Assembly: GCA_021298085.1 (NCBI GenBank)
Contig: JAJTDE010000007.1
Location: 21,931 to 85,930 of the forward strand
Source of the DNA: Rubrivivax sp.
Lineage (GTDB): Bacteria; Pseudomonadota; Gammaproteobacteria; Burkholderiales; Burkholderiaceae_C
Direction: 5' to 3'
Length of the DNA: 64,000 bases
Program-made: the position numbers and the translations under genes
Part shown: in pieces, positions 1-64,000 of the stretch
Numbering within the stretch: the stretch's first letter is position 1
Layout of the letters: each line of letters begins with the position of its first letter
The notes under the pieces: model-generated
Databases searched by the model: none
What the model was told of the DNA's origin: nothing
The model's input: only the letters and a program-made list of their open reading frames with translations

Positions 1-220
1 CGCCTATGAGCGCCTGCTGCTGGACGCCATCGCCGGCCGACTGAACCTCTTTGTGCGCAGCGATGAGCAGGAACAAGCCTGGCGCTGGGTACAACCCATC
101 CTGCAGGCCTGGGAGGCCGACCCGAACGGCCCGCGCACCTACGCGGCCGGCAGCTGGGGTCCACCCGCGTCGAGCGCCATGGTGGCGCGTGACGGCTGCA
201 CCTGGGACGAAGAGCAGTGA
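1..220 (+). CDS. zwf: glucose-6-phosphate dehydrogenase, C-terminal fragment (gene starts upstream of window)
   Basis: Open frame from base 2: AYERLLLDAIAGRLNLFVRSDEQEQAWRWVQPILQAWE...GSWGPPASSAMVARDGCTWDEEQ*, typical G6PDH C-terminus; followed by hexR. Confidence 0.85.
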   Translation, partial: AYERLLLDAIAGRLNLFVRSDEQEQAWRWVQPILQAWEADPNGPRTYAAGSWGPPASSAMVARDGCTWDEEQ

Positions 221-1140
221 CCACACGGGCGAGCCAGCTGCCAGCGGGCGCCAACCCGGAGCCGGTGATGCTGGACCGCATCCGCGCCGCGCTGCCCGCG
301 CTGCCACCGGCCGAGCAGCGGGTGGCCCACATCCTGCTGCAGGACCCGCGCGGGTTTGCCCAGCAGCCGGTGACCGAACTGGCCGATCGAGCCGGCGTCA
401 GCAAGCCCACCGTGGTGCGCTTCTGCCGCAGCGTCGGCTATGACGGGCTGGCCGATTTCAAGCTCAAGCTGGCCGGCAGCGTCAACGAAGGTGTGCCGTT
501 TGTGCACCGCTCGGTTGATGTCGACGACAAGGCCGATGAGCTGGTGGTCAAGCTGATCGACAACGCGGTCAGCGCGCTGCTGAAGTACCGCAACGCGGCC
601 ACCGGCCTGTCGGTCGAACGCGCCGTCAGCGCGCTGGCGCAGGCCTGCGAGCGCGGCCAGCGCATCGACTTCTACGGCGTGGGTAACTCCGGCATCGTGG
701 CGCTGGACGCCCAGCACAAGTTCTTCAGGCTGGGGGTGAGCGCGCACGCCGTGAGCGACGGCCATGTGCAGGTGATGAGTGCCACGATGCTCAGGCCAGG
801 CGACTGCGCCGTGATCATCAGCAATTCAGGCCGCAGCAAGGACCTGGTCGACGTCGCCGAGATTGCGCAGCGCAAGGGGGCCACGGTCATCGTCATCACC
901 GCCAGTGGCTCGCCACTGGCGCACCTCGCGCAACAGCCCGGCCATGTCCTGCTGGCGGCAGACCACCCTGAGGACTGGGACCGCTACAGCCCCATGGTGA
1001 GCCGCCTGCTGCACCTGATGATCGTCGACATCCTGACCACCGGTGTCGCGCTGCGCCTGGGCAGCGGCACGCTGCAGCCGCTGTTGCAGGACATCAAGCG
1101 CACGCTGCGTGCACGGCGGTATATGCCCAGCGCCTCGTAA
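217..1140 (+). CDS. hexR: MurR/RpiR-family transcriptional regulator (HexR-like), HTH plus SIS domain
   Basis: HTH 'VTELADRAGVSKPTVVRFCRSVGYDGLADFKLKLA' and SIS domain 'ISNSGRSKDLVDVAEIAQRKGATVIVIT'; GTG start overlaps zwf stop. Confidence 0.88.
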   Translation: MTTRASQLPAGANPEPVMLDRIRAALPALPPAEQRVAHILLQDPRGFAQQPVTELADRAGVSKPTVVRFCRSVGYDGLADFKLKLAGSVNEGVPFVHRSVDVDDKADELVVKLIDNAVSALLKYRNAATGLSVERAVSALAQACERGQRIDFYGVGNSGIVALDAQHKFFRLGVSAHAVSDGHVQVMSATMLRPGDCAVIISNSGRSKDLVDVAEIAQRKGATVIVITASGSPLAHLAQQPGHVLLAADHPEDWDRYSPMVSRLLHLMIVDILTTGVALRLGSGTLQPLLQDIKRTLRARRYMPSAS

Positions 1141-1178
1141 GAGGTCGCCCAGACGGCCGCACTCAGCTGCTCAGTCGC

Positions 1179-1502
1179 TCAAGCCCTGGCTGGCCAACCC
1201 AGCAGTTCGGCCACACCATACAGCGCCGCGAGCTGCTTCAGACGGTCCGGTGCGCCGTTCACTGAGAGCGTTAGGCCAAGAGCCTGCGCCTGACGCTGGG
1301 CGTCCAGCAACAGGGCGAGAGCCGAACTGTCAACATCCTGCAGCGCCGAGGCGTCCAGCGTGACGCGGCTGCCTGAGGCCCGGCCGGCCAGGCTGGCCAT
1401 CACCGCGCGGTGCGCGGCGGCGGTGCTGCCCATGGTCAACGCCGTGGGCAGGGTGATCGGCGCAGCGTCTGGCGCCGCCCGGCGGTCAGCGGCTGCTGTC
1501 AC
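1179..1502 (-). CDS. mlaB: STAS-domain protein, MlaB-like
   Basis: 'VTLDASALQDVDSSALALLLDAQRQAQALG' STAS signature; GTG start overlaps mlaC stop; last gene of mla operon. Confidence 0.75.
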   Translation of the reverse strand: MTAAADRRAAPDAAPITLPTALTMGSTAAAHRAVMASLAGRASGSRVTLDASALQDVDSSALALLLDAQRQAQALGLTLSVNGAPDRLKQLAALYGVAELLGWPARA

Positions 1503-2143
1503 TTGCCCGCGGCCGCTTTCCGGTTCAGATCGACCAAGTTCGCGATCAGGGCGTCGATACCCTGGTTGCTGGCGATGGGCGAGAACTGCGACTTGAAGCT
1601 GGTGTCGGCCAACCACACACCCAGTACGTTCACGTCATAGATCTTCCAGCCGGTGGCCGACTTCTCCAGGCGGTAGTCGATCTGGATCGGGTCACCCTTG
1701 CCCTTGATCTCGGTGCGCACCACCACTTCGGCGTCATCGGCGCCGGCCCTGAAGGGGCGCATCTGCACCGTGTGCTCCTTCACCTGCGTCAGCGCACCCG
1801 CATAGGTGCGCACCAGCAGCTGCTTGAACTCGTCCTGCAGCTTCTGCTTCTGGGCATCGGTGGCAGTACGCCAGGGGCGGCCGACGGCAATGGCGGTCAT
1901 GCGCGGGAAATTGACGTAGGGCATCACCTTGGCGTCCACCAGCGAGATGATCTTGCCGATGTTGCCCGCCTGGATGTCCTTGTCGGACTTCACCGTGTCG
2001 ATCACCTCGGTGGACAGCTGGCGGATCAGCGCATCGGGGCCAGCCGCCTGTGCCAGGGCCGATGGGCTGGCCGCAGCCAGAGCGCCTGCGGTGAACACCG
2101 TGGTCAACAGGGCCTTCAATCGCTTGAACATGCAGTCCTTCAC
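1499..2143 (-). CDS. mlaC: phospholipid-binding periplasmic protein MlaC (Ttg2D family)
   Basis: Signal peptide; 'PYVNFPRMTAIAVGRPWRTATDAQKQKLQDEFKQLLVRTYAGAL'. Confidence 0.9.
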   Translation of the reverse strand: MKDCMFKRLKALLTTVFTAGALAAASPSALAQAAGPDALIRQLSTEVIDTVKSDKDIQAGNIGKIISLVDAKVMPYVNFPRMTAIAVGRPWRTATDAQKQKLQDEFKQLLVRTYAGALTQVKEHTVQMRPFRAGADDAEVVVRTEIKGKGDPIQIDYRLEKSATGWKIYDVNVLGVWLADTSFKSQFSPIASNQGIDALIANLVDLNRKAAAGK

Positions 2144-2224
2144 TTCCTTGTGGGTAGGGGCAACACCTTAACGCGCGGTGGCCGGTTTTGGTTCACGCCA
2201 GCGAACGCGCGGCCGTCGTTAGCG

Positions 2225-3076
2225 TCAGCGCGAGGCCTTGCGCTGCGGGGCCTCCGTGGCGGCAGCGTCCTCGGCGTCCTCCGGTTCGGGCGGCGGGTTG
2301 CCGTCGTACACCAGATTGCGGCGCCGGGCCAGGTAGGAATCGCGAACAAAGCTGTAGCGGTCCAGGGCCACCTGACCGAGCACCGTGCTGGCGTTCAGCA
2401 GGCCAGCCCTCGCATGGACCAGCTCCAGCGTGGTCAGGCTGTAGCGGTTGGCACCTTCTGCCGCCAGTGTCGACAGGCTGACCGAACGGTCCAGCGGCAA
2501 GGCCAGGCCATCGCGCAGGCTGCTGGGCCCCAGCAAGGGCAGCACCACATAGGGCCCGCTGCCAAAACCCCAGACACCCAGAGTCTGGCCAAAATCCTCG
2601 GGCTGGCGCTCCAGGCCCATCTCGCTGGCCACATCCAGCGCCCCGACCAGGCCAAAGACACTGTTGACACCCACCCGCATGCCGGTGTCCAGCGCCAGAC
2701 GAGGCTTGCCCTGCAGCAGCAGGTTCAAGGCCGACCAGGCGTCGCCCACATTGGCCAGCACGTTGTCCACCGTCTGCGTGATGGCCACGGGCACATAGCG
2801 CTTGTAGGCCTTGGCCACCGGGATCAGGATGGAGCGGTCGAGCACGTCGTTGAAATCAAAGATCGCGCGGTTGAAGCGCTCCCAGGGGTCCACCGCCGAC
2901 GCAGCGGGCTTGGGCATGTCGGCGGCCGCCTCCGACAGGGGCGAGCGCAGCATGGCGCAGCCGCTGCTGAGGAACAGCATCAGCAAGCTGATGAACCACA
3001 CGCGCACCCGGCTGCCACTGTCAGGGCCGGCGGAAAGTGCCTGCGTGTCGTGTGGTCGGTTCACGTTCACGTTCAC
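2225..3076 (-). CDS. mlaA: outer-membrane lipoprotein MlaA (VacJ)
   Basis: 'DPWERFNRAIFDFNDVLDRSILIPVAKAYKRYVP', 'DFGQTLGVWGFGSGPYVVLPLLGPSSLRD'. Confidence 0.92.
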   Translation of the reverse strand: MNVNVNRPHDTQALSAGPDSGSRVRVWFISLLMLFLSSGCAMLRSPLSEAAADMPKPAASAVDPWERFNRAIFDFNDVLDRSILIPVAKAYKRYVPVAITQTVDNVLANVGDAWSALNLLLQGKPRLALDTGMRVGVNSVFGLVGALDVASEMGLERQPEDFGQTLGVWGFGSGPYVVLPLLGPSSLRDGLALPLDRSVSLSTLAAEGANRYSLTTLELVHARAGLLNASTVLGQVALDRYSFVRDSYLARRRNLVYDGNPPPEPEDAEDAAATEAPQRKASR

Positions 3077-3555
3077 TTCTTGCCCCCCGCATCGCCGGCC
3101 GCTTCCCCGGCCTTGCCGGTGACGAGCTGGCCGATCAGGTTCTCAAGCACCACCGCCGATTGCGTCATGCTGAAGCGGCCGCCAGCGGCCAGGTTCTCGT
3201 CGGCCGAACCCGGCTCGATGCCGATGTACTGGTCACCCAGCAGGCCCGCCGTCAGGATCTTGGCCGAGGAGTCCTTGGGAAACTGCACGGTGCCGTCGAT
3301 CTCCATCGTGACCACCCCTTGGAAGGTCTGCGTATCCAGCGAAATGGACTTCACGCGGCCGACCGTCACCCCGGCGCTGCGCACGGCAGAGCGCGGCTTG
3401 AGGCCACCGATGTTGTCGAACTTGGCGGTCACGGTGTAGCCCTGCTGGGCGCCGACGGTGGTCAGGTTGGCGGCCTTGAGCGCCAGAAAGACCACACCGC
3501 CCAGGCCAAGCAGCACAAACAGGCCCACCAGTGTCTCGATGCCACGTTTGTTCAT
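3073..3555 (-). CDS. mlaD: MCE-domain protein MlaD
   Basis: 'YTVTAKFDNIGGLKPRSAVRSAGVTVGRVKSISLD', 'GLLGDQYIGIEPG'. Confidence 0.92.
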   Translation of the reverse strand: MNKRGIETLVGLFVLLGLGGVVFLALKAANLTTVGAQQGYTVTAKFDNIGGLKPRSAVRSAGVTVGRVKSISLDTQTFQGVVTMEIDGTVQFPKDSSAKILTAGLLGDQYIGIEPGSADENLAAGGRFSMTQSAVVLENLIGQLVTGKAGEAAGDAGGKK

Positions 3556-3601
3556 GAGGGGTCCTTGGGAATCTCGGGGTTTCTGCCGCGCATCAGGGGC
3601 G

Positions 3602-4384
3602 TCACGGCGTGGAGAACATCAGGGCGGTGAGGACAAAGTCCACCGCCAGCACCGCCAATGAGGAAATGACGACGGTTCGGGTGGTCGCATAGGCCACGCC
3701 TTCCGGGGTCGCATCGGTTTCATGGCCCTGGTACAGCGCCACCATCGTCACGATGATGCCAAAAGCAAAGCTCTTGACCATGCCGTTGCCCACATCGCGC
3801 CAGACGTCCACGCGCGATTGCTGGATGCTCCAGAAGTTTCCGGAATCCACGCCGATCAGCAGCACCGCCACCACATAGGCGCCCAGGATGCCGACGGCCG
3901 AGAACAACGCGGCCAGCAGCGGCATCGACACCACACCCGCGATGAAGCGCGGCGCGAGGATGCGGCTCTTGGTGTCCACCGCCATCATCTCCATGGCCGC
4001 CAGCTGCTCACCCGCCTTCATCAGCCCGATCTCGGCCGTCAGCGAGGTGCCGGCGCGGCCAGCGAACAACAGGGCCGTGACCACCGGGCCCAGTTCGCGC
4101 ACCAGCGACAGGTTGACGATCAGGCCGAGCGACTCGGTGGCGCCGTAGGTCACCAGCGCGTAATACATCTGAAGCGCGAGCACAAAGCCGACCGCCGTTC
4201 CCGATGCCAGGATGATCAGCAGCGACAGGTTGCCCACCGCGTGGATCTGCTGCACGACCAGGCCAAAGCGCCGCAGCGAGGCCGGCACCGCGGCCATCAC
4301 GCTGCCGGCAAAGAAGGCTGCGTGGCCAATGCGGCGCAGCCATTCGAGGGCCGCGGCACCGAGCCGGTTGACAAAGGCCATCAT
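3602..4384 (-). CDS. mlaE: ABC transporter permease MlaE
   Basis: MlaE permease motifs 'RELGPVVTALLFAGRAGTSLTAEIGLMKAGEQLAAMEMMAVD'. Confidence 0.93.
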   Translation of the reverse strand: MMAFVNRLGAAALEWLRRIGHAAFFAGSVMAAVPASLRRFGLVVQQIHAVGNLSLLIILASGTAVGFVLALQMYYALVTYGATESLGLIVNLSLVRELGPVVTALLFAGRAGTSLTAEIGLMKAGEQLAAMEMMAVDTKSRILAPRFIAGVVSMPLLAALFSAVGILGAYVVAVLLIGVDSGNFWSIQQSRVDVWRDVGNGMVKSFAFGIIVTMVALYQGHETDATPEGVAYATTRTVVISSLAVLAVDFVLTALMFSTP

Positions 4385-5217
4385 GGCCTGCGCTCCTCGG
4401 AAGCTGCAGGCCCTGGGAGGCCGAAGTCCTGCGCAAGCGAGGCGGCCGGGTAGTGGAACTTGACCGGGCCGTCAGGCTCACCGCGCACAAACTGGCGCAC
4501 CTCGGCGTCGCTGCTGCCCATCAGATCGGCCGGTGTGCCGTGCGCCACGATGCGCCCGCCGGTGGCCATCAGCACGACGTAGTCGCTGATCGACATGCAC
4601 TCGGGCACATCGTGCGACACCACCAGCGAGGTCGCGCCCGTGACGTCATTGAGCGTGCGGATGAGCTTGGCGGCCACCCCCATGGAGATCAGGTCCAGCC
4701 CGGCAAAGGGCTCGTCGTACATGATCAGCTGGGGGTCGAGCGCGATGGCCCTGGCCAGTGCAACCCGGCGCGCCATGCCGCCGGAAATCTCGCTGATGCG
4801 AAGGTGGGCCGCGCCCCTCAGACCCACTGCGTTGAGCTTCATCAGCACGATGTCGCGCACCAGCGCCTCGGGCAGGCCGGCATGTTCACGCAGCGGAAAC
4901 GCGACGTTCTCGAAGACGCTCAAGTCGGTGAACAGCGCACCAAACTGAAACAGCATGCCCATGCGGCGCCGCAGGCGAAACAGCTGTGCACGGTCACTGG
5001 CGTTGACCCGCTCGCCGTCGAAGCGCACCTCGCCCGCCGTGGCCGCGTGGCTGCCGCCGATCAGGCGCATCAAGGTGGTCTTTCCGCAGCCGGATCCGCC
5101 CAGGATGGCCGTTACCTTACCGCGCGGAAAGTTCAGCGAGATGTCCTTGAGGATCAGCCGCCGGCTGTCGTAGCCGAAGCTGACGCGATCCACTTCGATG
5201 AGGTGGTCCTGGCTCAA
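4381..5217 (-). CDS. mlaF: ABC transporter ATP-binding protein MlaF
   Basis: Walker A 'GGSGCGKTTLMR', signature 'ISGGMARRVALARA', Walker B 'LIMYDEPFAGLD'. Confidence 0.93.
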   Translation of the reverse strand: MSQDHLIEVDRVSFGYDSRRLILKDISLNFPRGKVTAILGGSGCGKTTLMRLIGGSHAATAGEVRFDGERVNASDRAQLFRLRRRMGMLFQFGALFTDLSVFENVAFPLREHAGLPEALVRDIVLMKLNAVGLRGAAHLRISEISGGMARRVALARAIALDPQLIMYDEPFAGLDLISMGVAAKLIRTLNDVTGATSLVVSHDVPECMSISDYVVLMATGGRIVAHGTPADLMGSSDAEVRQFVRGEPDGPVKFHYPAASLAQDFGLPGPAASEERRP

Positions 5218-5386
5218 ACCGAGTAGGCCGCCGGACCGAAGGGCAGAAAATGCCCGTACGCCCCTGTCGGCTATTTGTCACGAAAACCCGAAGTGTCGCA
5301 TAGGGTTGTCCTGGGGCCCTGTTGTGGGGATGACCGATCCGGTGGTGGCATCTGACGTCCCCACCCGCCCGTCAACCCACGCGCGT

Positions 5387-6865
5387 TCAGCGCGGCAGCG
5401 TCGTGGCGCCCATCAGGAAGCGGTCCACCTCGCGCGCGGCCTGCCGCCCTTCGCGGATGGCCCAGACCACCAGACTCTGGCCGCGGCGCATGTCGCCCGC
5501 CGCAAAGACCTTGGGCACGTTGGTCTGGTAGCCACCGCGGTCATCGGTGCCGGCGCGGGCATTGCCACGGCCGTCCTTGTCGACGCCAAAGGCTTCCAGC
5601 ACCGGCGCCACGGGGCTGACAAAGCCCATCGCCAGCAAGACGAGATCGGCCTTCCAGTCTTTCTCGGTGCCGGGCACCTCGACCATCTTGCCGCCCTGCC
5701 ACTCCACATGCACCGTCTTGAGGCCGGCCACCTTGCCCTTGTTCTTGCCGGTGCCCGGCAGGAAGGCCTTGGTGGCGATGGCAAAGGTGCGCTCGCAGCC
5801 TTCCTCGTGGCTGGAGCTGGTGCGCAGCTTGTAGGGCCAGTAGGGCCAGGTCATCGGCCGGTTCTCTTCCTCGGGCGGCATGGGCATCAGCTCGAACTGC
5901 GTGACGCTGGCGGCGCCATGCCGGTTGCTGGTGCCGACGCAGTCGGAGCCGGTGTCACCGCCGCCGATGACCACCACGTGCTTGCCCGTGGCCATGATCT
6001 GGCCCTTGACCTTGTCGCCCGCCACTACCTTGTTCTGCTGCGGCAGGAACTCCATGGCGAAGTGCACGCCGTCCAGCTCGCGCCCGGGAACGGGCAAGTC
6101 ACGGGAGTTCTCGGAACCGCCGCACAGCAGCACCGCGTCAAACTGCGCCTTCAGCTCGTCGGCCGAGATGACCTGCTGGGCATCGTTGGTGACCTTGCTG
6201 TCGGCCGGGAAGGCGCCCACCAGCACACCGGTCCTGAAGCTCACGCCTTCGGCCTGCATCTGCTCGATGCGGCGGTCGATGTGGGTCTTCTCCATCTTGA
6301 AGTCAGGGATGCCGTAGCGCAGCAGACCGCCGATGCGACTGTTCTTCTCGAACACGGTCACTGCGTGCCCCGCACGCGCCAGCTGCTGGGCCGCCGCCAG
6401 GCCGGCCGGCCCGGAGCCAACCACCGCCACGGTCTTGCCGCTCCGCGCCTTGGGTGGGCGCGGCTGCACCCAGCCTTCAGCCCAAGCGCGGTCAATGATG
6501 GCGTGCTCGATGCTCTTGATGCCCACCGGATCATCGTTGACGTTCAGCGTGCAGGCGGCCTCACAGGGCGCCGGGCACACCCGACCAGTGAACTCGGGGA
6601 AGTTGTTGGTCGAGTGCAGCACATCGATCGCCAGCTTCCAGTCGCCTCGGTAGACCAGGTCGTTGAAGTCGGGAATGATGTTGTTGACCGGGCAGCCGCT
6701 GTTGCAGAACGGGGTGCCGCAGTCCATGCAGCGCGCGCTCTGCTGCTGGCTCTGCTCGGCGCTCAGGCCGATGACAAACTCCTTGTAGGACTTGACGCGC
6801 GAATCGACGGCTTCATAGCCCTCTTCAAGACGCTCGAATTCCAGAAAACCGGTGACCTTGCCCAT
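5387..6865 (-). CDS. gltD: glutamate synthase small subunit
   Basis: [30 protein letters not shown]..., '[31 protein letters not shown]'; internal ATG at 6865 preferred over the ORF start. Confidence 0.94.
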
Positions 6866-6915
6866 GGTGTGTGTCGCAGCTAGATGTTGACGGTGTGCGG
6901 AGTTGGTGCAGCGGG

Positions 6916-11685
<4,770 letters not shown>

Positions 11686-12122
11686 CGCGGTTCGGTGATG
11701 GCGCGGGCCACGCTGCGCAGACGGCCGCAGGCGCCCAGATCTTAGGGTTGGCGAGCATAGTGGCGTCGCAGCCTCTTCATCAAGTCCTAATAAATAGGGT
11801 CAGAGCAGTTTATCGAGGCAACAACACCGGCGCCTCATTTAAAGAGGGACACATCATGGATCCGGGTTCTGCACCCCACTCAACGGGGACAGGCGCCCGG
11901 CCATCAGTGAAGTCCTTGAGTCCCCCGTCGCTCGCCAGTCGTCCACTCCGTCACGCCCCGGCACAGTGCATGCGCCGGCCGCGGCCCAACACCCTCAAGC
12001 AAGCCCCGGACCCGCCGACAACAGTTTGGGGAAAGTCGCGCTTCAGGCGGCGGTCATCGGACGTCCGTGTCGCCGTGCAGCCCGCGCTCAGCCCCGTTCA
12101 TCGTCGAGGACCCCAGAACGCC

Positions 12123-12620
12123 ATGAAGCCCAGAACCCGCTTCCCTGAGTACGCCTGCACCCCCGCCAACCGCAGCACACGGGCACGCCACCTGCAGGGC
12201 TTGACCCTGATCGAGATCATGGTGGTGGTGGCGATCGTTGCCATCCTGAGCGGTATCGCATACCCGAACTACCGCGACTATGTGGTGCGTGGCCACCTGG
12301 CCGACGCATCCAACGGCTTGTCCACGATGCGTGCGCAAATGGAGCGCCACTTCCAGGACAACCGAAGCTACGCCACCGTCGGCAGCTTCACCACGCCCTG
12401 CGCGGGCGCTGCAGCAACCCGCACCTTTGGCAGTTTTGTCGTCACCTGCCAGGGCACACCCACCGCCACGGCCTTCACCTTGGCAGCGACAGGCAGTGGC
12501 CAAGTCAGCGGCTTCACGTTCACGATCAATGAAGCCGATGTGCGGGCGACCACGGCCGTGCCCAGCGGCTGGTCAACCTGCGCGACGAAGTGGATCACCC
12601 GCAAGGGCATGGCCTGCTGA
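12123..12620 (+). CDS. pilE: type IV pilin-like protein (PilE family)
   Basis: Prepilin motif 'LQGLTLIEIMVVVAIVAILSGIAYPNYRDYVVRGHLADA'; start ATG 12123. Confidence 0.85.
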   Translation: MKPRTRFPEYACTPANRSTRARHLQGLTLIEIMVVVAIVAILSGIAYPNYRDYVVRGHLADASNGLSTMRAQMERHFQDNRSYATVGSFTTPCAGAAATRTFGSFVVTCQGTPTATAFTLAATGSGQVSGFTFTINEADVRATTAVPSGWSTCATKWITRKGMAC

Positions 12621-12653
12621 AGCGCACCCATCTTGGCAACCACGGAACCCGCC

Positions 12654-13244
12654 ATGCACGCGCCGAGGAACACCCGGGGCTTCTCGCTGGTGGAACTGAT
12701 GGTGGCAGTCGCCCTTCTGGCGATGCTGCTCGGGCTGGCTGCGCCCTCCTTTGCCACCTGGATTCAAAACGCCAAGACACGCACCGCCAGCGATGCCCTT
12801 CAGAACGGCCTGCGGCTGGCACAGGCTGAAGCGGTGCGCCGGCACCGCCAGATGGTTCTGTTCCGTACCTCGGATCCGGCATGCACCAACGCGACGGCAC
12901 CCTCCGCTTCCGGCAACTTCTGGGTTCTGCGCACGGTAGCCATGGTGGCCGGCGAACCGGTCACCACCGTTCAATGCGGACAACTGGCCGAGGCGTCCGA
13001 TGGCGTGTCGGTCACCGGGCCGACGGCGGTGTGCTTCAGTGGCATCGGACGCCTGGTGACCAATACCGACCCGGGCATTGGTGGCACCGGCTGCAGCCTG
13101 GCAGGTGGCACACAGACGTTTGACGTGAATAACCCGCGCGGTGACCGTCCCCTGAAGGTGATGGTGGCACTGGCAGGAAGCGTGCGCATGTGCGATCCGC
13201 AGCGTGTTCTCTCGAGTTCACAACCCGACGGATGCCCATCGTGA
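12654..13244 (+). CDS. fimT: GspH/FimT-family minor pseudopilin
   Basis: 'TRGFSLVELMVAVALLAMLLGLAAPSFATWIQNAKTRTASDALQNGLRLAQAEAVRR'. Confidence 0.83.
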   Translation: MHAPRNTRGFSLVELMVAVALLAMLLGLAAPSFATWIQNAKTRTASDALQNGLRLAQAEAVRRHRQMVLFRTSDPACTNATAPSASGNFWVLRTVAMVAGEPVTTVQCGQLAEASDGVSVTGPTAVCFSGIGRLVTNTDPGIGGTGCSLAGGTQTFDVNNPRGDRPLKVMVALAGSVRMCDPQRVLSSSQPDGCPS

Positions 13245-13699
13245 GAGCTCTGACCAGCCACCCCATCGTGCGCACCGGCCGCGTCGTGCCTCTGGCCTGG
13301 CGTGGCCAGGTGCGTGGCGTCTCGCTGGTCGAGGTGCTCATCGTCGTCCTGCTCTTCAGTGTTGGGCTGGTCGGCCTGATGGCCATGCAGGCCCGCGCCT
13401 TCCAGTTCTCCGTCAGTGCAGAGGACAGCGGCCGAGCCGCGCTGATGGCCAACGAACTCGCTGCGCAGATGTGGGCAGCGAACACCGTGAGCCTGCCCGC
13501 TGCAGCGGTCGAGGCCTGGAAGGAACGTGTGGCCGACAGCGCGCGCAGCGGGCTGCCCAACAGCGCGGCCAGCGTGAGCGTGAACAACGGCGTGGCCAGG
13601 ATCAGCATCCAGTGGCGCGCACCGCGGACCCCCGTAGGCCAGGAAAGCCGCTACCTGACCGATGTGATGCTGGCCGCACCCGCGCCCCCTGGCCCCTGA
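13232..13699 (+). CDS. pilV: minor pilin PilV
   Basis: 'RGVSLVEVLIVVLLFSVGLVGLMAMQARAFQFS...ALMANELAAQMW'. Confidence 0.82.
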   Translation: MPIVRALTSHPIVRTGRVVPLAWRGQVRGVSLVEVLIVVLLFSVGLVGLMAMQARAFQFSVSAEDSGRAALMANELAAQMWAANTVSLPAAAVEAWKERVADSARSGLPNSAASVSVNNGVARISIQWRAPRTPVGQESRYLTDVMLAAPAPPGP

Positions 13700-13726
13700 G
13701 CAGAACCCGACCACGCAAGCACCGCC

Positions 13727-14896
13727 ATGGCGTCCGACACTCCCCCTTCCCTCCCCCCACGACAACCGGGCCACCGGTCGTCGGGCTTCAGCATCGTTGA
13801 GCTTCTGGTGGCCCTGGCCATCGGGATGGCCCTTACCGCGGCCATCACGATGGTGATGATGCGCCATGACGCCAGCCGTCGCATGCTGACCAGCTCCAAC
13901 GACAGCCAGCTCAACGCCAACTACCTGGGTTATGTGCTGGATCGGGCCTTGCGCAATGCCGGAACGGGCTTCGCGCAAGGCTGGCGTACCAACTACGGTT
14001 GCCTGCTGCACGCGTCTCGCAGCGGTACGCAGTTGCTGCCCAGGACAGCCGGCTTTCCGGCCCCATTTGGCAGTGTCAGCGGTCAGGTACGCCTGGCCCC
14101 GCTGATCATCCACGCCGGCGCTGGCGCTGGCGGCAGCGACATCATCATGGTGGCCGCGGGCGCATCCGGGCTGGGCGAATCCGCATCGCGTGTCCTGCCC
14201 GGCTCAGCCACGTCGACATCGGTCCTCATCCCCACCACCGTGGGCATGCGCGGCAACGACCTGGTGCTGGTGGCCGAGGCCGGCATGGGGTGCATGGTTC
14301 AGCAGATGGCAGCGCCCTTCACGGGCGGCGCCACGCAGCTCGTGACCACGGGCGGCGCCTACGCCGCATCCACCATCGCAGGTGTCAACCTGAATGGCTA
14401 CAGCGGTGCTGCGACGCTGAGCATGCTCGGCAATTCCACGGGCAACCAGCCCCAGCTTCAGCTGATCGGTCTGGGCGATGCCGGCACCTTGTTCTCGCAC
14501 GACCTGTTGCGCCTGGACGGGGCCGACGCCGCCAGGCCCATGGCCAATGGCGTGGCCGACTTTCAGGCGCTGTACGGCATCGACACCAACAACGACGGCG
14601 AGCTGGACAACTGGGTCTCACCCGCAGATGCCGGGTGGACTGCGGCAGAACTGCAGAACGGCAGCGATGCGGCACGCGACAGGCTGCTGACCATCATGGC
14701 CGTGCGCCTCGGCCTGGTCCTGCGCGACGACCGCATCGAGCGCGAGACGGTCAGCGCAGCCGGCCTGACGCTGTTCGCCGACCTGCCAGCGGCCGTGCGC
14801 ACCACGCGCAGCCTGAGCAGCGACGAGCAGCGCATGCGGCACAGGATCCTTGAGATGACGATCCCGATGCGGAACAACATTCACCAGGCACGCTGA
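13727..14896 (+). CDS. pilW: minor pilin assembly protein PilW
   Basis: 'SGFSIVELLVALAIGMALTAAITMVMM'; located between pilV and pilX. Confidence 0.85.
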   Translation: MASDTPPSLPPRQPGHRSSGFSIVELLVALAIGMALTAAITMVMMRHDASRRMLTSSNDSQLNANYLGYVLDRALRNAGTGFAQGWRTNYGCLLHASRSGTQLLPRTAGFPAPFGSVSGQVRLAPLIIHAGAGAGGSDIIMVAAGASGLGESASRVLPGSATSTSVLIPTTVGMRGNDLVLVAEAGMGCMVQQMAAPFTGGATQLVTTGGAYAASTIAGVNLNGYSGAATLSMLGNSTGNQPQLQLIGLGDAGTLFSHDLLRLDGADAARPMANGVADFQALYGIDTNNDGELDNWVSPADAGWTAAELQNGSDAARDRLLTIMAVRLGLVLRDDRIERETVSAAGLTLFADLPAAVRTTRSLSSDEQRMRHRILEMTIPMRNNIHQAR

Positions 14897-14898
14897 CC

Positions 14899-15576
14899 AT
14901 GAGTGCACCCGGCCACGACCGACGCCTGCATCCCCACGGCGTCAGCACAACACGTTTATCGCGACCCCCGCGGCTGGCTGCCGGTCAGCGCGGCGTGGTC
15001 CTGCTGTTCGGCATGATTGCACTGGTGGTGCTGCTGATCGGCACCACGGCGCTGGTGCGGTCCATGAACACCTCGCTGATGACAGCCGGCAACTTCGGCT
15101 TCAAGCGCGACCTGACCAACCAGGGTGAACGTGCGATCCGGGTCGTGCTGCAGGCCCTGCAGACGGGCGCACTGACCAGCGAGGCCACGCGTGAGTCCAA
15201 TCAGGTCAACAGCAACTACAGCGCCAGTCTGCTGCCCAGCAACCCCCAGGGAATACCGCTGGCGCTGCTGACCGATGGGGCCTTCGCCGCCGTGGGTGTC
15301 AGCAGCAACGACATCTCCGTGGCCGACATGGGCATCACCGTGCGTTATGTGGTGGACCGCATCAGTGCGGCCGCAGGCCCCGCCGACACCAGCAACACGG
15401 TGATGGCCGACAACACCGTGCCCTCGGGTGGCAGCGGCAGCGAACTGATGACCGCCATGGACAGCTCCAGCGGTGGCCAGGGAGCCCTCGCGCCACAGGT
15501 GGTCTACCGCATCAGCGTGCGCGTCACGGGCCCGCGCAATACGCAGTCGTTCTACCAGTCCACGTTGAAGCTTTGA
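14899..15576 (+). CDS. pilX: PilX-like minor pilin assembly protein
   Basis: 'QRGVVLLFGMIALVVLLIGTTALVRSMNTSLMTAGNFGFKRDL'; upstream of pilY1. Confidence 0.8.
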   Translation: MSAPGHDRRLHPHGVSTTRLSRPPRLAAGQRGVVLLFGMIALVVLLIGTTALVRSMNTSLMTAGNFGFKRDLTNQGERAIRVVLQALQTGALTSEATRESNQVNSNYSASLLPSNPQGIPLALLTDGAFAAVGVSSNDISVADMGITVRYVVDRISAAAGPADTSNTVMADNTVPSGGSGSELMTAMDSSSGGQGALAPQVVYRISVRVTGPRNTQSFYQSTLKL

Positions 15577-15653
15577 TCGCCTTGAGGCCCACACCGGCCG
15601 ACCCAACCGCTCAATCGCCTGATCTCTCTCGCACCACAGAGGACACCACCACC

Positions 15654-18600
15654 ATGCCCACTTTGCTGCGCAAACACTTCCCCAACCTGGCGCGCCGCGC
15701 GGCCGTGGCCGTCACGACGGCCTTGCTGACGGCCAGCGTGATGGCCACCACGCCGCTGGCCGATCAACCGGTCTTCAGTGCCACCTCGGTGCCGGGCAAC
15801 ATCGCCCTGGCCCTGTCGGTGGAGTTCCCTACCGCGGTGAGCGTGGCCCACACCGACAACACCTTCAAGCCGGACGATCGTTACATGGGTTACTTTGACC
15901 CGGAGAAGTGCTACCTGTACTACCGCTCCAGCAACGAGGCTGCGCAACGGGACAGCCACTTCTATCCCTCGGGCACCGCCAGCGCCAGACTGTGCACCGG
16001 CACCCAGGACGGCAAGTGGAGTGGCAACTTCCTGAACTGGGCCACGATGCAGACCATCGACCCGTTCCGCTGGGTGCTCACCGGGGGTTACCGCTCCAAG
16101 GACGACGTGGGCATGACCTTGATCGAGAAGGCGTGGGCTTCGGGACAAGGCGGCGCCGGCAACTTTCCGAATCGCACCCTCAACGTATCCTCTGCGGTCA
16201 GCAACGTCACCCCCTTCAACCGCAGCCAGTTCAACATGCGCATCCATGGCCTGGGCAATGCGATGCGGTTCTCGATCAATGGCGATGTCAACAGCACGCC
16301 AACCCACTACAGCGACGGCACGCAACTGAACGACAACACAACGTACGAGATGATCGTCAGGGTCCGGGTCTGTGACACCACCAGTGGCGCCGGTCCGCTG
16401 GAGAGCAACTGCACACGGTACGGGAACGGTGACTACAAACCCACCGGACTGATGCAGCAGTACGCCGAGCAGATCCGCTTCAGCGCATTTGGCTACCTGA
16501 ACGACAGCAACATCTACCGCGACGGCGGTGTGCTGCGCGCACGCCAGAAGTTTGTCGGCCCGAAGCTCATCGCCCCAGGGGCGCCGGCCAGCAGCAACCC
16601 GGCCGCCGAATGGGACGCCCACACGGGCATCTTCATCCGAAACCCTGACAGCGCCGACGCCATCAACACCAACACTGCCTTCGGCGTGTCGATCGCCGAC
16701 AGCGGCGTCATCAACTACCTCAACAAGTTCGGACAGATCACCCCCGGAAACTACAAGAAGTACGACAACGTCACGGAGATGTACTACGCTGCCCTGCGCT
16801 ACTTCAGGAAGCTGGGCAATGTGGCTGAGTGGACCAGCATGAGTGGCGCCAGTACAGCCACCAAGTCCACCTGGGTCGACGGCTTTCCGGTGATCACCAA
16901 CTGGGACGATCCAATCCAGTATTCCTGCCAGCGCAACTTCATCCTCGGGATCGGCGACGTCAATACCCACGCCGACCGAAACTTGCCGGGCGCCAGCGGC
17001 ACCTACGAGCCCTCCCAGCCCGCCGCGGTGACGGCCGACACGACGGTCAATGCCGTGACGGCCACCAACAAGGTGGGCCAGCTGCACGGGGTCGGCGACA
17101 TCGGCAACACGCAGCTCTACAGCGGCGCCCTGATGGCAGGGCTGGCCTACGACGCCAACACCCAGGACATTCGCCCCGACGACCCTGCCGACCTGCTGCG
17201 CACCAAGGGGCGCCAGTCGGTGCAGACGTATTGGCTGGACGTGCTGGAGTTCCAGACCTACCAGAAAGACAACAAGTACTACCTGGCCACCAAGTACGGC
17301 GGCTTTGGCGTGCCCGAAGGCTTTGACGCCTACGGCCGCACGACCGACATCCCGACGCAATGGTGGCGCACCAACACCGACCTGGTGGGCACACAGCCCC
17401 GGCCCGACACCTACTTCATCGCATCCAGGCCCGATCAGATCGTGACTGGCCTCACCCAGGCCTTTGCCAACATCGCGTCCCGGCTGAAGGCCTTCACGAC
17501 CTCGTTTGCGACCTCGCTGCCGCAGGTCTCGGCGAGCGGCGCCGCCAGCTACGCCACCCAGTTCGACTCTCGCGGCTGGACCGGCGAGCTGATGGCCAAC
17601 CAGACCACCATCGATGCCAGCTCCGGGCTGCCCAAGCAGACCGAAGCCTGGCGCTTCTCCTCGCTGCTGGACACACAGGCGAGCGGCGATGGCTGGGATA
17701 CGAAAAGGCACATCGCGACCTGGAATACCGCGGCACGCTCGCCGGCGGCCTTCAGGCTGGCCTCCCTGGGCACCGCACAGGCAGCCGCGCTGGACACCAC
17801 GGCGCGGCCCGGCAATGACGCACAGGACCTGCTGAACTACCTGCGAGGCGAAAAGCTCCACGAGCGTTCTTCCACGGGGAGCGGCAGTGCGCGCGCTTAC
17901 CGTGACCGCAGCTCGAACATGGGCGACGTGGGGAACTTCAAGGCACGTGCAGTGGGCCGCCCCGATGCACCCTATTCCAACTCGACCAACCCGGGGTACT
18001 CGGACTTCAAGGCCGACAAGTCCTCCCGGCCGACCGTGGTCTATGTCGGCACCAATGCGGGCATGGTGCACGCCGTGCACGGCGCGCTCACCGGCGTCAA
18101 TGCCGGCCGCGAGCTCTTCGCCTATGTGCCGGGTGCCCTCTTCACCGGCCCCAGCGGGGCACCGTCCACCAATGGCCTGCAGGCCCTGGCCAACCCCGAG
18201 TACCAGCACCGCAACTTCGTCGACGCCACACCCACCGTGGCGGATGTGGACTTCGGCCGTACCTCGGGAGGCAGTGGCACTGACTGGCGAACCGTGCTCG
18301 TAGGCGGGCTGGGCAAGGGCGGCCGCGCCGTCTATGCCCTGGACATCACCAACCCGGCCGATGTGACGATAGAAGCCGATGCCGTGTCACGCGTGCTCTG
18401 GGAGTTCACCGACCCCGACCTCGGGTTTGTCTATGGCGAGCCGGCCATCGTCAAGACACGCAGGCATGGTTGGGTGGTCATCGTCGCATCGGGCTACAAC
18501 AACGCCGATGGGGGGGGCTACCTGTTCTTCATCAACCCCCGCACTGGCGTGTTGCTGGACAAGGTGTCCACCGGCGTCGGAACGGCGTCGGCCCAGGCCG

Positions 18601-19439
18601 GCATGGCCCATGTCCAGCCCTTCCTGCTCGACCGTACCGACGGCACGGCCGACGCCGTCTACGCCGGTGACCTGCTGGGCAACCTGTGGCGCTTTGACGT
18701 CTCCGCCGATGGCTCGCTGCCTGCGCCATTGCTGATGGCCGAACTGCGCGACAGCTCCGCCAACCCGCTGCCCGTGACGAGCCGGCCTCTGGTGGTGGTG
18801 CATCCCGAGAACGGGCGCCGCTACGTGACTGTGGGTACCGGTCGCCTGTTGGACGTCTCTGACACCAGCAGTGCGCAGCAACAGCGCTTCTTTGCCATCA
18901 TGGATGGCAACGCATCCAAGTTCTCCCGCAGCAACGGGGCTGATCTGCCCAGCGGCATCAGCTGGCCCATCCGCACCGCACAACTCAGGCAACTCACCGA
19001 CCTGACCCAGAAGGTGGTCCTGAACCTCAACACCGAAGTCGGTTGGTACTACGACCTGGGGCTGGCCGCGGGTGTCGGTTGGCGCGTGATCTCCGACGCC
19101 ACGTCGTTCTACGGCACCGTGGCCTTCTCAGCCATGCAGCCTGGCGGCTCGACCAATCCCTGCGAGCCAGGTGGCAACAACCGCGTCTTTGCGATCGACC
19201 TGGGCAGCGGGCAGAGCAAGCTCACCAGCACCGCCAACCCGACGGCCACGACACCTGTGGTGCAGTATGTGTCGGTCCTGCCAGGCGTGGTCACCGACCT
19301 GCGCTTCTACAGCGTCAACGGCAAGGCCCGGCTGATCGGTGGCTCCGATTCAGGGGGCACCGGTGTGATGCATGGGTCTTGGGGCACCAGCGGTGCCATG
19401 CGGCGCATGAACTGGCGCGAAGTGATCCTCAACGAGTGA
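15654..19439 (+). CDS. pilY1: type IV pilus tip/assembly protein PilY1
   Basis: Large secreted protein with C-terminal propeller, 'RPTVVYVGTNAGMVHAVHG...GRELFAYVPGALF', 'VYAGDLLGNLWRFDV'; start ATG 15654. Confidence 0.88.
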   Translation: MPTLLRKHFPNLARRAAVAVTTALLTASVMATTPLADQPVFSATSVPGNIALALSVEFPTAVSVAHTDNTFKPDDRYMGYFDPEKCYLYYRSSNEAAQRDSHFYPSGTASARLCTGTQDGKWSGNFLNWATMQTIDPFRWVLTGGYRSKDDVGMTLIEKAWASGQGGAGNFPNRTLNVSSAVSNVTPFNRSQFNMRIHGLGNAMRFSINGDVNSTPTHYSDGTQLNDNTTYEMIVRVRVCDTTSGAGPLESNCTRYGNGDYKPTGLMQQYAEQIRFSAFGYLNDSNIYRDGGVLRARQKFVGPKLIAPGAPASSNPAAEWDAHTGIFIRNPDSADAINTNTAFGVSIADSGVINYLNKFGQITPGNYKKYDNVTEMYYAALRYFRKLGNVAEWTSMSGASTATKSTWVDGFPVITNWDDPIQYSCQRNFILGIGDVNTHADRNLPGASGTYEPSQPAAVTADTTVNAVTATNKVGQLHGVGDIGNTQLYSGALMAGLAYDANTQDIRPDDPADLLRTKGRQSVQTYWLDVLEFQTYQKDNKYYLATKYGGFGVPEGFDAYGRTTDIPTQWWRTNTDLVGTQPRPDTYFIASRPDQIVTGLTQAFANIASRLKAFTTSFATSLPQVSASGAASYATQFDSRGWTGELMANQTTIDASSGLPKQTEAWRFSSLLDTQASGDGWDTKRHIATWNTAARSPAAFRLASLGTAQAAALDTTARPGNDAQDLLNYLRGEKLHERSSTGSGSARAYRDRSSNMGDVGNFKARAVGRPDAPYSNSTNPGYSDFKADKSSRPTVVYVGTNAGMVHAVHGALTGVNAGRELFAYVPGALFTGPSGAPSTNGLQALANPEYQHRNFVDATPTVADVDFGRTSGGSGTDWRTVLVGGLGKGGRAVYALDITNPADVTIEADAVSRVLWEFTDPDLGFVYGEPAIVKTRRHGWVVIVASGYNNADGGGYLFFINPRTGVLLDKVSTGVGTASAQAGMAHVQPFLLDRTDGTADAVYAGDLLGNLWRFDVSADGSLPAPLLMAELRDSSANPLPVTSRPLVVVHPENGRRYVTVGTGRLLDVSDTSSAQQQRFFAIMDGNASKFSRSNGADLPSGISWPIRTAQLRQLTDLTQKVVLNLNTEVGWYYDLGLAAGVGWRVISDATSFYGTVAFSAMQPGGSTNPCEPGGNNRVFAIDLGSGQSKLTSTANPTATTPVVQYVSVLPGVVTDLRFYSVNGKARLIGGSDSGGTGVMHGSWGTSGAMRRMNWREVILNE

Positions 19440-20118
19440 GGATCGGCGCGCGAGTGGCCCGCTTCGGTGGCCGGCCCCGCGGGCGCAATTGCAAAGGCAC
19501 CGGCGTCAAGGGCTGCAACTGTGTGCGCCAGCCGTCTTCGCCCAGAGGGCGGCCGCTGCGCAGCGCACGCCTCAGGGCGACGCTCTGGGCATCGCTGAGG
19601 CCGCCATCGATCAGCAACTGCCAGCGTGCTTGCCGCTCGAAGGGTGTGTTGCCCAGCGTCCAGTACGACTGGGGGTCAGCCACACCGTGGACCTCTCCCT
19701 GCCCCAGATGGTGTGCACGGGTGCTCAAGCCAGGGTGCTCCGGCACGCTGCGTTCGAGCCAGACCAGGGCGAGGCGCTCCCAGTGCCCAGGCTGAACAAC
19801 CGCGCTGCGAAAGCGGCCATCCCACAGCGTGCCATTGCGGCCATGGCGGGCGTTGAACCAGGCCACGTAGCGACGCCCCATGTCCTGGACAAGCCGTGCC
19901 AATGCGGCCGCCTCATGGGGCGTGGCCAACAGGGCATACCAGGTAGGCGACACATGCCAGCCGTGCAGCAGCACACGCTGGGTGGCGGCCACCTCGCGCA
20001 CCATCGCCTGCCACTGCTGGGCATCGCGCGCATCGTGCACCACAGCCTGGCCGTTATGCCCGCCCTGCAACACCAGGTGCGCGAGCCCCGGAATCACGAT
20101 GCGTGGATGGCGCGCCAT
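19429..20118 (-). CDS. REP-associated tyrosine transposase (RAYT/Y1_Tnp-like) family protein with degenerate HUH motif
   Basis: 'MARHPRIVIPGLAHLVLQGGHNGQAVVHDARD...GRRYVAWFNARHGRNGTLWDGRFRSAVV...YWTLGNTPFERQA' matches the family framework; position expected to read H-F-H reads W-Y-A. Confidence 0.75.
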   Translation of the reverse strand: MARHPRIVIPGLAHLVLQGGHNGQAVVHDARDAQQWQAMVREVAATQRVLLHGWHVSPTWYALLATPHEAAALARLVQDMGRRYVAWFNARHGRNGTLWDGRFRSAVVQPGHWERLALVWLERSVPEHPGLSTRAHHLGQGEVHGVADPQSYWTLGNTPFERQARWQLLIDGGLSDAQSVALRRALRSGRPLGEDGWRTQLQPLTPVPLQLRPRGRPPKRATRAPILTR

Positions 20119-20131
20119 GGCTGCCCGCGAC

Positions 20132-21232
20132 TCAGGCTTTGCAGCGCCGCTCGATCACCTCGGCCACCAGGGCGGCATCTGCACCCTGCACAACCGCCTC
20201 TCCCAGGCGCTTCAGCAGCACATAGCGGATGCGCCCCTCCAATGACTTCTTGTCATGCCCCATCAACTCGAGGTAGCGCGACGCGCCGAGCGCTGGCCCC
20301 TGGACGGGCAGACCGGCGCGCTGCACGAGGTGCTCCAACCGGGCGGCCAGACCAGGGTCGATCAAGCCCAGGCGAACGGACAGGTCGGCAGCCATCAGCA
20401 TCCCGCAACCCACCGCTTCGCCATGGAGCCATTGCCCATAGCCCAAGCCGGTCTCGATCGCGTGGCCGAAGGTGTGGCCAAAGTTCAGGATGGCGCGCAG
20501 CCCTGACTCTCGCTCGTCGGCACCCACCACCTCGGCCTTGATCTCGCAGGCACGTTGCACGGCATGGGCCAGGGCCGCCGGGTCCCGCGCCAGCAGCGCG
20601 TCCAGGTTCTGCTCGAGCCAGCCAAAGAACCCCGCATCGGCAATCGGCCCGTACTTGATGACTTCACCCAGGCCCGCGCTGAACTCGCGGTCCGGCAGGG
20701 TGTCGAGTGTGGCCAGGTCACACAGCACGCGCAGTGGCTGGTAGAACAGCCCGATCATGTTCTTGCCCAGCGGGTGGTTGATGGCCGTCTTGCCGCCCAC
20801 CGAGGAGTCCACCTGCGCCAGCAAGGTGGTCGGGATCTGCACAAAGGGCACGCCGCGCATGTAGCAGCCCGCGGCAAATCCGGTCATGTCACCGACGACC
20901 CCGCCCCCCAGTGCATACAGGACCGTGTGCCGGTCAGCGCCCGCGCCGAGCAGGGCGTCAAAAATACGGTTCAGCGCAGGCCAATCCTTGTGCACTTCGC
21001 CGTCCGGCAGGCTGAGCAGCTCGACGTGCGCGTGTCGCTGCCGCAGTCGGGCCAGGACCGGCGCCGCCCAGAGCGGCGCCACTGTCTCGTTGCTCACCAC
21101 CAGCGCGCGGTGCGAGCGGGGCAGCCCTTCCCAGCTGGACGGGTCATCCAGCAGTGAACGGCCGATCAGGATGTCGTACTCTGCCGAGGCGGCCTTGACA
21201 GAGACACGGGTAGGGGCAACAGAAGCGCTCAT
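20132..21232 (-). CDS. aroB: 3-dehydroquinate synthase
   Basis: '[85 protein letters not shown]'; start at internal ATG 21232. Confidence 0.96.
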
Positions 21233-21278
21233 GGGTCTGCAGTGTAGGGCGCGCGTGGTGCGCCACACCGCGGGGCGC

Positions 21279-21887
21279 TCAGCCCGCCGGCGGCACCAAC
21301 GGGGAGTCAGGCGACGCCGGCCCCTCGAAAGACGCCACGGGTTGAACCGCGTCTTCGCCCAGTTCCAGCTGCATGCGCACCATTGCCACCAGCGTCGCCA
21401 CCGAGGGTCGGGCCGCCTCGACGGTGTAATGCGCGGTCTCGCGGTACAGCGGGTCACGCTCCCGGAACAGGTCGCGCAGCCGTTTCAACGGGTCGGCCAC
21501 CTGCAACAGCGGGCGCTGGGTGTCGTGCCTCAGGCGACGAAACAATTCTTCAGGGGTTGAGCGCAGGTAGATCACGCGCCGGTGCTCACGCAGCACAGTC
21601 CGGTTCTGTGGCCGCAGCACAGCGCCGCCGCCGGTGGCCAAGACCGTGCCGGGCTGTTGCGCAAGCTCTGTCAGCACGCTGCTTTCGAGCTCCCGGAACG
21701 CGGCCTCACCATGGACCTCAAAGAAGTCCCTGACCGGCATCCCCACCCGCTGCTCGATGGCATGGTCGGTGTCGACAAAAAGCAGCCCCAGCTGGCGCGC
21801 CACCAGCCGCCCGACCGTGGACTTGCCACAGCCGGGCATGCCGACAAGGGCGACGGGCTTGGAGGGGCTCAAGTCGCTGGCAGCCAC
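21279..21887 (-). CDS. aroK: shikimate kinase
   Basis: '[57 protein letters not shown]'. Confidence 0.94.
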
Positions 21888-24284
21888 TCAGTTCGGGTTG
21901 GTGCAGGCGCTCTCTCGACCATACGGGCTGACCCGGAAGGCGGGCGCCTTGGTCTGGTCCGTCACGTCGTCACCCGGTGCGGGAAGGTTCCCCAGACCGT
22001 AGTAGAGACCGCTGTAGCGCGCGCGTGCCTCTGTGCCGGAAATACCGGACGCCGTGACCGTGATGATGTAGTCGACCCAGGTGGCTAGGTCCTTGCCGTA
22101 CTCGATCTGCACAATCGCCAGGCCATTGGCATCGGTCTTGGCCGCGCCTACCATCTTGATGGCCACGTCCGATTTCCGGGCGTCGAGCTGGCCGTTCCAG
22201 TTCAAGTCTTCCTCACGCCCCCCCAACGAAGGCGCTGCCACGTCGGGATCAAAGCGGCCAGCCTCCCGGACACCGTTGCGGTTCACGTCTTCCTGCGGGC
22301 AGCTGGGTTGGATCGTCGAGCTCAGCTGGTTCCAGGCGCGGGTGGCCGCGTTCCATTGGTAGTTCTCGGTCTGCGCCAACCTCATCTGCTGCGTCCAGAG
22401 CTCACCACTCCAGACATAGTCGCCCTTGTAGTACGCCGGCAGATCAATCGACGGTGTGATCAGCACGTCGGGCTTGGCCTGGCCGGCGGCATCCACCACC
22501 ATCACCACAAACTCCTTGATGTAGGTCAGGTCGGCCGCACCCTTCTTGATCAGCTCGTTGGTCCGGATGCTGACGGCCAGGGCCTCTTGCACCACGGTCA
22601 GCGTCGAACGCGCCTGGTTGGGGCAGGTGGCAGGGTCGAAGTCGTTGGTGTCATAGCAGATGCGCACCGTGACACCTGCCGTCGGGCTGGCCCGCTGGCC
22701 AGGTGTGAAGGTGCCGCGGGCCGCGCCTGAGGTGTCTGAGAAGGCGTAGGTGCCGCCCAGCCAGCTCACCTGTCCATCGGTGGAGTTGGCATTGCCGTCG
22801 AGGTCAAAGCGCACACGCACCCGGGGGATCGGCTGGTTGTTGGCGCCGTAGAAGAGCGCCCGCAGTTCCACCTGGTTGGCGACGCTGCCCACCGTGTTGA
22901 CCGAGACCACACTGGGGCTCGGGGTGATCGAGGCCGATTGGGGCACCGAGCTGGCCGGGTCGATGGCGCCGGTGCCAATCTCGACCGTCGAGATTCGCTC
23001 AGCACCGGCCGCGCTGGCGGTGAAGGTGACATTGCCGGCTGGTGCCGTGTAGCTGTAGACAAACTTTCCGTTGATGTCCGTCAGGCCTGAGGCTGCCGGC
23101 AAGCCTGGCGCCGTGATCGACACGTTCTGGCCCACCATGGGCAGGCCGTTGGTGTCCACCAGCGTGTATTCGACGCGATTGCCCGTCGAGCCGGAGTTCA
23201 CGCGCGGGGCAAACGATGCACGCAACTCGGCCCCTTCCACGGTGAACGAGGAAGAGCGGGTGAGGCTGCCACTGGTGGCAGTGACAGTCACGACCCGGTT
23301 GGAGCGGTCTGCACCGATGGCCACGGCAGCCGTGACCTGCCCTTGCGCATTGGTGGTCGTGCCACTCACGGTGGCCACCGCGCTGGCGTCGACCCGGATC
23401 GTCACCGGGATGCCGTTGAGGGCGTTGCGGTTGCCGTCGACGGCTGTGGCCGTCGCGGTGATGGTGCTGCTGCCGCCGTTGTTCAGCTTGGGTGCGCTCA
23501 GCACCAGGCTGAGATCGGCTGCCGTGGGAGGGCCTACACCCGTCACGTCGGTTACCAGCACTTGCGCGGTGCGAACCGTGTTGCCGGAACGGGCGGTGAT
23601 GGTGATCGCGCGGTTGGTGCGGTCGCTGCCCACGCCCACGGCGCCTGTGACCACGCCTTGATCGTTGGTGACCGAACCACTGGGCACCAGCACCGCGTTG
23701 GCATCGACCGTCAAGCTCACGTCGACACCGCGCAGCACGTTGCGCTTGGCGTCCAGGGCCGTCGCGGTGGCGGTGACCGACTGGGCGCCGGTGTTGGCAA
23801 TGGTGGGGGATGACAGCGACAGGATCAGGTCAGCAGCCACGGCTGACGCGCCGCCCGCGTCACGCACCTCGAGGGTGGCTGTCCGGGTGATGCTGCCGCT
23901 GACAGCGGTCACCGTCACCGTGCGAACGCTGCGGTCGGCACCGATCCCGACATTGGCCGTCAACTGGCCTTGCGTGTCAGTCTTGGTCGCCCCGGGGGTC
24001 ACAATCGCATTGGCATCGACGGAGAGCGTCACCGGAACGCCGGACACCGCATTGCGGTTGGCATCGATGGCCGTGGCCGTCGCGACCACCGACTCAGTGC
24101 CATTGTTGGCCACGTTAGGTGCACTGAGCACCAGCACCACATCGGCAGCCACCGGCGCCTTGCTGTTGCTGGTGCCACCACCCCCTCCTACCACGGGCGT
24201 TCCAGCGTCGCCGCCCCCACCACACGCCGCCAGCGTGAGTGTCATGAGCCCAAGCGCCAACCAGCGAGTCCATACGCTCTTCAT
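21888..24284 (-). CDS. putative lipoprotein with tandem Ig-like (Big-1/invasin-type) domains
   Basis: Lipobox-like 'LTLAACGGGG'; three similar ~100-aa units ('ADVVLVLSAPNVANNGTESVVATATAIDANRNAVSGVPVTLSVDANA...', 'ADLILSLSSPTIANTGAQSVTATATALDAKRNVLRGVDVSLTVDANA...', 'ADLSLVLSAPKLNNGGSSTITATATAVDGNRNALNGIPVTIRVDASA...'); D-x-N-x-N-G motifs near the C-terminus. Confidence 0.8.
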   Translation of the reverse strand: MKSVWTRWLALGLMTLTLAACGGGGDAGTPVVGGGGGTSNSKAPVAADVVLVLSAPNVANNGTESVVATATAIDANRNAVSGVPVTLSVDANAIVTPGATKTDTQGQLTANVGIGADRSVRTVTVTAVSGSITRTATLEVRDAGGASAVAADLILSLSSPTIANTGAQSVTATATALDAKRNVLRGVDVSLTVDANAVLVPSGSVTNDQGVVTGAVGVGSDRTNRAITITARSGNTVRTAQVLVTDVTGVGPPTAADLSLVLSAPKLNNGGSSTITATATAVDGNRNALNGIPVTIRVDASAVATVSGTTTNAQGQVTAAVAIGADRSNRVVTVTATSGSLTRSSSFTVEGAELRASFAPRVNSGSTGNRVEYTLVDTNGLPMVGQNVSITAPGLPAASGLTDINGKFVYSYTAPAGNVTFTASAAGAERISTVEIGTGAIDPASSVPQSASITPSPSVVSVNTVGSVANQVELRALFYGANNQPIPRVRVRFDLDGNANSTDGQVSWLGGTYAFSDTSGAARGTFTPGQRASPTAGVTVRICYDTNDFDPATCPNQARSTLTVVQEALAVSIRTNELIKKGAADLTYIKEFVVMVVDAAGQAKPDVLITPSIDLPAYYKGDYVWSGELWTQQMRLAQTENYQWNAATRAWNQLSSTIQPSCPQEDVNRNGVREAGRFDPDVAAPSLGGREEDLNWNGQLDARKSDVAIKMVGAAKTDANGLAIVQIEYGKDLATWVDYIITVTASGISGTEARARYSGLYYGLGNLPAPGDDVTDQTKAPAFRVSPYGRESACTNPN

Positions 24285-24340
24285 CGCAATACCCCAAAGA
24301 TAAGGCTGTCAGCCGACGTGATGCTCTTCAGCAGTTCACT

Positions 24341-26506
24341 TCAGCGCACCGCGGACCGTTCATTGACGATCTTCGGTGTGATGAAGATCAGCAGTTCCGT
24401 GCGGTTGGAAATTCGTTGTTTGTTCTTGAACAGGTTGCCCACGTAGGGGAGATCCCCCAGCAAGGGCACCTTGTTCACCTCATCCCGGTCCACCTGCGTA
24501 AAGATGCCGCCCAGTACCACCGTCCCGCCGTTCTCGACGAGTACCTGGGTCTTGATTTCCTTCTTGTCGATGGCAAAGCCTGCCGCCGTCGCGCGACCCA
24601 CGCTGTCCTTGGTCACCTCGACTTCCATGATCACGTTGCCTTCCGGCGTGATCTGGGGCAGGACCTCCAGGCGGAGCGTGGCCTGGCGGAACTGGATGTT
24701 GGTGGCGCCGCTCGACGTGGCCGCCTGGTAGGGAAGCTCTTCGCCCTGCGCCACCTTCGCCTTGACCTGATCGGCCGTCAGCACACGCGGACTGGAGACG
24801 ATCTTGCCCTTGCCCTCGGCCTCCAGGGCCGACAGCTCCAGGTTCAGGAACCGGTTGGCCGTTGCGCTGAACAGGCTGAGCGCAAAGGTCGCGGCTGATG
24901 ACCCACCCAGCGAACTCACGTTGGCCGGGAGGTTTACAAACTGCGTATCGTTGTACTTGAAGTCATCACGCTGCAGTTGTAGCGTCTGGCCACCCACGGC
25001 GTTGTAGTTGCCACCGACCACCGCATAGTTGTTGTTCCCCAGCGGTACGCCCGGAATACCACCCTGCAGGCCACGGAGATCAGAAGCACCCAGCTTGACA
25101 CCCAACGCTCTGCCGAAGCGGTCATCGGCTTCGACGATGCGCGCCTCGATCAACACCTGGCGCACCGGGATGTCGATCTTGGTGATCATCTGGGTGATCT
25201 CCTCGAGCTTGCTCGGGATGTCGGTGACAAACAGCTGATTGGTGCGCTGCTCGAACAGCACGCTGCCGCGCTGAGACAGCAAGCGGGTCACCTGGCCGCC
25301 ACCACCCGACTGGCCCTGAGCCTGGCCCGTCAAACCCTTGGACACCTCTTCGGCCTTGGCATAGTTCAGCTGGAACGACTGGGTGCGCAGAGGCTCGATC
25401 TCGGCGATCTTCTTGCGGGCCTCCAGCTCGACTTGCTCCTTGGCGTTGAGCTCATCCTTGGGTGCGATCCACAGCACGTTGCCCGTCTTGCGAACGCCCA
25501 GTGCCTTGCTCTGCAGGATGATGTCCAAGGCCTGATCCCAGGGGACGTCCTTGAGGCGCAGCGTCACGCTACCGGTCACCGTGTCGGAGGTGACCACGTT
25601 GAAGTTGGTGAAGTCGGCAATCACCTGAAGCAGCGCGCGAACCTCGATGTTCTGGAAGTTCAGGCTGAGCTTCTCGCCGCTGTAGCCCGGGCCCTGCGTG
25701 AGCTTGTTCGGGTCGACCTTGACCGGACGCACTTCCAGCACAAACTGGTTGTCGGTCTGATAGGCACTGTGTTCCCAATTGCCACGCGGCTCGACCACCA
25801 TGCGGACGCGATCGCCGCTCTGGAAGGTCGACACGCTCTGCACAGGTGTGCCGAAATCCGTGACATCCAGCCGACGGCGCAAGACATCGGGCAGGCTTGA
25901 CCGCATGAACTCGACCACCAGGCTTTGGCCCTGCTGGCGGATGTCCACGCCCACCTGCGTGCTGGCCAAGTCCACCACCACCCGGCCGGCGCCCTCGGTG
26001 CCGCGGCGGAAATCGATGTTGCGAAGCGGGAGGCTCTCGGTATTGGCGGGTGCCGCAAACTGCGTCGGGGCGACCTGCGCAGCGGCAGCGGCTCCCGGGT
26101 TGTCCAAGGTCACGACCAAGGCCTTGCCATCCAGGCGGGCGCTGTAGTTGGCCGCCTGCTTCAGGTTCAGCACCAGGCGGGTCCGATCGGCGCCGGTGGC
26201 CAGGCTGACCGACCGCAGGTTGCCTTGGTTGACCTCGAGCGATGAGCGGCCCGTGTTGTTGCCCACACCGGGAAGGTCAAGGGCCACCCGCGGCGGTGTC
26301 TGCACCGCAAAGCCCGCGGGCACGCTGCGCAGCGCTTCAGTCAGCTCGATGCGGACAACTTCGCCGCCCGCCTGCTGGGAACTGCTCACCGACTGGATGG
26401 CAGGCTGCGCCCACGCGGCTCCGCCGAGGCTCAACAACATCCCTGTCAGCAGGGCATACGCCGACGCTGCAGCGCGCTTGCCGAGGGAATCCAAAAGTTT
26501 GCTCAT
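24341..26506 (-). CDS. pilQ: type IV pilus secretin PilQ
   Basis: AMIN domains plus secretin domain 'VPLLGDLPYVGNLFKNKQRISNRTELLIFITPKIV'; internal start 26506 chosen. Confidence 0.95.
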   Translation of the reverse strand: MSKLLDSLGKRAAASAYALLTGMLLSLGGAAWAQPAIQSVSSSQQAGGEVVRIELTEALRSVPAGFAVQTPPRVALDLPGVGNNTGRSSLEVNQGNLRSVSLATGADRTRLVLNLKQAANYSARLDGKALVVTLDNPGAAAAAQVAPTQFAAPANTESLPLRNIDFRRGTEGAGRVVVDLASTQVGVDIRQQGQSLVVEFMRSSLPDVLRRRLDVTDFGTPVQSVSTFQSGDRVRMVVEPRGNWEHSAYQTDNQFVLEVRPVKVDPNKLTQGPGYSGEKLSLNFQNIEVRALLQVIADFTNFNVVTSDTVTGSVTLRLKDVPWDQALDIILQSKALGVRKTGNVLWIAPKDELNAKEQVELEARKKIAEIEPLRTQSFQLNYAKAEEVSKGLTGQAQGQSGGGGQVTRLLSQRGSVLFEQRTNQLFVTDIPSKLEEITQMITKIDIPVRQVLIEARIVEADDRFGRALGVKLGASDLRGLQGGIPGVPLGNNNYAVVGGNYNAVGGQTLQLQRDDFKYNDTQFVNLPANVSSLGGSSAATFALSLFSATANRFLNLELSALEAEGKGKIVSSPRVLTADQVKAKVAQGEELPYQAATSSGATNIQFRQATLRLEVLPQITPEGNVIMEVEVTKDSVGRATAAGFAIDKKEIKTQVLVENGGTVVLGGIFTQVDRDEVNKVPLLGDLPYVGNLFKNKQRISNRTELLIFITPKIVNERSAVR

Positions 26507-27072
26507 CGCGGTTGCTCCTGGAGCTGCAAGCTCGCGGGACGTTCTATCCATTCGCCGGCAGCGTCCTGCACGATCTCGCGCAGGACAATCTGTGTTTCGT
26601 CGATCTTCGTGATACGGCCGTAGTTTTGACCGATGTGGTCACCCACCTTCACCTGATAAAGCAGCTTGTCCACCCGCAACAATGCAAAGCGACGCCCCTT
26701 GCGATCCAGGCTGCCGACCATGTTCATGCCGTCCAGGGGGTAGGCCTCCAGGGGCTCCTTGCGCCGGTTCATCTCGCCGGCCAGCGCAGAGTTGGGCGCA
26801 CGCTCCTCCTGCTTGAGGGCCACGGTCAGCTTCTGGGTGCTGAAGGGGTCCACGGACTGCGCATTGCGGTAGGGCTGAGGGTCGAACTTCTTGGGTGCTG
26901 CCAACGGCACGACACTGGCCCTGACCTCGCGGCGCTGCTGCTCCATCCACTCGCTGAGCTCTTCGGATTCGCTCGCGCAGCCAGCCAATGCCACTGCCAG
27001 CGCGCAGGCGAGCACCCATCTGCCAGCGCCATGGGTCTGCACGGTGTGCGGTGTCTGTTGGGTGCGGCTCAC
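26503..27072 (-). CDS. pilP: type IV pilus lipoprotein PilP
   Basis: 'FDPQPYRNAQSVDPFSTQKL...ALAGEMNRRKEPLEAYPLDGMNMVGSLDRKGRRFALLRVDKLLYQVKVGDHIGQNYGRI'. Confidence 0.94.
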   Translation of the reverse strand: MSRTQQTPHTVQTHGAGRWVLACALAVALAGCASESEELSEWMEQQRREVRASVVPLAAPKKFDPQPYRNAQSVDPFSTQKLTVALKQEERAPNSALAGEMNRRKEPLEAYPLDGMNMVGSLDRKGRRFALLRVDKLLYQVKVGDHIGQNYGRITKIDETQIVLREIVQDAAGEWIERPASLQLQEQPR

Positions 27073-27770
27073 TTGCGAGGCCCCTTGGTCTTCTCAGCCG
27101 CGACGCGGCGCTGCTCAGAGACCTCTGCGGGATCGAGGTATCGGTAGGTTCGTGCCGTGGCTTCCATCGAGAGCAAACCCATGGCGTCCTTCGGATCTCG
27201 AACCGCTGCCGGCGTGATGCTCAGGTTATGAAGGGTGACAATGCGCGACAGGTTGGCCACGTCGGCCGCAAACGAACCCACGTCGTGGTACTTGCCGGAC
27301 ACTTTCAGCGCGATCGGCAGCTCGGCGTAGTACTCCTTGACCTCCACCTGACCGGGCTTGAACAGTTCGAACATCAGGCCTCTGCCCAGACCAGCCTGGT
27401 TGATGTCCGACAACAGGGCGTCCATCTCGGCCTTGCCCGGCAACTGCTTCTCAAGTTGGGTCACGTACTCCTGAACCTGCAGCTTCTGCTTGCGCAGCTC
27501 GCTCAGGTTGACCGCTTGCGTGAGCTTGCTGCGGTATTCGGTCTTCAGCCCCGGCTCACGACCGCGCTCGTCCTCGAGCGACTGAAGAAGATCGGTCACC
27601 AGAAGAAGCCAGCCCGCCAGGAGGACCGCGGCCACGACGCCCGCATACACGGCCACGCGCGGAAGCATCGGCCACTGGCCAGGGTCGTTGCGGTTGAGCC
27701 CGCGAAACTGGCTCACCGCCGTTTCGAAGCGGCTGGCCATGTCGAGCGTGGCGGTGGGGTTCTTGGCCAT
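27069..27770 (-). CDS. pilO: type IV pilus inner-membrane protein PilO
   Basis: Location and 'VTQLEKQLPGKAEMDALLSDINQAGLGRGLMFELFKPG'. Confidence 0.93.
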   Translation of the reverse strand: MAKNPTATLDMASRFETAVSQFRGLNRNDPGQWPMLPRVAVYAGVVAAVLLAGWLLLVTDLLQSLEDERGREPGLKTEYRSKLTQAVNLSELRKQKLQVQEYVTQLEKQLPGKAEMDALLSDINQAGLGRGLMFELFKPGQVEVKEYYAELPIALKVSGKYHDVGSFAADVANLSRIVTLHNLSITPAAVRDPKDAMGLLSMEATARTYRYLDPAEVSEQRRVAAEKTKGPRK

Positions 27771-27826
27771 GTCAGGTGCTTGATCGGTGCTGGCAGTAGT
27801 CGTTCAGATGCTCGAGCGCCCGTGGC

Positions 27827-28483
27827 TCAGGATGACTTCTTCTCGGCGGACGGTGCAGAGGCACCGCTGGCCGCTGGCGTCGGGACGGCACCCGAGGCCG
27901 GCGCGGAGGCGGCTGCAGGAGACTGGGGTCGCTTCAGCCCGACACGCATCTGGAACTCGAAGAGGCGGCGCGCCTCCCGCCCGGCCGTGGTGACATTGGC
28001 GGCCTTGATTTCAACCAGTTCTGGGCGCTCCAGCCAGGTGGAGTGGTACGAGGTGTTGCGCAACATCTCCGAGACACGCTCGTTGGTCTGGGCCACGCCC
28101 GTGACGGTGACCAGGCCCGCGGCCTGCTTGATGGACGTCAGGTAGACACCTTCAGGCGTTTGCTTGACCAGTTCATCCAGCAGGTAGACCGGCATGTTGC
28201 GGTCAGCCTGCAAATCCTCGACCGCCTTCTGCCGCGCCTTCAGCGCCTCGATCTCCTGGCGAAGCGTGGCGATGTCCTTGATCTGCAATTCGAGGCGAGC
28301 GATTTCTGCCTTCAGGAACTCGTTGCGGGCCTGCTGGGCTGACACCTGCCCGTTGACAAAGGCGTACCAGAAGCCCAGCAGCACCACGCCCACCGCAAAG
28401 CTCACACCCAGGCCGACAAAGAAGACCTGCTTGCGTTGTTTGCGGCGCGCTTCGCGGTGCGGCAGCAGGTTGATCAGGATCAC
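27827..28483 (-). CDS. pilN: type IV pilus inner-membrane protein PilN
   Basis: 'MILINLLPHREARRKQRKQVF'. Confidence 0.94.
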   Translation of the reverse strand: MILINLLPHREARRKQRKQVFFVGLGVSFAVGVVLLGFWYAFVNGQVSAQQARNEFLKAEIARLELQIKDIATLRQEIEALKARQKAVEDLQADRNMPVYLLDELVKQTPEGVYLTSIKQAAGLVTVTGVAQTNERVSEMLRNTSYHSTWLERPELVEIKAANVTTAGREARRLFEFQMRVGLKRPQSPAAASAPASGAVPTPAASGASAPSAEKKSS

Positions 28484-29586
28484 TGCACGAACCTCCGCAT
28501 GGCCAGGCCGCAGGCCGTGAGGTAGGTTGGCGCTTCGCGTCGTACACGCGCTTCACGCACGGCCGAGCCCAGCTTCATGTTGTCGAAGGGGTTGACGATC
28601 ATCGAGGCGAAGCCCGTCAGTTCTGTCACACGCTCCTTCAGGCCCGGCAGCGTGGCCGTGCCGCCCGCCAGCATCACGTAGTGCACCTTGTGGTGCGGCG
28701 TGCTGGTGAAGAAATACTGCAGCGCGCGGCCGATTTCCTGGCTGAGGCTGTCGACAAACGGCGAGAGGATGTTGTGCTCGTAGTCCTCGGGCAGGTCCAT
28801 CGACACCTTCTTCTGCTCAGCTTCCTCGAAGGAAAATCCATACTGGCGAGAGATCAGTTGGGTCAGCTGAGAACCACCGAAGGCCTGGTCGCGGTCGTAG
28901 AGCATGTCCTCGTCGCGCAGCACCTTCAGGCTGGTGGTGTCAGCGCCGATCTCGAACAGCGCCACCAGCGCATCGCGCCCCTGGTTGGGCAACACGGAAA
29001 CCACTCGGGTCATCGCCAGGCGCGAGGCGTGCGACTCAATGTCCAGCACCACCGGCTTCAACCCCGCCGCCTCGGCCAGAGCCTGGCGATCCTGAACCCG
29101 CTCCTTGCGCGACGCGGCAATCAGCACCTCGACATCGCCAGGCGAGGTGGGCGCTGGCCCGATGACGCAGAAATCCAGGCTGACTTCGTCCAGCGAAAAC
29201 GGGATGTACTGGTTGGCTTCGGACTCGACCTGCATCTCCAGCTCTTCTTCCCGAAGGCCGGCCGGCAGCATGATCTTCTTGGTGATGACCGCCGACTGCG
29301 GCATGGCCATGGCCACCTGCCGTGTCTTGCTGCCGCTCTTGCTCACCACGCGGCGCACGGTTTCAGCCACTTCGTCAAACTTTTCGATCTGGCCGTCGGT
29401 GATCCAGCCCTTTTCGAAAGGCTCGGAGCCCATGCGCTCCAGCACGTAGCTGCCAGACGAGTCCTGCCCCAACTCGACCAGCTTGACGCTGGAGGAGCTG
29501 ATGTCCAGCCCAATGACGGGCGGGCGTTGACGACCCATGAAACGGTCGAGAAAACTCACGGCAGACGGCTCCCCCACGAAGGACAA
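28480..29586 (-). CDS. pilM: type IV pilus actin-like ATPase PilM
   Basis: 'PVIGLDISSSSVKLVEL...MLPAGLREEELEMQVESEANQYIPFSLDEVSLDF'. Confidence 0.94.
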   Translation of the reverse strand: MSFVGEPSAVSFLDRFMGRQRPPVIGLDISSSSVKLVELGQDSSGSYVLERMGSEPFEKGWITDGQIEKFDEVAETVRRVVSKSGSKTRQVAMAMPQSAVITKKIMLPAGLREEELEMQVESEANQYIPFSLDEVSLDFCVIGPAPTSPGDVEVLIAASRKERVQDRQALAEAAGLKPVVLDIESHASRLAMTRVVSVLPNQGRDALVALFEIGADTTSLKVLRDEDMLYDRDQAFGGSQLTQLISRQYGFSFEEAEQKKVSMDLPEDYEHNILSPFVDSLSQEIGRALQYFFTSTPHHKVHYVMLAGGTATLPGLKERVTELTGFASMIVNPFDNMKLGSAVREARVRREAPTYLTACGLAMRRFVQ

Positions 29587-29885
29587 CCCCGCAGGAATGT
29601 TAAGAAGTCACTTGAATGCTAGCAGCAAGGCCCTTGACTGCCCTGGGTTTTCCAGACTGTCAAGCACCATTGCGGCGGCTTGAGAGAAGTTTCGGCTTCT
29701 TCTGGGCCGCAGACGCCGCAATCAACGCCGGAAATTGGCGCCAATTCGTAACAGCACGGCCGGCAACACAGGGCAAGACGGCGGCCAGCAGCTGAACAGT
29801 TGGACCGGTAGACGACCTTGGCCCGTATCGTCAGGTGCGATTTCTATAATCACTCCTGCTACCGGTATCCGGGTGGCAACGCGTC

Positions 29886-32270
29886 ATGAGCGAACACGCC
29901 ACCCCCACCCCAGCCACCACTCCCTCCAGCCGCCCGGCGAAGGCCGGCGTGCTGCATGTGGCCGGGAAGGTCCTTGCGGTGGTGGCGGGCCTGGTTCTGG
30001 CGGGTGTCGTGTCGGTGCTCATTGGCGTGTCGCTGGCCTTGGCCATTGCGTACCCGAACCTGCCGGACACGGCCAGCCTCACCGACTACCGCCCGAAACT
30101 GCCGCTGCGTGTCTTTTCGGCTGACGGCGTCCTGATGGGCGAGTTCGGCGAAGAAAAACGCACCTTCATGCCCATCGGCCAGATTCCCAAGACCATGCGG
30201 GATGCGGTGCTGGCCATTGAAGACGCCAACTTCTATCGCCACAGCGGGGTCGACTACCGCGGGATGCTGCGCGCAGGGTTGGCGCAGTTCTCCGAAGCCA
30301 AGAGCCAAGGTGCGTCGACCATCACGATGCAGCTGGCCCGAAACTTCTACCTCTCTACCGAAAAGACTTTCACGCGGAAGATCTACGAGATCCTTCTGGC
30401 CTTCAAGATCGAGTCCCAGCTGACCAAGGACCAGATCCTCGAGGTCTACATGAACCAGATCTTCCTGGGTCGCCGAGCCTACGGCTTTGCGTCGGCCAGC
30501 GAGGTCTACTTCGGCAAGTCGCTCAAGGACATCAGCATCGCCGAGGCCGCGATGCTGGCCGGCCTGCCCAAGGCGCCTTCGGCCTACAACCCGATCGCCA
30601 ACCCCCAGCGCGCCACCATTCGTCAGCGCTACATCGTTGAACGCATGCTGGACAACGGCTTCATCACGCAGCAGCAGCGGGACGACGCCCTGGCCCAAGA
30701 GCTGAAGTACAGCACCGCCAACGACTTTCAAGTGCGGGGCGAGTACCTCGCTGAGCTGGCGCGGCAGCTGGTCTTTGCGCAGTACGGCGAGGAGACCTAC
30801 ACCCGCGGTCTGCAGGTGCAATTGACGATCAACAGCGAAGACCAGAATGCCGCCTACCGGGCCTTGCGGCGGGGCCTGCTCGACTTCGAGCGGCGCCAGG
30901 TCTACCGCGGCCCGGAAGGCTCGATCACCTTGCCCGCCCAGGCAGCAGCCCTGGACGCCAAGGTGGCCGAGGCCCTGGCCGACTACCCCGACAACGACGA
31001 ACTGCGCGCGGCGGTGGTCCTGGAAGCCTCGCCCAGCAAGGTGGTGGCCATGCTGGCGTCGGGCGAGAAGATCACCATCACCGGCGCCGGCCTGCGACCG
31101 GTGGCCTCGGGCCTGTCGGAGAACGCGACCTCCAAGGTCCAGATCAGACGCGGTGCGGTGGTCCGTGCCACGCGCAATGCCAAGGGCGAGTACACCCTGA
31201 CCCAGGTGCCCGAAGTCGAAGGTGCCTTTGTCTCGATGGACCCGCGAACCGGTGCGATCCGCGCCCTGGTGGGGGGGTTTGACTTTGCCAAGAGCAAGTT
31301 CAATCACGTCACGCAGGCCTGGCGGCAACCGGGCTCCAGCTTCAAGCCCTTCATCTATTCGGCCGCCCTCGAAAAGGGCTTCACCAGCGCCACCATCGTC
31401 AACGACGCGCCACTCTTCTTCGACGCTGGCCAGACCGGCAGCCAGCCCTGGGAACCCAAGAACTACGACGGCACCTTTGCCGGGCCCATGAGCCTTCGCA
31501 CGGCACTGGCCAAGTCCAAGAACATGGTGTCCATCCGTGTGCTGCAGAGCACCGGACCCGAGTTCGCGCAGTCGTGGATCGGGCGCTTCGGTTTTGACGT
31601 GGAGCGTCACCCACCGTTCCTGACCATGGCACTCGGTGCCGGCTCAGTGACGCCGCTGCAGATGGCATCGGGCTATTCGGTGTTTGCCAATGGCGGCCAC
31701 TGGGTGGCCCCGATCCTCATCTCGCGCGTGCTGGACGACCGTGGCCAGGTGCTGATGCAGGCGCGCGCACCTCAGCTCGACGAGCGCAACCGGGCTATCG
31801 ACGCGCGCAATGCCTTTGTGATGGGCACACTGATGCAGGAGGTCACACGCAGTGGCACGGCTGCACGTGCGCAGGGGACGCTCAAGCGGCCTGACCTTTA
31901 CGGCAAGACGGGCACCACCAACGACTCCATGGACGCCTGGTTTGCCGGCTACCAGCCTTCGCTGGTGGCGGTGGTGTGGATTGGCTATGACACACCCCGC
32001 AAGCTGGGCAGCAACGAGACCGGCGGCGGCTTGGCGCTGCCAGTGTGGGTCGAATACATGCAGCACGCCCTGAAACGGGCGCCGGTGGCCGAACCCGTGC
32101 CCCCGGAGGGCCTGATCGATCAGGGCCATGGGGAGTGGGTCTATGACGAATTCAGCGCTGGCAGGGGCATCTCACAGGTCGGCATGGAAGATCCCGCCCA
32201 GGCTGTGCCGCCAACGCCCACCGTGGAAGAGCGCAGCAGCATCCTCGACCTGTTCAGAAGTCCCCGCTGA
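29886..32270 (+). CDS. mrcA: penicillin-binding protein 1A (bifunctional transglycosylase/transpeptidase)
   Basis: TGase 'AVLAIEDANFYRHSGVDYRGMLRA...GASTITMQLARNFYLSTEKTFTRKIYE'; TPase 'QPGSSFKPFIYSAALEKG', 'LYGKTGTTNDSMDAWFAGY'. Confidence 0.93.
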   Translation: MSEHATPTPATTPSSRPAKAGVLHVAGKVLAVVAGLVLAGVVSVLIGVSLALAIAYPNLPDTASLTDYRPKLPLRVFSADGVLMGEFGEEKRTFMPIGQIPKTMRDAVLAIEDANFYRHSGVDYRGMLRAGLAQFSEAKSQGASTITMQLARNFYLSTEKTFTRKIYEILLAFKIESQLTKDQILEVYMNQIFLGRRAYGFASASEVYFGKSLKDISIAEAAMLAGLPKAPSAYNPIANPQRATIRQRYIVERMLDNGFITQQQRDDALAQELKYSTANDFQVRGEYLAELARQLVFAQYGEETYTRGLQVQLTINSEDQNAAYRALRRGLLDFERRQVYRGPEGSITLPAQAAALDAKVAEALADYPDNDELRAAVVLEASPSKVVAMLASGEKITITGAGLRPVASGLSENATSKVQIRRGAVVRATRNAKGEYTLTQVPEVEGAFVSMDPRTGAIRALVGGFDFAKSKFNHVTQAWRQPGSSFKPFIYSAALEKGFTSATIVNDAPLFFDAGQTGSQPWEPKNYDGTFAGPMSLRTALAKSKNMVSIRVLQSTGPEFAQSWIGRFGFDVERHPPFLTMALGAGSVTPLQMASGYSVFANGGHWVAPILISRVLDDRGQVLMQARAPQLDERNRAIDARNAFVMGTLMQEVTRSGTAARAQGTLKRPDLYGKTGTTNDSMDAWFAGYQPSLVAVVWIGYDTPRKLGSNETGGGLALPVWVEYMQHALKRAPVAEPVPPEGLIDQGHGEWVYDEFSAGRGISQVGMEDPAQAVPPTPTVEERSSILDLFRSPR

Positions 32271-32613
32271 AGCGCAGTGGCCGGCCCGCCTGGGCGCTGG
32301 CGTGGGTTGACAGCACATCGGCAAAGGCTTTTCCGTCGCGTGTGTCGCGCCAGCGTCCTGCGGCAAACCGGAAGTGAAACCCGCCGGCCTTGGCAGCCAG
32401 CCACAACTCGTGCAGGGGCGGCTGTGTGTTGATGACGATCTTGCTGCGGTCGGGAAAGCTGAGCTCCAGGAGGCCACCCGTGCGGTGCGTGTCAATGTCG
32501 ATCACGTCGTCCTGCAGCCAACGGTCGGCATCGGCTTCAACACTGGCCAGGACGGCGGTCGTCAGCCGCTGGTACTCGGCGTCACTCAATGGGCTGGGAG
32601 CGGTGTCAGACAT
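32254..32613 (-). CDS. cyaY: iron donor protein CyaY (frataxin-like)
   Basis: 'SDAEYQRLTTAVLASVEADADRWLQDDVIDIDTHRTGGLLELSFPDRSKIVINTQPPLHELWLAAKAGGFHF'. Confidence 0.92.
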   Translation of the reverse strand: MSDTAPSPLSDAEYQRLTTAVLASVEADADRWLQDDVIDIDTHRTGGLLELSFPDRSKIVINTQPPLHELWLAAKAGGFHFRFAAGRWRDTRDGKAFADVLSTHASAQAGRPLRFSGDF

Positions 32614-32706
32614 GGTTCAAGGCGGTTGATCGCGCAGGCAGTAGAGATGGCTTGGCGGGTGGGCAGCCACCAGCCGTCCGGGCTGGCTGCGCCGATAATG
32701 CGGCCG

Positions 32707-32961
32707 ATGCAAACCAGTGTAGCCACGCCAGCCCTGCCCCTTCGCGCGGCAGTGCTGTGGCTGGCACTGGCGCTGGCGACTGCGCTGGCCGGTTGCGGCC
32801 AGCGTGGGCCTCTGCGCTTGCCGGACGCAACGGCCCCGTCCGGCAAACCCAGCGCACCCGTCACGGCGCCTGCGGCCACACCGTCCGCTCCCAGCACGTC
32901 ACCTGCCACCCGTGCAGGCCCCCTTGTTCCACCCAGCGCCGCCTCGGCGCCCCGACCATGA
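32707..32961 (+). CDS. lptM: small LptM/YifL-like lipoprotein
   Basis: 'ALATALAGCGQRGPLRLPD' lipobox with the Cys-Gly-Gln-x-Gly-Pro-Leu pattern; just upstream of lysA. Confidence 0.78.
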   Translation: MQTSVATPALPLRAAVLWLALALATALAGCGQRGPLRLPDATAPSGKPSAPVTAPAATPSAPSTSPATRAGPLVPPSAASAPRP

Positions 32962-34271
32962 CATCTCTGCCCGGCTCTCCCTGGCTGCAGCGCCAGGGCG
33001 CTCAGCTCGTGCTCGACGGGTGCTCGCTCGACGAGCTGGCCACCCGGTTTGGCACGCCACTGTTTGTCTACTCGCAGCGCGCCATGGAAGACGCCGCACA
33101 GCGCTACCTGGGCGCCCTGAAAGGCCACCCTCACCTGCTGTGCTATGCGATGAAAGCCAATTCGACCCTGGCCGTGCTGCAGACATTCGCGCGCCTGGGC
33201 CTGGGTTTTGACATCGTGTCGGGCGGCGAGCTCCTGCGGGCGCTGGCCGCAGGTGCAAGCCCTGACCAGATCGTCTTCTCCGGTGTCGGCAAGACGGCCC
33301 CTGAAATCTCGCTGGCGCTGGAGCACGGCGTGCGCTGCTTCAACGTCGAGAGCACGCCGGAACTCGAGCGGCTGGCCGCTCTGGCCCGCGCCGCCGGCCG
33401 CACCGCACGCATCAGCCTTCGCGTCAACCCAGACGTCGACGCCGGCACACACCCCTACATCTCGACTGGCCTGAAGAACAACAAGTTTGGCATCGCGCAC
33501 CGCGAAGCCGTCGCTGCCTACCGCCGTGCCGCCGAACTGGAAGGCCTTCAGGTGGACGGCATCGATTGCCACATCGGTTCGCAGATCACGCAGATCGAGC
33601 CCTACCTGGATGCACTTGATCGCCTGCTCGATCTGGTGGAGTCGGTCGAGCGGGCGGGCATCACGCTGCACCACGTGGACATCGGCGGCGGCTTGGGCAT
33701 CACCTACGACGACGAGACGCCACCGGATGCCAGCGAGCTGATCGGCCGCGTGCTGGACCGCCTGCGGGCCCGGGGCCACGGCCACCGTACCTTGCTGATG
33801 GAGCCCGGCCGTTCACTGGTGGGCAACGCCGGGGTGCTGCTGACGGAGGTTCAGTACCTGAAGCACGGCGAAGCCAAGAACTTCTGCATCGTCGACGCCG
33901 CCATGAATGACCTCCTCCGCCCGGCGATGTACCAGGCCTGGATGCGTGTCGAGGCCTGCACCGAATCACCCGGCGCCGAAGCACTCACCTGGGATGTCGT
34001 GGGGCCCGTGTGTGAATCGGGTGATTGGCTGGCGCGCGATCGGCAGCTGGCACTTCAGCCGGGCGCCCGGCTGGCCATCCTGTCGGCAGGCGCCTACGGC
34101 ATGTCCATGGCCAGCAACTACAACAGCCGAGGTCGCGCCGCCGAGGTGATGGTCCGTGACGGCCACAGCTGGCTCGTGCGCGAGCGCGAGAACCCGGCTC
34201 ATCTGTTTGCCGGCGAACGGCTGTTGGACACGGCCACGTTGGCAGACTCGCGCGGCCCGGCAGGGTACTGA
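32958..34271 (+). CDS. lysA: diaminopimelate decarboxylase
   Basis: 'FGTPLFVYSQRAMEDAAQRY', 'CYAMKANSTLAVLQTFARLGLGFDIVSGGEL', 'VGPVCESGDWLARDR'; ATGA overlap with the upstream gene. Confidence 0.95.
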   Translation: MTSLPGSPWLQRQGAQLVLDGCSLDELATRFGTPLFVYSQRAMEDAAQRYLGALKGHPHLLCYAMKANSTLAVLQTFARLGLGFDIVSGGELLRALAAGASPDQIVFSGVGKTAPEISLALEHGVRCFNVESTPELERLAALARAAGRTARISLRVNPDVDAGTHPYISTGLKNNKFGIAHREAVAAYRRAAELEGLQVDGIDCHIGSQITQIEPYLDALDRLLDLVESVERAGITLHHVDIGGGLGITYDDETPPDASELIGRVLDRLRARGHGHRTLLMEPGRSLVGNAGVLLTEVQYLKHGEAKNFCIVDAAMNDLLRPAMYQAWMRVEACTESPGAEALTWDVVGPVCESGDWLARDRQLALQPGARLAILSAGAYGMSMASNYNSRGRAAEVMVRDGHSWLVRERENPAHLFAGERLLDTATLADSRGPAGY

Positions 34272-35092
34272 AGGGCACTGCGTTCCAGCCTGACAGGGCC
34301 ATACCAGGCCCGAACGGCCGAGCGCGTGTTGTCGGTGTCGGTCATCAGCGCCACGCCCAGCAAGGGCCCTGGATCTTCGCCGAAGGCCCGGCGGTAATCC
34401 TCGACGATGTTGCGGCGGTGGTCGCGCCACTGGCGCGTATGCGTGTTGCCCGATTCGATGACGATCTTGCGGATGCGGTCACTGCGTGGGTTGTGCACCA
34501 CGCTCTCCAGCGGCGTCGAGGTGGCCCAGGCGTAGACCAAGGTGGCATACGGCGGCTCTTCCCCGGTGAGCGCCTTGGCCAAGTCAAACATCATGCGCGC
34601 CCGTGCCGGCAGCCGGCTCTTGTCGCCATCGAAGGCCAGCACGATGCTGGCCGGCGAATCGGTTTTGTCCACGTCGCCCAGATCGGCGTCGGCCAGCACA
34701 TCCTCCACCCACCAGGACCAGCTCAGGGTCGGCCACTCCTGAGCCTCGAGCGCCATGCGTTGTCGCAGCATGCTGGCTGATCGATTTGATCGCGCTTCAA
34801 CCGCCGCGCGGCCCTCCTTGGCGGTGAAGCGATAGGCCGTCGCCTGTTTGCCCGGGAGGACATAAGATGCCCAAGCATGCTGGGGCAGTGTGATCAAGGC
34901 TTGGCCCGGCGCAACGGCCAATGGGGTCACGGCGGTGCCCTGACCTGGCGCTTCATGGGCCGCCGTGCAGGCCGTGAGGATCGCCACCGCCAGGACCGCC
35001 AACAGCGCCACCCGCAAGCGAGAAGCACCGGACCAGCGCCAGCGTCGGCGTGTGTGCGGGGACACCACGGTAGACAAGCGGGCACCTGGCAT
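34199..35092 (-). CDS. DUF3047 domain protein with N-terminal signal/lipobox
   Basis: 'WPTLSWSWWVEDVLADADLGDVDKTDSPASIVLAFDGDKSRLPARARMMFDLAKALTGEEPPYATLVYAW' resembles DUF3047; 3' end overlaps lysA antisense. Confidence 0.75.
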   Translation of the reverse strand: MPGARLSTVVSPHTRRRWRWSGASRLRVALLAVLAVAILTACTAAHEAPGQGTAVTPLAVAPGQALITLPQHAWASYVLPGKQATAYRFTAKEGRAAVEARSNRSASMLRQRMALEAQEWPTLSWSWWVEDVLADADLGDVDKTDSPASIVLAFDGDKSRLPARARMMFDLAKALTGEEPPYATLVYAWATSTPLESVVHNPRSDRIRKIVIESGNTHTRQWRDHRRNIVEDYRRAFGEDPGPLLGVALMTDTDNTRSAVRAWYGPVRLERSALQYPAGPRESANVAVSNSRSPANR

Positions 35093-35146
35093 GTTCACCC
35101 CCCAGCGCCACCAGCCGTCGCTTACGGCCACGTTGATCCAGAAACG

Positions 35147-35175
35147 CCAAAGCCCAGGCTGCGGCTGGGCTTTGG
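35147..35175 (-). terminator. hairpin downstream of tRNA-Phe, probable intrinsic terminator
   Basis: CCAAAGCCCAG-GCTGCGG-CTGGGCTTTGG perfect 11-bp stem, 12 nt past the tRNA 3' end; only a weak T run. Confidence 0.55.
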
Positions 35176-35186
35176 TGTCACACGTT

Positions 35187-35262
35187 TGGTGGCCAAGGGC
35201 GGAATCGAACCACCGACACGCGGATTTTCAATCCGCTGCTCTACCAACTGAGCTACTTGGCC
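35187..35262 (-). tRNA. tRNA-Phe (GAA)
   Basis: Reverse complement GGCCAAGTAGCTCAGTTGGTAGAGCAGCGGATTGAAAATCCGCGTGTCGGTGGTTCGATTCCGCCCTTGGCCACCA: cloverleaf, GAA anticodon, encoded CCA. Confidence 0.97.
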
Positions 35263-35328
35263 ATCGAGCAAGAGATTGTAAAGCCAAATCGAGGTGCCGT
35301 TGCGCAACCCGGTTCGAAGGAGCCGACA

Positions 35329-36057
35329 TCATGTCCGCCGGTTGCGCGTCAGGTCGACGCCCAGCTGCTTCAGCTTGCGGTAGAGGTGGGTCCGCTCCAG
35401 GCCAGTCTTCTCGGCGACCCGGGTCATCGAGCCACCTTCCTTGGCCAGGTGAAACTCGAAGTAGCTCTTCTCGAAGGCGTCACGCGCTTCGCGCAGTGGG
35501 CGATCGAGGTCGAAGCTCTGTGACGCATGGGGAGAGGACGACTCGGCGGGTGCTGCTGCAGGACCCGGGTAGGGTTCTGGGTAGCCCACCAGGCCCTGCC
35601 CACCATAACCACCAGCCAGCGAAGTCGGCATCAAGAGCAGTGATGCGCCTCGGGCAGGGGCCGTGGCCGGGGGAGGAGACGCTTCTCGCGGGGCCGGCCT
35701 GACCAGCGCCTGCTCGACTGCTCGCAGGAGCTTCTGCAGCGTGATGGGCTTTTCCAGGAAGGCCGAAGCGCCGTGCTTGGTGGCCTCCACCGCCGTGTCG
35801 ATCGTCCCATGACCGCTCATCATGATGACAGGCATCGTCAACATGCCCTGACCGGCCCATTCCTTGAGCAAGGTCACCCCGTCAACGTCCGGCATCCAGA
35901 TGTCCAGCAGGACGAGGTCCGGCTTGAACAGCTCCCTGGCCGAACGGGCCTGCTGGGCGTTCTCCGCGAGCTCCACGGTGTGTCCTTCGTCCGTCAGGAT
36001 TTCTGACAGCAGTGCGCGGATGCCGAGCTCGTCATCGACGACAAGAATGGTGGCCAT
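35329..36057 (-). CDS. NtrX-like response regulator (REC plus Fis-type HTH, no AAA+ domain)
   Basis: 'MATILVVDDELGIRALLSEILTDEGHTVELAENAQQA...LVLLDIWMPDVDGVTLL' REC; C-term 'YFEFHLAKEGGSMTRVAEKTGLERTHLYRKLKQLGVDL'. Confidence 0.88.
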   Translation of the reverse strand: MATILVVDDELGIRALLSEILTDEGHTVELAENAQQARSARELFKPDLVLLDIWMPDVDGVTLLKEWAGQGMLTMPVIMMSGHGTIDTAVEATKHGASAFLEKPITLQKLLRAVEQALVRPAPREASPPPATAPARGASLLLMPTSLAGGYGGQGLVGYPEPYPGPAAAPAESSSPHASQSFDLDRPLREARDAFEKSYFEFHLAKEGGSMTRVAEKTGLERTHLYRKLKQLGVDLTRNRRT

Positions 36058-36134
36058 GAAGAGTCTGGGGCTCGCTGGGGATGCACGAACGCGGCTGCTA
36101 AGCGCCGCTTCACGACGCCGCGCCGGACGCGCCA

Positions 36135-38354
36135 TCAGGAAGGCGGGACTGCAGGAAGAAGTGAAAATGATAACGAAACCCGAGCGCCTCCCTGTGGAAG
36201 GTTGCCCAGGCGCAGACGAGCACGGTGCTCATCGGCAATTTTCTTGACCATGGCCAGGCCCAGGCCGGTGCCCTTGGTCTTGGTGGTGACGTAGGGTTCA
36301 AAGGCGCGCTTGAGCACGTGTTCGGCAAACCCGGGCCCGGTGTCGGCCACCATCAGCCGCACCCATTGTGGCTGCCCATCTGCATTGGTTGCCACATCGG
36401 TGCTGACCGTTGCATGGCGGCCGACAGAAGGCATCCCGATCGCGTCCAGGGCATTCTGGACGAGGTTGTGGACCACCTGGCGCAGCTGCGTCGCATCACC
36501 CTGTATGGCCGGTAGCCCTGGCGAGAGCTGAAGCCTCAGCCTGCCCTGCTCGATGTCCTGGCCGTACAGCGCCAGCACCTCATGCACAAGTCCATTCAGG
36601 TCCAGCCAGGCCATGCGCGCTGTGGGGAGCCGGGCGTAGTCCCGAAACTCGTTGACCATGTGCTTCATGGCCTGAACTTGGGCCACGATGGTGTCCACGC
36701 TGCGCTTGAGCATGGCCTGGTCAGCACCCTCCAGCCTGGGCGACAGCTTCAGCTCCAGGCGCTCGGCCGACAGCTGTATCGGCGTCAACGGGTTCTTGAT
36801 CTCATGGGCGAGGCGGCGCGCCACCTCTGCCCAGGCTTGCGCACGTTGTGCCGACACCACGTCGGTGATGTCGTCAAACACCAGCAGCCGCTCCTCCTCT
36901 TCCAGCAGCGCGCCGCGCAACAAGAGCGTGGTGGCATCGGGCTGTCCGGGTCTGAGCACCAGGGATTCCTGCCACTGACCGCGCTCACCCGGCTCTGGCG
37001 CGCGCCGCAGCGCATCGAAACGCTGCTCGACGGCGAGCGACAACTCGTCCAGGCCCGGCACATCGGACAGCCGACGGCCCAGCCAGGCCTGCAAGGGTTG
37101 CCGCAGGATGCGCGTCGCGCCGGGATTGACACTTTCCACCCTGCCTGTGCGGTCGAACAGCACCACACCGGCCGTCAGGTTGTCCAGGATGGTCTGCAGC
37201 TGCGCTGCACCGCGCTGGACCTGCTCGCGCGCATCGGCCACCTGTTGCGTCATGTCGGCAAAGGAGCGTGTCAAGCCACCCAACTCATCGTCGGAGGCAA
37301 AGACGGGCCTGGCCTGCAGGTTACCGGCCGCGACCTCGCGCACACCCTCGGCCACCAGCAGCAGCGGCCGCACGATCTGGTTGCCCAGCAGCGCGGCCAG
37401 CAGGACGGCGCCAAAGACCGTCAACACCAGCGCCAGGGTCAACGTTCCGATGTAGACCCGGCGCAAGCCGTCACGCGCCAGAGCGCGCGCCTGATAGCCT
37501 CGATACGCCGACTGAACGGCCAGCGCATTGGCAGCCACCGACGGCGGCACCGCCAGCACTGCCAGCACAAAGCGCTCGGCATTGACACCGATGCCGATCG
37601 CGCTTTCGCTGATTCTGGCCAGCGCCCTGACCCGGGCGTTGCCCTGGCCCGGTGGTGCAGCACTGCCGCTCAGATCGTCGTCCAGCCCGTCGATCTGCGT
37701 GGTGCGCCCCATACTGCGTGCCATCCGCAGCATCGCGCTGCCTGGCCTTTCCGGGGTGATGCTGCTGGCCCTCGCGCCCACGGCCATCAGGATCTGGCCA
37801 TTGGCGCCCACCAGCGCCAGGTCGTCCACGCCCAGCTGCTGGCGCAGGCGCTCCAGCGCCAAGGGCGTCACGGGCCCCTGCGAGGCCGACTCAGCCAGTC
37901 GTTCGGCGGCCAGTTCTGCCTTGCGGGCCGCGTCATCCCGGAGCGTGTCCAGTGTGCTGCGCCCCAGTGCCAGGCCCGCATCCAGCGCCTGGGCCAGGCG
38001 CACATCAAACCAGGCCTCGATGCTGCGCGAGGCAAACTGGTAGGACACGGTGTAGATCACCAGGCCCGGCAGCACCCCCACCAGGGCAAAGATGCCAGCC
38101 AGCTTGGCCAGCAACCGGCTGCCAAACTTGCCGCGCCGCACACGCAGCCCAAGCCGTACCGACGCCACACCCACCACCAGCGCCAGCAGGGCGGCAACCG
38201 CCACATTGGCCCAGAAGAGCCACAGGAAGCGGCCGTCCTCGATCGCCGTGTCACCCTGTGCAAAGGTAAGCAGGTAGGTCAGCACCAGCAAGACGCCAAA
38301 TGACGCCAGCAGCGCTACTGTGAGCGTCCAACGTGAGGCGCGGCTCATTGGCAT
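36135..38354 (-). CDS. NtrY-like sensor histidine kinase
   Basis: HAMP and PAS; H-box 'VARRLAHEIKNPLTPIQLSAERLELKL'; 'ADTGPGFAEHVLKRAFEPYVTTKTKGTGLGLAMVKKI'. Confidence 0.93.
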   Translation of the reverse strand: MPMSRASRWTLTVALLASFGVLLVLTYLLTFAQGDTAIEDGRFLWLFWANVAVAALLALVVGVASVRLGLRVRRGKFGSRLLAKLAGIFALVGVLPGLVIYTVSYQFASRSIEAWFDVRLAQALDAGLALGRSTLDTLRDDAARKAELAAERLAESASQGPVTPLALERLRQQLGVDDLALVGANGQILMAVGARASSITPERPGSAMLRMARSMGRTTQIDGLDDDLSGSAAPPGQGNARVRALARISESAIGIGVNAERFVLAVLAVPPSVAANALAVQSAYRGYQARALARDGLRRVYIGTLTLALVLTVFGAVLLAALLGNQIVRPLLLVAEGVREVAAGNLQARPVFASDDELGGLTRSFADMTQQVADAREQVQRGAAQLQTILDNLTAGVVLFDRTGRVESVNPGATRILRQPLQAWLGRRLSDVPGLDELSLAVEQRFDALRRAPEPGERGQWQESLVLRPGQPDATTLLLRGALLEEEERLLVFDDITDVVSAQRAQAWAEVARRLAHEIKNPLTPIQLSAERLELKLSPRLEGADQAMLKRSVDTIVAQVQAMKHMVNEFRDYARLPTARMAWLDLNGLVHEVLALYGQDIEQGRLRLQLSPGLPAIQGDATQLRQVVHNLVQNALDAIGMPSVGRHATVSTDVATNADGQPQWVRLMVADTGPGFAEHVLKRAFEPYVTTKTKGTGLGLAMVKKIADEHRARLRLGNLPQGGARVSLSFSLLPAVPPS

Positions 38355-38899
38355 CAGTCAACGCGGAGTGTGCGTTCGAGAGAAAGCTGCCACTCACTTC
38401 CAGCCGTCAGTCCGACGGTCAGCGGCGCAGGCAGCTGGGTGGTGTCCAGGCGAAAGGCGAAGTCCACCAAGTAGCGACTGTCGCCGTCAAGGTCCTTCAG
38501 TTCGGCCAGCACCCAGCCGGATGTGCGTGTCAGCGTGGCCAGCGCTTCGCTCAGTGAGTTGAAGTTCTGGCTCAGTGCGCCAATGCCAACGCGCCAGGTG
38601 TTGGTCAGAGGTTGGTAGGCCAGCCGCCACTGGCGTGACACGCGGGCCACCCGTTCATCGCGCCAGTACCAGCGCTCCCTCATCAGGCTGGCCTGCGCCA
38701 CAAAATACATCGGCACGCCCTTGCGAAGCGCGTCCTCGACCGTCTTGGACAACTGGACACGCAGGCTGAATTCGAGCGACAGCTGTTGGTCGGCCCTTGA
38801 GAGCCCGATGGAGCTGACCTCGACGACCGAAGCGGCGGACGCCGGCATGGCCATCACCACGAGCGTCACCAGGGCCGTCATCCATCGGCGCACCACCAT
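38354..38899 (-). CDS. DUF4390 domain secreted protein
   Basis: Signal peptide; 'LSRADQQLSLEFSLRVQLSKTVEDALRKGVPMYFVAQASLMRERWYWRDERVA'; between rsmB and ntrY-like gene. Confidence 0.8.
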   Translation of the reverse strand: MVVRRWMTALVTLVVMAMPASAASVVEVSSIGLSRADQQLSLEFSLRVQLSKTVEDALRKGVPMYFVAQASLMRERWYWRDERVARVSRQWRLAYQPLTNTWRVGIGALSQNFNSLSEALATLTRTSGWVLAELKDLDGDSRYLVDFAFRLDTTQLPAPLTVGLTAGSEWQLSLERTLRVD

Positions 38900-38939
38900 G
38901 GCAGACGCACGCGGCACACGCACAGAGCGCTGCACACGT

Positions 38940-40295
38940 TCAAGCCGCTGCAGCAGCAGGAGGTTTGGCAAGCAGGGCATAGAAGAAACCGTCTCCGTCG
39001 GGGCCGACATCGGCCACAGGAGGGGCGGAGTCATTCTGGGGCAGGGGCAGGAGGTGTCCGGGTGAACCGGGCTGCAGGAGGCTGGCAGCACCACCGATCC
39101 GTTGCAGAAATGCGTCGATCACGCCCTGACCCTCGGCCTTGAAGACCGAACAGGTGGCATAGAGCAGTCGCCCGCCCGGCTTTAGCACAGACCAGAGTGC
39201 CTGCAGCAGCTGCAGTTGTGCAGCCGCCAGCGTTGAGATGTCGGCCGCGCGGCGCAGCCAACGGATGTCGGGGTGGCGGCGCACGATGCCGGAGGCGCTG
39301 CACGGGGCGTCGAGGAGGATGGCGTCAAACAGTTGACCATCCCACCAGCTCTGCAGGTCAGCCGCGTCAGCAGCCTTCAGGTCGGCCGACAGGCCCAGCC
39401 GTTGCAAGTTGTCAGCCACTCGGCGTAAACGCTGTGCGTCACTGTCCAACGCCAGCAGCTGCAGGTCCGACCGTTCCAGCAGGTGCGCCGTCTTGCCACC
39501 CGGCGCCGCGCACGCGTCCAGCACACGCCAGCCCTGGGTGTCCGCGCCGCCAAGCAACCAGGCCGCTGCACGCTGGGCATTGAGGTCCTGAACCGATACC
39601 CAGCCGTCGGCAAACCCGGGCAGACGCGTCACGGGCACAGGCTGCGCCAGCACAACGCACTGATCCAGGGCGGGGTCCTGGCTGAGCGCATGGCGCACCC
39701 CCTGGTCCGTCAGCACTTGTGCGTACTGCACCACCGTGAGGCGCCGCGTGTTCACACGCAGGACCATCGGGGGGTGCTGCTGGGCCTGCTGCAGAAGATC
39801 CTCGGCCCGCGGGCCCCAGTCGTTGCGAAGCTGGCGCACCCACCAGGCCTGATGGTTGGTCATCGCCCTTGAGTCTGCCTGCACGGCCAGGTGCAGGGCC
39901 AGCTGCTCACGAAGATAGCGCCTGAGGACGGCATTGACGAACCCCCCGTGACGCGTGTGCAGACGGCGCGCCGCCTTGACCGACTCATCCACCAGGGTAT
40001 GCGGCGCGTAGGGTTGGCCGCCTGGGGGCCACAGCAGCGCCAGCGCACACAGCAGCAGAGCGTCCAGGTCCGGGTCGGGCCGGCGCGAGACCAGGCGGTC
40101 TCGCAGGGCTTCGGCGGCGCCCATCCAGCGCATCACATGGAAGCTCAGTGCCTGGACGCCGGGCCTGACCGCCGGTGGCACGCTGTTAAGCACATCCGTC
40201 AAGGAATGGCCTGCGCGCACCTCGGCGACCGCAGCAGCACAGTGGGCTAGTTGTTGTGACAGCGTGGGCGCTGCGGCGTAGACTCGTGAGTTCAC
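38940..40295 (-). CDS. rsmB: 16S rRNA (cytosine-967-C5)-methyltransferase
   Basis: 'VLDACAAPGGKTAHLLE', 'DAILLDAPCSASGIVRRHPDIRWLRR', 'GGRLLYATCSVFKAE'. Confidence 0.94.
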   Translation of the reverse strand: MNSRVYAAAPTLSQQLAHCAAAVAEVRAGHSLTDVLNSVPPAVRPGVQALSFHVMRWMGAAEALRDRLVSRRPDPDLDALLLCALALLWPPGGQPYAPHTLVDESVKAARRLHTRHGGFVNAVLRRYLREQLALHLAVQADSRAMTNHQAWWVRQLRNDWGPRAEDLLQQAQQHPPMVLRVNTRRLTVVQYAQVLTDQGVRHALSQDPALDQCVVLAQPVPVTRLPGFADGWVSVQDLNAQRAAAWLLGGADTQGWRVLDACAAPGGKTAHLLERSDLQLLALDSDAQRLRRVADNLQRLGLSADLKAADAADLQSWWDGQLFDAILLDAPCSASGIVRRHPDIRWLRRAADISTLAAAQLQLLQALWSVLKPGGRLLYATCSVFKAEGQGVIDAFLQRIGGAASLLQPGSPGHLLPLPQNDSAPPVADVGPDGDGFFYALLAKPPAAAAA

Positions 40296-40372
40296 AGCTG
40301 CGCAGTCTAAGTGTGCGGCCGCCTGCCAGACGCAGGCTCAGTCAGCCCCACCCCTTCCCCGAGGAGCAAACC

Positions 40373-41131
40373 ATGCCCAGCAAGAACCTGCCCAGCACTG
40401 TCCTGCGCACGGCACCACGGCTCTTCCGCAGCGAATCCGAACTGGCCCAGATGTCTGCCAGCGAACGCATCCGCTACCGCCTGGTGACCGCCGACAAGCG
40501 CCACCATGCCAATGACAACATCGCCGACTTTGTCCGCGAAGGTGAGCTGGAAGAACTCAAGGCCGAAGTGGCCGAGAAGGTTCGGGAGGTGCTGCGCGCG
40601 CTGGTGATCGATACCGAGAGCGATCACAACACCCACGAGACCGCCAAGCGCGTCGCCAAGATGTACGTCGACGAGATTTTCCAGGGCCGCTACCGTCCGA
40701 TGCCCGCTGTCACCGAATTTCCCAACGCCGAGCGGCTCAACGAACTGATGATCGTCGGCCCGATCACCGTGCGCAGTGCCTGCTCCCACCACCTCTGCCC
40801 GATCATCGGCCGCGTCTGGATAGGGATCCTTCCCAACGAGCACTCCAACCTGATCGGCCTCAGCAAGTACGCCCGCATCTGCGACTGGATCATGAGCAGG
40901 CCGCAGATCCAGGAAGAAGCCGTCACCATGCTGGCCAATGAACTGCAGGACCGTGTCAAGCCCGATGGGCTGGCCATCGTCATGGAAGCAGACCATTTCT
41001 GCATGCATTGGCGCGGCGTGAAGGACGTTGAGTCGGCGATGGTCAACAGCGTGATGCGAGGGGCCTTCCTGAAGGACCCGAACCTGCGGCGCGAGTTTCT
41101 GTCGCTGCTGCCTAACCGCCGCAAAGGCTGA
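40373..41131 (+). CDS. folE: GTP cyclohydrolase I
   Basis: 'MIVGPITVRSACSHHLCPIIGRVWIGILPNEHSNLIGLSKYARICDW...HFCMHWRGVKD'. Confidence 0.94.
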   Translation: MPSKNLPSTVLRTAPRLFRSESELAQMSASERIRYRLVTADKRHHANDNIADFVREGELEELKAEVAEKVREVLRALVIDTESDHNTHETAKRVAKMYVDEIFQGRYRPMPAVTEFPNAERLNELMIVGPITVRSACSHHLCPIIGRVWIGILPNEHSNLIGLSKYARICDWIMSRPQIQEEAVTMLANELQDRVKPDGLAIVMEADHFCMHWRGVKDVESAMVNSVMRGAFLKDPNLRREFLSLLPNRRKG

Positions 41132-41135
41132 GACC

Positions 41136-41561
41136 ATGTTGGTGCGCCTGCTCTACGCCAGCCGAGCCGTCCCCTCCCTCGACCAGGAAGAGCTGCAAGC
41201 CATCCTGAAACAGAGCAAGTCGCGCAATCCTGCAGCCGGCATCACCGGCGTGCTGTGCTTCTCGCATGGCATCTTCCTGCAGGTGCTCGAAGGCGGCCGC
41301 TCAGCAGTCAACGGCCTGTACAACCGCATTGCCGCCGACCCCCGGCACTCACAGGTCGAATTGCTGCTTTACCAGGAAATCGGTGAACGGCGCTTTGCCG
41401 GCTGGTCCATGGGACAGGTCAACATGTCTCGGCTGAATCCCTCCTTGCTGCTCAAGTATTCGGCTACCGCCACGCTCGACCCTTATTCCGTGTCAGGGGC
41501 AGTGTCGCTGGCCTTGTTTGAAGAACTGGTGGCGACGGCCTCTGTGATGGGCCAGGTGTGA
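41136..41561 (+). CDS. short BLUF-domain blue-light photoreceptor
   Basis: 'LVRLLYASRAV' (Tyr), 'SKSRNPAAGITGVLCFSHGIFLQVLEG' (Asn, Gln), 'RHSQVELLLYQEIGERRFAGWSMGQV' (Trp/Met): key BLUF residues present. Confidence 0.9.
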   Translation: MLVRLLYASRAVPSLDQEELQAILKQSKSRNPAAGITGVLCFSHGIFLQVLEGGRSAVNGLYNRIAADPRHSQVELLLYQEIGERRFAGWSMGQVNMSRLNPSLLLKYSATATLDPYSVSGAVSLALFEELVATASVMGQV

Positions 41562-41562
41562 A

Positions 41563-41584
41563 GGCCGCCGCACGAGCGGCGGCC
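41563..41584 (+). terminator. hairpin immediately after the BLUF stop codon (terminator-like or mRNA-stabilising)
   Basis: GGCCGCCGC-ACGA-GCGGCGGCC perfect 9-bp stem; no strong T tract. Confidence 0.4.
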
Positions 41585-41686
41585 GTACATCATCAGAACC
41601 GCCTGACACCGGGCTTGAGAGGCCCAATTCCAACGCTTTGCCGGGCCGGTGAAAGCACCATTGCCATTCCACTTCATGATCTGTAT

Positions 41687-41702
41687 ATTCGTACTTGCTT
41701 AT
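41687..41702. promoter_or_regulatory. putative ArsR-family operator upstream of soxC
   Basis: ATTCGTACTTGCTTAT (reverse complement ATAAGCAAGTACGAAT); shares ATAAGCAAG and 16-bp geometry with the soxB upstream site. Confidence 0.5.
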
Positions 41703-41769
41703 ATCAAGAAAGAACGCTCAAGCACGCTTGGCGCTCTCTCCACGCAGCAACGCCACCCGAGGTTCCACC

Positions 41770-43149
41770 GTGCCCGAGATCAATGGCCCCCGCGGCCGAA
41801 TCGTCAAGGCGCCCGAAAACTTCCTCACCCCAGACGGCATCAAGACCGTCTTTCGTGAAGGCAAGTCCGGGCGCCGGGATTTCATCCGACAAGCCTTTGT
41901 CGCCGCCACGGCCGCGGGCGCCGCCGCCGGCAGTGCGCTGGCAGCCGGCAACCCTGTCCCGTCAGAAGGGGGAGACCCCAACATCCTCAACCTGCCCACA
42001 CACAGCACTGGCCTGGGGCAGCCGGTGGTCACCGATGGCTATGGCAAGCCATCCCAGTACGAAACCAACGTCCAGCGCCGCCAGAGCCCCGGCCTCACCC
42101 AGACCACCCAGGCCAGCGTGAGCTTCGCGCCGCTGCAAAGCTTGTTTGGCATCGTCACGCCCAGCGGCTTGCACTTCGAGCGCCATCATCAGGGTTGGTG
42201 GGACATCGACCCGTCCAAGCACCGGCTGATGATCAATGGTTCGGATGCGCAGATCGTCAAGAAGCCCATGGTCTTCACGATGGACGAGATCATGCGCCTG
42301 CCGGCCGTCAGCCGCTTCCACTTCATCGAGTGCGGTGCCAACACCGGCATGGAGTGGGGCAACGTCGCAGTGCCCACCTGCCAGTACAGCCACGGCATGC
42401 TGAGCTGCAGCGAGTTCACCGGCGTACCCCTGAAGGCCGTTCTGGACATGTGCGGCGTCGACTACAGACGCGGCCGCTTTGTACTCGGCGAAGGCGCCGA
42501 CGGCTCCTCCATGACACGCACCATCCCGATGGAGCTCGTGGAGAGCGGCGAAGTGCTGTTGGCCTACGGCCAGAACGGCGAAATGCTGCGGCCCGAAAAC
42601 GGCTACCCGCTGCGGCTGGTCGTGCCCGGTGTTCAAGGCGTCAGCTGGGTGAAATACCTGCGCCGCATCGAAGTGGGTGACAAGCCCTATGCGGCCAAGG
42701 ACGAGGTCATGCACTACGTTGACCTGATGCCCAACGGCCTGCACCGCCAATACACCAGCACCCAGGAGTGCAAGAGTGTTGTCACGACGCCGTCGGGCGG
42801 GCAAGTGCTGCTGGACAAGGGCTTCTACAACATCAGCGGGTTGGCCTGGAGCGGTCGCGGAAAGATCCGGCGGGTCGACGTGTCGGTCGACGGTGGCCGC
42901 AACTGGCGCAGCGCACGGCTCGAGACGCCGGTACTGGACAAGTGCCTGACACGCTTCAACCTCGATTGGGTCTGGGACGGCAAGGCCGCGCTCATTCAGA
43001 GTCGAGCCACCGACGACACCGCTTACGTGCAACCCACCTACCGCCAGTTGCGCCAGGTGCGCGGCTCGCGCTCGATCTACCATAACAACGCCATCCAGAC
43101 TTGGCTCGTCCAGGAGAGTGGTGAGGTGAAGAATGTCCAGCTGTCGTAA
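41770..43149 (+). CDS. soxC: sulfite dehydrogenase SoxC (molybdopterin)
   Basis: GTG start; 'SGRRDFIRQAFVAATAAGAAAG', 'FHFIECGANTGMEWGNVAVPTCQYSHGMLSCSEFTGVPL', 'GFYNISGLAWSGRGKIRRVDVSVDGGRNW'. Confidence 0.94.
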   Translation: MPEINGPRGRIVKAPENFLTPDGIKTVFREGKSGRRDFIRQAFVAATAAGAAAGSALAAGNPVPSEGGDPNILNLPTHSTGLGQPVVTDGYGKPSQYETNVQRRQSPGLTQTTQASVSFAPLQSLFGIVTPSGLHFERHHQGWWDIDPSKHRLMINGSDAQIVKKPMVFTMDEIMRLPAVSRFHFIECGANTGMEWGNVAVPTCQYSHGMLSCSEFTGVPLKAVLDMCGVDYRRGRFVLGEGADGSSMTRTIPMELVESGEVLLAYGQNGEMLRPENGYPLRLVVPGVQGVSWVKYLRRIEVGDKPYAAKDEVMHYVDLMPNGLHRQYTSTQECKSVVTTPSGGQVLLDKGFYNISGLAWSGRGKIRRVDVSVDGGRNWRSARLETPVLDKCLTRFNLDWVWDGKAALIQSRATDDTAYVQPTYRQLRQVRGSRSIYHNNAIQTWLVQESGEVKNVQLS

Positions 43150-44236
43150 TCGGTTCGCTGCTGCGCTGCTGGCCCTGGCCACCGGCAGTGTCCTGGCGCA
43201 AGCTGCCACCCCAGCAGCTGCCATATCCGGTCTGGGCCGGCCGGCCACCGCCAAGGAAGTGGCGGCCTGGGACATCGATGTTCGTCCTGATTTCAAGGGG
43301 CTGCCCAAGGGCAGCGGCTCGGTCGCCAAGGGCATGGATGTCTGGGAAGCCAAGTGTGCGTCCTGCCACGGTGTTTTTGGCGAGAGCAACGAGGTCTTCT
43401 CGCCGGTGGTGGGCGGCACCACCAAGGCAGACATCCAGACGGGCCGGGCAGCGCGACTGCTCGACGAGAGCTTCCCGGGGCGAACCACCCTGATGAAGGT
43501 CTCCACGGTGTCCACGCTGTGGGACTACATCAACCGCGCCATGCCGTGGAACAACCCCAAGACACTGACGGTCGAGGAGGTCTATGCGGTCACCGCCTAC
43601 CTGCTGAACATGGGTGGCGTGCTGCCAGACAACTTCACGTTGTCCGACCAGAACATCGCGCAGGTGCAGGCCTTGCTGCCCAACCGAAATGGCATGACCA
43701 CCGACCACGGCATGTGGCCTGGCCGCAGCATGGGTAACGGGGGGCGGCCGGATGTCAAGGCCGTGGCATGCATGAAGAACTGCGCCGTGGAGCCGACGGT
43801 CAAGTCCTTTCTGCCCGACCACGCGCGCAATGCCCATGGCAACCTGGCTGAACAAAATCGGCTGATTGGTGCCCAGTTGGGTGCTGACACGACGAAGCCG
43901 CCTGGCACGCCCTTTGTTCCCCCCAGCGCGCCGGCACCAGCCGCGCCGAGCACAGGCTCAACCGCTGCTGCTGCTGCTGCTGCCAATCCAGCCAGCTTGT
44001 TCAAGAAACACTCGTGCAACGCGTGTCACGGGGTCGAAAACAAGATAGTTGGGCCCGGCATGCGTGAAGTCGGGAAAAAATATGCAGGCCGCGCCGATGC
44101 TGTCGACTATCTCGCCGGCAGGATCGTTAGCGGTGGCACGGGCGTCTGGGGTGCGATACCGATGCCTGCACAAAGCCTTTCCCCCGCCGACGCCAAAGCG
44201 CTTGCGCGCTGGATCACCGAAGGCGCCAAGCCCTGA
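43133..44236 (+). CDS. soxD: sulfur-oxidation diheme cytochrome c SoxD
   Basis: Two CxxCH motifs ('CASCHG', 'CNACHG'); overlaps soxC 3' end. Confidence 0.92.
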   Translation: MSSCRNRFAAALLALATGSVLAQAATPAAAISGLGRPATAKEVAAWDIDVRPDFKGLPKGSGSVAKGMDVWEAKCASCHGVFGESNEVFSPVVGGTTKADIQTGRAARLLDESFPGRTTLMKVSTVSTLWDYINRAMPWNNPKTLTVEEVYAVTAYLLNMGGVLPDNFTLSDQNIAQVQALLPNRNGMTTDHGMWPGRSMGNGGRPDVKAVACMKNCAVEPTVKSFLPDHARNAHGNLAEQNRLIGAQLGADTTKPPGTPFVPPSAPAPAAPSTGSTAAAAAAANPASLFKKHSCNACHGVENKIVGPGMREVGKKYAGRADAVDYLAGRIVSGGTGVWGAIPMPAQSLSPADAKALARWITEGAKP

Positions 44237-44274
44237 AACTGTCGATGTCGACACCCACATCTAGGAGATAAACA

Positions 44275-44733
44275 ATGCAATCCCGACGCGAGATGCTCTC
44301 GACCAGCACGACGCTGGCCGCGCTGATGGTATCGGTGGGCCTGCTGCCCACCGCCGCGCAGGCCAACTGGAGCAAGGAAGCCTTTGAGGCCAAGACCTTG
44401 GCCGATGCGGCCAAAGGTCTGGGCGGTGGCGCCCCCGTGGCCAGCAAGGACGTGACCATCACCGGTCCCGACATCGCCGAGAACGGCGCGGTGGTGCCCG
44501 TTGGTGCGTCAACCAGCCTGCCCGGCGTGAAGCGGCTGGCGCTGATGGTTGAAAAGAACCCGAACGCGCTGGCCGCCGTCTTCGACGTGACCGATGCCAT
44601 CGACGCCAACGTCTCGACACGCGTCAAGATGGGCCAGTCATCCAATGTTTTCGCCGTTGCCATCATGAACGACGGCAAGGTGCTCTACGCCCAGAAAGAA
44701 ATCAAGGTCACCCTCGGCGGCTGCGGTGGGTGA
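44275..44733 (+). CDS. soxY: thiosulfate-oxidation carrier protein SoxY
   Basis: C-terminal 'KVTLGGCGG*' swinging-arm motif; Tat-like/secretory N-terminus. Confidence 0.95.
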   Translation: MQSRREMLSTSTTLAALMVSVGLLPTAAQANWSKEAFEAKTLADAAKGLGGGAPVASKDVTITGPDIAENGAVVPVGASTSLPGVKRLALMVEKNPNALAAVFDVTDAIDANVSTRVKMGQSSNVFAVAIMNDGKVLYAQKEIKVTLGGCGG

Positions 44734-44775
44734 GTACGGACTGAAAACCGTCCTGAGGACGGTTTTCAGCCGTAC
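44734..44775. repeat. long near-perfect inverted repeat between soxY and soxZ
   Basis: GTACGG-A-CTGAAAACCGTCC-TGA-GGACGGTTTTCAG-CCGTAC: 19 paired positions, one bulged A, 3-nt loop, starting directly after the soxY stop. Confidence 0.9.
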
Positions 44776-44900
44776 GAACCGACCGAGCTCTGCGAGGTCG
44801 TGGATGAGCGAGCGAACCGACCGAGCTCTGCGAGGTCGTGGATGAGCGAGCGAACCGACCGAGCTTGAGCGAGCGAACCGACCGAGCTCTGCGAAGTCAC
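44775..44900. repeat. 38-bp tandem direct repeat (two exact copies plus two partial copies) between soxY and soxZ
   Basis: CGAACCGACCGAGCTCTGCGAGGTCGTGGATGAGCGAG at 44775-44812 and 44813-44850; truncated unit 44851-44873; partial unit 44874-44900. Confidence 0.92.
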
Positions 44901-44948
44901 CAGGCCCAGATCATTTACCTCAACGTTTGAATTCACAGGAGAACTGCC

Positions 44949-45260
44949 ATGGCAGACCCGATGCGCATCCGCGCTCAAGTTGCTGGCGACAAAGCCACCG
45001 TCCGTGTCCTGATGAGCCACGAGATGGAAACCGGTCAGCGCAAGGACAGCGCTGGCAAGACCATCCCTGCCTGGTTCATCCAGGAAGTGACGGCCCAGCA
45101 CAACGGCAAGACCGTGATGAGCGCCCAGTGGGGCCCCTCAGTGTCCAAGAACCCATTCATGCAGTTCAGTGTCAAGGGCGCCAAGGCCGGCGACAAGATC
45201 ACTGTCAGCTGGGTGGACAACAAGGGCGACAAGCGCACCGACGAAGCAACGGTGAGCTGA
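44949..45260 (+). CDS. soxZ: thiosulfate-oxidation carrier complex protein SoxZ
   Basis: 'MADPMRIRAQVAGDKATVRVLMSHEMETGQRKDSAGKTIPAWFIQEVTAQHNGKTVMSAQWGPSVSKNPFMQFSVKGAKAGDKITVSWVDNKG'; SD aggaga. Confidence 0.95.
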   Translation: MADPMRIRAQVAGDKATVRVLMSHEMETGQRKDSAGKTIPAWFIQEVTAQHNGKTVMSAQWGPSVSKNPFMQFSVKGAKAGDKITVSWVDNKGDKRTDEATVS

Positions 45261-45420
45261 TCAGCCCTCAGGTCAACTAATCTCTGACATCAGCAGCGCC
45301 TGGTCACTCCGCAGCGCAGTTCACTGCGGGTTTTCCGGGCGTTTCTCGCTCGAGAAACAACCTACCATAAAGTCTCCATGCCAAGCCCATGGAGCCAACC
45401 TTCCACCGTAGGAGCACCCC

Positions 45421-46218
45421 TTGAAGAGAGCCCTCATGGCGGCTACCGTGCTGATGGCTGCGGCCTTCAGCGCACATGCCCAGAAGTCGTCGGCGGACGG
45501 CATCGCCGAATACCGAAAGATGCTGGAGGACGGCAACCCTGCCGAGCTCTTTGAAGCCAAGGGAGAAAATCTCTGGAAACAAAAGCGCGGCCCCAAGAAC
45601 GCCACACTTCAGCAGTGTGACCTCGGGCTCGGGCCTGGCGTTGTCAAGGGCGCCTGGGTGCAGCTGCCGCGCTGGTTTGCCGACACTGGCCGGGTGCAGG
45701 ACCTCGAATCGCGCCTGCTGACCTGCATGGTCACCCTGCAAGGCCTGAACGCCGACGACATCACCAAGGCACCCTTCGGCCGCGGCGAACAGGCCAACAT
45801 GGAGGCCTTGGCGGCCTGGATCTCGGCCGAATCCAAGGGCATGAAGTTCAACTTGCCACAAGCGCATGCCGAGGAGCGCCGGTTCTATGAATTGGGCAAG
45901 CGCGCCTTCTTCTTCCGCGGCGGGACACACGACTTTTCCTGCGCGGCGTGTCACAGCGAAGATGGCAAGCGCATCCGCCTTCAAGACCTGCCCAACCTCA
46001 CCAAGAATCCCGGCAACGGCATCGGCTTTGCCGCCTGGCCCGCATACCGGGTCTCGAGCGGCGAGATGTGGAGCATGCAGCGCCGCCTGAACGATTGTTT
46101 CCGGCAGCAGCGCTTTCCCTATCCTGGCTTCGCCAGCGACGTGACCGTCGCGCTCGGGGTCTACATGGGTGTCAACGCGAAGGGCGCCGAGTCCATCGCA
46201 CCCGCCATCAAGCGCTGA
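45421..46218 (+). CDS. soxA: sulfur-oxidation cytochrome SoxA
   Basis: Single CxxCH 'CAACH'; 'RRLNDCFRQQRFPYP' with candidate Cys ligand; TTG start at 45421 or ATG at 45436. Confidence 0.93.
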   Translation: MKRALMAATVLMAAAFSAHAQKSSADGIAEYRKMLEDGNPAELFEAKGENLWKQKRGPKNATLQQCDLGLGPGVVKGAWVQLPRWFADTGRVQDLESRLLTCMVTLQGLNADDITKAPFGRGEQANMEALAAWISAESKGMKFNLPQAHAEERRFYELGKRAFFFRGGTHDFSCAACHSEDGKRIRLQDLPNLTKNPGNGIGFAAWPAYRVSSGEMWSMQRRLNDCFRQQRFPYPGFASDVTVALGVYMGVNAKGAESIAPAIKR

Positions 46219-46234
46219 ACCAGGGGAAATCTGC

Positions 46235-46882
46235 ATGAACAAGCCGACTCACCACGCAGTCTTGGCCATCGGCACGGCCGTTCTCTTGGCCGGGTGTGCC
46301 AGCGGACCTTCACCCGCGCAACTCGACGAACAGGCCGCCGCGATGATGAAGGCGTCCTTCCGGGACCAAGGCATTGCCAAAGCTGACCGCATCAACCAGG
46401 ACTTGGGGCAATCCGCGTGCTCGTCCGACAAGGCGCCCGCGGAAGCCGTGACCAAGAAGGTCGAAGCGGAGGCCTTGGCGTCCATCAAGCCGCCCGCCAA
46501 TGGCCAGTACCTGGGTGCCTGGAAACAAGGCGAGCGCATCGCCCAGAGCGGCCGCGGGATGACCTGGAGCGACCCCAACACTGACACCAAGAACAATGGC
46601 GGAAACTGCTACAACTGCCACCAGATCGACCAAAAGGAGATCTCCTACGGCACCATCGGCCCCAGCCTGTGGAACTACGGGAAGCTGCGCGGTGTGAACG
46701 ACCCCGCAGCTGCCGCAGCCAAGCCCATCGTCGAGTACACCTGGGGCAAGCTCTGGAACAGCAAGGCTTACTCTGCCTGTTCCAACATGCCGCGTTTTGG
46801 CCACATGAAGCTGCTCGATGAAGAGCAGATCCGCCACATCATGGCACTGTTGCTGGACCCGGCTTCCCCGGTCAACCAGTAG
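46235..46882 (+). CDS. soxX: sulfur-oxidation cytochrome SoxX
   Basis: 'NNGGNCYNCHQIDQKEISYGTIGPSLWNYGKLRG...SKAYSACSNMPRFGHMKLLDEEQIRHIMALLLDPASPVN'. Confidence 0.94.
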   Translation: MNKPTHHAVLAIGTAVLLAGCASGPSPAQLDEQAAAMMKASFRDQGIAKADRINQDLGQSACSSDKAPAEAVTKKVEAEALASIKPPANGQYLGAWKQGERIAQSGRGMTWSDPNTDTKNNGGNCYNCHQIDQKEISYGTIGPSLWNYGKLRGVNDPAAAAAKPIVEYTWGKLWNSKAYSACSNMPRFGHMKLLDEEQIRHIMALLLDPASPVNQ

Positions 46883-46896
46883 GCATGTTGTGCCTG

Positions 46897-46920
46897 GGCC
46901 CGTGCCTGCGGGCCTTTTTT
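46897..46920 (+). terminator. Rho-independent terminator after soxX
   Basis: GGCCCG-TGCCTG-CGGGCC followed by TTTTTT. Confidence 0.8.
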
Positions 46921-46931
46921 GACGTTCAAAC

Positions 46932-46947
46932 ATAAGCAAGCACTTAT
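46932..46947. promoter_or_regulatory. putative ArsR-family operator abutting the soxB start codon
   Basis: ATAAGCAAGCACTTAT: symmetric ATAAG-N6-CTTAT; soxB ATG at 46949. Confidence 0.5.
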
Positions 46948-46948
46948 C

Positions 46949-48703
46949 ATGAGCCTGAGCAAGCGCGAATTTCTCCAGGTGTTGTCGGCGGCTGCCGTCG
47001 CCGGCATGGGCCTGGCCCGCTATGAGTCGGCCGATGCAGCGACGGCGGAAGCAGGCCTTTACGACCTCCCTCCTCTTGGCACAGGCACGGGCCATGTCAG
47101 CTTCCTGCACATGACCGATTGCCACGCGCAGCTCAAGCCGATCTACTTCCGCGAGCCCAGTGTCAACCTGGGCATCGGCAGCATGAACGGTCAGTTGCCC
47201 CACCTGGTCGGCGAACACCTGCTCAAGCGTGCTGGGGTCAAGCCGGGCACACCGCTGGCCCATGGCTACACCTTCCTCGATTTCGAACGCGCCGCGCGCC
47301 GCTACGGCAAGGTTGGCGGGTTTGCCCACCTTGCAACCCTCGTCAAGCGCCTGAAGGCCAGCCGCCCCGGCGCCCTGCTGCTGGATGGTGGCGACACCTG
47401 GCAGGGCAGCGCCACCAGCCTCTGGACCAACGCGCAGGACATGGTCGACGCCTGCAAGGCCCTGACGGTCGACGTGATGACCGGTCACTGGGAGTTCACG
47501 TACGGCATGAAGCGCGTGAAGGAGATCGTCGAGAAGGACTTCAGCGAGGGCACACACAAGGTTGACTTTGTGGCGCAGAACGTGAAGACCAATGACTTCG
47601 GTGATCCGGTCTTCAAGCCCTATGTGCTGCGCGACATGAGCGGCGTGAAGGTAGCCATCGTCGGCCAGGCGTTCCCGTACACACCCATCGCCAACCCTCG
47701 CTACATGGTGGCCGACTGGGAGTTCGGGATCCAGGACGAAAACATGCAGAAGGTGGTGGACGACGCACGCGCCAAGGGTGCCCAGGTCGTGGTGGTGGTC
47801 AGCCACAACGGCATGGACGTCGACCTGAAAATGGCCAGCCGTGTACGCGGCATCGACGCCATCTTCGGCGGCCATACCCACGATGGCGTTCCCGTGGCCA
47901 TTCCCGTCAGCAACCCAGGCGGCAAGACGCTGGTCACCAACGCTGGCAGCAACGGGAAGTTCCTGGGCGTGATGGACTTTGTGGTCAAGGACGGCAAGGT
48001 CTCCGACTTCCGCTACCGCCTGCTGCCTGTATTCGCCAACATGCTCAGGCCTGACCCTGAGATGGACGCACTGATCACCCGGATCCGCGCGCCGTACGAA
48101 GGCAAGCTGGCGGAGAAGCTGGCAGTCACCGACGGTCTGCTGTTCCGGCGAGGCAACTTCAATGGCAGCTGGGACCAGCTCCTCTGTGATGCCCTGATGG
48201 ATGTCCAGGGCGCCCAGATCGCGTTCAGCCCGGGCTTCCGCTGGGGCACCAGCCTGTTGCCCGGCGACGTGATCACGCGCGAACTGATGATGGACCAGGT
48301 CGCCATCACCTACCCCTACGCGACCGTGACGGACATGTCGGGCGAGATGATCAAGACGGTGCTCGAAGACGTCGCCGACAACCTCTTCAACGCCGACCCG
48401 TACTACCAGCAGGGCGGCGACATGGTGCGTATTGGCGGGCTGCAGTACACCATGACACCCGGGGAGAAGATGGGCTCCCGCATCAGCGACATGCGGCTGG
48501 GTGACAAAGGCATCGAAGCCTCGAAAACCTACAAGGTGGCGGGCTGGGCGCCGGTTGCCGAAGAGGCCGCGCGCGCCGGGAACAAGCCGGTCTGGGATGT
48601 CGTGGAAACCTGGCTGAAGAGCCGGCCCAACGGCCGGGTGACAGCCCGCAAGATCAACACACCCAGACTGGTCGGCATGGCGGGCAACCCCGGAATCGCC
48701 TGA
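46949..48703 (+). CDS. soxB: thiosulfohydrolase SoxB
   Basis: 'MSLSKREFLQVLSAAAVAGMGLARYES', 'SFLHMTDCHAQLKPIYFREPSVNLGIG', 'LLLDGGDTWQGSATSLWTNAQDMVDACKALTVDVMTGHWEFTYG', 'AIFGGHTHDGVP'. Confidence 0.95.
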   Translation: MSLSKREFLQVLSAAAVAGMGLARYESADAATAEAGLYDLPPLGTGTGHVSFLHMTDCHAQLKPIYFREPSVNLGIGSMNGQLPHLVGEHLLKRAGVKPGTPLAHGYTFLDFERAARRYGKVGGFAHLATLVKRLKASRPGALLLDGGDTWQGSATSLWTNAQDMVDACKALTVDVMTGHWEFTYGMKRVKEIVEKDFSEGTHKVDFVAQNVKTNDFGDPVFKPYVLRDMSGVKVAIVGQAFPYTPIANPRYMVADWEFGIQDENMQKVVDDARAKGAQVVVVVSHNGMDVDLKMASRVRGIDAIFGGHTHDGVPVAIPVSNPGGKTLVTNAGSNGKFLGVMDFVVKDGKVSDFRYRLLPVFANMLRPDPEMDALITRIRAPYEGKLAEKLAVTDGLLFRRGNFNGSWDQLLCDALMDVQGAQIAFSPGFRWGTSLLPGDVITRELMMDQVAITYPYATVTDMSGEMIKTVLEDVADNLFNADPYYQQGGDMVRIGGLQYTMTPGEKMGSRISDMRLGDKGIEASKTYKVAGWAPVAEEAARAGNKPVWDVVETWLKSRPNGRVTARKINTPRLVGMAGNPGIA

Positions 48704-48744
48704 CACCCACCGAGGCTCGCCGGCCGCCGGCTGAGCAGGGTGCC

Positions 48745-49881
48745 TCAGGCCTCCCGGTCAGCGGCCCAAAGCATCCAGCGCAGCGTCACCACACTGCCGA
48801 GCACGATACCGGCCACCGCGATCAGGGAGCCTATCGACAGCGTCGACAACCCGGTGAGCCCCTGGCCCACCGTGCAGCCGAGCGCCGTGACGCCGCCAAA
48901 GCCCATCAGCGCCGCGCCCAGCAGCTGTTGGCGCAAGTCGTGCAGCGACGCAAAACCCTCCCAGCGGAAAGTCTTGGTGGCCAGCGCATGCGCAGCAGAC
49001 CCGAGGATGACACCCACCACGGCCAGGATGCCGAAGCTGGGCTTCAGCGATGCGTCTGTCCACAAGGTGAGCAGCTCGATGGAGTAAGCCACCGGTGCCA
49101 CAAAGCTGAGCGATTCGATGGTGCGTGTGTTGGTGGCGAAGTAGACGTTCTCCAGGGTCTGCGGGTTCTCGCCAAATCCGAGGTGTCCTGTGACGTACCA
49201 GCCCAGCGGGATGATGGCGCCCAGCAGCAGGCCGGCAACCATCTTTCGCCGGTCAGCCCGAAACCGCGCGTCGGCCAGCACATAGGCCAACAAGCCCAGT
49301 ACGACCGCAGCACTCAGCACCACCAAGGCCAGGCGGGGCTCCCAACCGGTCAGACGCGACAGCGCCACATGCATGCCCTGCTGCGACCAGCCCCACTCAC
49401 CCAGGGGCAGGGCCACAGGGTCCAGCCAGGCTGAACGGGGCACGGCCAGCAAGCCCTTGAGGGTCATGTAGGAAAAGAGCCCCATGACCAGCAACACCAC
49501 CATGGAGCGAACACTGCCTGCGCCAGCACGGATGAGGTTCTTGTTGGCACAACCACCGGCCAGCGTCATGCCGACACCGAAGATCAGGCCGCCCAGCAGG
49601 AGACTCAGCCATGGCAGCACCGGGCGCTGGGCGACCGCCTGGCCGATGTCTGCCAGCCCGAACCATGCGAGGGCAGTGGTGCCGGCCATGGCCACCGCAA
49701 CGGCCATCAACCACATGCGCAGGCGCGCTGTGTGCCCCATGTTCACGACGTCGGACAGTGCGCCCATCGTGCAGAAGTTGGCCCGTGCGGCCACCACACC
49801 GAACGCAAAGCCCAGGACGAGCCCGCCACCCAGCACCCAGCGTGTGGCGGCCAGCACGGCAGGATCAAGTGCCTCACCCAT
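48745..49881 (-). CDS. YeeE/YedE family membrane transporter (TsuA-like, thiosulfate/sulfur uptake)
   Basis: 'ARANFCTMGALSDVVNMG', 'GVGMTLAGGCANKNLIRAGAGSVRSMVVLL', 'ALMGFGGVTALGCTVGQGLTGLSTLSIGSLIAVAGI'. Confidence 0.88.
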   Translation of the reverse strand: MGEALDPAVLAATRWVLGGGLVLGFAFGVVAARANFCTMGALSDVVNMGHTARLRMWLMAVAVAMAGTTALAWFGLADIGQAVAQRPVLPWLSLLLGGLIFGVGMTLAGGCANKNLIRAGAGSVRSMVVLLVMGLFSYMTLKGLLAVPRSAWLDPVALPLGEWGWSQQGMHVALSRLTGWEPRLALVVLSAAVVLGLLAYVLADARFRADRRKMVAGLLLGAIIPLGWYVTGHLGFGENPQTLENVYFATNTRTIESLSFVAPVAYSIELLTLWTDASLKPSFGILAVVGVILGSAAHALATKTFRWEGFASLHDLRQQLLGAALMGFGGVTALGCTVGQGLTGLSTLSIGSLIAVAGIVLGSVVTLRWMLWAADREA

Positions 49882-49898
49882 GGGTACGCACCTCTGCG

Positions 49899-50126
49899 TC
49901 AGTTCTTGCGGAGCCAGAAGACATACCGCCCCCCTTCGTTGGCAGTGGCCAGCAAGGTGTGCCCGAGTTGGTCGGCAAATGCGGGCATGTCGTCGACCGA
50001 CCCGCTGTCGGTGGAGGTCACTTTCAGGATCTCGCCAGCTGCCAGCGTCATCATGGCCTTCCTGGCCTTTACGATGGGCATGGGACAGGCCAGGCCCGAG
50101 GCGTCGAGTTCCTTGTCAGCGTGCAT
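49899..50126 (-). CDS. TusA/SirA-family sulfurtransferase-like protein
   Basis: 'LDASGLACPMPIVKARKAMMTLAAGEILKVTSTDSGSVDDMPAFADQLGH' CPxP motif. Confidence 0.9.
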   Translation of the reverse strand: MHADKELDASGLACPMPIVKARKAMMTLAAGEILKVTSTDSGSVDDMPAFADQLGHTLLATANEGGRYVFWLRKN

Positions 50127-50279
50127 GGAAAAGCGTCACGAAGGTTGATCTGTCGAACACGGAACCGAAGCCGCCGCGCTGCACACAGTCGTCGTGTGCG
50201 GCCGACATTGTCGCTGAGCTGCAACCGGCACGCTTGGCCCCATCGGGCCACCGGCCAACACCACGAGAGGAGTCTTCCC

Positions 50280-50699
50280 ATGAAACATCTCTGGGCCATG
50301 GCTGGCCTGATGGCCAGTCTGGCGCTGGCCCCGTCAGCCGCATCGGCACAGCACAAGGTGGTCTACCACGTCGACAACGCGTCAGCCCAAGGGCTGAAGG
50401 GTCTGCGAAGCATCCGCAACCACCTTGACACCGACCCCAAGGCCAAGGTGACCGTGGTGGCCCTCGCCGAAGGCATCGACTTCCTGCTGGAAGGCGCCAA
50501 AGATGCACAAGGCAACCCCTACATCGGGCCGATCGCCGCACTGGCAGCCCGCGGCGTGCGATTCGAGGTCTGTGACCTCACGCTGCGAAGCCGCAACCTG
50601 AAGCGCGAGTCGTTCATCCAGGAAGCGGATTTCACGCCGTCGGGCGTGGTGCGCATCACACAGCTTCAAAGTGACGGCCACGCCTACATCAAGCCCTGA
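50280..50699 (+). CDS. secreted DsrE-family protein
   Basis: Signal peptide 'MKHLWAMAGLMASLALAPSAASA' then DsrE-like 'HKVVYHVDNASAQGLKGLRSIRNHLDTDPKAKVTVVALAEGIDFLLEGAKDAQGNPYIGPIAALAARGVRFEVC'. Confidence 0.8.
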   Translation: MKHLWAMAGLMASLALAPSAASAQHKVVYHVDNASAQGLKGLRSIRNHLDTDPKAKVTVVALAEGIDFLLEGAKDAQGNPYIGPIAALAARGVRFEVCDLTLRSRNLKRESFIQEADFTPSGVVRITQLQSDGHAYIKP

Positions 50700-50796
50700 C
50701 CCTACAACTGCGCGCACGCCGACGCGGATCGGCCGCGCCAGTGACCCACTCGGTTGATCGCTTCGTCGGCAGACACTGACCTTTGTCAACCAGAAT

Positions 50797-50812
50797 ATTC
50801 GTATAAACGAAT
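50797..50812. promoter_or_regulatory. perfect palindromic operator-like site ATTC-N8-GAAT
   Basis: ATTCGTATAAACGAAT, upstream of the half-size YeeE/YedE ORF; same 16-bp geometry as the soxC and soxB sites. Confidence 0.6.
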
Positions 50813-50838
50813 AATCTTGTGACTGCGCAGGTGCGTCC

Positions 50839-51447
50839 GTGGCCATCGGGGTCACCGGCCTGCGCCCAAGGAAAGCACGTCATGGGCATGACCAGCTGGC
50901 TGGAGGCCGTGGGCGAGAACGCCAGCGCGTGCCTGCCTGGGGCTGGGCAGGCGCCATCGGTGTGGGCCTGTGCATTGCGGCAGCCTGGTGGCTGACGTAC
51001 GCTGTCAGCCAATCGGCATTTGACCCCCATCCCGTCCAGGCACTGAGCTTCACGGGGCCTTCCTCCGAGTTCCTGACACGCGTCCTGTTCGCCAGCGACA
51101 AACCACCAACGTTCGACCTGGGCTTGATTCCCGGCGTGTTCGTGGGTTCATTTCTGGCTGCATGGCTGTTCGGCGAACTCAAGCTCGAGGGCTTCGAGGG
51201 CGGCCCCGGCATGCGCCGCTACCTGATCGGCGCAGTGTGCATGGGCTTCGGCGGCATGCTGGCCGGAGGCTGCGCGGTGGGTGCAGGACTGTCCGGTGCT
51301 GCCGTGTTCACCATCACCTCCTGGGTCACGCTGTGTGCCATCTGGGCCAGTGCGGCGTTGACGGACCGCCTGCTCGATCAGCGGTCCATACGCCTGCTGG
51401 ACCAGTCCATGCCCGGCACCAACACACCTGCGCTCCCCGCGCGATGA
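50839..51447 (+). CDS. half-size YeeE/YedE-family membrane protein (C-terminal half only; start uncertain, possibly truncated or frameshifted)
   Basis: 'GVGLCIAAAWWLTYAVSQSAFDPHPVQALSFTGPSSEF...RRYLIGAVCMGFGGMLAGGCAVGAGLSGAAVFTITSWVTL'; N-terminal reading (RKARHGHDQLAGGRGRERQR) is non-membrane-like. Confidence 0.65.
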   Translation: MAIGVTGLRPRKARHGHDQLAGGRGRERQRVPAWGWAGAIGVGLCIAAAWWLTYAVSQSAFDPHPVQALSFTGPSSEFLTRVLFASDKPPTFDLGLIPGVFVGSFLAAWLFGELKLEGFEGGPGMRRYLIGAVCMGFGGMLAGGCAVGAGLSGAAVFTITSWVTLCAIWASAALTDRLLDQRSIRLLDQSMPGTNTPALPAR

Positions 51448-51527
51448 AGATCGGACGAGGCTGAATGCGTACACAACAACCTGCAGCTCAGTCCGGAAGG
51501 CGCTGAGCTGGCAGGTGTCGAGCTGGT

Positions 51528-52805
51528 TCAGATGGCCAGCATGTCGGCCCAGATGTTGTCTGCCCAACTGAGGGCATAGCGGCCTTCGATCTGGTTGGCT
51601 GCCGCAGAGACGCCCCCCGAGCCCGGCACTGTCTTGAAGGTCTTGTCAGCCGCGTCGTACTGATGCACCGAGGCCACGTGGATGACATCGCGATCAGACA
51701 CGAAGCTGTAGCAGGTGTTCATGACCACCGGAGTGGGGTTGACGGCCTCACCCTTGAGCAGGCTGATGATGGCGGCCGCAGCGACCTTGGCGTGCTGATT
51801 GGCCATGTGCCCACTCTTGGGCATCATTGGCGCAGAGAAGGTGGAGTCACCCAGCACGTGCACGCCCGGCGCCGCTGTACTTTCCATCGTCAGCCAATTC
51901 ACCCCGACCCAGCGGTTGTTGACATTGACCAGCCCTGCCGAACGCGCAAGATCAGCCGCGCGCTGCGGCGGGATGATGTTGAGCACATCGGCCTTGACAT
52001 CATCAAACTCAAGTTTGGCCACATTGCCCGAGACTTCCTTGATCTCGTTGTTGGGCCGGTACTCGAGGATGCCCTTGTAGCGGTCGGCAAAGGCCTTCTC
52101 AAACAGCGCCTTCTTGGACTGAACTTCCGGGTTTGCGTCGAGCAGGAGCAACTTGCTCCTGGGTTTGCGTGCCTTGAGGTAGTTCGCAACCACGCAAGCA
52201 CGCTCGTAGGGCCCGGGGGGGCAGCGGTAGGGCACCTTGGGAACTGCGATGGCCACAACGCCACCGTCAGGCATGGCTTCGAGCTGCTGGCGCAGGGCCA
52301 AGGTCTGCGGGCCAGCCTTCCAGGCGTGCAGCACTCGTCCGCCGTCGAGAGCGGCCTGCAGCCCGCCTACCTGTTCCAGCATGAAATCGATGCCAGGCGA
52401 GACGATCAGGCGGTCGTACGGCAGCTCAGAACCCCCACTCAGCCGAACCTTCTTGGCGCCAGCGTCAATGGTCGTCACGTCACCCTGGACAACCTTGACG
52501 CCCAACGCCTTCAGCCCGTCATAGCCACGGGTGATGTCGCTCATCTGGCGGTAGCCGGCCACCACCAGATTGCTGATCGGGCACGACACAAACTGAGTGT
52601 TCCGTTCGATCAGCGTGACATCAACGTTGCCGCCCCACATCTTCAGGTAATGGGCCGCTGTGCTGCCGCCGAAGCCGCCACCCACGATCACCACACGTCC
52701 AATCGAAGGGCCGCTGCCCATGCTGGCGCAGCCCGTCATGGACGCGGCTGCCAAGGCGGCACCGGCTCCCAGGAGCTGGCGGCGAGAAACAATGTTCTGG
52801 TTCAT
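51528..52805 (-). CDS. fccB: flavocytochrome c sulfide dehydrogenase flavoprotein subunit (FccB/SoxF-like)
   Basis: Tat-type 'SRRQLLGAGAALAAASMTGCA', FAD motif 'RVVIVGGGFGGSTAAHYLKMWG', 'FVSCPISNLVVAGYR', 'VPYRCPPGPYERACVVANYLK', C-term FCSD flavin-binding region. Confidence 0.92.
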   Translation of the reverse strand: MNQNIVSRRQLLGAGAALAAASMTGCASMGSGPSIGRVVIVGGGFGGSTAAHYLKMWGGNVDVTLIERNTQFVSCPISNLVVAGYRQMSDITRGYDGLKALGVKVVQGDVTTIDAGAKKVRLSGGSELPYDRLIVSPGIDFMLEQVGGLQAALDGGRVLHAWKAGPQTLALRQQLEAMPDGGVVAIAVPKVPYRCPPGPYERACVVANYLKARKPRSKLLLLDANPEVQSKKALFEKAFADRYKGILEYRPNNEIKEVSGNVAKLEFDDVKADVLNIIPPQRAADLARSAGLVNVNNRWVGVNWLTMESTAAPGVHVLGDSTFSAPMMPKSGHMANQHAKVAAAAIISLLKGEAVNPTPVVMNTCYSFVSDRDVIHVASVHQYDAADKTFKTVPGSGGVSAAANQIEGRYALSWADNIWADMLAI

Positions 52806-52815
52806 GTGCAACTCC

Positions 52816-53157
52816 TCACTTGCGCGCGGCAGGGACCGGCAGGGCTGCAAAGTAGGCCGCGATCAGACGAATCTGTTCGTCGGTGTAGCCCTTGGCGATC
52901 TGGTGCATGATGGTGGCAGGCTGGTTTCCGTTCTTGTAGTCAGCGATCATCGCCACCAGCTTGTCGGCCGGCATGCCTGCCAAGGGCTTCATGTCACCTC
53001 TGGCATTGCCGTTGGTGCCGTGGCAGTTGGCGCAGGTTGCTGCCAGGTTTCGGCCCAGCTGAGCAGAACCCGGCGCTGCGGGTGGCGTCTGTGCCTGCAC
53101 GGCAGCTGCCGCGGCCCATCCGATTGCCAAAGCCCATCGGGTGGTAAGTGGTTTCAT
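52816..53157 (-). CDS. monoheme c-type cytochrome, FccA/SoxE-like partner
   Basis: Signal peptide, 'CANCHGTNGNARGDMKPLAGMPADKLVAMIADYKNGNQPATIMHQIAKGYTDEQIRLIAAYFAA'; directly upstream of fccB. Confidence 0.87.
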   Translation of the reverse strand: MKPLTTRWALAIGWAAAAAVQAQTPPAAPGSAQLGRNLAATCANCHGTNGNARGDMKPLAGMPADKLVAMIADYKNGNQPATIMHQIAKGYTDEQIRLIAAYFAALPVPAARK

Positions 53158-53223
53158 CAGGGGTCTCCTGCAAGGGGTGTGGAGGGGTTGGCCGCCGCGT
53201 ACGCCGGCAGTGTGCGGATATTT

Positions 53224-53239
53224 ATCAGCCCGCGCTTAT
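53224..53239. promoter_or_regulatory. possible weak copy of the 16-bp operator in the divergent fcc / MBL intergenic region
   Basis: ATCAGCCCGCGCTTAT: ATCAG-N6-CTTAT, one mismatch from dyad symmetry. Confidence 0.3.
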
Positions 53240-53398
53240 TCTTGCGGCAGGGCAGCTTCAGCATACTGACAATTTTCATCATGGATTTCCCGAGGGCGAT
53301 GGCGCGCTGTCGGCGACTCTGGCGCGCAGGCAACCCGAGGCGCCACCCGCCTATGGAAAATCTGGCCAGGCCACGGGCTTCGGCGCTAATATCACCAT

Positions 53399-54382
53399 AT
53401 GCTGATTTATAGAATCCATGCGTGGGCGTCAGGCAATCGGCCGTGGCTCTGCCTGTTCCTGGGTGTCGCGGCCTGGGCGTTCGGTCAGCAGGCAGCTGCG
53501 CAGGCGGCCCCACAAAGGCCGTCCCTGACACCCGTCGGCGACGGTATCTTCCTGGTGCAAGGCTTGTCGGCGCTGGGCTCGGCTGAAAACCGCAATTTCA
53601 TCTCCAACGCCAGCGTCATCGTCACCGCATCCAGCGTCGTTGTCGTCGACGCCCTGGGCGCACCCGCGCTGGCCCGCGAACTGATGGAGGAAATCCGCAA
53701 GCTCACACCCAATCCGATCAGTCACGTCATCGTCACGCACTACCACGCGGACCATGTCTATGGGCTACAGGCCTTCCGGGACGCTGGAGTCAAGATCATT
53801 GCCCACCCGCTGGCGCAGGTTTACCTGCACTCCGACGCGGCACAGCTTCGGCTGCAGGCCAGCCGCGAGGAAATGGCGCCATGGGTGGACGACAACACGC
53901 GCTTGGTAGCGGCCGATGTATGGGTCGACAAACCCACTGTCCTGAAGATTGGCGGCCTGGAGTTCCACCTCAAACCCGCGGGACCTGCCCACACCCCGGA
54001 AGATCTGGTGGTGTGGATTCCTGAGCGCAAGACACTGGTCGCCGGTGATCTGGTGTTCCGAGGGCGTGTGCCCTTTGTCGGACAAGCCGACAGTGGCCAG
54101 TGGATTCATGCACTTGATGGCCTGCTGGCGTACGAGGCTGACACCATCCTGCCCGGCCATGGGCCGGTGTCGTCCAAGGCTCGGCAAGATCTGCAATTGA
54201 CCCGAGACTACTTGGCCTTCCTTCGCCAGACCATGGGGGACGCTGCACGCAACATGGAACCGTTCGAGGACGCCTATGCGCGCACCGACTGGTCGCGCTT
54301 TGCCAACCTGCCGCTGTTTGGTGTCGCCAACCGCATCAATGCCTTCAATACCTATCTGCTCATGGAGAAGTTGGTGCCATGA
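53399..54382 (+). CDS. secreted MBL-fold hydrolase (SoxH-like)
   Basis: 'HVIVTHYHADHVYGLQAF' metal motif, 'AGPAHTPEDLVVWIPERKTLVAGDLVF', 'ILPGHGPV'. Confidence 0.85.
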   Translation: MLIYRIHAWASGNRPWLCLFLGVAAWAFGQQAAAQAAPQRPSLTPVGDGIFLVQGLSALGSAENRNFISNASVIVTASSVVVVDALGAPALARELMEEIRKLTPNPISHVIVTHYHADHVYGLQAFRDAGVKIIAHPLAQVYLHSDAAQLRLQASREEMAPWVDDNTRLVAADVWVDKPTVLKIGGLEFHLKPAGPAHTPEDLVVWIPERKTLVAGDLVFRGRVPFVGQADSGQWIHALDGLLAYEADTILPGHGPVSSKARQDLQLTRDYLAFLRQTMGDAARNMEPFEDAYARTDWSRFANLPLFGVANRINAFNTYLLMEKLVP

Positions 54383-54933
54383 GACGACGCCAGGCAGTCA
54401 GCGGCGCCGCAGGATGGCTCGCCAACATCGCCGGTGGCTCACTCGGCGTCACGTCGAGTTCGGTGTGGGGGCAATCAGCCGAAACTGGCCAGGGGCGCCA
54501 GCCGACTCGCCCTGGGGATCTCGTCGCATGGCCGACGGTCTCGCTGCTGGATGGTGGTGTCTGGGGGCCGGAGCAGGCCCGCGGCCATGCGGTGGTGGTG
54601 GTGTGGTGGTCACTCCACTGCCCATTCTGCGTCAGGCATAACCTTCGAATGGAGCAGCTTCACCGCCGAATCGGCGCAACGCCGCTGCGCATTCTGACTG
54701 CGCTCAGAGAGCCTGATGCGGCCGCAGCCAAGGTTCACGTGCGCAGCCAAGGCCTTCACTTCCCTGTGACGCTGGAAGCCCAACGGCTATCAGCGGTGTT
54801 TGGCGGTCGGCGCGTCAGCCCATTGACGGCAACGGTGGACAGACGCGGCAGGCTCCTGCAACTTATCCCAGGCGAGATGTCGGAGGATGACATCAACGGC
54901 CTGCTGGATCTCGGCCGACAACCGGGCGCCTGA
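54379..54933 (+). CDS. secreted thioredoxin-fold protein with CPFC motif
   Basis: 'VVVVWWSLHCPFCVRHNLRMEQLHRRIG...LHFPVTLEAQRLSAVFGGRRVSPLTATVDRRGRLLQLIPGEM'; ATGA overlap with upstream gene. Confidence 0.8.
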   Translation: MRRRQAVSGAAGWLANIAGGSLGVTSSSVWGQSAETGQGRQPTRPGDLVAWPTVSLLDGGVWGPEQARGHAVVVVWWSLHCPFCVRHNLRMEQLHRRIGATPLRILTALREPDAAAAKVHVRSQGLHFPVTLEAQRLSAVFGGRRVSPLTATVDRRGRLLQLIPGEMSEDDINGLLDLGRQPGA

Positions 54934-55403
54934 TGGCGCCCATGCCATTCGCTTCCAGCGTAGAAAGGCTCCACATGCATCGTCACTTGCCGCACACCAA
55001 CATGGCCAGCGCTCGCCTGCAAATGACGGTCGCCCGGGCAACCCTTGGGACGGCATGTCTGCTGATGGGCATATGGGCGCCTGACTTGGCTGCAGCGCAG
55101 CCCAGGACACCGTCTGCAGCAGAGTTGTTCAAGGACGCCGACCTGGCCTTGGGCGAAAGGCTGATGGCCGAACATGCCTGCAGCGCCTGTCACATTCGCC
55201 GCGTCGGGGGTGACGGTTCAGCCATCTACCGCCCTCAGGGCCGCATCAATACGCCCAGTGCGCTGCGTGGCATGGTGGACTTGTGCAGCACCGAACTCAA
55301 GCTGAGCTTGTTTCCTGAGGAGGTGACAGCCGTCGCGGCGGTCCTCCAGCGAGACCACTACCGTTTTGGTGCGGCGGTTTCGATGAAAAAGGCGGCGCCC
55401 TGA
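54933..55403 (+). CDS. small c-type cytochrome
   Basis: Signal sequence then 'ACSACHIRRVGGDGSAIYRPQGRINTPSALRGMVDLC'; overlaps stop of thioredoxin-like gene; internal ATG start possible. Confidence 0.72.
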   Translation: MAPMPFASSVERLHMHRHLPHTNMASARLQMTVARATLGTACLLMGIWAPDLAAAQPRTPSAAELFKDADLALGERLMAEHACSACHIRRVGGDGSAIYRPQGRINTPSALRGMVDLCSTELKLSLFPEEVTAVAAVLQRDHYRFGAAVSMKKAAP

Positions 55404-55560
55404 CGGCCGTCGGCTCCCCCAAGGCCGTCAGTGCCATGGGGCATTCGTGCAGGGGAAACCGAACGGCTTGTGGCGGGTTAACATCAGTTCATCCGGATAT
55501 AAGTAAGCTTGACAAGGCTTGCGACTATCGAAGCACCCACCCTCTTGCAGTGAGCCGCCA

Positions 55561-55926
55561 GTGTCCAGCACGTCAACGCCCACCGATGACCCCGAGGCGG
55601 TGTTTGCCTCGGCCGCCGAACTCTTCGGCCTTCTGTCCACGCCGATCCGACTGCGGATCATCAGCGCGCTGTGTCACGGGGAAAAGAACGTTTCACAGCT
55701 GCTTGCCGCGATCGATACGACCCAGCCCAACATGAGCCAGCACTTGTCCACGCTGTACCGCGCGGGCATCCTGGGCAAACGCCGCGACGCCACGCAGATC
55801 TACTACCGGATCGAAAGCCAGCGCGCGGCCACGCTGTGCCGAGCGGTGTGCACGCAGATTGCGTTTGAACTCGACGACGCCGATGACATCCCGAAGGATG
55901 ACCGGCTCATGCCCCGCCTCCGGTAG
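55561..55926 (+). CDS. ArsR/SmtB-family repressor, possible persulfide sensor (SoxR/SqrR/BigR-like)
   Basis: 'ASAAELFGLLSTPIRLRIISALCHGEKNVSQLLAAIDTTQPNMSQHLSTLYRAGILGKRRDATQIYYRIESQRAATLCRAVCTQIAFELDD'; Cys in ALC and C-terminal LCRAVC. Confidence 0.88.
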   Translation: MSSTSTPTDDPEAVFASAAELFGLLSTPIRLRIISALCHGEKNVSQLLAAIDTTQPNMSQHLSTLYRAGILGKRRDATQIYYRIESQRAATLCRAVCTQIAFELDDADDIPKDDRLMPRLR

Positions 55927-55944
55927 GCGCACAGCCTGCGTGTC

Positions 55945-57225
55945 TCAGGTCCGAATCTCCCCCTGGCCGAGCACAATCCACTTCATGGAGGTCAGGCCTT
56001 CCAGGCCGACAGGCCCGCGTGCATGGAACTTGTCCGTGCTGATGCCGATCTCCGCGCCCAGGCCGTACTCAAAGCCGTCCGCGAAGCGGGTACTGGTGTT
56101 CACCATCACGCTGGAAGAGTCCACTTCCCGCAGGAAACGCATGGCGTTGTCGTGATCTCGCGTCAGGATGGCATCGGTATGCCCGGAGCCATGGTGGTTG
56201 ATGTGGGTAATCGCCTCATCCAGTGAGGCCACCACCTTGATGCTGATGATGGAGGCCAGGTACTCGGCAGACCAGTCATCGGCCTGCGCCGCCCGCAGAT
56301 CGGCGTCAGGGACGGATTGAAGGTGTTGCAAGGCCTCCTCGTCGCAACGCATCTGGACGCCCTTGGCCGCAAAGACGGCGCCGATGGCGCGCAAGAACTG
56401 CGCCGCCGAGTCCCGATGAACCAAGAGGGATTCCGCCGCATTGCAGGGGCTGTACTTCTGCGTCTTGGCGTTGTCGGTCACCCTGACCGCCAGCGCCATG
56501 TCGACATTGGCGTCCACGTAGACGTGGCAGTTGCCATCGAGGTGCTTGATGACGGGGACCTTCGCCTGTGCCGAGATGCGTTCGATCAAGCCCTTTCCGC
56601 CGCGCGGGATGATCACGTCAACATGTTCCGGCATGGTGATCAGCGCGCCCACAGCCTCCCTGTCGGTGGTCTGCACCAGGTGAACCGCATCGAGCGGTAG
56701 CCCCGCGGACGCAAGAGCCGCCTGGATACACGCGGCCAAGGCACGGTTGGTGTGGATGGCCTCTGAGCCGCCGCGCAGGATGCACGCGTTGCCGCTCTTG
56801 ATCGCCAGTGAGGCCGCCTCGATCGTGACGTTGGGACGGCTCTCGTAGATCATGCCGAAGACACCCAAGGGCACCCGCATCTGTCCCACACTGATGCCAC
56901 TTGGGCGCCGCTTGACGGACGTGATCTCACCAATGGGGTCTGGCATCGCGGCGAGTTGTTCGCAGCCTTCAGCGATGGTCGCCACGACCTTGGGCGTCAA
57001 GCGCAGTCTGTCAACCATCGGCGCCGAAAGTCCACGATGCCCCGCCGCGTCGAGGTCCTGCTGGTTGGCTTCAGACAGCGCCTCCTGACGCTGCCGCAGT
57101 TCGATGGCAAGTGCGTGCAGGGCGGCATTCTTCTGTGCCGTGTGCGCCTTGGCCATGGATGCCGCAGCGGCCCTGGCAGCCGCACCGACGTGGGCCATGT
57201 AGCGGGGAATATCGTTGATCTCCAT
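55945..57225 (-). CDS. proA: gamma-glutamyl phosphate reductase
   Basis: '[46 protein letters not shown]', '[12 protein letters not shown]', '[47 protein letters not shown]'; internal ATG 57225 preferred. Confidence 0.95.
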
Positions 57226-57257
57226 GGGCGAGATTGTGGCGCCCACCGTAGCGCTTG

Positions 57258-58325
57258 TCATGCCCAGCGCTGAAGCATCCACAACCATGCGGGCGCCGTC
57301 AGCACGAAGGCAAAAGTCGACAACACGATCGCGGTGGTCGCCTCCGCTTGAAGGACTTTGTATCGCTGGGCAAAGATCAGCGCATTGGTACCCACAGGCA
57401 GTGCCGCCATCATTACCAACACGGCCAGCGTCTGGCCTTGTATGCCCAGCAGCTTGTTGGCCACGACAAACACCACGGCCGGGAGCACCAGCAGCTTGAT
57501 CACCATCTGGGGCATCGCCGAGGCTGCACTGGTCTTCAGGCCGAACTGCGCCAGGTTCATGCCGATCAAGATCAGGCAGAGCGGAACAGCCGCCGCGCCC
57601 AGCACCGCCAGCCCATCGTCCAACCAGCGAGGCAGCGCGATGCCGGTCAGGTTCCAGAGCAAGCCGAGCACAATGGGCAGGACGACCGGATGCCACACGG
57701 ACCGAATCACCGCCTGCTTCACGGTCCCGAGCGCATGGTCAGCACCTGTCTTGCCTGAAGTCTGGCGCTTGCTGCGGGCTATGGACCACTCCGCGGAGAC
57801 GGTCAATGTCGTCAGGACCAGCAAGCTGTGCAGACTCACCAGGGCCAGATGGATGGCCAATCCCTCCGCGCCGAATAGGCTTCCGGCGATGGGTATGCCC
57901 AGCTGAACGGCATTGCCGTACAGCGCTGCCGTGGTGCGTGCGGCGGGTTCGGCCGGCGCGGCCTTAACGCTGGCCGCCGGCGCCGCGCGTGCGTAAAACA
58001 CCAGATTGACAATCACCAGACAGACCAGCACGGGCGCGAAGTAGGCCTGTGCCGCCTCCCAGGGCATCTGTTGCAGATCCAGGCGCGCCATCGTACGAAA
58101 CAGCAGCACCGGGATGAGTACCAGCGTCACCAGCTGGGCCAACGTCTGCGCGGCGAATGTTGCGCTGGCGTTAGGGCTTTCGCGAGCGCGAGGCTGCTGA
58201 GCGACAGCGGTCCCGCTGGCCTGTGGGCCAGGCAGCGAGGGCCATATGGGCAGGCGATAGAGGAATGCACCCAGCGCAATCATGCCCAGCAGACCTGCCA
58301 GGCGCACGTAGGCTGCGTCGGTCAC
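57258..58325 (-). CDS. AEC-family (auxin efflux carrier-like) transporter
   Basis: Multiple TM segments; '[38 protein letters not shown]', '[21 protein letters not shown]'. Confidence 0.85.
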
Positions 58326-58331
58326 AAGGCC

Positions 58332-60926
58332 TCAGGCTTCGGCTTTTTTGGTCGAGGTCTTCTTTGCTGCGGGCACTCGAGGCGTGCGGGGCTCGAATTC
58401 AAAGACAACGCGGCCCTCCTTCGCATCGTAGGCGAGCATGGCCTTGAAGGATCGGCGTGTCTTGTTGGAGACGAAGCCCTCGAGCAACTGAGTGCGACCC
58501 GTGGTCAGTAAACGCGACATCTCCTCACGGCCGACCGGCTGCTGAAGGATGACCTTTCCGCTCTTGAAATCGCAGGTCACGTGAGCCCCCACCGCGTGTT
58601 CACACACGTAGCTGGTTCCATGCTCGTAGACACGGCCTTTGCACTTGGGGCACGCTCCGAGCGTTGCCTGATCGGAGAAGTCGACCGGTTCGCCATCGGC
58701 CTGGGCCTGCTTGGCGTCCTCACCAAAGTCAAACTCGAGCTTCCAGTTGCCCAACTCGCTGTCGTGCACCAGCTTCATTTCGGCAACAAAGGGCCATCCG
58801 GCCTTGGACCGAAAGCCATCAAGCGGGCCGATCCGCTTGTCGCTCAGGAAGGCTTCGGCTTCGGCGATTTCGAATGCCCGGCCTGCGGGGATCTTCGTGA
58901 TGGAGAAGCCACAGCCCTCGGTTGCGCCGTGTTCGCCCGTGCAGGCAAATCGACGATAGTTTTCCTTGACGACGCCGCCACAGTTGGGGCAAGGCGTCTT
59001 CAAGGTCGAGTAGTCGCCGGGGATGGTGTCGCGGTCATACTCCTTGGCTTTGCGCACGATGCGTTCTGCCATCGCCGCGATGTCGGCCATGAACTGCTCT
59101 CGCTTGAGCCTGCCCTGCTCCATTTCGGACAGCTGGAATTCCCAGTTGCCGGTCAACTCGGGCTTGGTCAGGTCGTCGACGTCGAGCCCTCTGAGCAGCG
59201 TCATCAACTGGAAGGCCTTGGCCGTCGGGATCAGTTCCCTGCCCTCCCTGAGCATGTATTTTTCAGCGATGAGTCCTTCGATGATGGCAGCACGTGTGGC
59301 GGGTGTACCCAGGCCCTTTTCGGCCATGGCTTCGCGCAGTTCATCATCGTCGATGAGCTTGCCGGCGCCTTCCATCGCACTGAGCAGGGTCGCTTCCGTA
59401 TAGCGGGCCGGGGGCTTGGTGTGCAGGCTCCGAACGTCCAGTTGCTCAGCGTTCACGCGGTCCTGCTGGTGCACTGGCACGAGATTGGCATCCTCGTCTT
59501 GGGCTTCCTTGCCGTAGACGGCCAACCAGCCCGCATTCACCAGCACTTTTCCGGTCGTGATGAAGTGATGCTGCTGACCTGCCGCCGCGACCACGCTGGT
59601 GCGGGTCGTGACCATGTACTCCGCGGGCGGAAAGAAGACGGCAATGAAGCGCTTGACGACCATGTCGTAGAGCTTGAGTTCCGGTTCCGTCAGTGATCGC
59701 GGGGCCTGCAGCGTCGGAATGATGGCGAAGTGATCGGAGACCTTGGCGTTGTCAAAGACGCGCTTGATGGGCTTGATGTAGTCCCGTTTGAGTCCGTTGG
59801 CCGCGTGTTCCGAGAGAGCGCGGATGGGTGCGGGGAGCTCCTCAGTCGCCAACATCGAGAAGGTTTGCTTCACAGTCTGCAGATAGTCTTCCGGAAGGGC
59901 GCGGGAGTCCGTTCTGGGATAGGTCAGCACCTTGTGCTTTTCGTACAGCGCTTGGGCAATGGACAGCGTCGTCTTGGCACTGAACCCGAATCGGGAGTTA
60001 GCCTCGCGTTGAAGGGTCGTCAGGTCAAAGAGCTGAGGACTGATCTGTTGGCTCGGCTTTGCTTCATCGGTGACAGTGGCATCCTGGGCCCGACAAGCCT
60101 CTGCGATGGCCTGGGCTTGTTGCTCGTCCCACAGGCGGTCCGCACGTGATTCCGGGTCTTGCGGGTTCTTCTTCCAGCGAACATCTGTCCACTTGCCGTC
60201 ATAGGGCCCCTGCGGCGTCGAGAAGGTCGCGCGCACCTCCCAGTACGGTCTGGCAATGTGCTTACGGATCTTTTCTTCGCGCTCGACCACGATGGACAAC
60301 GTAGGCGTCTGGACGCGGCCCACGGTCGTCAGAAAAAAACCTCCGTCGCGTGAATTGAAGGCGGTCATGGCCCGTGTGCCGTTGATGCCCACGAGCCAGT
60401 CAGCTTCACTTCGGCTGCGAGCAGCATCGGCCAGACCTTGCATTTGACGATCGCTGCGCAGGGACGCAAAGCCGTCTCGGATGGCCTGGGGCGTCATGCT
60501 TTGCAGCCAGAGGCGGGTGACAGGCTTGGCGACTTCTTTCTTGGTGCCTGCGGCGTATTGAACAATCAAGCGGAAGATGAGTTCACCCTCTCGTCCAGCG
60601 TCACAGGCATTGATGATGGCACTGACGTCCTTGCGCTTGATCAACTTGACGATGGCGTTCAGGCGTGACTTGTTCTTGTCAATCGGCGCGAGATCGAAGT
60701 GGGGTGGCACGACAGGCAGGTGCGTGAAGCTCCACTTGCCCCTCTTGATGTCGTAGGCCTCTGGGGCAGCAATCTCGACCAAGTGGCCGACCGCGGAGGT
60801 GACGATGAGCGTCGCGCTTTCAAAGTGTTCTGCAGCCTTGTCGAACTTGCCATGTACCGGCGTCAGCGCTCTGACGATGTCTTGAGCGACGCTTGGTTTT
60901 TCGGCGATGACGAGGGTCTTGCTCAT
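58332..60926 (-). CDS. topB: DNA topoisomerase III
   Basis: 'MSKTLVIAEKPSVAQDIVRAL', 'NACDAGREGELIFRL', 'TYPRTDSRALPEDY', C-terminal zinc-ribbon-like 'CPNCGGVVKENYRRFACTG'. Confidence 0.93.
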   Translation of the reverse strand: MSKTLVIAEKPSVAQDIVRALTPVHGKFDKAAEHFESATLIVTSAVGHLVEIAAPEAYDIKRGKWSFTHLPVVPPHFDLAPIDKNKSRLNAIVKLIKRKDVSAIINACDAGREGELIFRLIVQYAAGTKKEVAKPVTRLWLQSMTPQAIRDGFASLRSDRQMQGLADAARSRSEADWLVGINGTRAMTAFNSRDGGFFLTTVGRVQTPTLSIVVEREEKIRKHIARPYWEVRATFSTPQGPYDGKWTDVRWKKNPQDPESRADRLWDEQQAQAIAEACRAQDATVTDEAKPSQQISPQLFDLTTLQREANSRFGFSAKTTLSIAQALYEKHKVLTYPRTDSRALPEDYLQTVKQTFSMLATEELPAPIRALSEHAANGLKRDYIKPIKRVFDNAKVSDHFAIIPTLQAPRSLTEPELKLYDMVVKRFIAVFFPPAEYMVTTRTSVVAAAGQQHHFITTGKVLVNAGWLAVYGKEAQDEDANLVPVHQQDRVNAEQLDVRSLHTKPPARYTEATLLSAMEGAGKLIDDDELREAMAEKGLGTPATRAAIIEGLIAEKYMLREGRELIPTAKAFQLMTLLRGLDVDDLTKPELTGNWEFQLSEMEQGRLKREQFMADIAAMAERIVRKAKEYDRDTIPGDYSTLKTPCPNCGGVVKENYRRFACTGEHGATEGCGFSITKIPAGRAFEIAEAEAFLSDKRIGPLDGFRSKAGWPFVAEMKLVHDSELGNWKLEFDFGEDAKQAQADGEPVDFSDQATLGACPKCKGRVYEHGTSYVCEHAVGAHVTCDFKSGKVILQQPVGREEMSRLLTTGRTQLLEGFVSNKTRRSFKAMLAYDAKEGRVVFEFEPRTPRVPAAKKTSTKKAEA

Positions 60927-61157
60927 GCAGTTTCCAGGGTTGTCCCGGGCAGGCACCAGGGTGCCCATCGAGTTGGCGTTCAGGTGCCGCACCACAGACT
61001 GGTGTTGCGGCGAAGCCGAGAATGTACCGAATGCGGAGCGTCGAGTCCGCGCGTGTTGAGGCCTAGAGGGGGCCGAGGCCTGTTTCCGCGAGCTCGTTGA
61101 GAGCGTACGTGTGCCTAAAATCGGCTCTGTGGCTGGTTGTTTTTTTAGCGGTTCGTC

Positions 61158-61655
61158 ATGGGTTTAGTGTCACAGCGTCGCGTTTCGCAAGGGCAGCCAA
61201 CTCCGCAGCAAGGGCGTCGTTTTGTCGTGCGGCGCAGCGGTGTTCACGGGAAGGGCGTTTTTGCACTTCGTACCATCTCGGCCGGCGAGACGCTTGCAGA
61301 GTACACAGGAGAAGTGATCAGTTGGGAAGAGGCTCTGCGGCGGCACCCGCATGATCCTAACGATCCACATCACACCTTTTATTTCCACTTGGGGGACGGC
61401 AGTGTTATTGACGCCCGGACGCGTGGAAACTCTTCACGGTGGATCAATCATTCTTGCAATCCGAATTGTGTGAGTGACGAGGTGCGAGGCCGTGTTTTCA
61501 TCCGTGTGCTCCGCGATGTTTTGCCGGGTGAGGAGTTGTTTTATGACTATCGCTTGGTCATCGATGGAAAGTACACCGCCAAGCTGAAGCGTGACTACGT
61601 GTGCCTTTGCGGTGCTGAAAGATGTCGCGGAACGCTGCTGTTTCCCAAGCGATGA
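61158..61655 (+). CDS. SET-domain protein (putative protein-lysine methyltransferase) with post-SET cysteine motif
   Basis: 'RSGVHGKGVFALRTISAGETLAEYTGEVI', 'SRWINHSCNPNCVSDEVRGRVFIRVLRDVLPGEELFYDYRL', 'CLCGAERCRGTL'. Confidence 0.93.
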   Translation: MGLVSQRRVSQGQPTPQQGRRFVVRRSGVHGKGVFALRTISAGETLAEYTGEVISWEEALRRHPHDPNDPHHTFYFHLGDGSVIDARTRGNSSRWINHSCNPNCVSDEVRGRVFIRVLRDVLPGEELFYDYRLVIDGKYTAKLKRDYVCLCGAERCRGTLLFPKR

Positions 61656-62587
61656 GTCCGCTGAATCCTACTGAACAGCGGTTTTCGGCGTCGGTCAACG
61701 TGGACGCTCTACGCCAAAGTTTGTCGGCCTGTCTGCCGACCGTCATGAGTACTGTCCTGCTGGAAGTGGGTTCGACCAATTCTTGGCTGAGCGACCGGCT
61801 TCGAGATGGGGGGCTGGCTGATCTCAGCTCAGCGGACATGGGTGTCTTGAGCCCTGTTCAGCGGTTGGTGTGGGCCCATCACCAGTCGGCGGGTCGCGGG
61901 AGACAGGGTCGCGCCTGGGTGTCAGCGCCTGGTTGTTCGTTGACGTTTTCGGTGGCCTTTGGGATGAGCCGCCAGGAATTGTCCGGGCTTTCGTTGGCCG
62001 TGGGTGTGGTGGTGGCCGAGTCTCTTGAGCAGCTGGCAGCCCGGCAACGTCACGACGGTGTCGAACACTCACACTTCAAAGTTTGGCTCAAGTGGCCCAA
62101 CGATTTGGTTGCTGGAGCTGCTGATTCCGGTGGCTGGCGGGCTAAGCTGGGGGGCGTATTGATCGAGACAGTTCCGACGCAACAGGGACGAGCCTGCATC
62201 GTTGGCGTGGGTGTGAATTTGGAGCGTCTTTCGGGCGAGGTGTCTGCCTCGTACGGCGCAACATCACTTTCAGAGTTGGGGCTTCATTTTGATGTCGCAG
62301 CCCACTTACCCTTGATGGCCAAGGCTCTTTTCGCTGGGTTGAGCGAGTTCGATGTGTCCGGCTTTAGTCCCTTTGCTGCCAGATTCGCCTCTCGAAACGC
62401 CTTGTTGGGCTTACGCGTTCACACGAGTTCTTCGGACTGCCCTGTAGGGTGGGTCAGGGGCGTTGGTTCTGGCGGAGCGCTCCTTCTGGGCCGCGATGAA
62501 GACTCCTCTGTACGCCACGAGATCACGTCTGGTGAAGTTAGTATCCGGCCCGTCATGGGTGTGGGGGCGCAAGGACAACGGACGTGA
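61652..62587 (+). CDS. birA: biotin--[acetyl-CoA-carboxylase] ligase
   Basis: 'EVGSTNSWLSDRL', 'HHQSAGRGRQGRAWVSAPGCSLTFSVAF', 'LKWPNDLVAGAADSGGWRAKLGGVLIET'; ATGA overlap with the SET gene. Confidence 0.9.
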   Translation: MSPLNPTEQRFSASVNVDALRQSLSACLPTVMSTVLLEVGSTNSWLSDRLRDGGLADLSSADMGVLSPVQRLVWAHHQSAGRGRQGRAWVSAPGCSLTFSVAFGMSRQELSGLSLAVGVVVAESLEQLAARQRHDGVEHSHFKVWLKWPNDLVAGAADSGGWRAKLGGVLIETVPTQQGRACIVGVGVNLERLSGEVSASYGATSLSELGLHFDVAAHLPLMAKALFAGLSEFDVSGFSPFAARFASRNALLGLRVHTSSSDCPVGWVRGVGSGGALLLGRDEDSSVRHEITSGEVSIRPVMGVGAQGQRT

Positions 62588-62787
62588 AAAAAGTTATAGG
62601 TCTTCTCTGCATGGCCAATGTGTTTATGTGGCTATGGTGGCAGGGTCACCTCGCTCCGCTCATGGAGGCACCTGGCAGTGGTGAGAGAGAGCCGCTGCGC
62701 AGCTCTCGCCAGTTGCGCGTTGATTCGATTGCGGTGGTTCCGGGTACGGTGTCAACGCCTGCATCTGCAGTCGTCAAGCCTCGCTGA
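62584..62787 (+). CDS. small membrane-anchored protein, possible truncated SPOR-type protein N-terminus
   Basis: GTG start overlapping birA stop; 'MKKVIGLLCMANVFMWLWWQGHLAP' TM helix then 'REPLRSSRQLRVDSIAVVP'. Confidence 0.55.
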   Translation: MKKVIGLLCMANVFMWLWWQGHLAPLMEAPGSGEREPLRSSRQLRVDSIAVVPGTVSTPASAVVKPR

Positions 62788-62823
62788 CGGGAGGCCTGAT
62801 GATCTGGCCAGTGGGCATGCGGT

Positions 62824-63846
<1,023 letters not shown>

Positions 63847-64000
63847 TTAGATGGGGTTGAAGATCGTGACGCAGGGAAACTGCTTACACGCCCGGATCAC
63901 TGCGGGAGCAAGCGTTGGTGGGGCGTAGAACACACACGGATTTTGCATCAGAGCAACCGGGAGATCGTGATTTGGCGCAATTGATGTGCAGGGAGGGGGC

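Follow-up and report, generated by a model that had tools for sequence, protein, structure and literature searches.

A probable host-domesticated, non-catalytic pseudo-transposase of the RAYT lineage encoded behind aroB in Rubrivivax

The closest described proteins to the one considered here are the TnpA-Y1 transposases of subclass 2.1, which have been equated with group 1 of the REP-associated tyrosine transposases (RAYTs) of Bertels et al. (Quentin et al. 2018, PMC6006769). TnpA-Y1 proteins carry a Y---NP signature, N119 of E. coli TnpAREP being a metal-site residue, and subclass 2.1 has been described without REP association (PMC6006769). A flanking pair of REPs in inverted orientation serves as a criterion for RAYTs (Nunvar 2010, PMC2817692), the alpha3 helix and the residues around beta4 of E. 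coli TnpA-REP contact DNA (PMC8266576), and the exact host function of domesticated RAYTs is stated to be unknown (PMC8049555). Here we analysed a stretch of 64,000 nucleotides from Rubrivivax sp. (henceforth referred to as the window) and a gene in it that probably encodes a host-domesticated, non-catalytic DNA-binding pseudo-transposase of TnpA-Y1 subclass 2.1/RAYT group 1, its DNA binding being suggested by the fold and by conserved residues. The features of the gene and its neighbours are listed in Table 1.

Table 1. Coordinates in the window of the pseudo-transposase gene, its parts and its neighbours.
Feature	Position	Strand	Basis or remark
RAYT/TnpA-Y1-derived pseudo-transposase, 229 aa, single copy	19429..20118	(-)	Open frame, fold, genome search
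W60-Y61-A62 replacing the HUH metal-binding pair	19933..19941	(-)	Intact relatives have HFH/HLH/HVH in these columns
Helix 72-92, corresponding to DNA-binding alpha3; Q78/R82 kept in dead members	19843..19905	(-)	AF2 model and conservation
GTLWDGRFR (96-104) around beta4, kept in intact as well as dead members	19807..19833	(-)	Column conservation
W120-L-E-R-S124-V125 replacing the catalytic Y---NP	19744..19761	(-)	Tyrosine column set by RYIELNPVR members
W-T-LGNTPFER (153-162), signature opening the C-terminal helical domain (helices 159-204)	19633..19662	(-)	AF2 and conservation
C-terminal basic tail PRGRPPKR (about 211-221), AT-hook-like RGRP core	19456..19488	(-)	Motif likeness only
aroB (3-dehydroquinate synthase)	20132..21457	(-)	Ends 13 bp before the pseudo-transposase ATG
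aroK (shikimate kinase)	21279..21887	(-)	PF01202
pilY1-like gene	15573..19439	(+)	Convergent; 3' end overlaps the pseudo-transposase stop by 11 bp

The reading frame is intact from its ATG start through 229 codons to a TGA stop, as an earlier note on this DNA had stated, its G+C at the three codon positions (0.75/0.53/0.80) follows the pattern typical of a coding frame and dozens of orthologues keep it open, so the ORF behaves as a real gene. Automatic annotation would probably overlook the relationship of its product, since the protein scores only 15 bits (E 0.027) with Pfam Y1_Tnp, short of the curated cut-off of 23 bits and outside the Pfam threshold of E < 0.01 used in the TnpA-Y1 survey (PMC6006769), and has no match in NCBIfam, although its relatives do: NF047646 (REP_Tyr_transpos) matches 29 of the 32 aligned relatives. 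A search of PHROGs with the window protein gave nothing above noise, and the genome from which the window comes holds no Y1_Tnp match at E ≤ 0.001. At E ≤ 1e-3 the pseudo-transposase matches itself only in this genome and is thus present in a single copy. A scan of named genomes with the single window protein found no match; the scan with the alignment recovered the family.

An AlphaFold (AF2) model of the window protein, computed from an alignment of 52 orthologues, has a mean pLDDT of 93.2 and a pTM of 0.87, and its best Foldseek match in the PDB is 4ER8 (E 1.4e-6), followed by the IS608 and ISDra2 transposases; the family profile also picks up 4ER8 and ISDra2 proteins at the sequence level. 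The entry 4ER8 is E. coli TnpA-REP, a REP-associated tyrosine transposase, with a bound REP hairpin. The modelled fold and the family alignment agree with the RAYT/Y1 framework that the earlier note had proposed, and the match to 4ER8 together with those to NF047646 among relatives makes the relationship secure. Judged by sequence, the lineage is that of TnpA-Y1 subclass 2.1/RAYT group 1, an assignment that rests on motif and length and not on the profiles of Quentin et al.: the tree and the alignment with intact LGNTPFER/YIELNP members indicate descent from YIELNP-type proteins with a C-terminal helical extension. The window protein shares with this subclass, which is common in beta-proteobacteria, the core fold, the YIELNP-type relatives, the helical C-terminal extension, the low copy number, the apparent lack of REP association and the length (229 aa against a subclass median of 238 aa), but lacks the HUH pair, the catalytic tyrosine and the N-P that follows it. 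E. coli TnpA-REP (RAYT group 2), the closest solved structure, has the core in common, with alpha3 and beta4 at DNA-contact positions, but it has a working catalytic site, is flanked by REPs and is specific for them; the window protein shows none of this and carries an additional C-terminal domain and RGRP tail. The IS200/IS605 transposases (IS608 TnpA and ISDra2 TnpA) share the HUH/Y1 fold, whereas the window gene is single copy, shows no sign of mobility, has no tnpB neighbour and encodes no catalytic residues. With one copy only, at a locus that is syntenic among relatives, the gene does not fit a mobile multi-copy IS200/IS605 element with terminal hairpins.

In an alignment of 169 family sequences, residues 60 and 62 of the window protein fall exactly on the H-x-H columns, where the tryptophan and alanine of W60-Y61-A62 (TGG TAT GCC) stand in place of the metal-binding histidines, precisely as the earlier note had read them. 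The same columns hold HFH in relatives that likewise lie at the aroB locus (L006, L007, L017, L018, L020 and L023), and no second HUH motif occurs elsewhere in the window protein. The earlier note was right that the catalytic core is lost and that the HUH motif is gone, but its account was incomplete: the column of the catalytic tyrosine (the Y of YIELNP) is W120, and the N-P of intact members is S124-V125, S124 corresponding to N119 of E. coli TnpA-REP. The window protein has thus lost the tyrosine and the asparagine in addition to both histidines.

The window gene is not peculiar in this: catalysis has been lost repeatedly across the family, which the earlier note had overlooked, as it had the conserved position at aroK-aroB-(dgt). 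The HUH pair is lost in 43 of 49 sequences within the genus and in 83 of the 169 family sequences, the latter not being an unbiased frequency since the family queries were built mostly from dead (that is, catalysis-lost) members. The tyrosine is absent from most sequences without HUH (in raw counts, 75 sequences keep both, 66 have lost both and 28 are mixed, with few supported independent pairs among them). What replaces the histidines varies by clade: EVQ/ELQ/ELR, RLL, QVL, ALH and WYA/EYR/GFS occur in the genus and its close relatives, Janthinobacterium has QLH and retains the tyrosine, Piscinibacter has RVL, and AVQ/QVQ, RVQ and further forms are found elsewhere. HFH is retained at the same locus in six same-genus genomes, five of which also have the tyrosine. 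On the best main tree, which was built without the catalytic columns, a count that assumes loss only and no regain gives 21 losses of HUH, a figure that falls to 12 when branches are required to have support of at least 90 and to five at 95; a bootstrapped tree of 61 sequences gives 18 losses, with 10, four and two at supports of 80, 90 and 95, respectively. A single split between HUH-positive and HUH-negative sequences is rejected (p-AU 1.9e-51). In six Janthinobacterium orthologues (L102, L113, L101, L100, L096 and L099) the first histidine alone is lost, giving QLH, and the tyrosine is kept; these may stand partway along the loss of catalysis while purifying selection acts on them.

Dead and intact members differ in few of their conserved columns. 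Of the columns that intact members conserve to at least 85%, H15, H60, H62, R127 and W131 are the only ones to drop under 50% in the dead, in which R3, R6, Q78, R82, G96, L98, W99, G101, R102 and G215-R216-P217 are 96-100% conserved. The W-LGNTPF-R motif is invariant among the compared sequences, all of which were chosen for LGNTPF, and it is therefore not independent evidence. Features common to dead and intact members are likely to mark the selected function. The GxLWxGR segment adjoins strand 104-108 of the AF2 model, the counterpart of beta4. The C-terminal helices matched no named HTH family in Pfam, and the basic tail, in which GRP (215-217) does not vary across the family, resembles AT-hook proteins in its RGRP core, a call that rests on four residues; in the model, helices 159-204 and the PRGRP tail likely add DNA-binding surface. 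We propose that the pseudo-transposase would be unable to coordinate metal or to form a phosphotyrosine bond with DNA and would be kept by the host as a DNA-binding protein, probably expressed from an aroK-aroB read-through transcript. Its probable ligand would be folded or single-stranded DNA, or AT-rich duplex. Helix alpha3 and the GxLWxGR strand, both conserved, would probably make the contact, assisted by the helical domain at the C-terminus and by the RGRP tail; most economically, the protein would act by occupancy, in a structural or regulatory role at DNA.

The nearest relative of the window gene is only ~50% identical, and dN/dS was thus obtained from pairs of relatives and not from the window branch. 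Close dead pairs gave dN/dS of about 0.05-0.17 (0.05-0.15 for L099/L100, L100/L101, L008/L016, L048/L049, L005/L004 and L010/L011) and close intact pairs 0.05-0.18 (YN00), with values of 0.05 for L008/L016 (EVQ), 0.08 for L048/L049 (EVQ/ELQ), 0.15 for L010/L011 (RLL) and 0.09-0.17 for the Janthinobacterium QLH pairs; distant pairs gave 0.3-0.5 by NG86, with synonymous sites near saturation. Measurable dead copies are under purifying selection, as intact ones are. Since orthologues with the same losses are held by selection and do not decay neutrally, a function appears to be retained, as the earlier note had suggested, and we consider it improbable that the gene is a slowly decaying, functionless relic whose frame stays open by chance or through the overlap with the operon and pilY1. 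A relic would account for the loss of all catalytic residues, for the long branch of the window gene (0.63, its sisters having 0.46 and 0.41) and for the faster evolution of dead members as a group (root-to-tip 2.86 against 2.42 in intact ones), the last two of which are compatible with partial relaxation. However, besides the low dN/dS of close dead pairs, the extracted dead same-genus orthologues are open over about 216-240 codons, the single stop reported in cases of the L014/L032 type is the natural C-terminal stop where extracted, loss is limited to the catalytic columns and a few neighbours, and of 42 highly conserved columns the window protein keeps the consensus residue in 34, compared with 69 of the remaining 185. 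Another reading is an enzyme that remains active through a relocated or replaced active site, for example with E60 as a new metal ligand in relatives, and the replacement is indeed non-random in the main Rubrivivax clade, where position 60 is mostly E and position 62 mostly Q or R. We regard this as very unlikely: in the window protein these positions are W and A and the nucleophile column lacks a tyrosine, and the replacements differ between clades (WYA, GFS, RLL, QLH, AVQ, RVL and ALH), whereas a single new active site should have left one pattern.

The surroundings of the gene bear on what a retained DNA-binding protein might do. In the window, pilMNOPQ lie upstream and pilW/pilY1 downstream of the pseudo-transposase; a 798-aa protein with Ig-like repeats is encoded at 21888-24284 (-), between pilQ and aroK in the pilMNOPQ-aroK-aroB cluster. 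The usual order among relatives is aroK-aroB-dgt-pseudo-transposase, which puts the gene last in an operon for amino-acid synthesis. Each of the 49 sequences examined from the genus lies behind aroB or dgt, at a median distance of 29 bp from where the BLAST match ends. Of 71 genomes of the genus, 64 have a match, in most cases a single one, and seven have none, so the gene may be dispensable; one copy is retained in genomes of 1.2-2.1 Mb of the same order (G102, G146, G252, G383, G405 and G427). This distribution is that of a host gene and not of an element, and the single copy, fixed locus and syntenic inheritance bear out the earlier note's suggestion of a domesticated transposase. The stable linkage to aroK-aroB-dgt and the flanking pilus genes would suit a specific regulator of the neighbourhood that represses or attenuates either the aroK-aroB-(dgt) operon or the type IV pilus genes beside it. 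We give this a small but appreciable chance, since dgt (dGTP triphosphohydrolase) is absent from between aroB and the window gene (20118-20132) and no TIGR01353 match to a dGTPase occurs in the whole 99%-complete window genome (G000), which keeps the pseudo-transposase all the same; moreover, several family members (in Janthinobacterium, Piscinibacter and Caldimonas) have neither aroB nor dgt within 6 kb, and no binding site was identified. The resemblance of the fold to E. coli TnpA-REP in complex with a REP hairpin would instead fit a protein that recognises REP/BIME hairpins without cleaving them, and the earlier note had named REP binding as a possible function. This part of its reading found no support and seems to us most improbable. 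No REP-like palindromes flank the gene, repeats and inverted repeats nearby being imperfect chance matches in coding regions, and the 13 bp to aroB and the 11-bp overlap with pilY1 leave no space for flanking REPs. A de novo search with k-mers and hairpin stems yielded local tandem or low-complexity words only, and detected no dispersed family of palindromic repeats in about 240 kb of readable window genome (about 5%, part of the sample being masked as N) or in 400 kb of G019, a motif-intact HFH relative. The parent subclass 2.1, too, is reported without REP association (PMC6006769).

We therefore favour the reading as a host-domesticated, non-catalytic DNA-binding protein. Tentatively, the same might apply more widely: a transposase-derived family of the Burkholderiales, largely fixed at aroK-aroB-dgt, could have been domesticated for DNA binding, with catalysis dispensable and lost repeatedly and with even the members that keep HUH and tyrosine selected for a non-catalytic role. 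If so, bacterial pseudo-transposases would form a general class that has escaped notice because sequences without the motif are discarded in surveys. The TnpA-Y1 survey required HuH and Y, and set aside 202 of 924 sequences without core motifs as probably non-functional (PMC6006769); our results suggest that filters demanding HUH and tyrosine remove functional genes. Loss of the nuclease under purifying selection separates host function from transposase activity and makes the former testable. The lineage is known; the literature searched contained no report of a selected, HUH-less branch linked to the aro operon, nor of HUH-less RAYTs or of the operon-linked gene, although an earlier mention is possible.

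Three further observations were made. The layout in which the gene follows aroB without dgt is common to two groups of related genomes (L006/L007/L017/L018/L020/L023/L024 and L001/L002/L071), of which one mostly retains HFH and the other has lost it in three ways (WYA, EYR and GFS). At L055 (G085 C78), 4 kb hold two divergent intact members together with a third, weak match, in contrast to the aroB-linked genes with their single copy. Elsewhere in the window, positions 44775-44911 hold a tandem repeat with a 38-bp unit, CGAACCGACCGAGCTCTGCGAGGTCGTGGATGAGCGAG.
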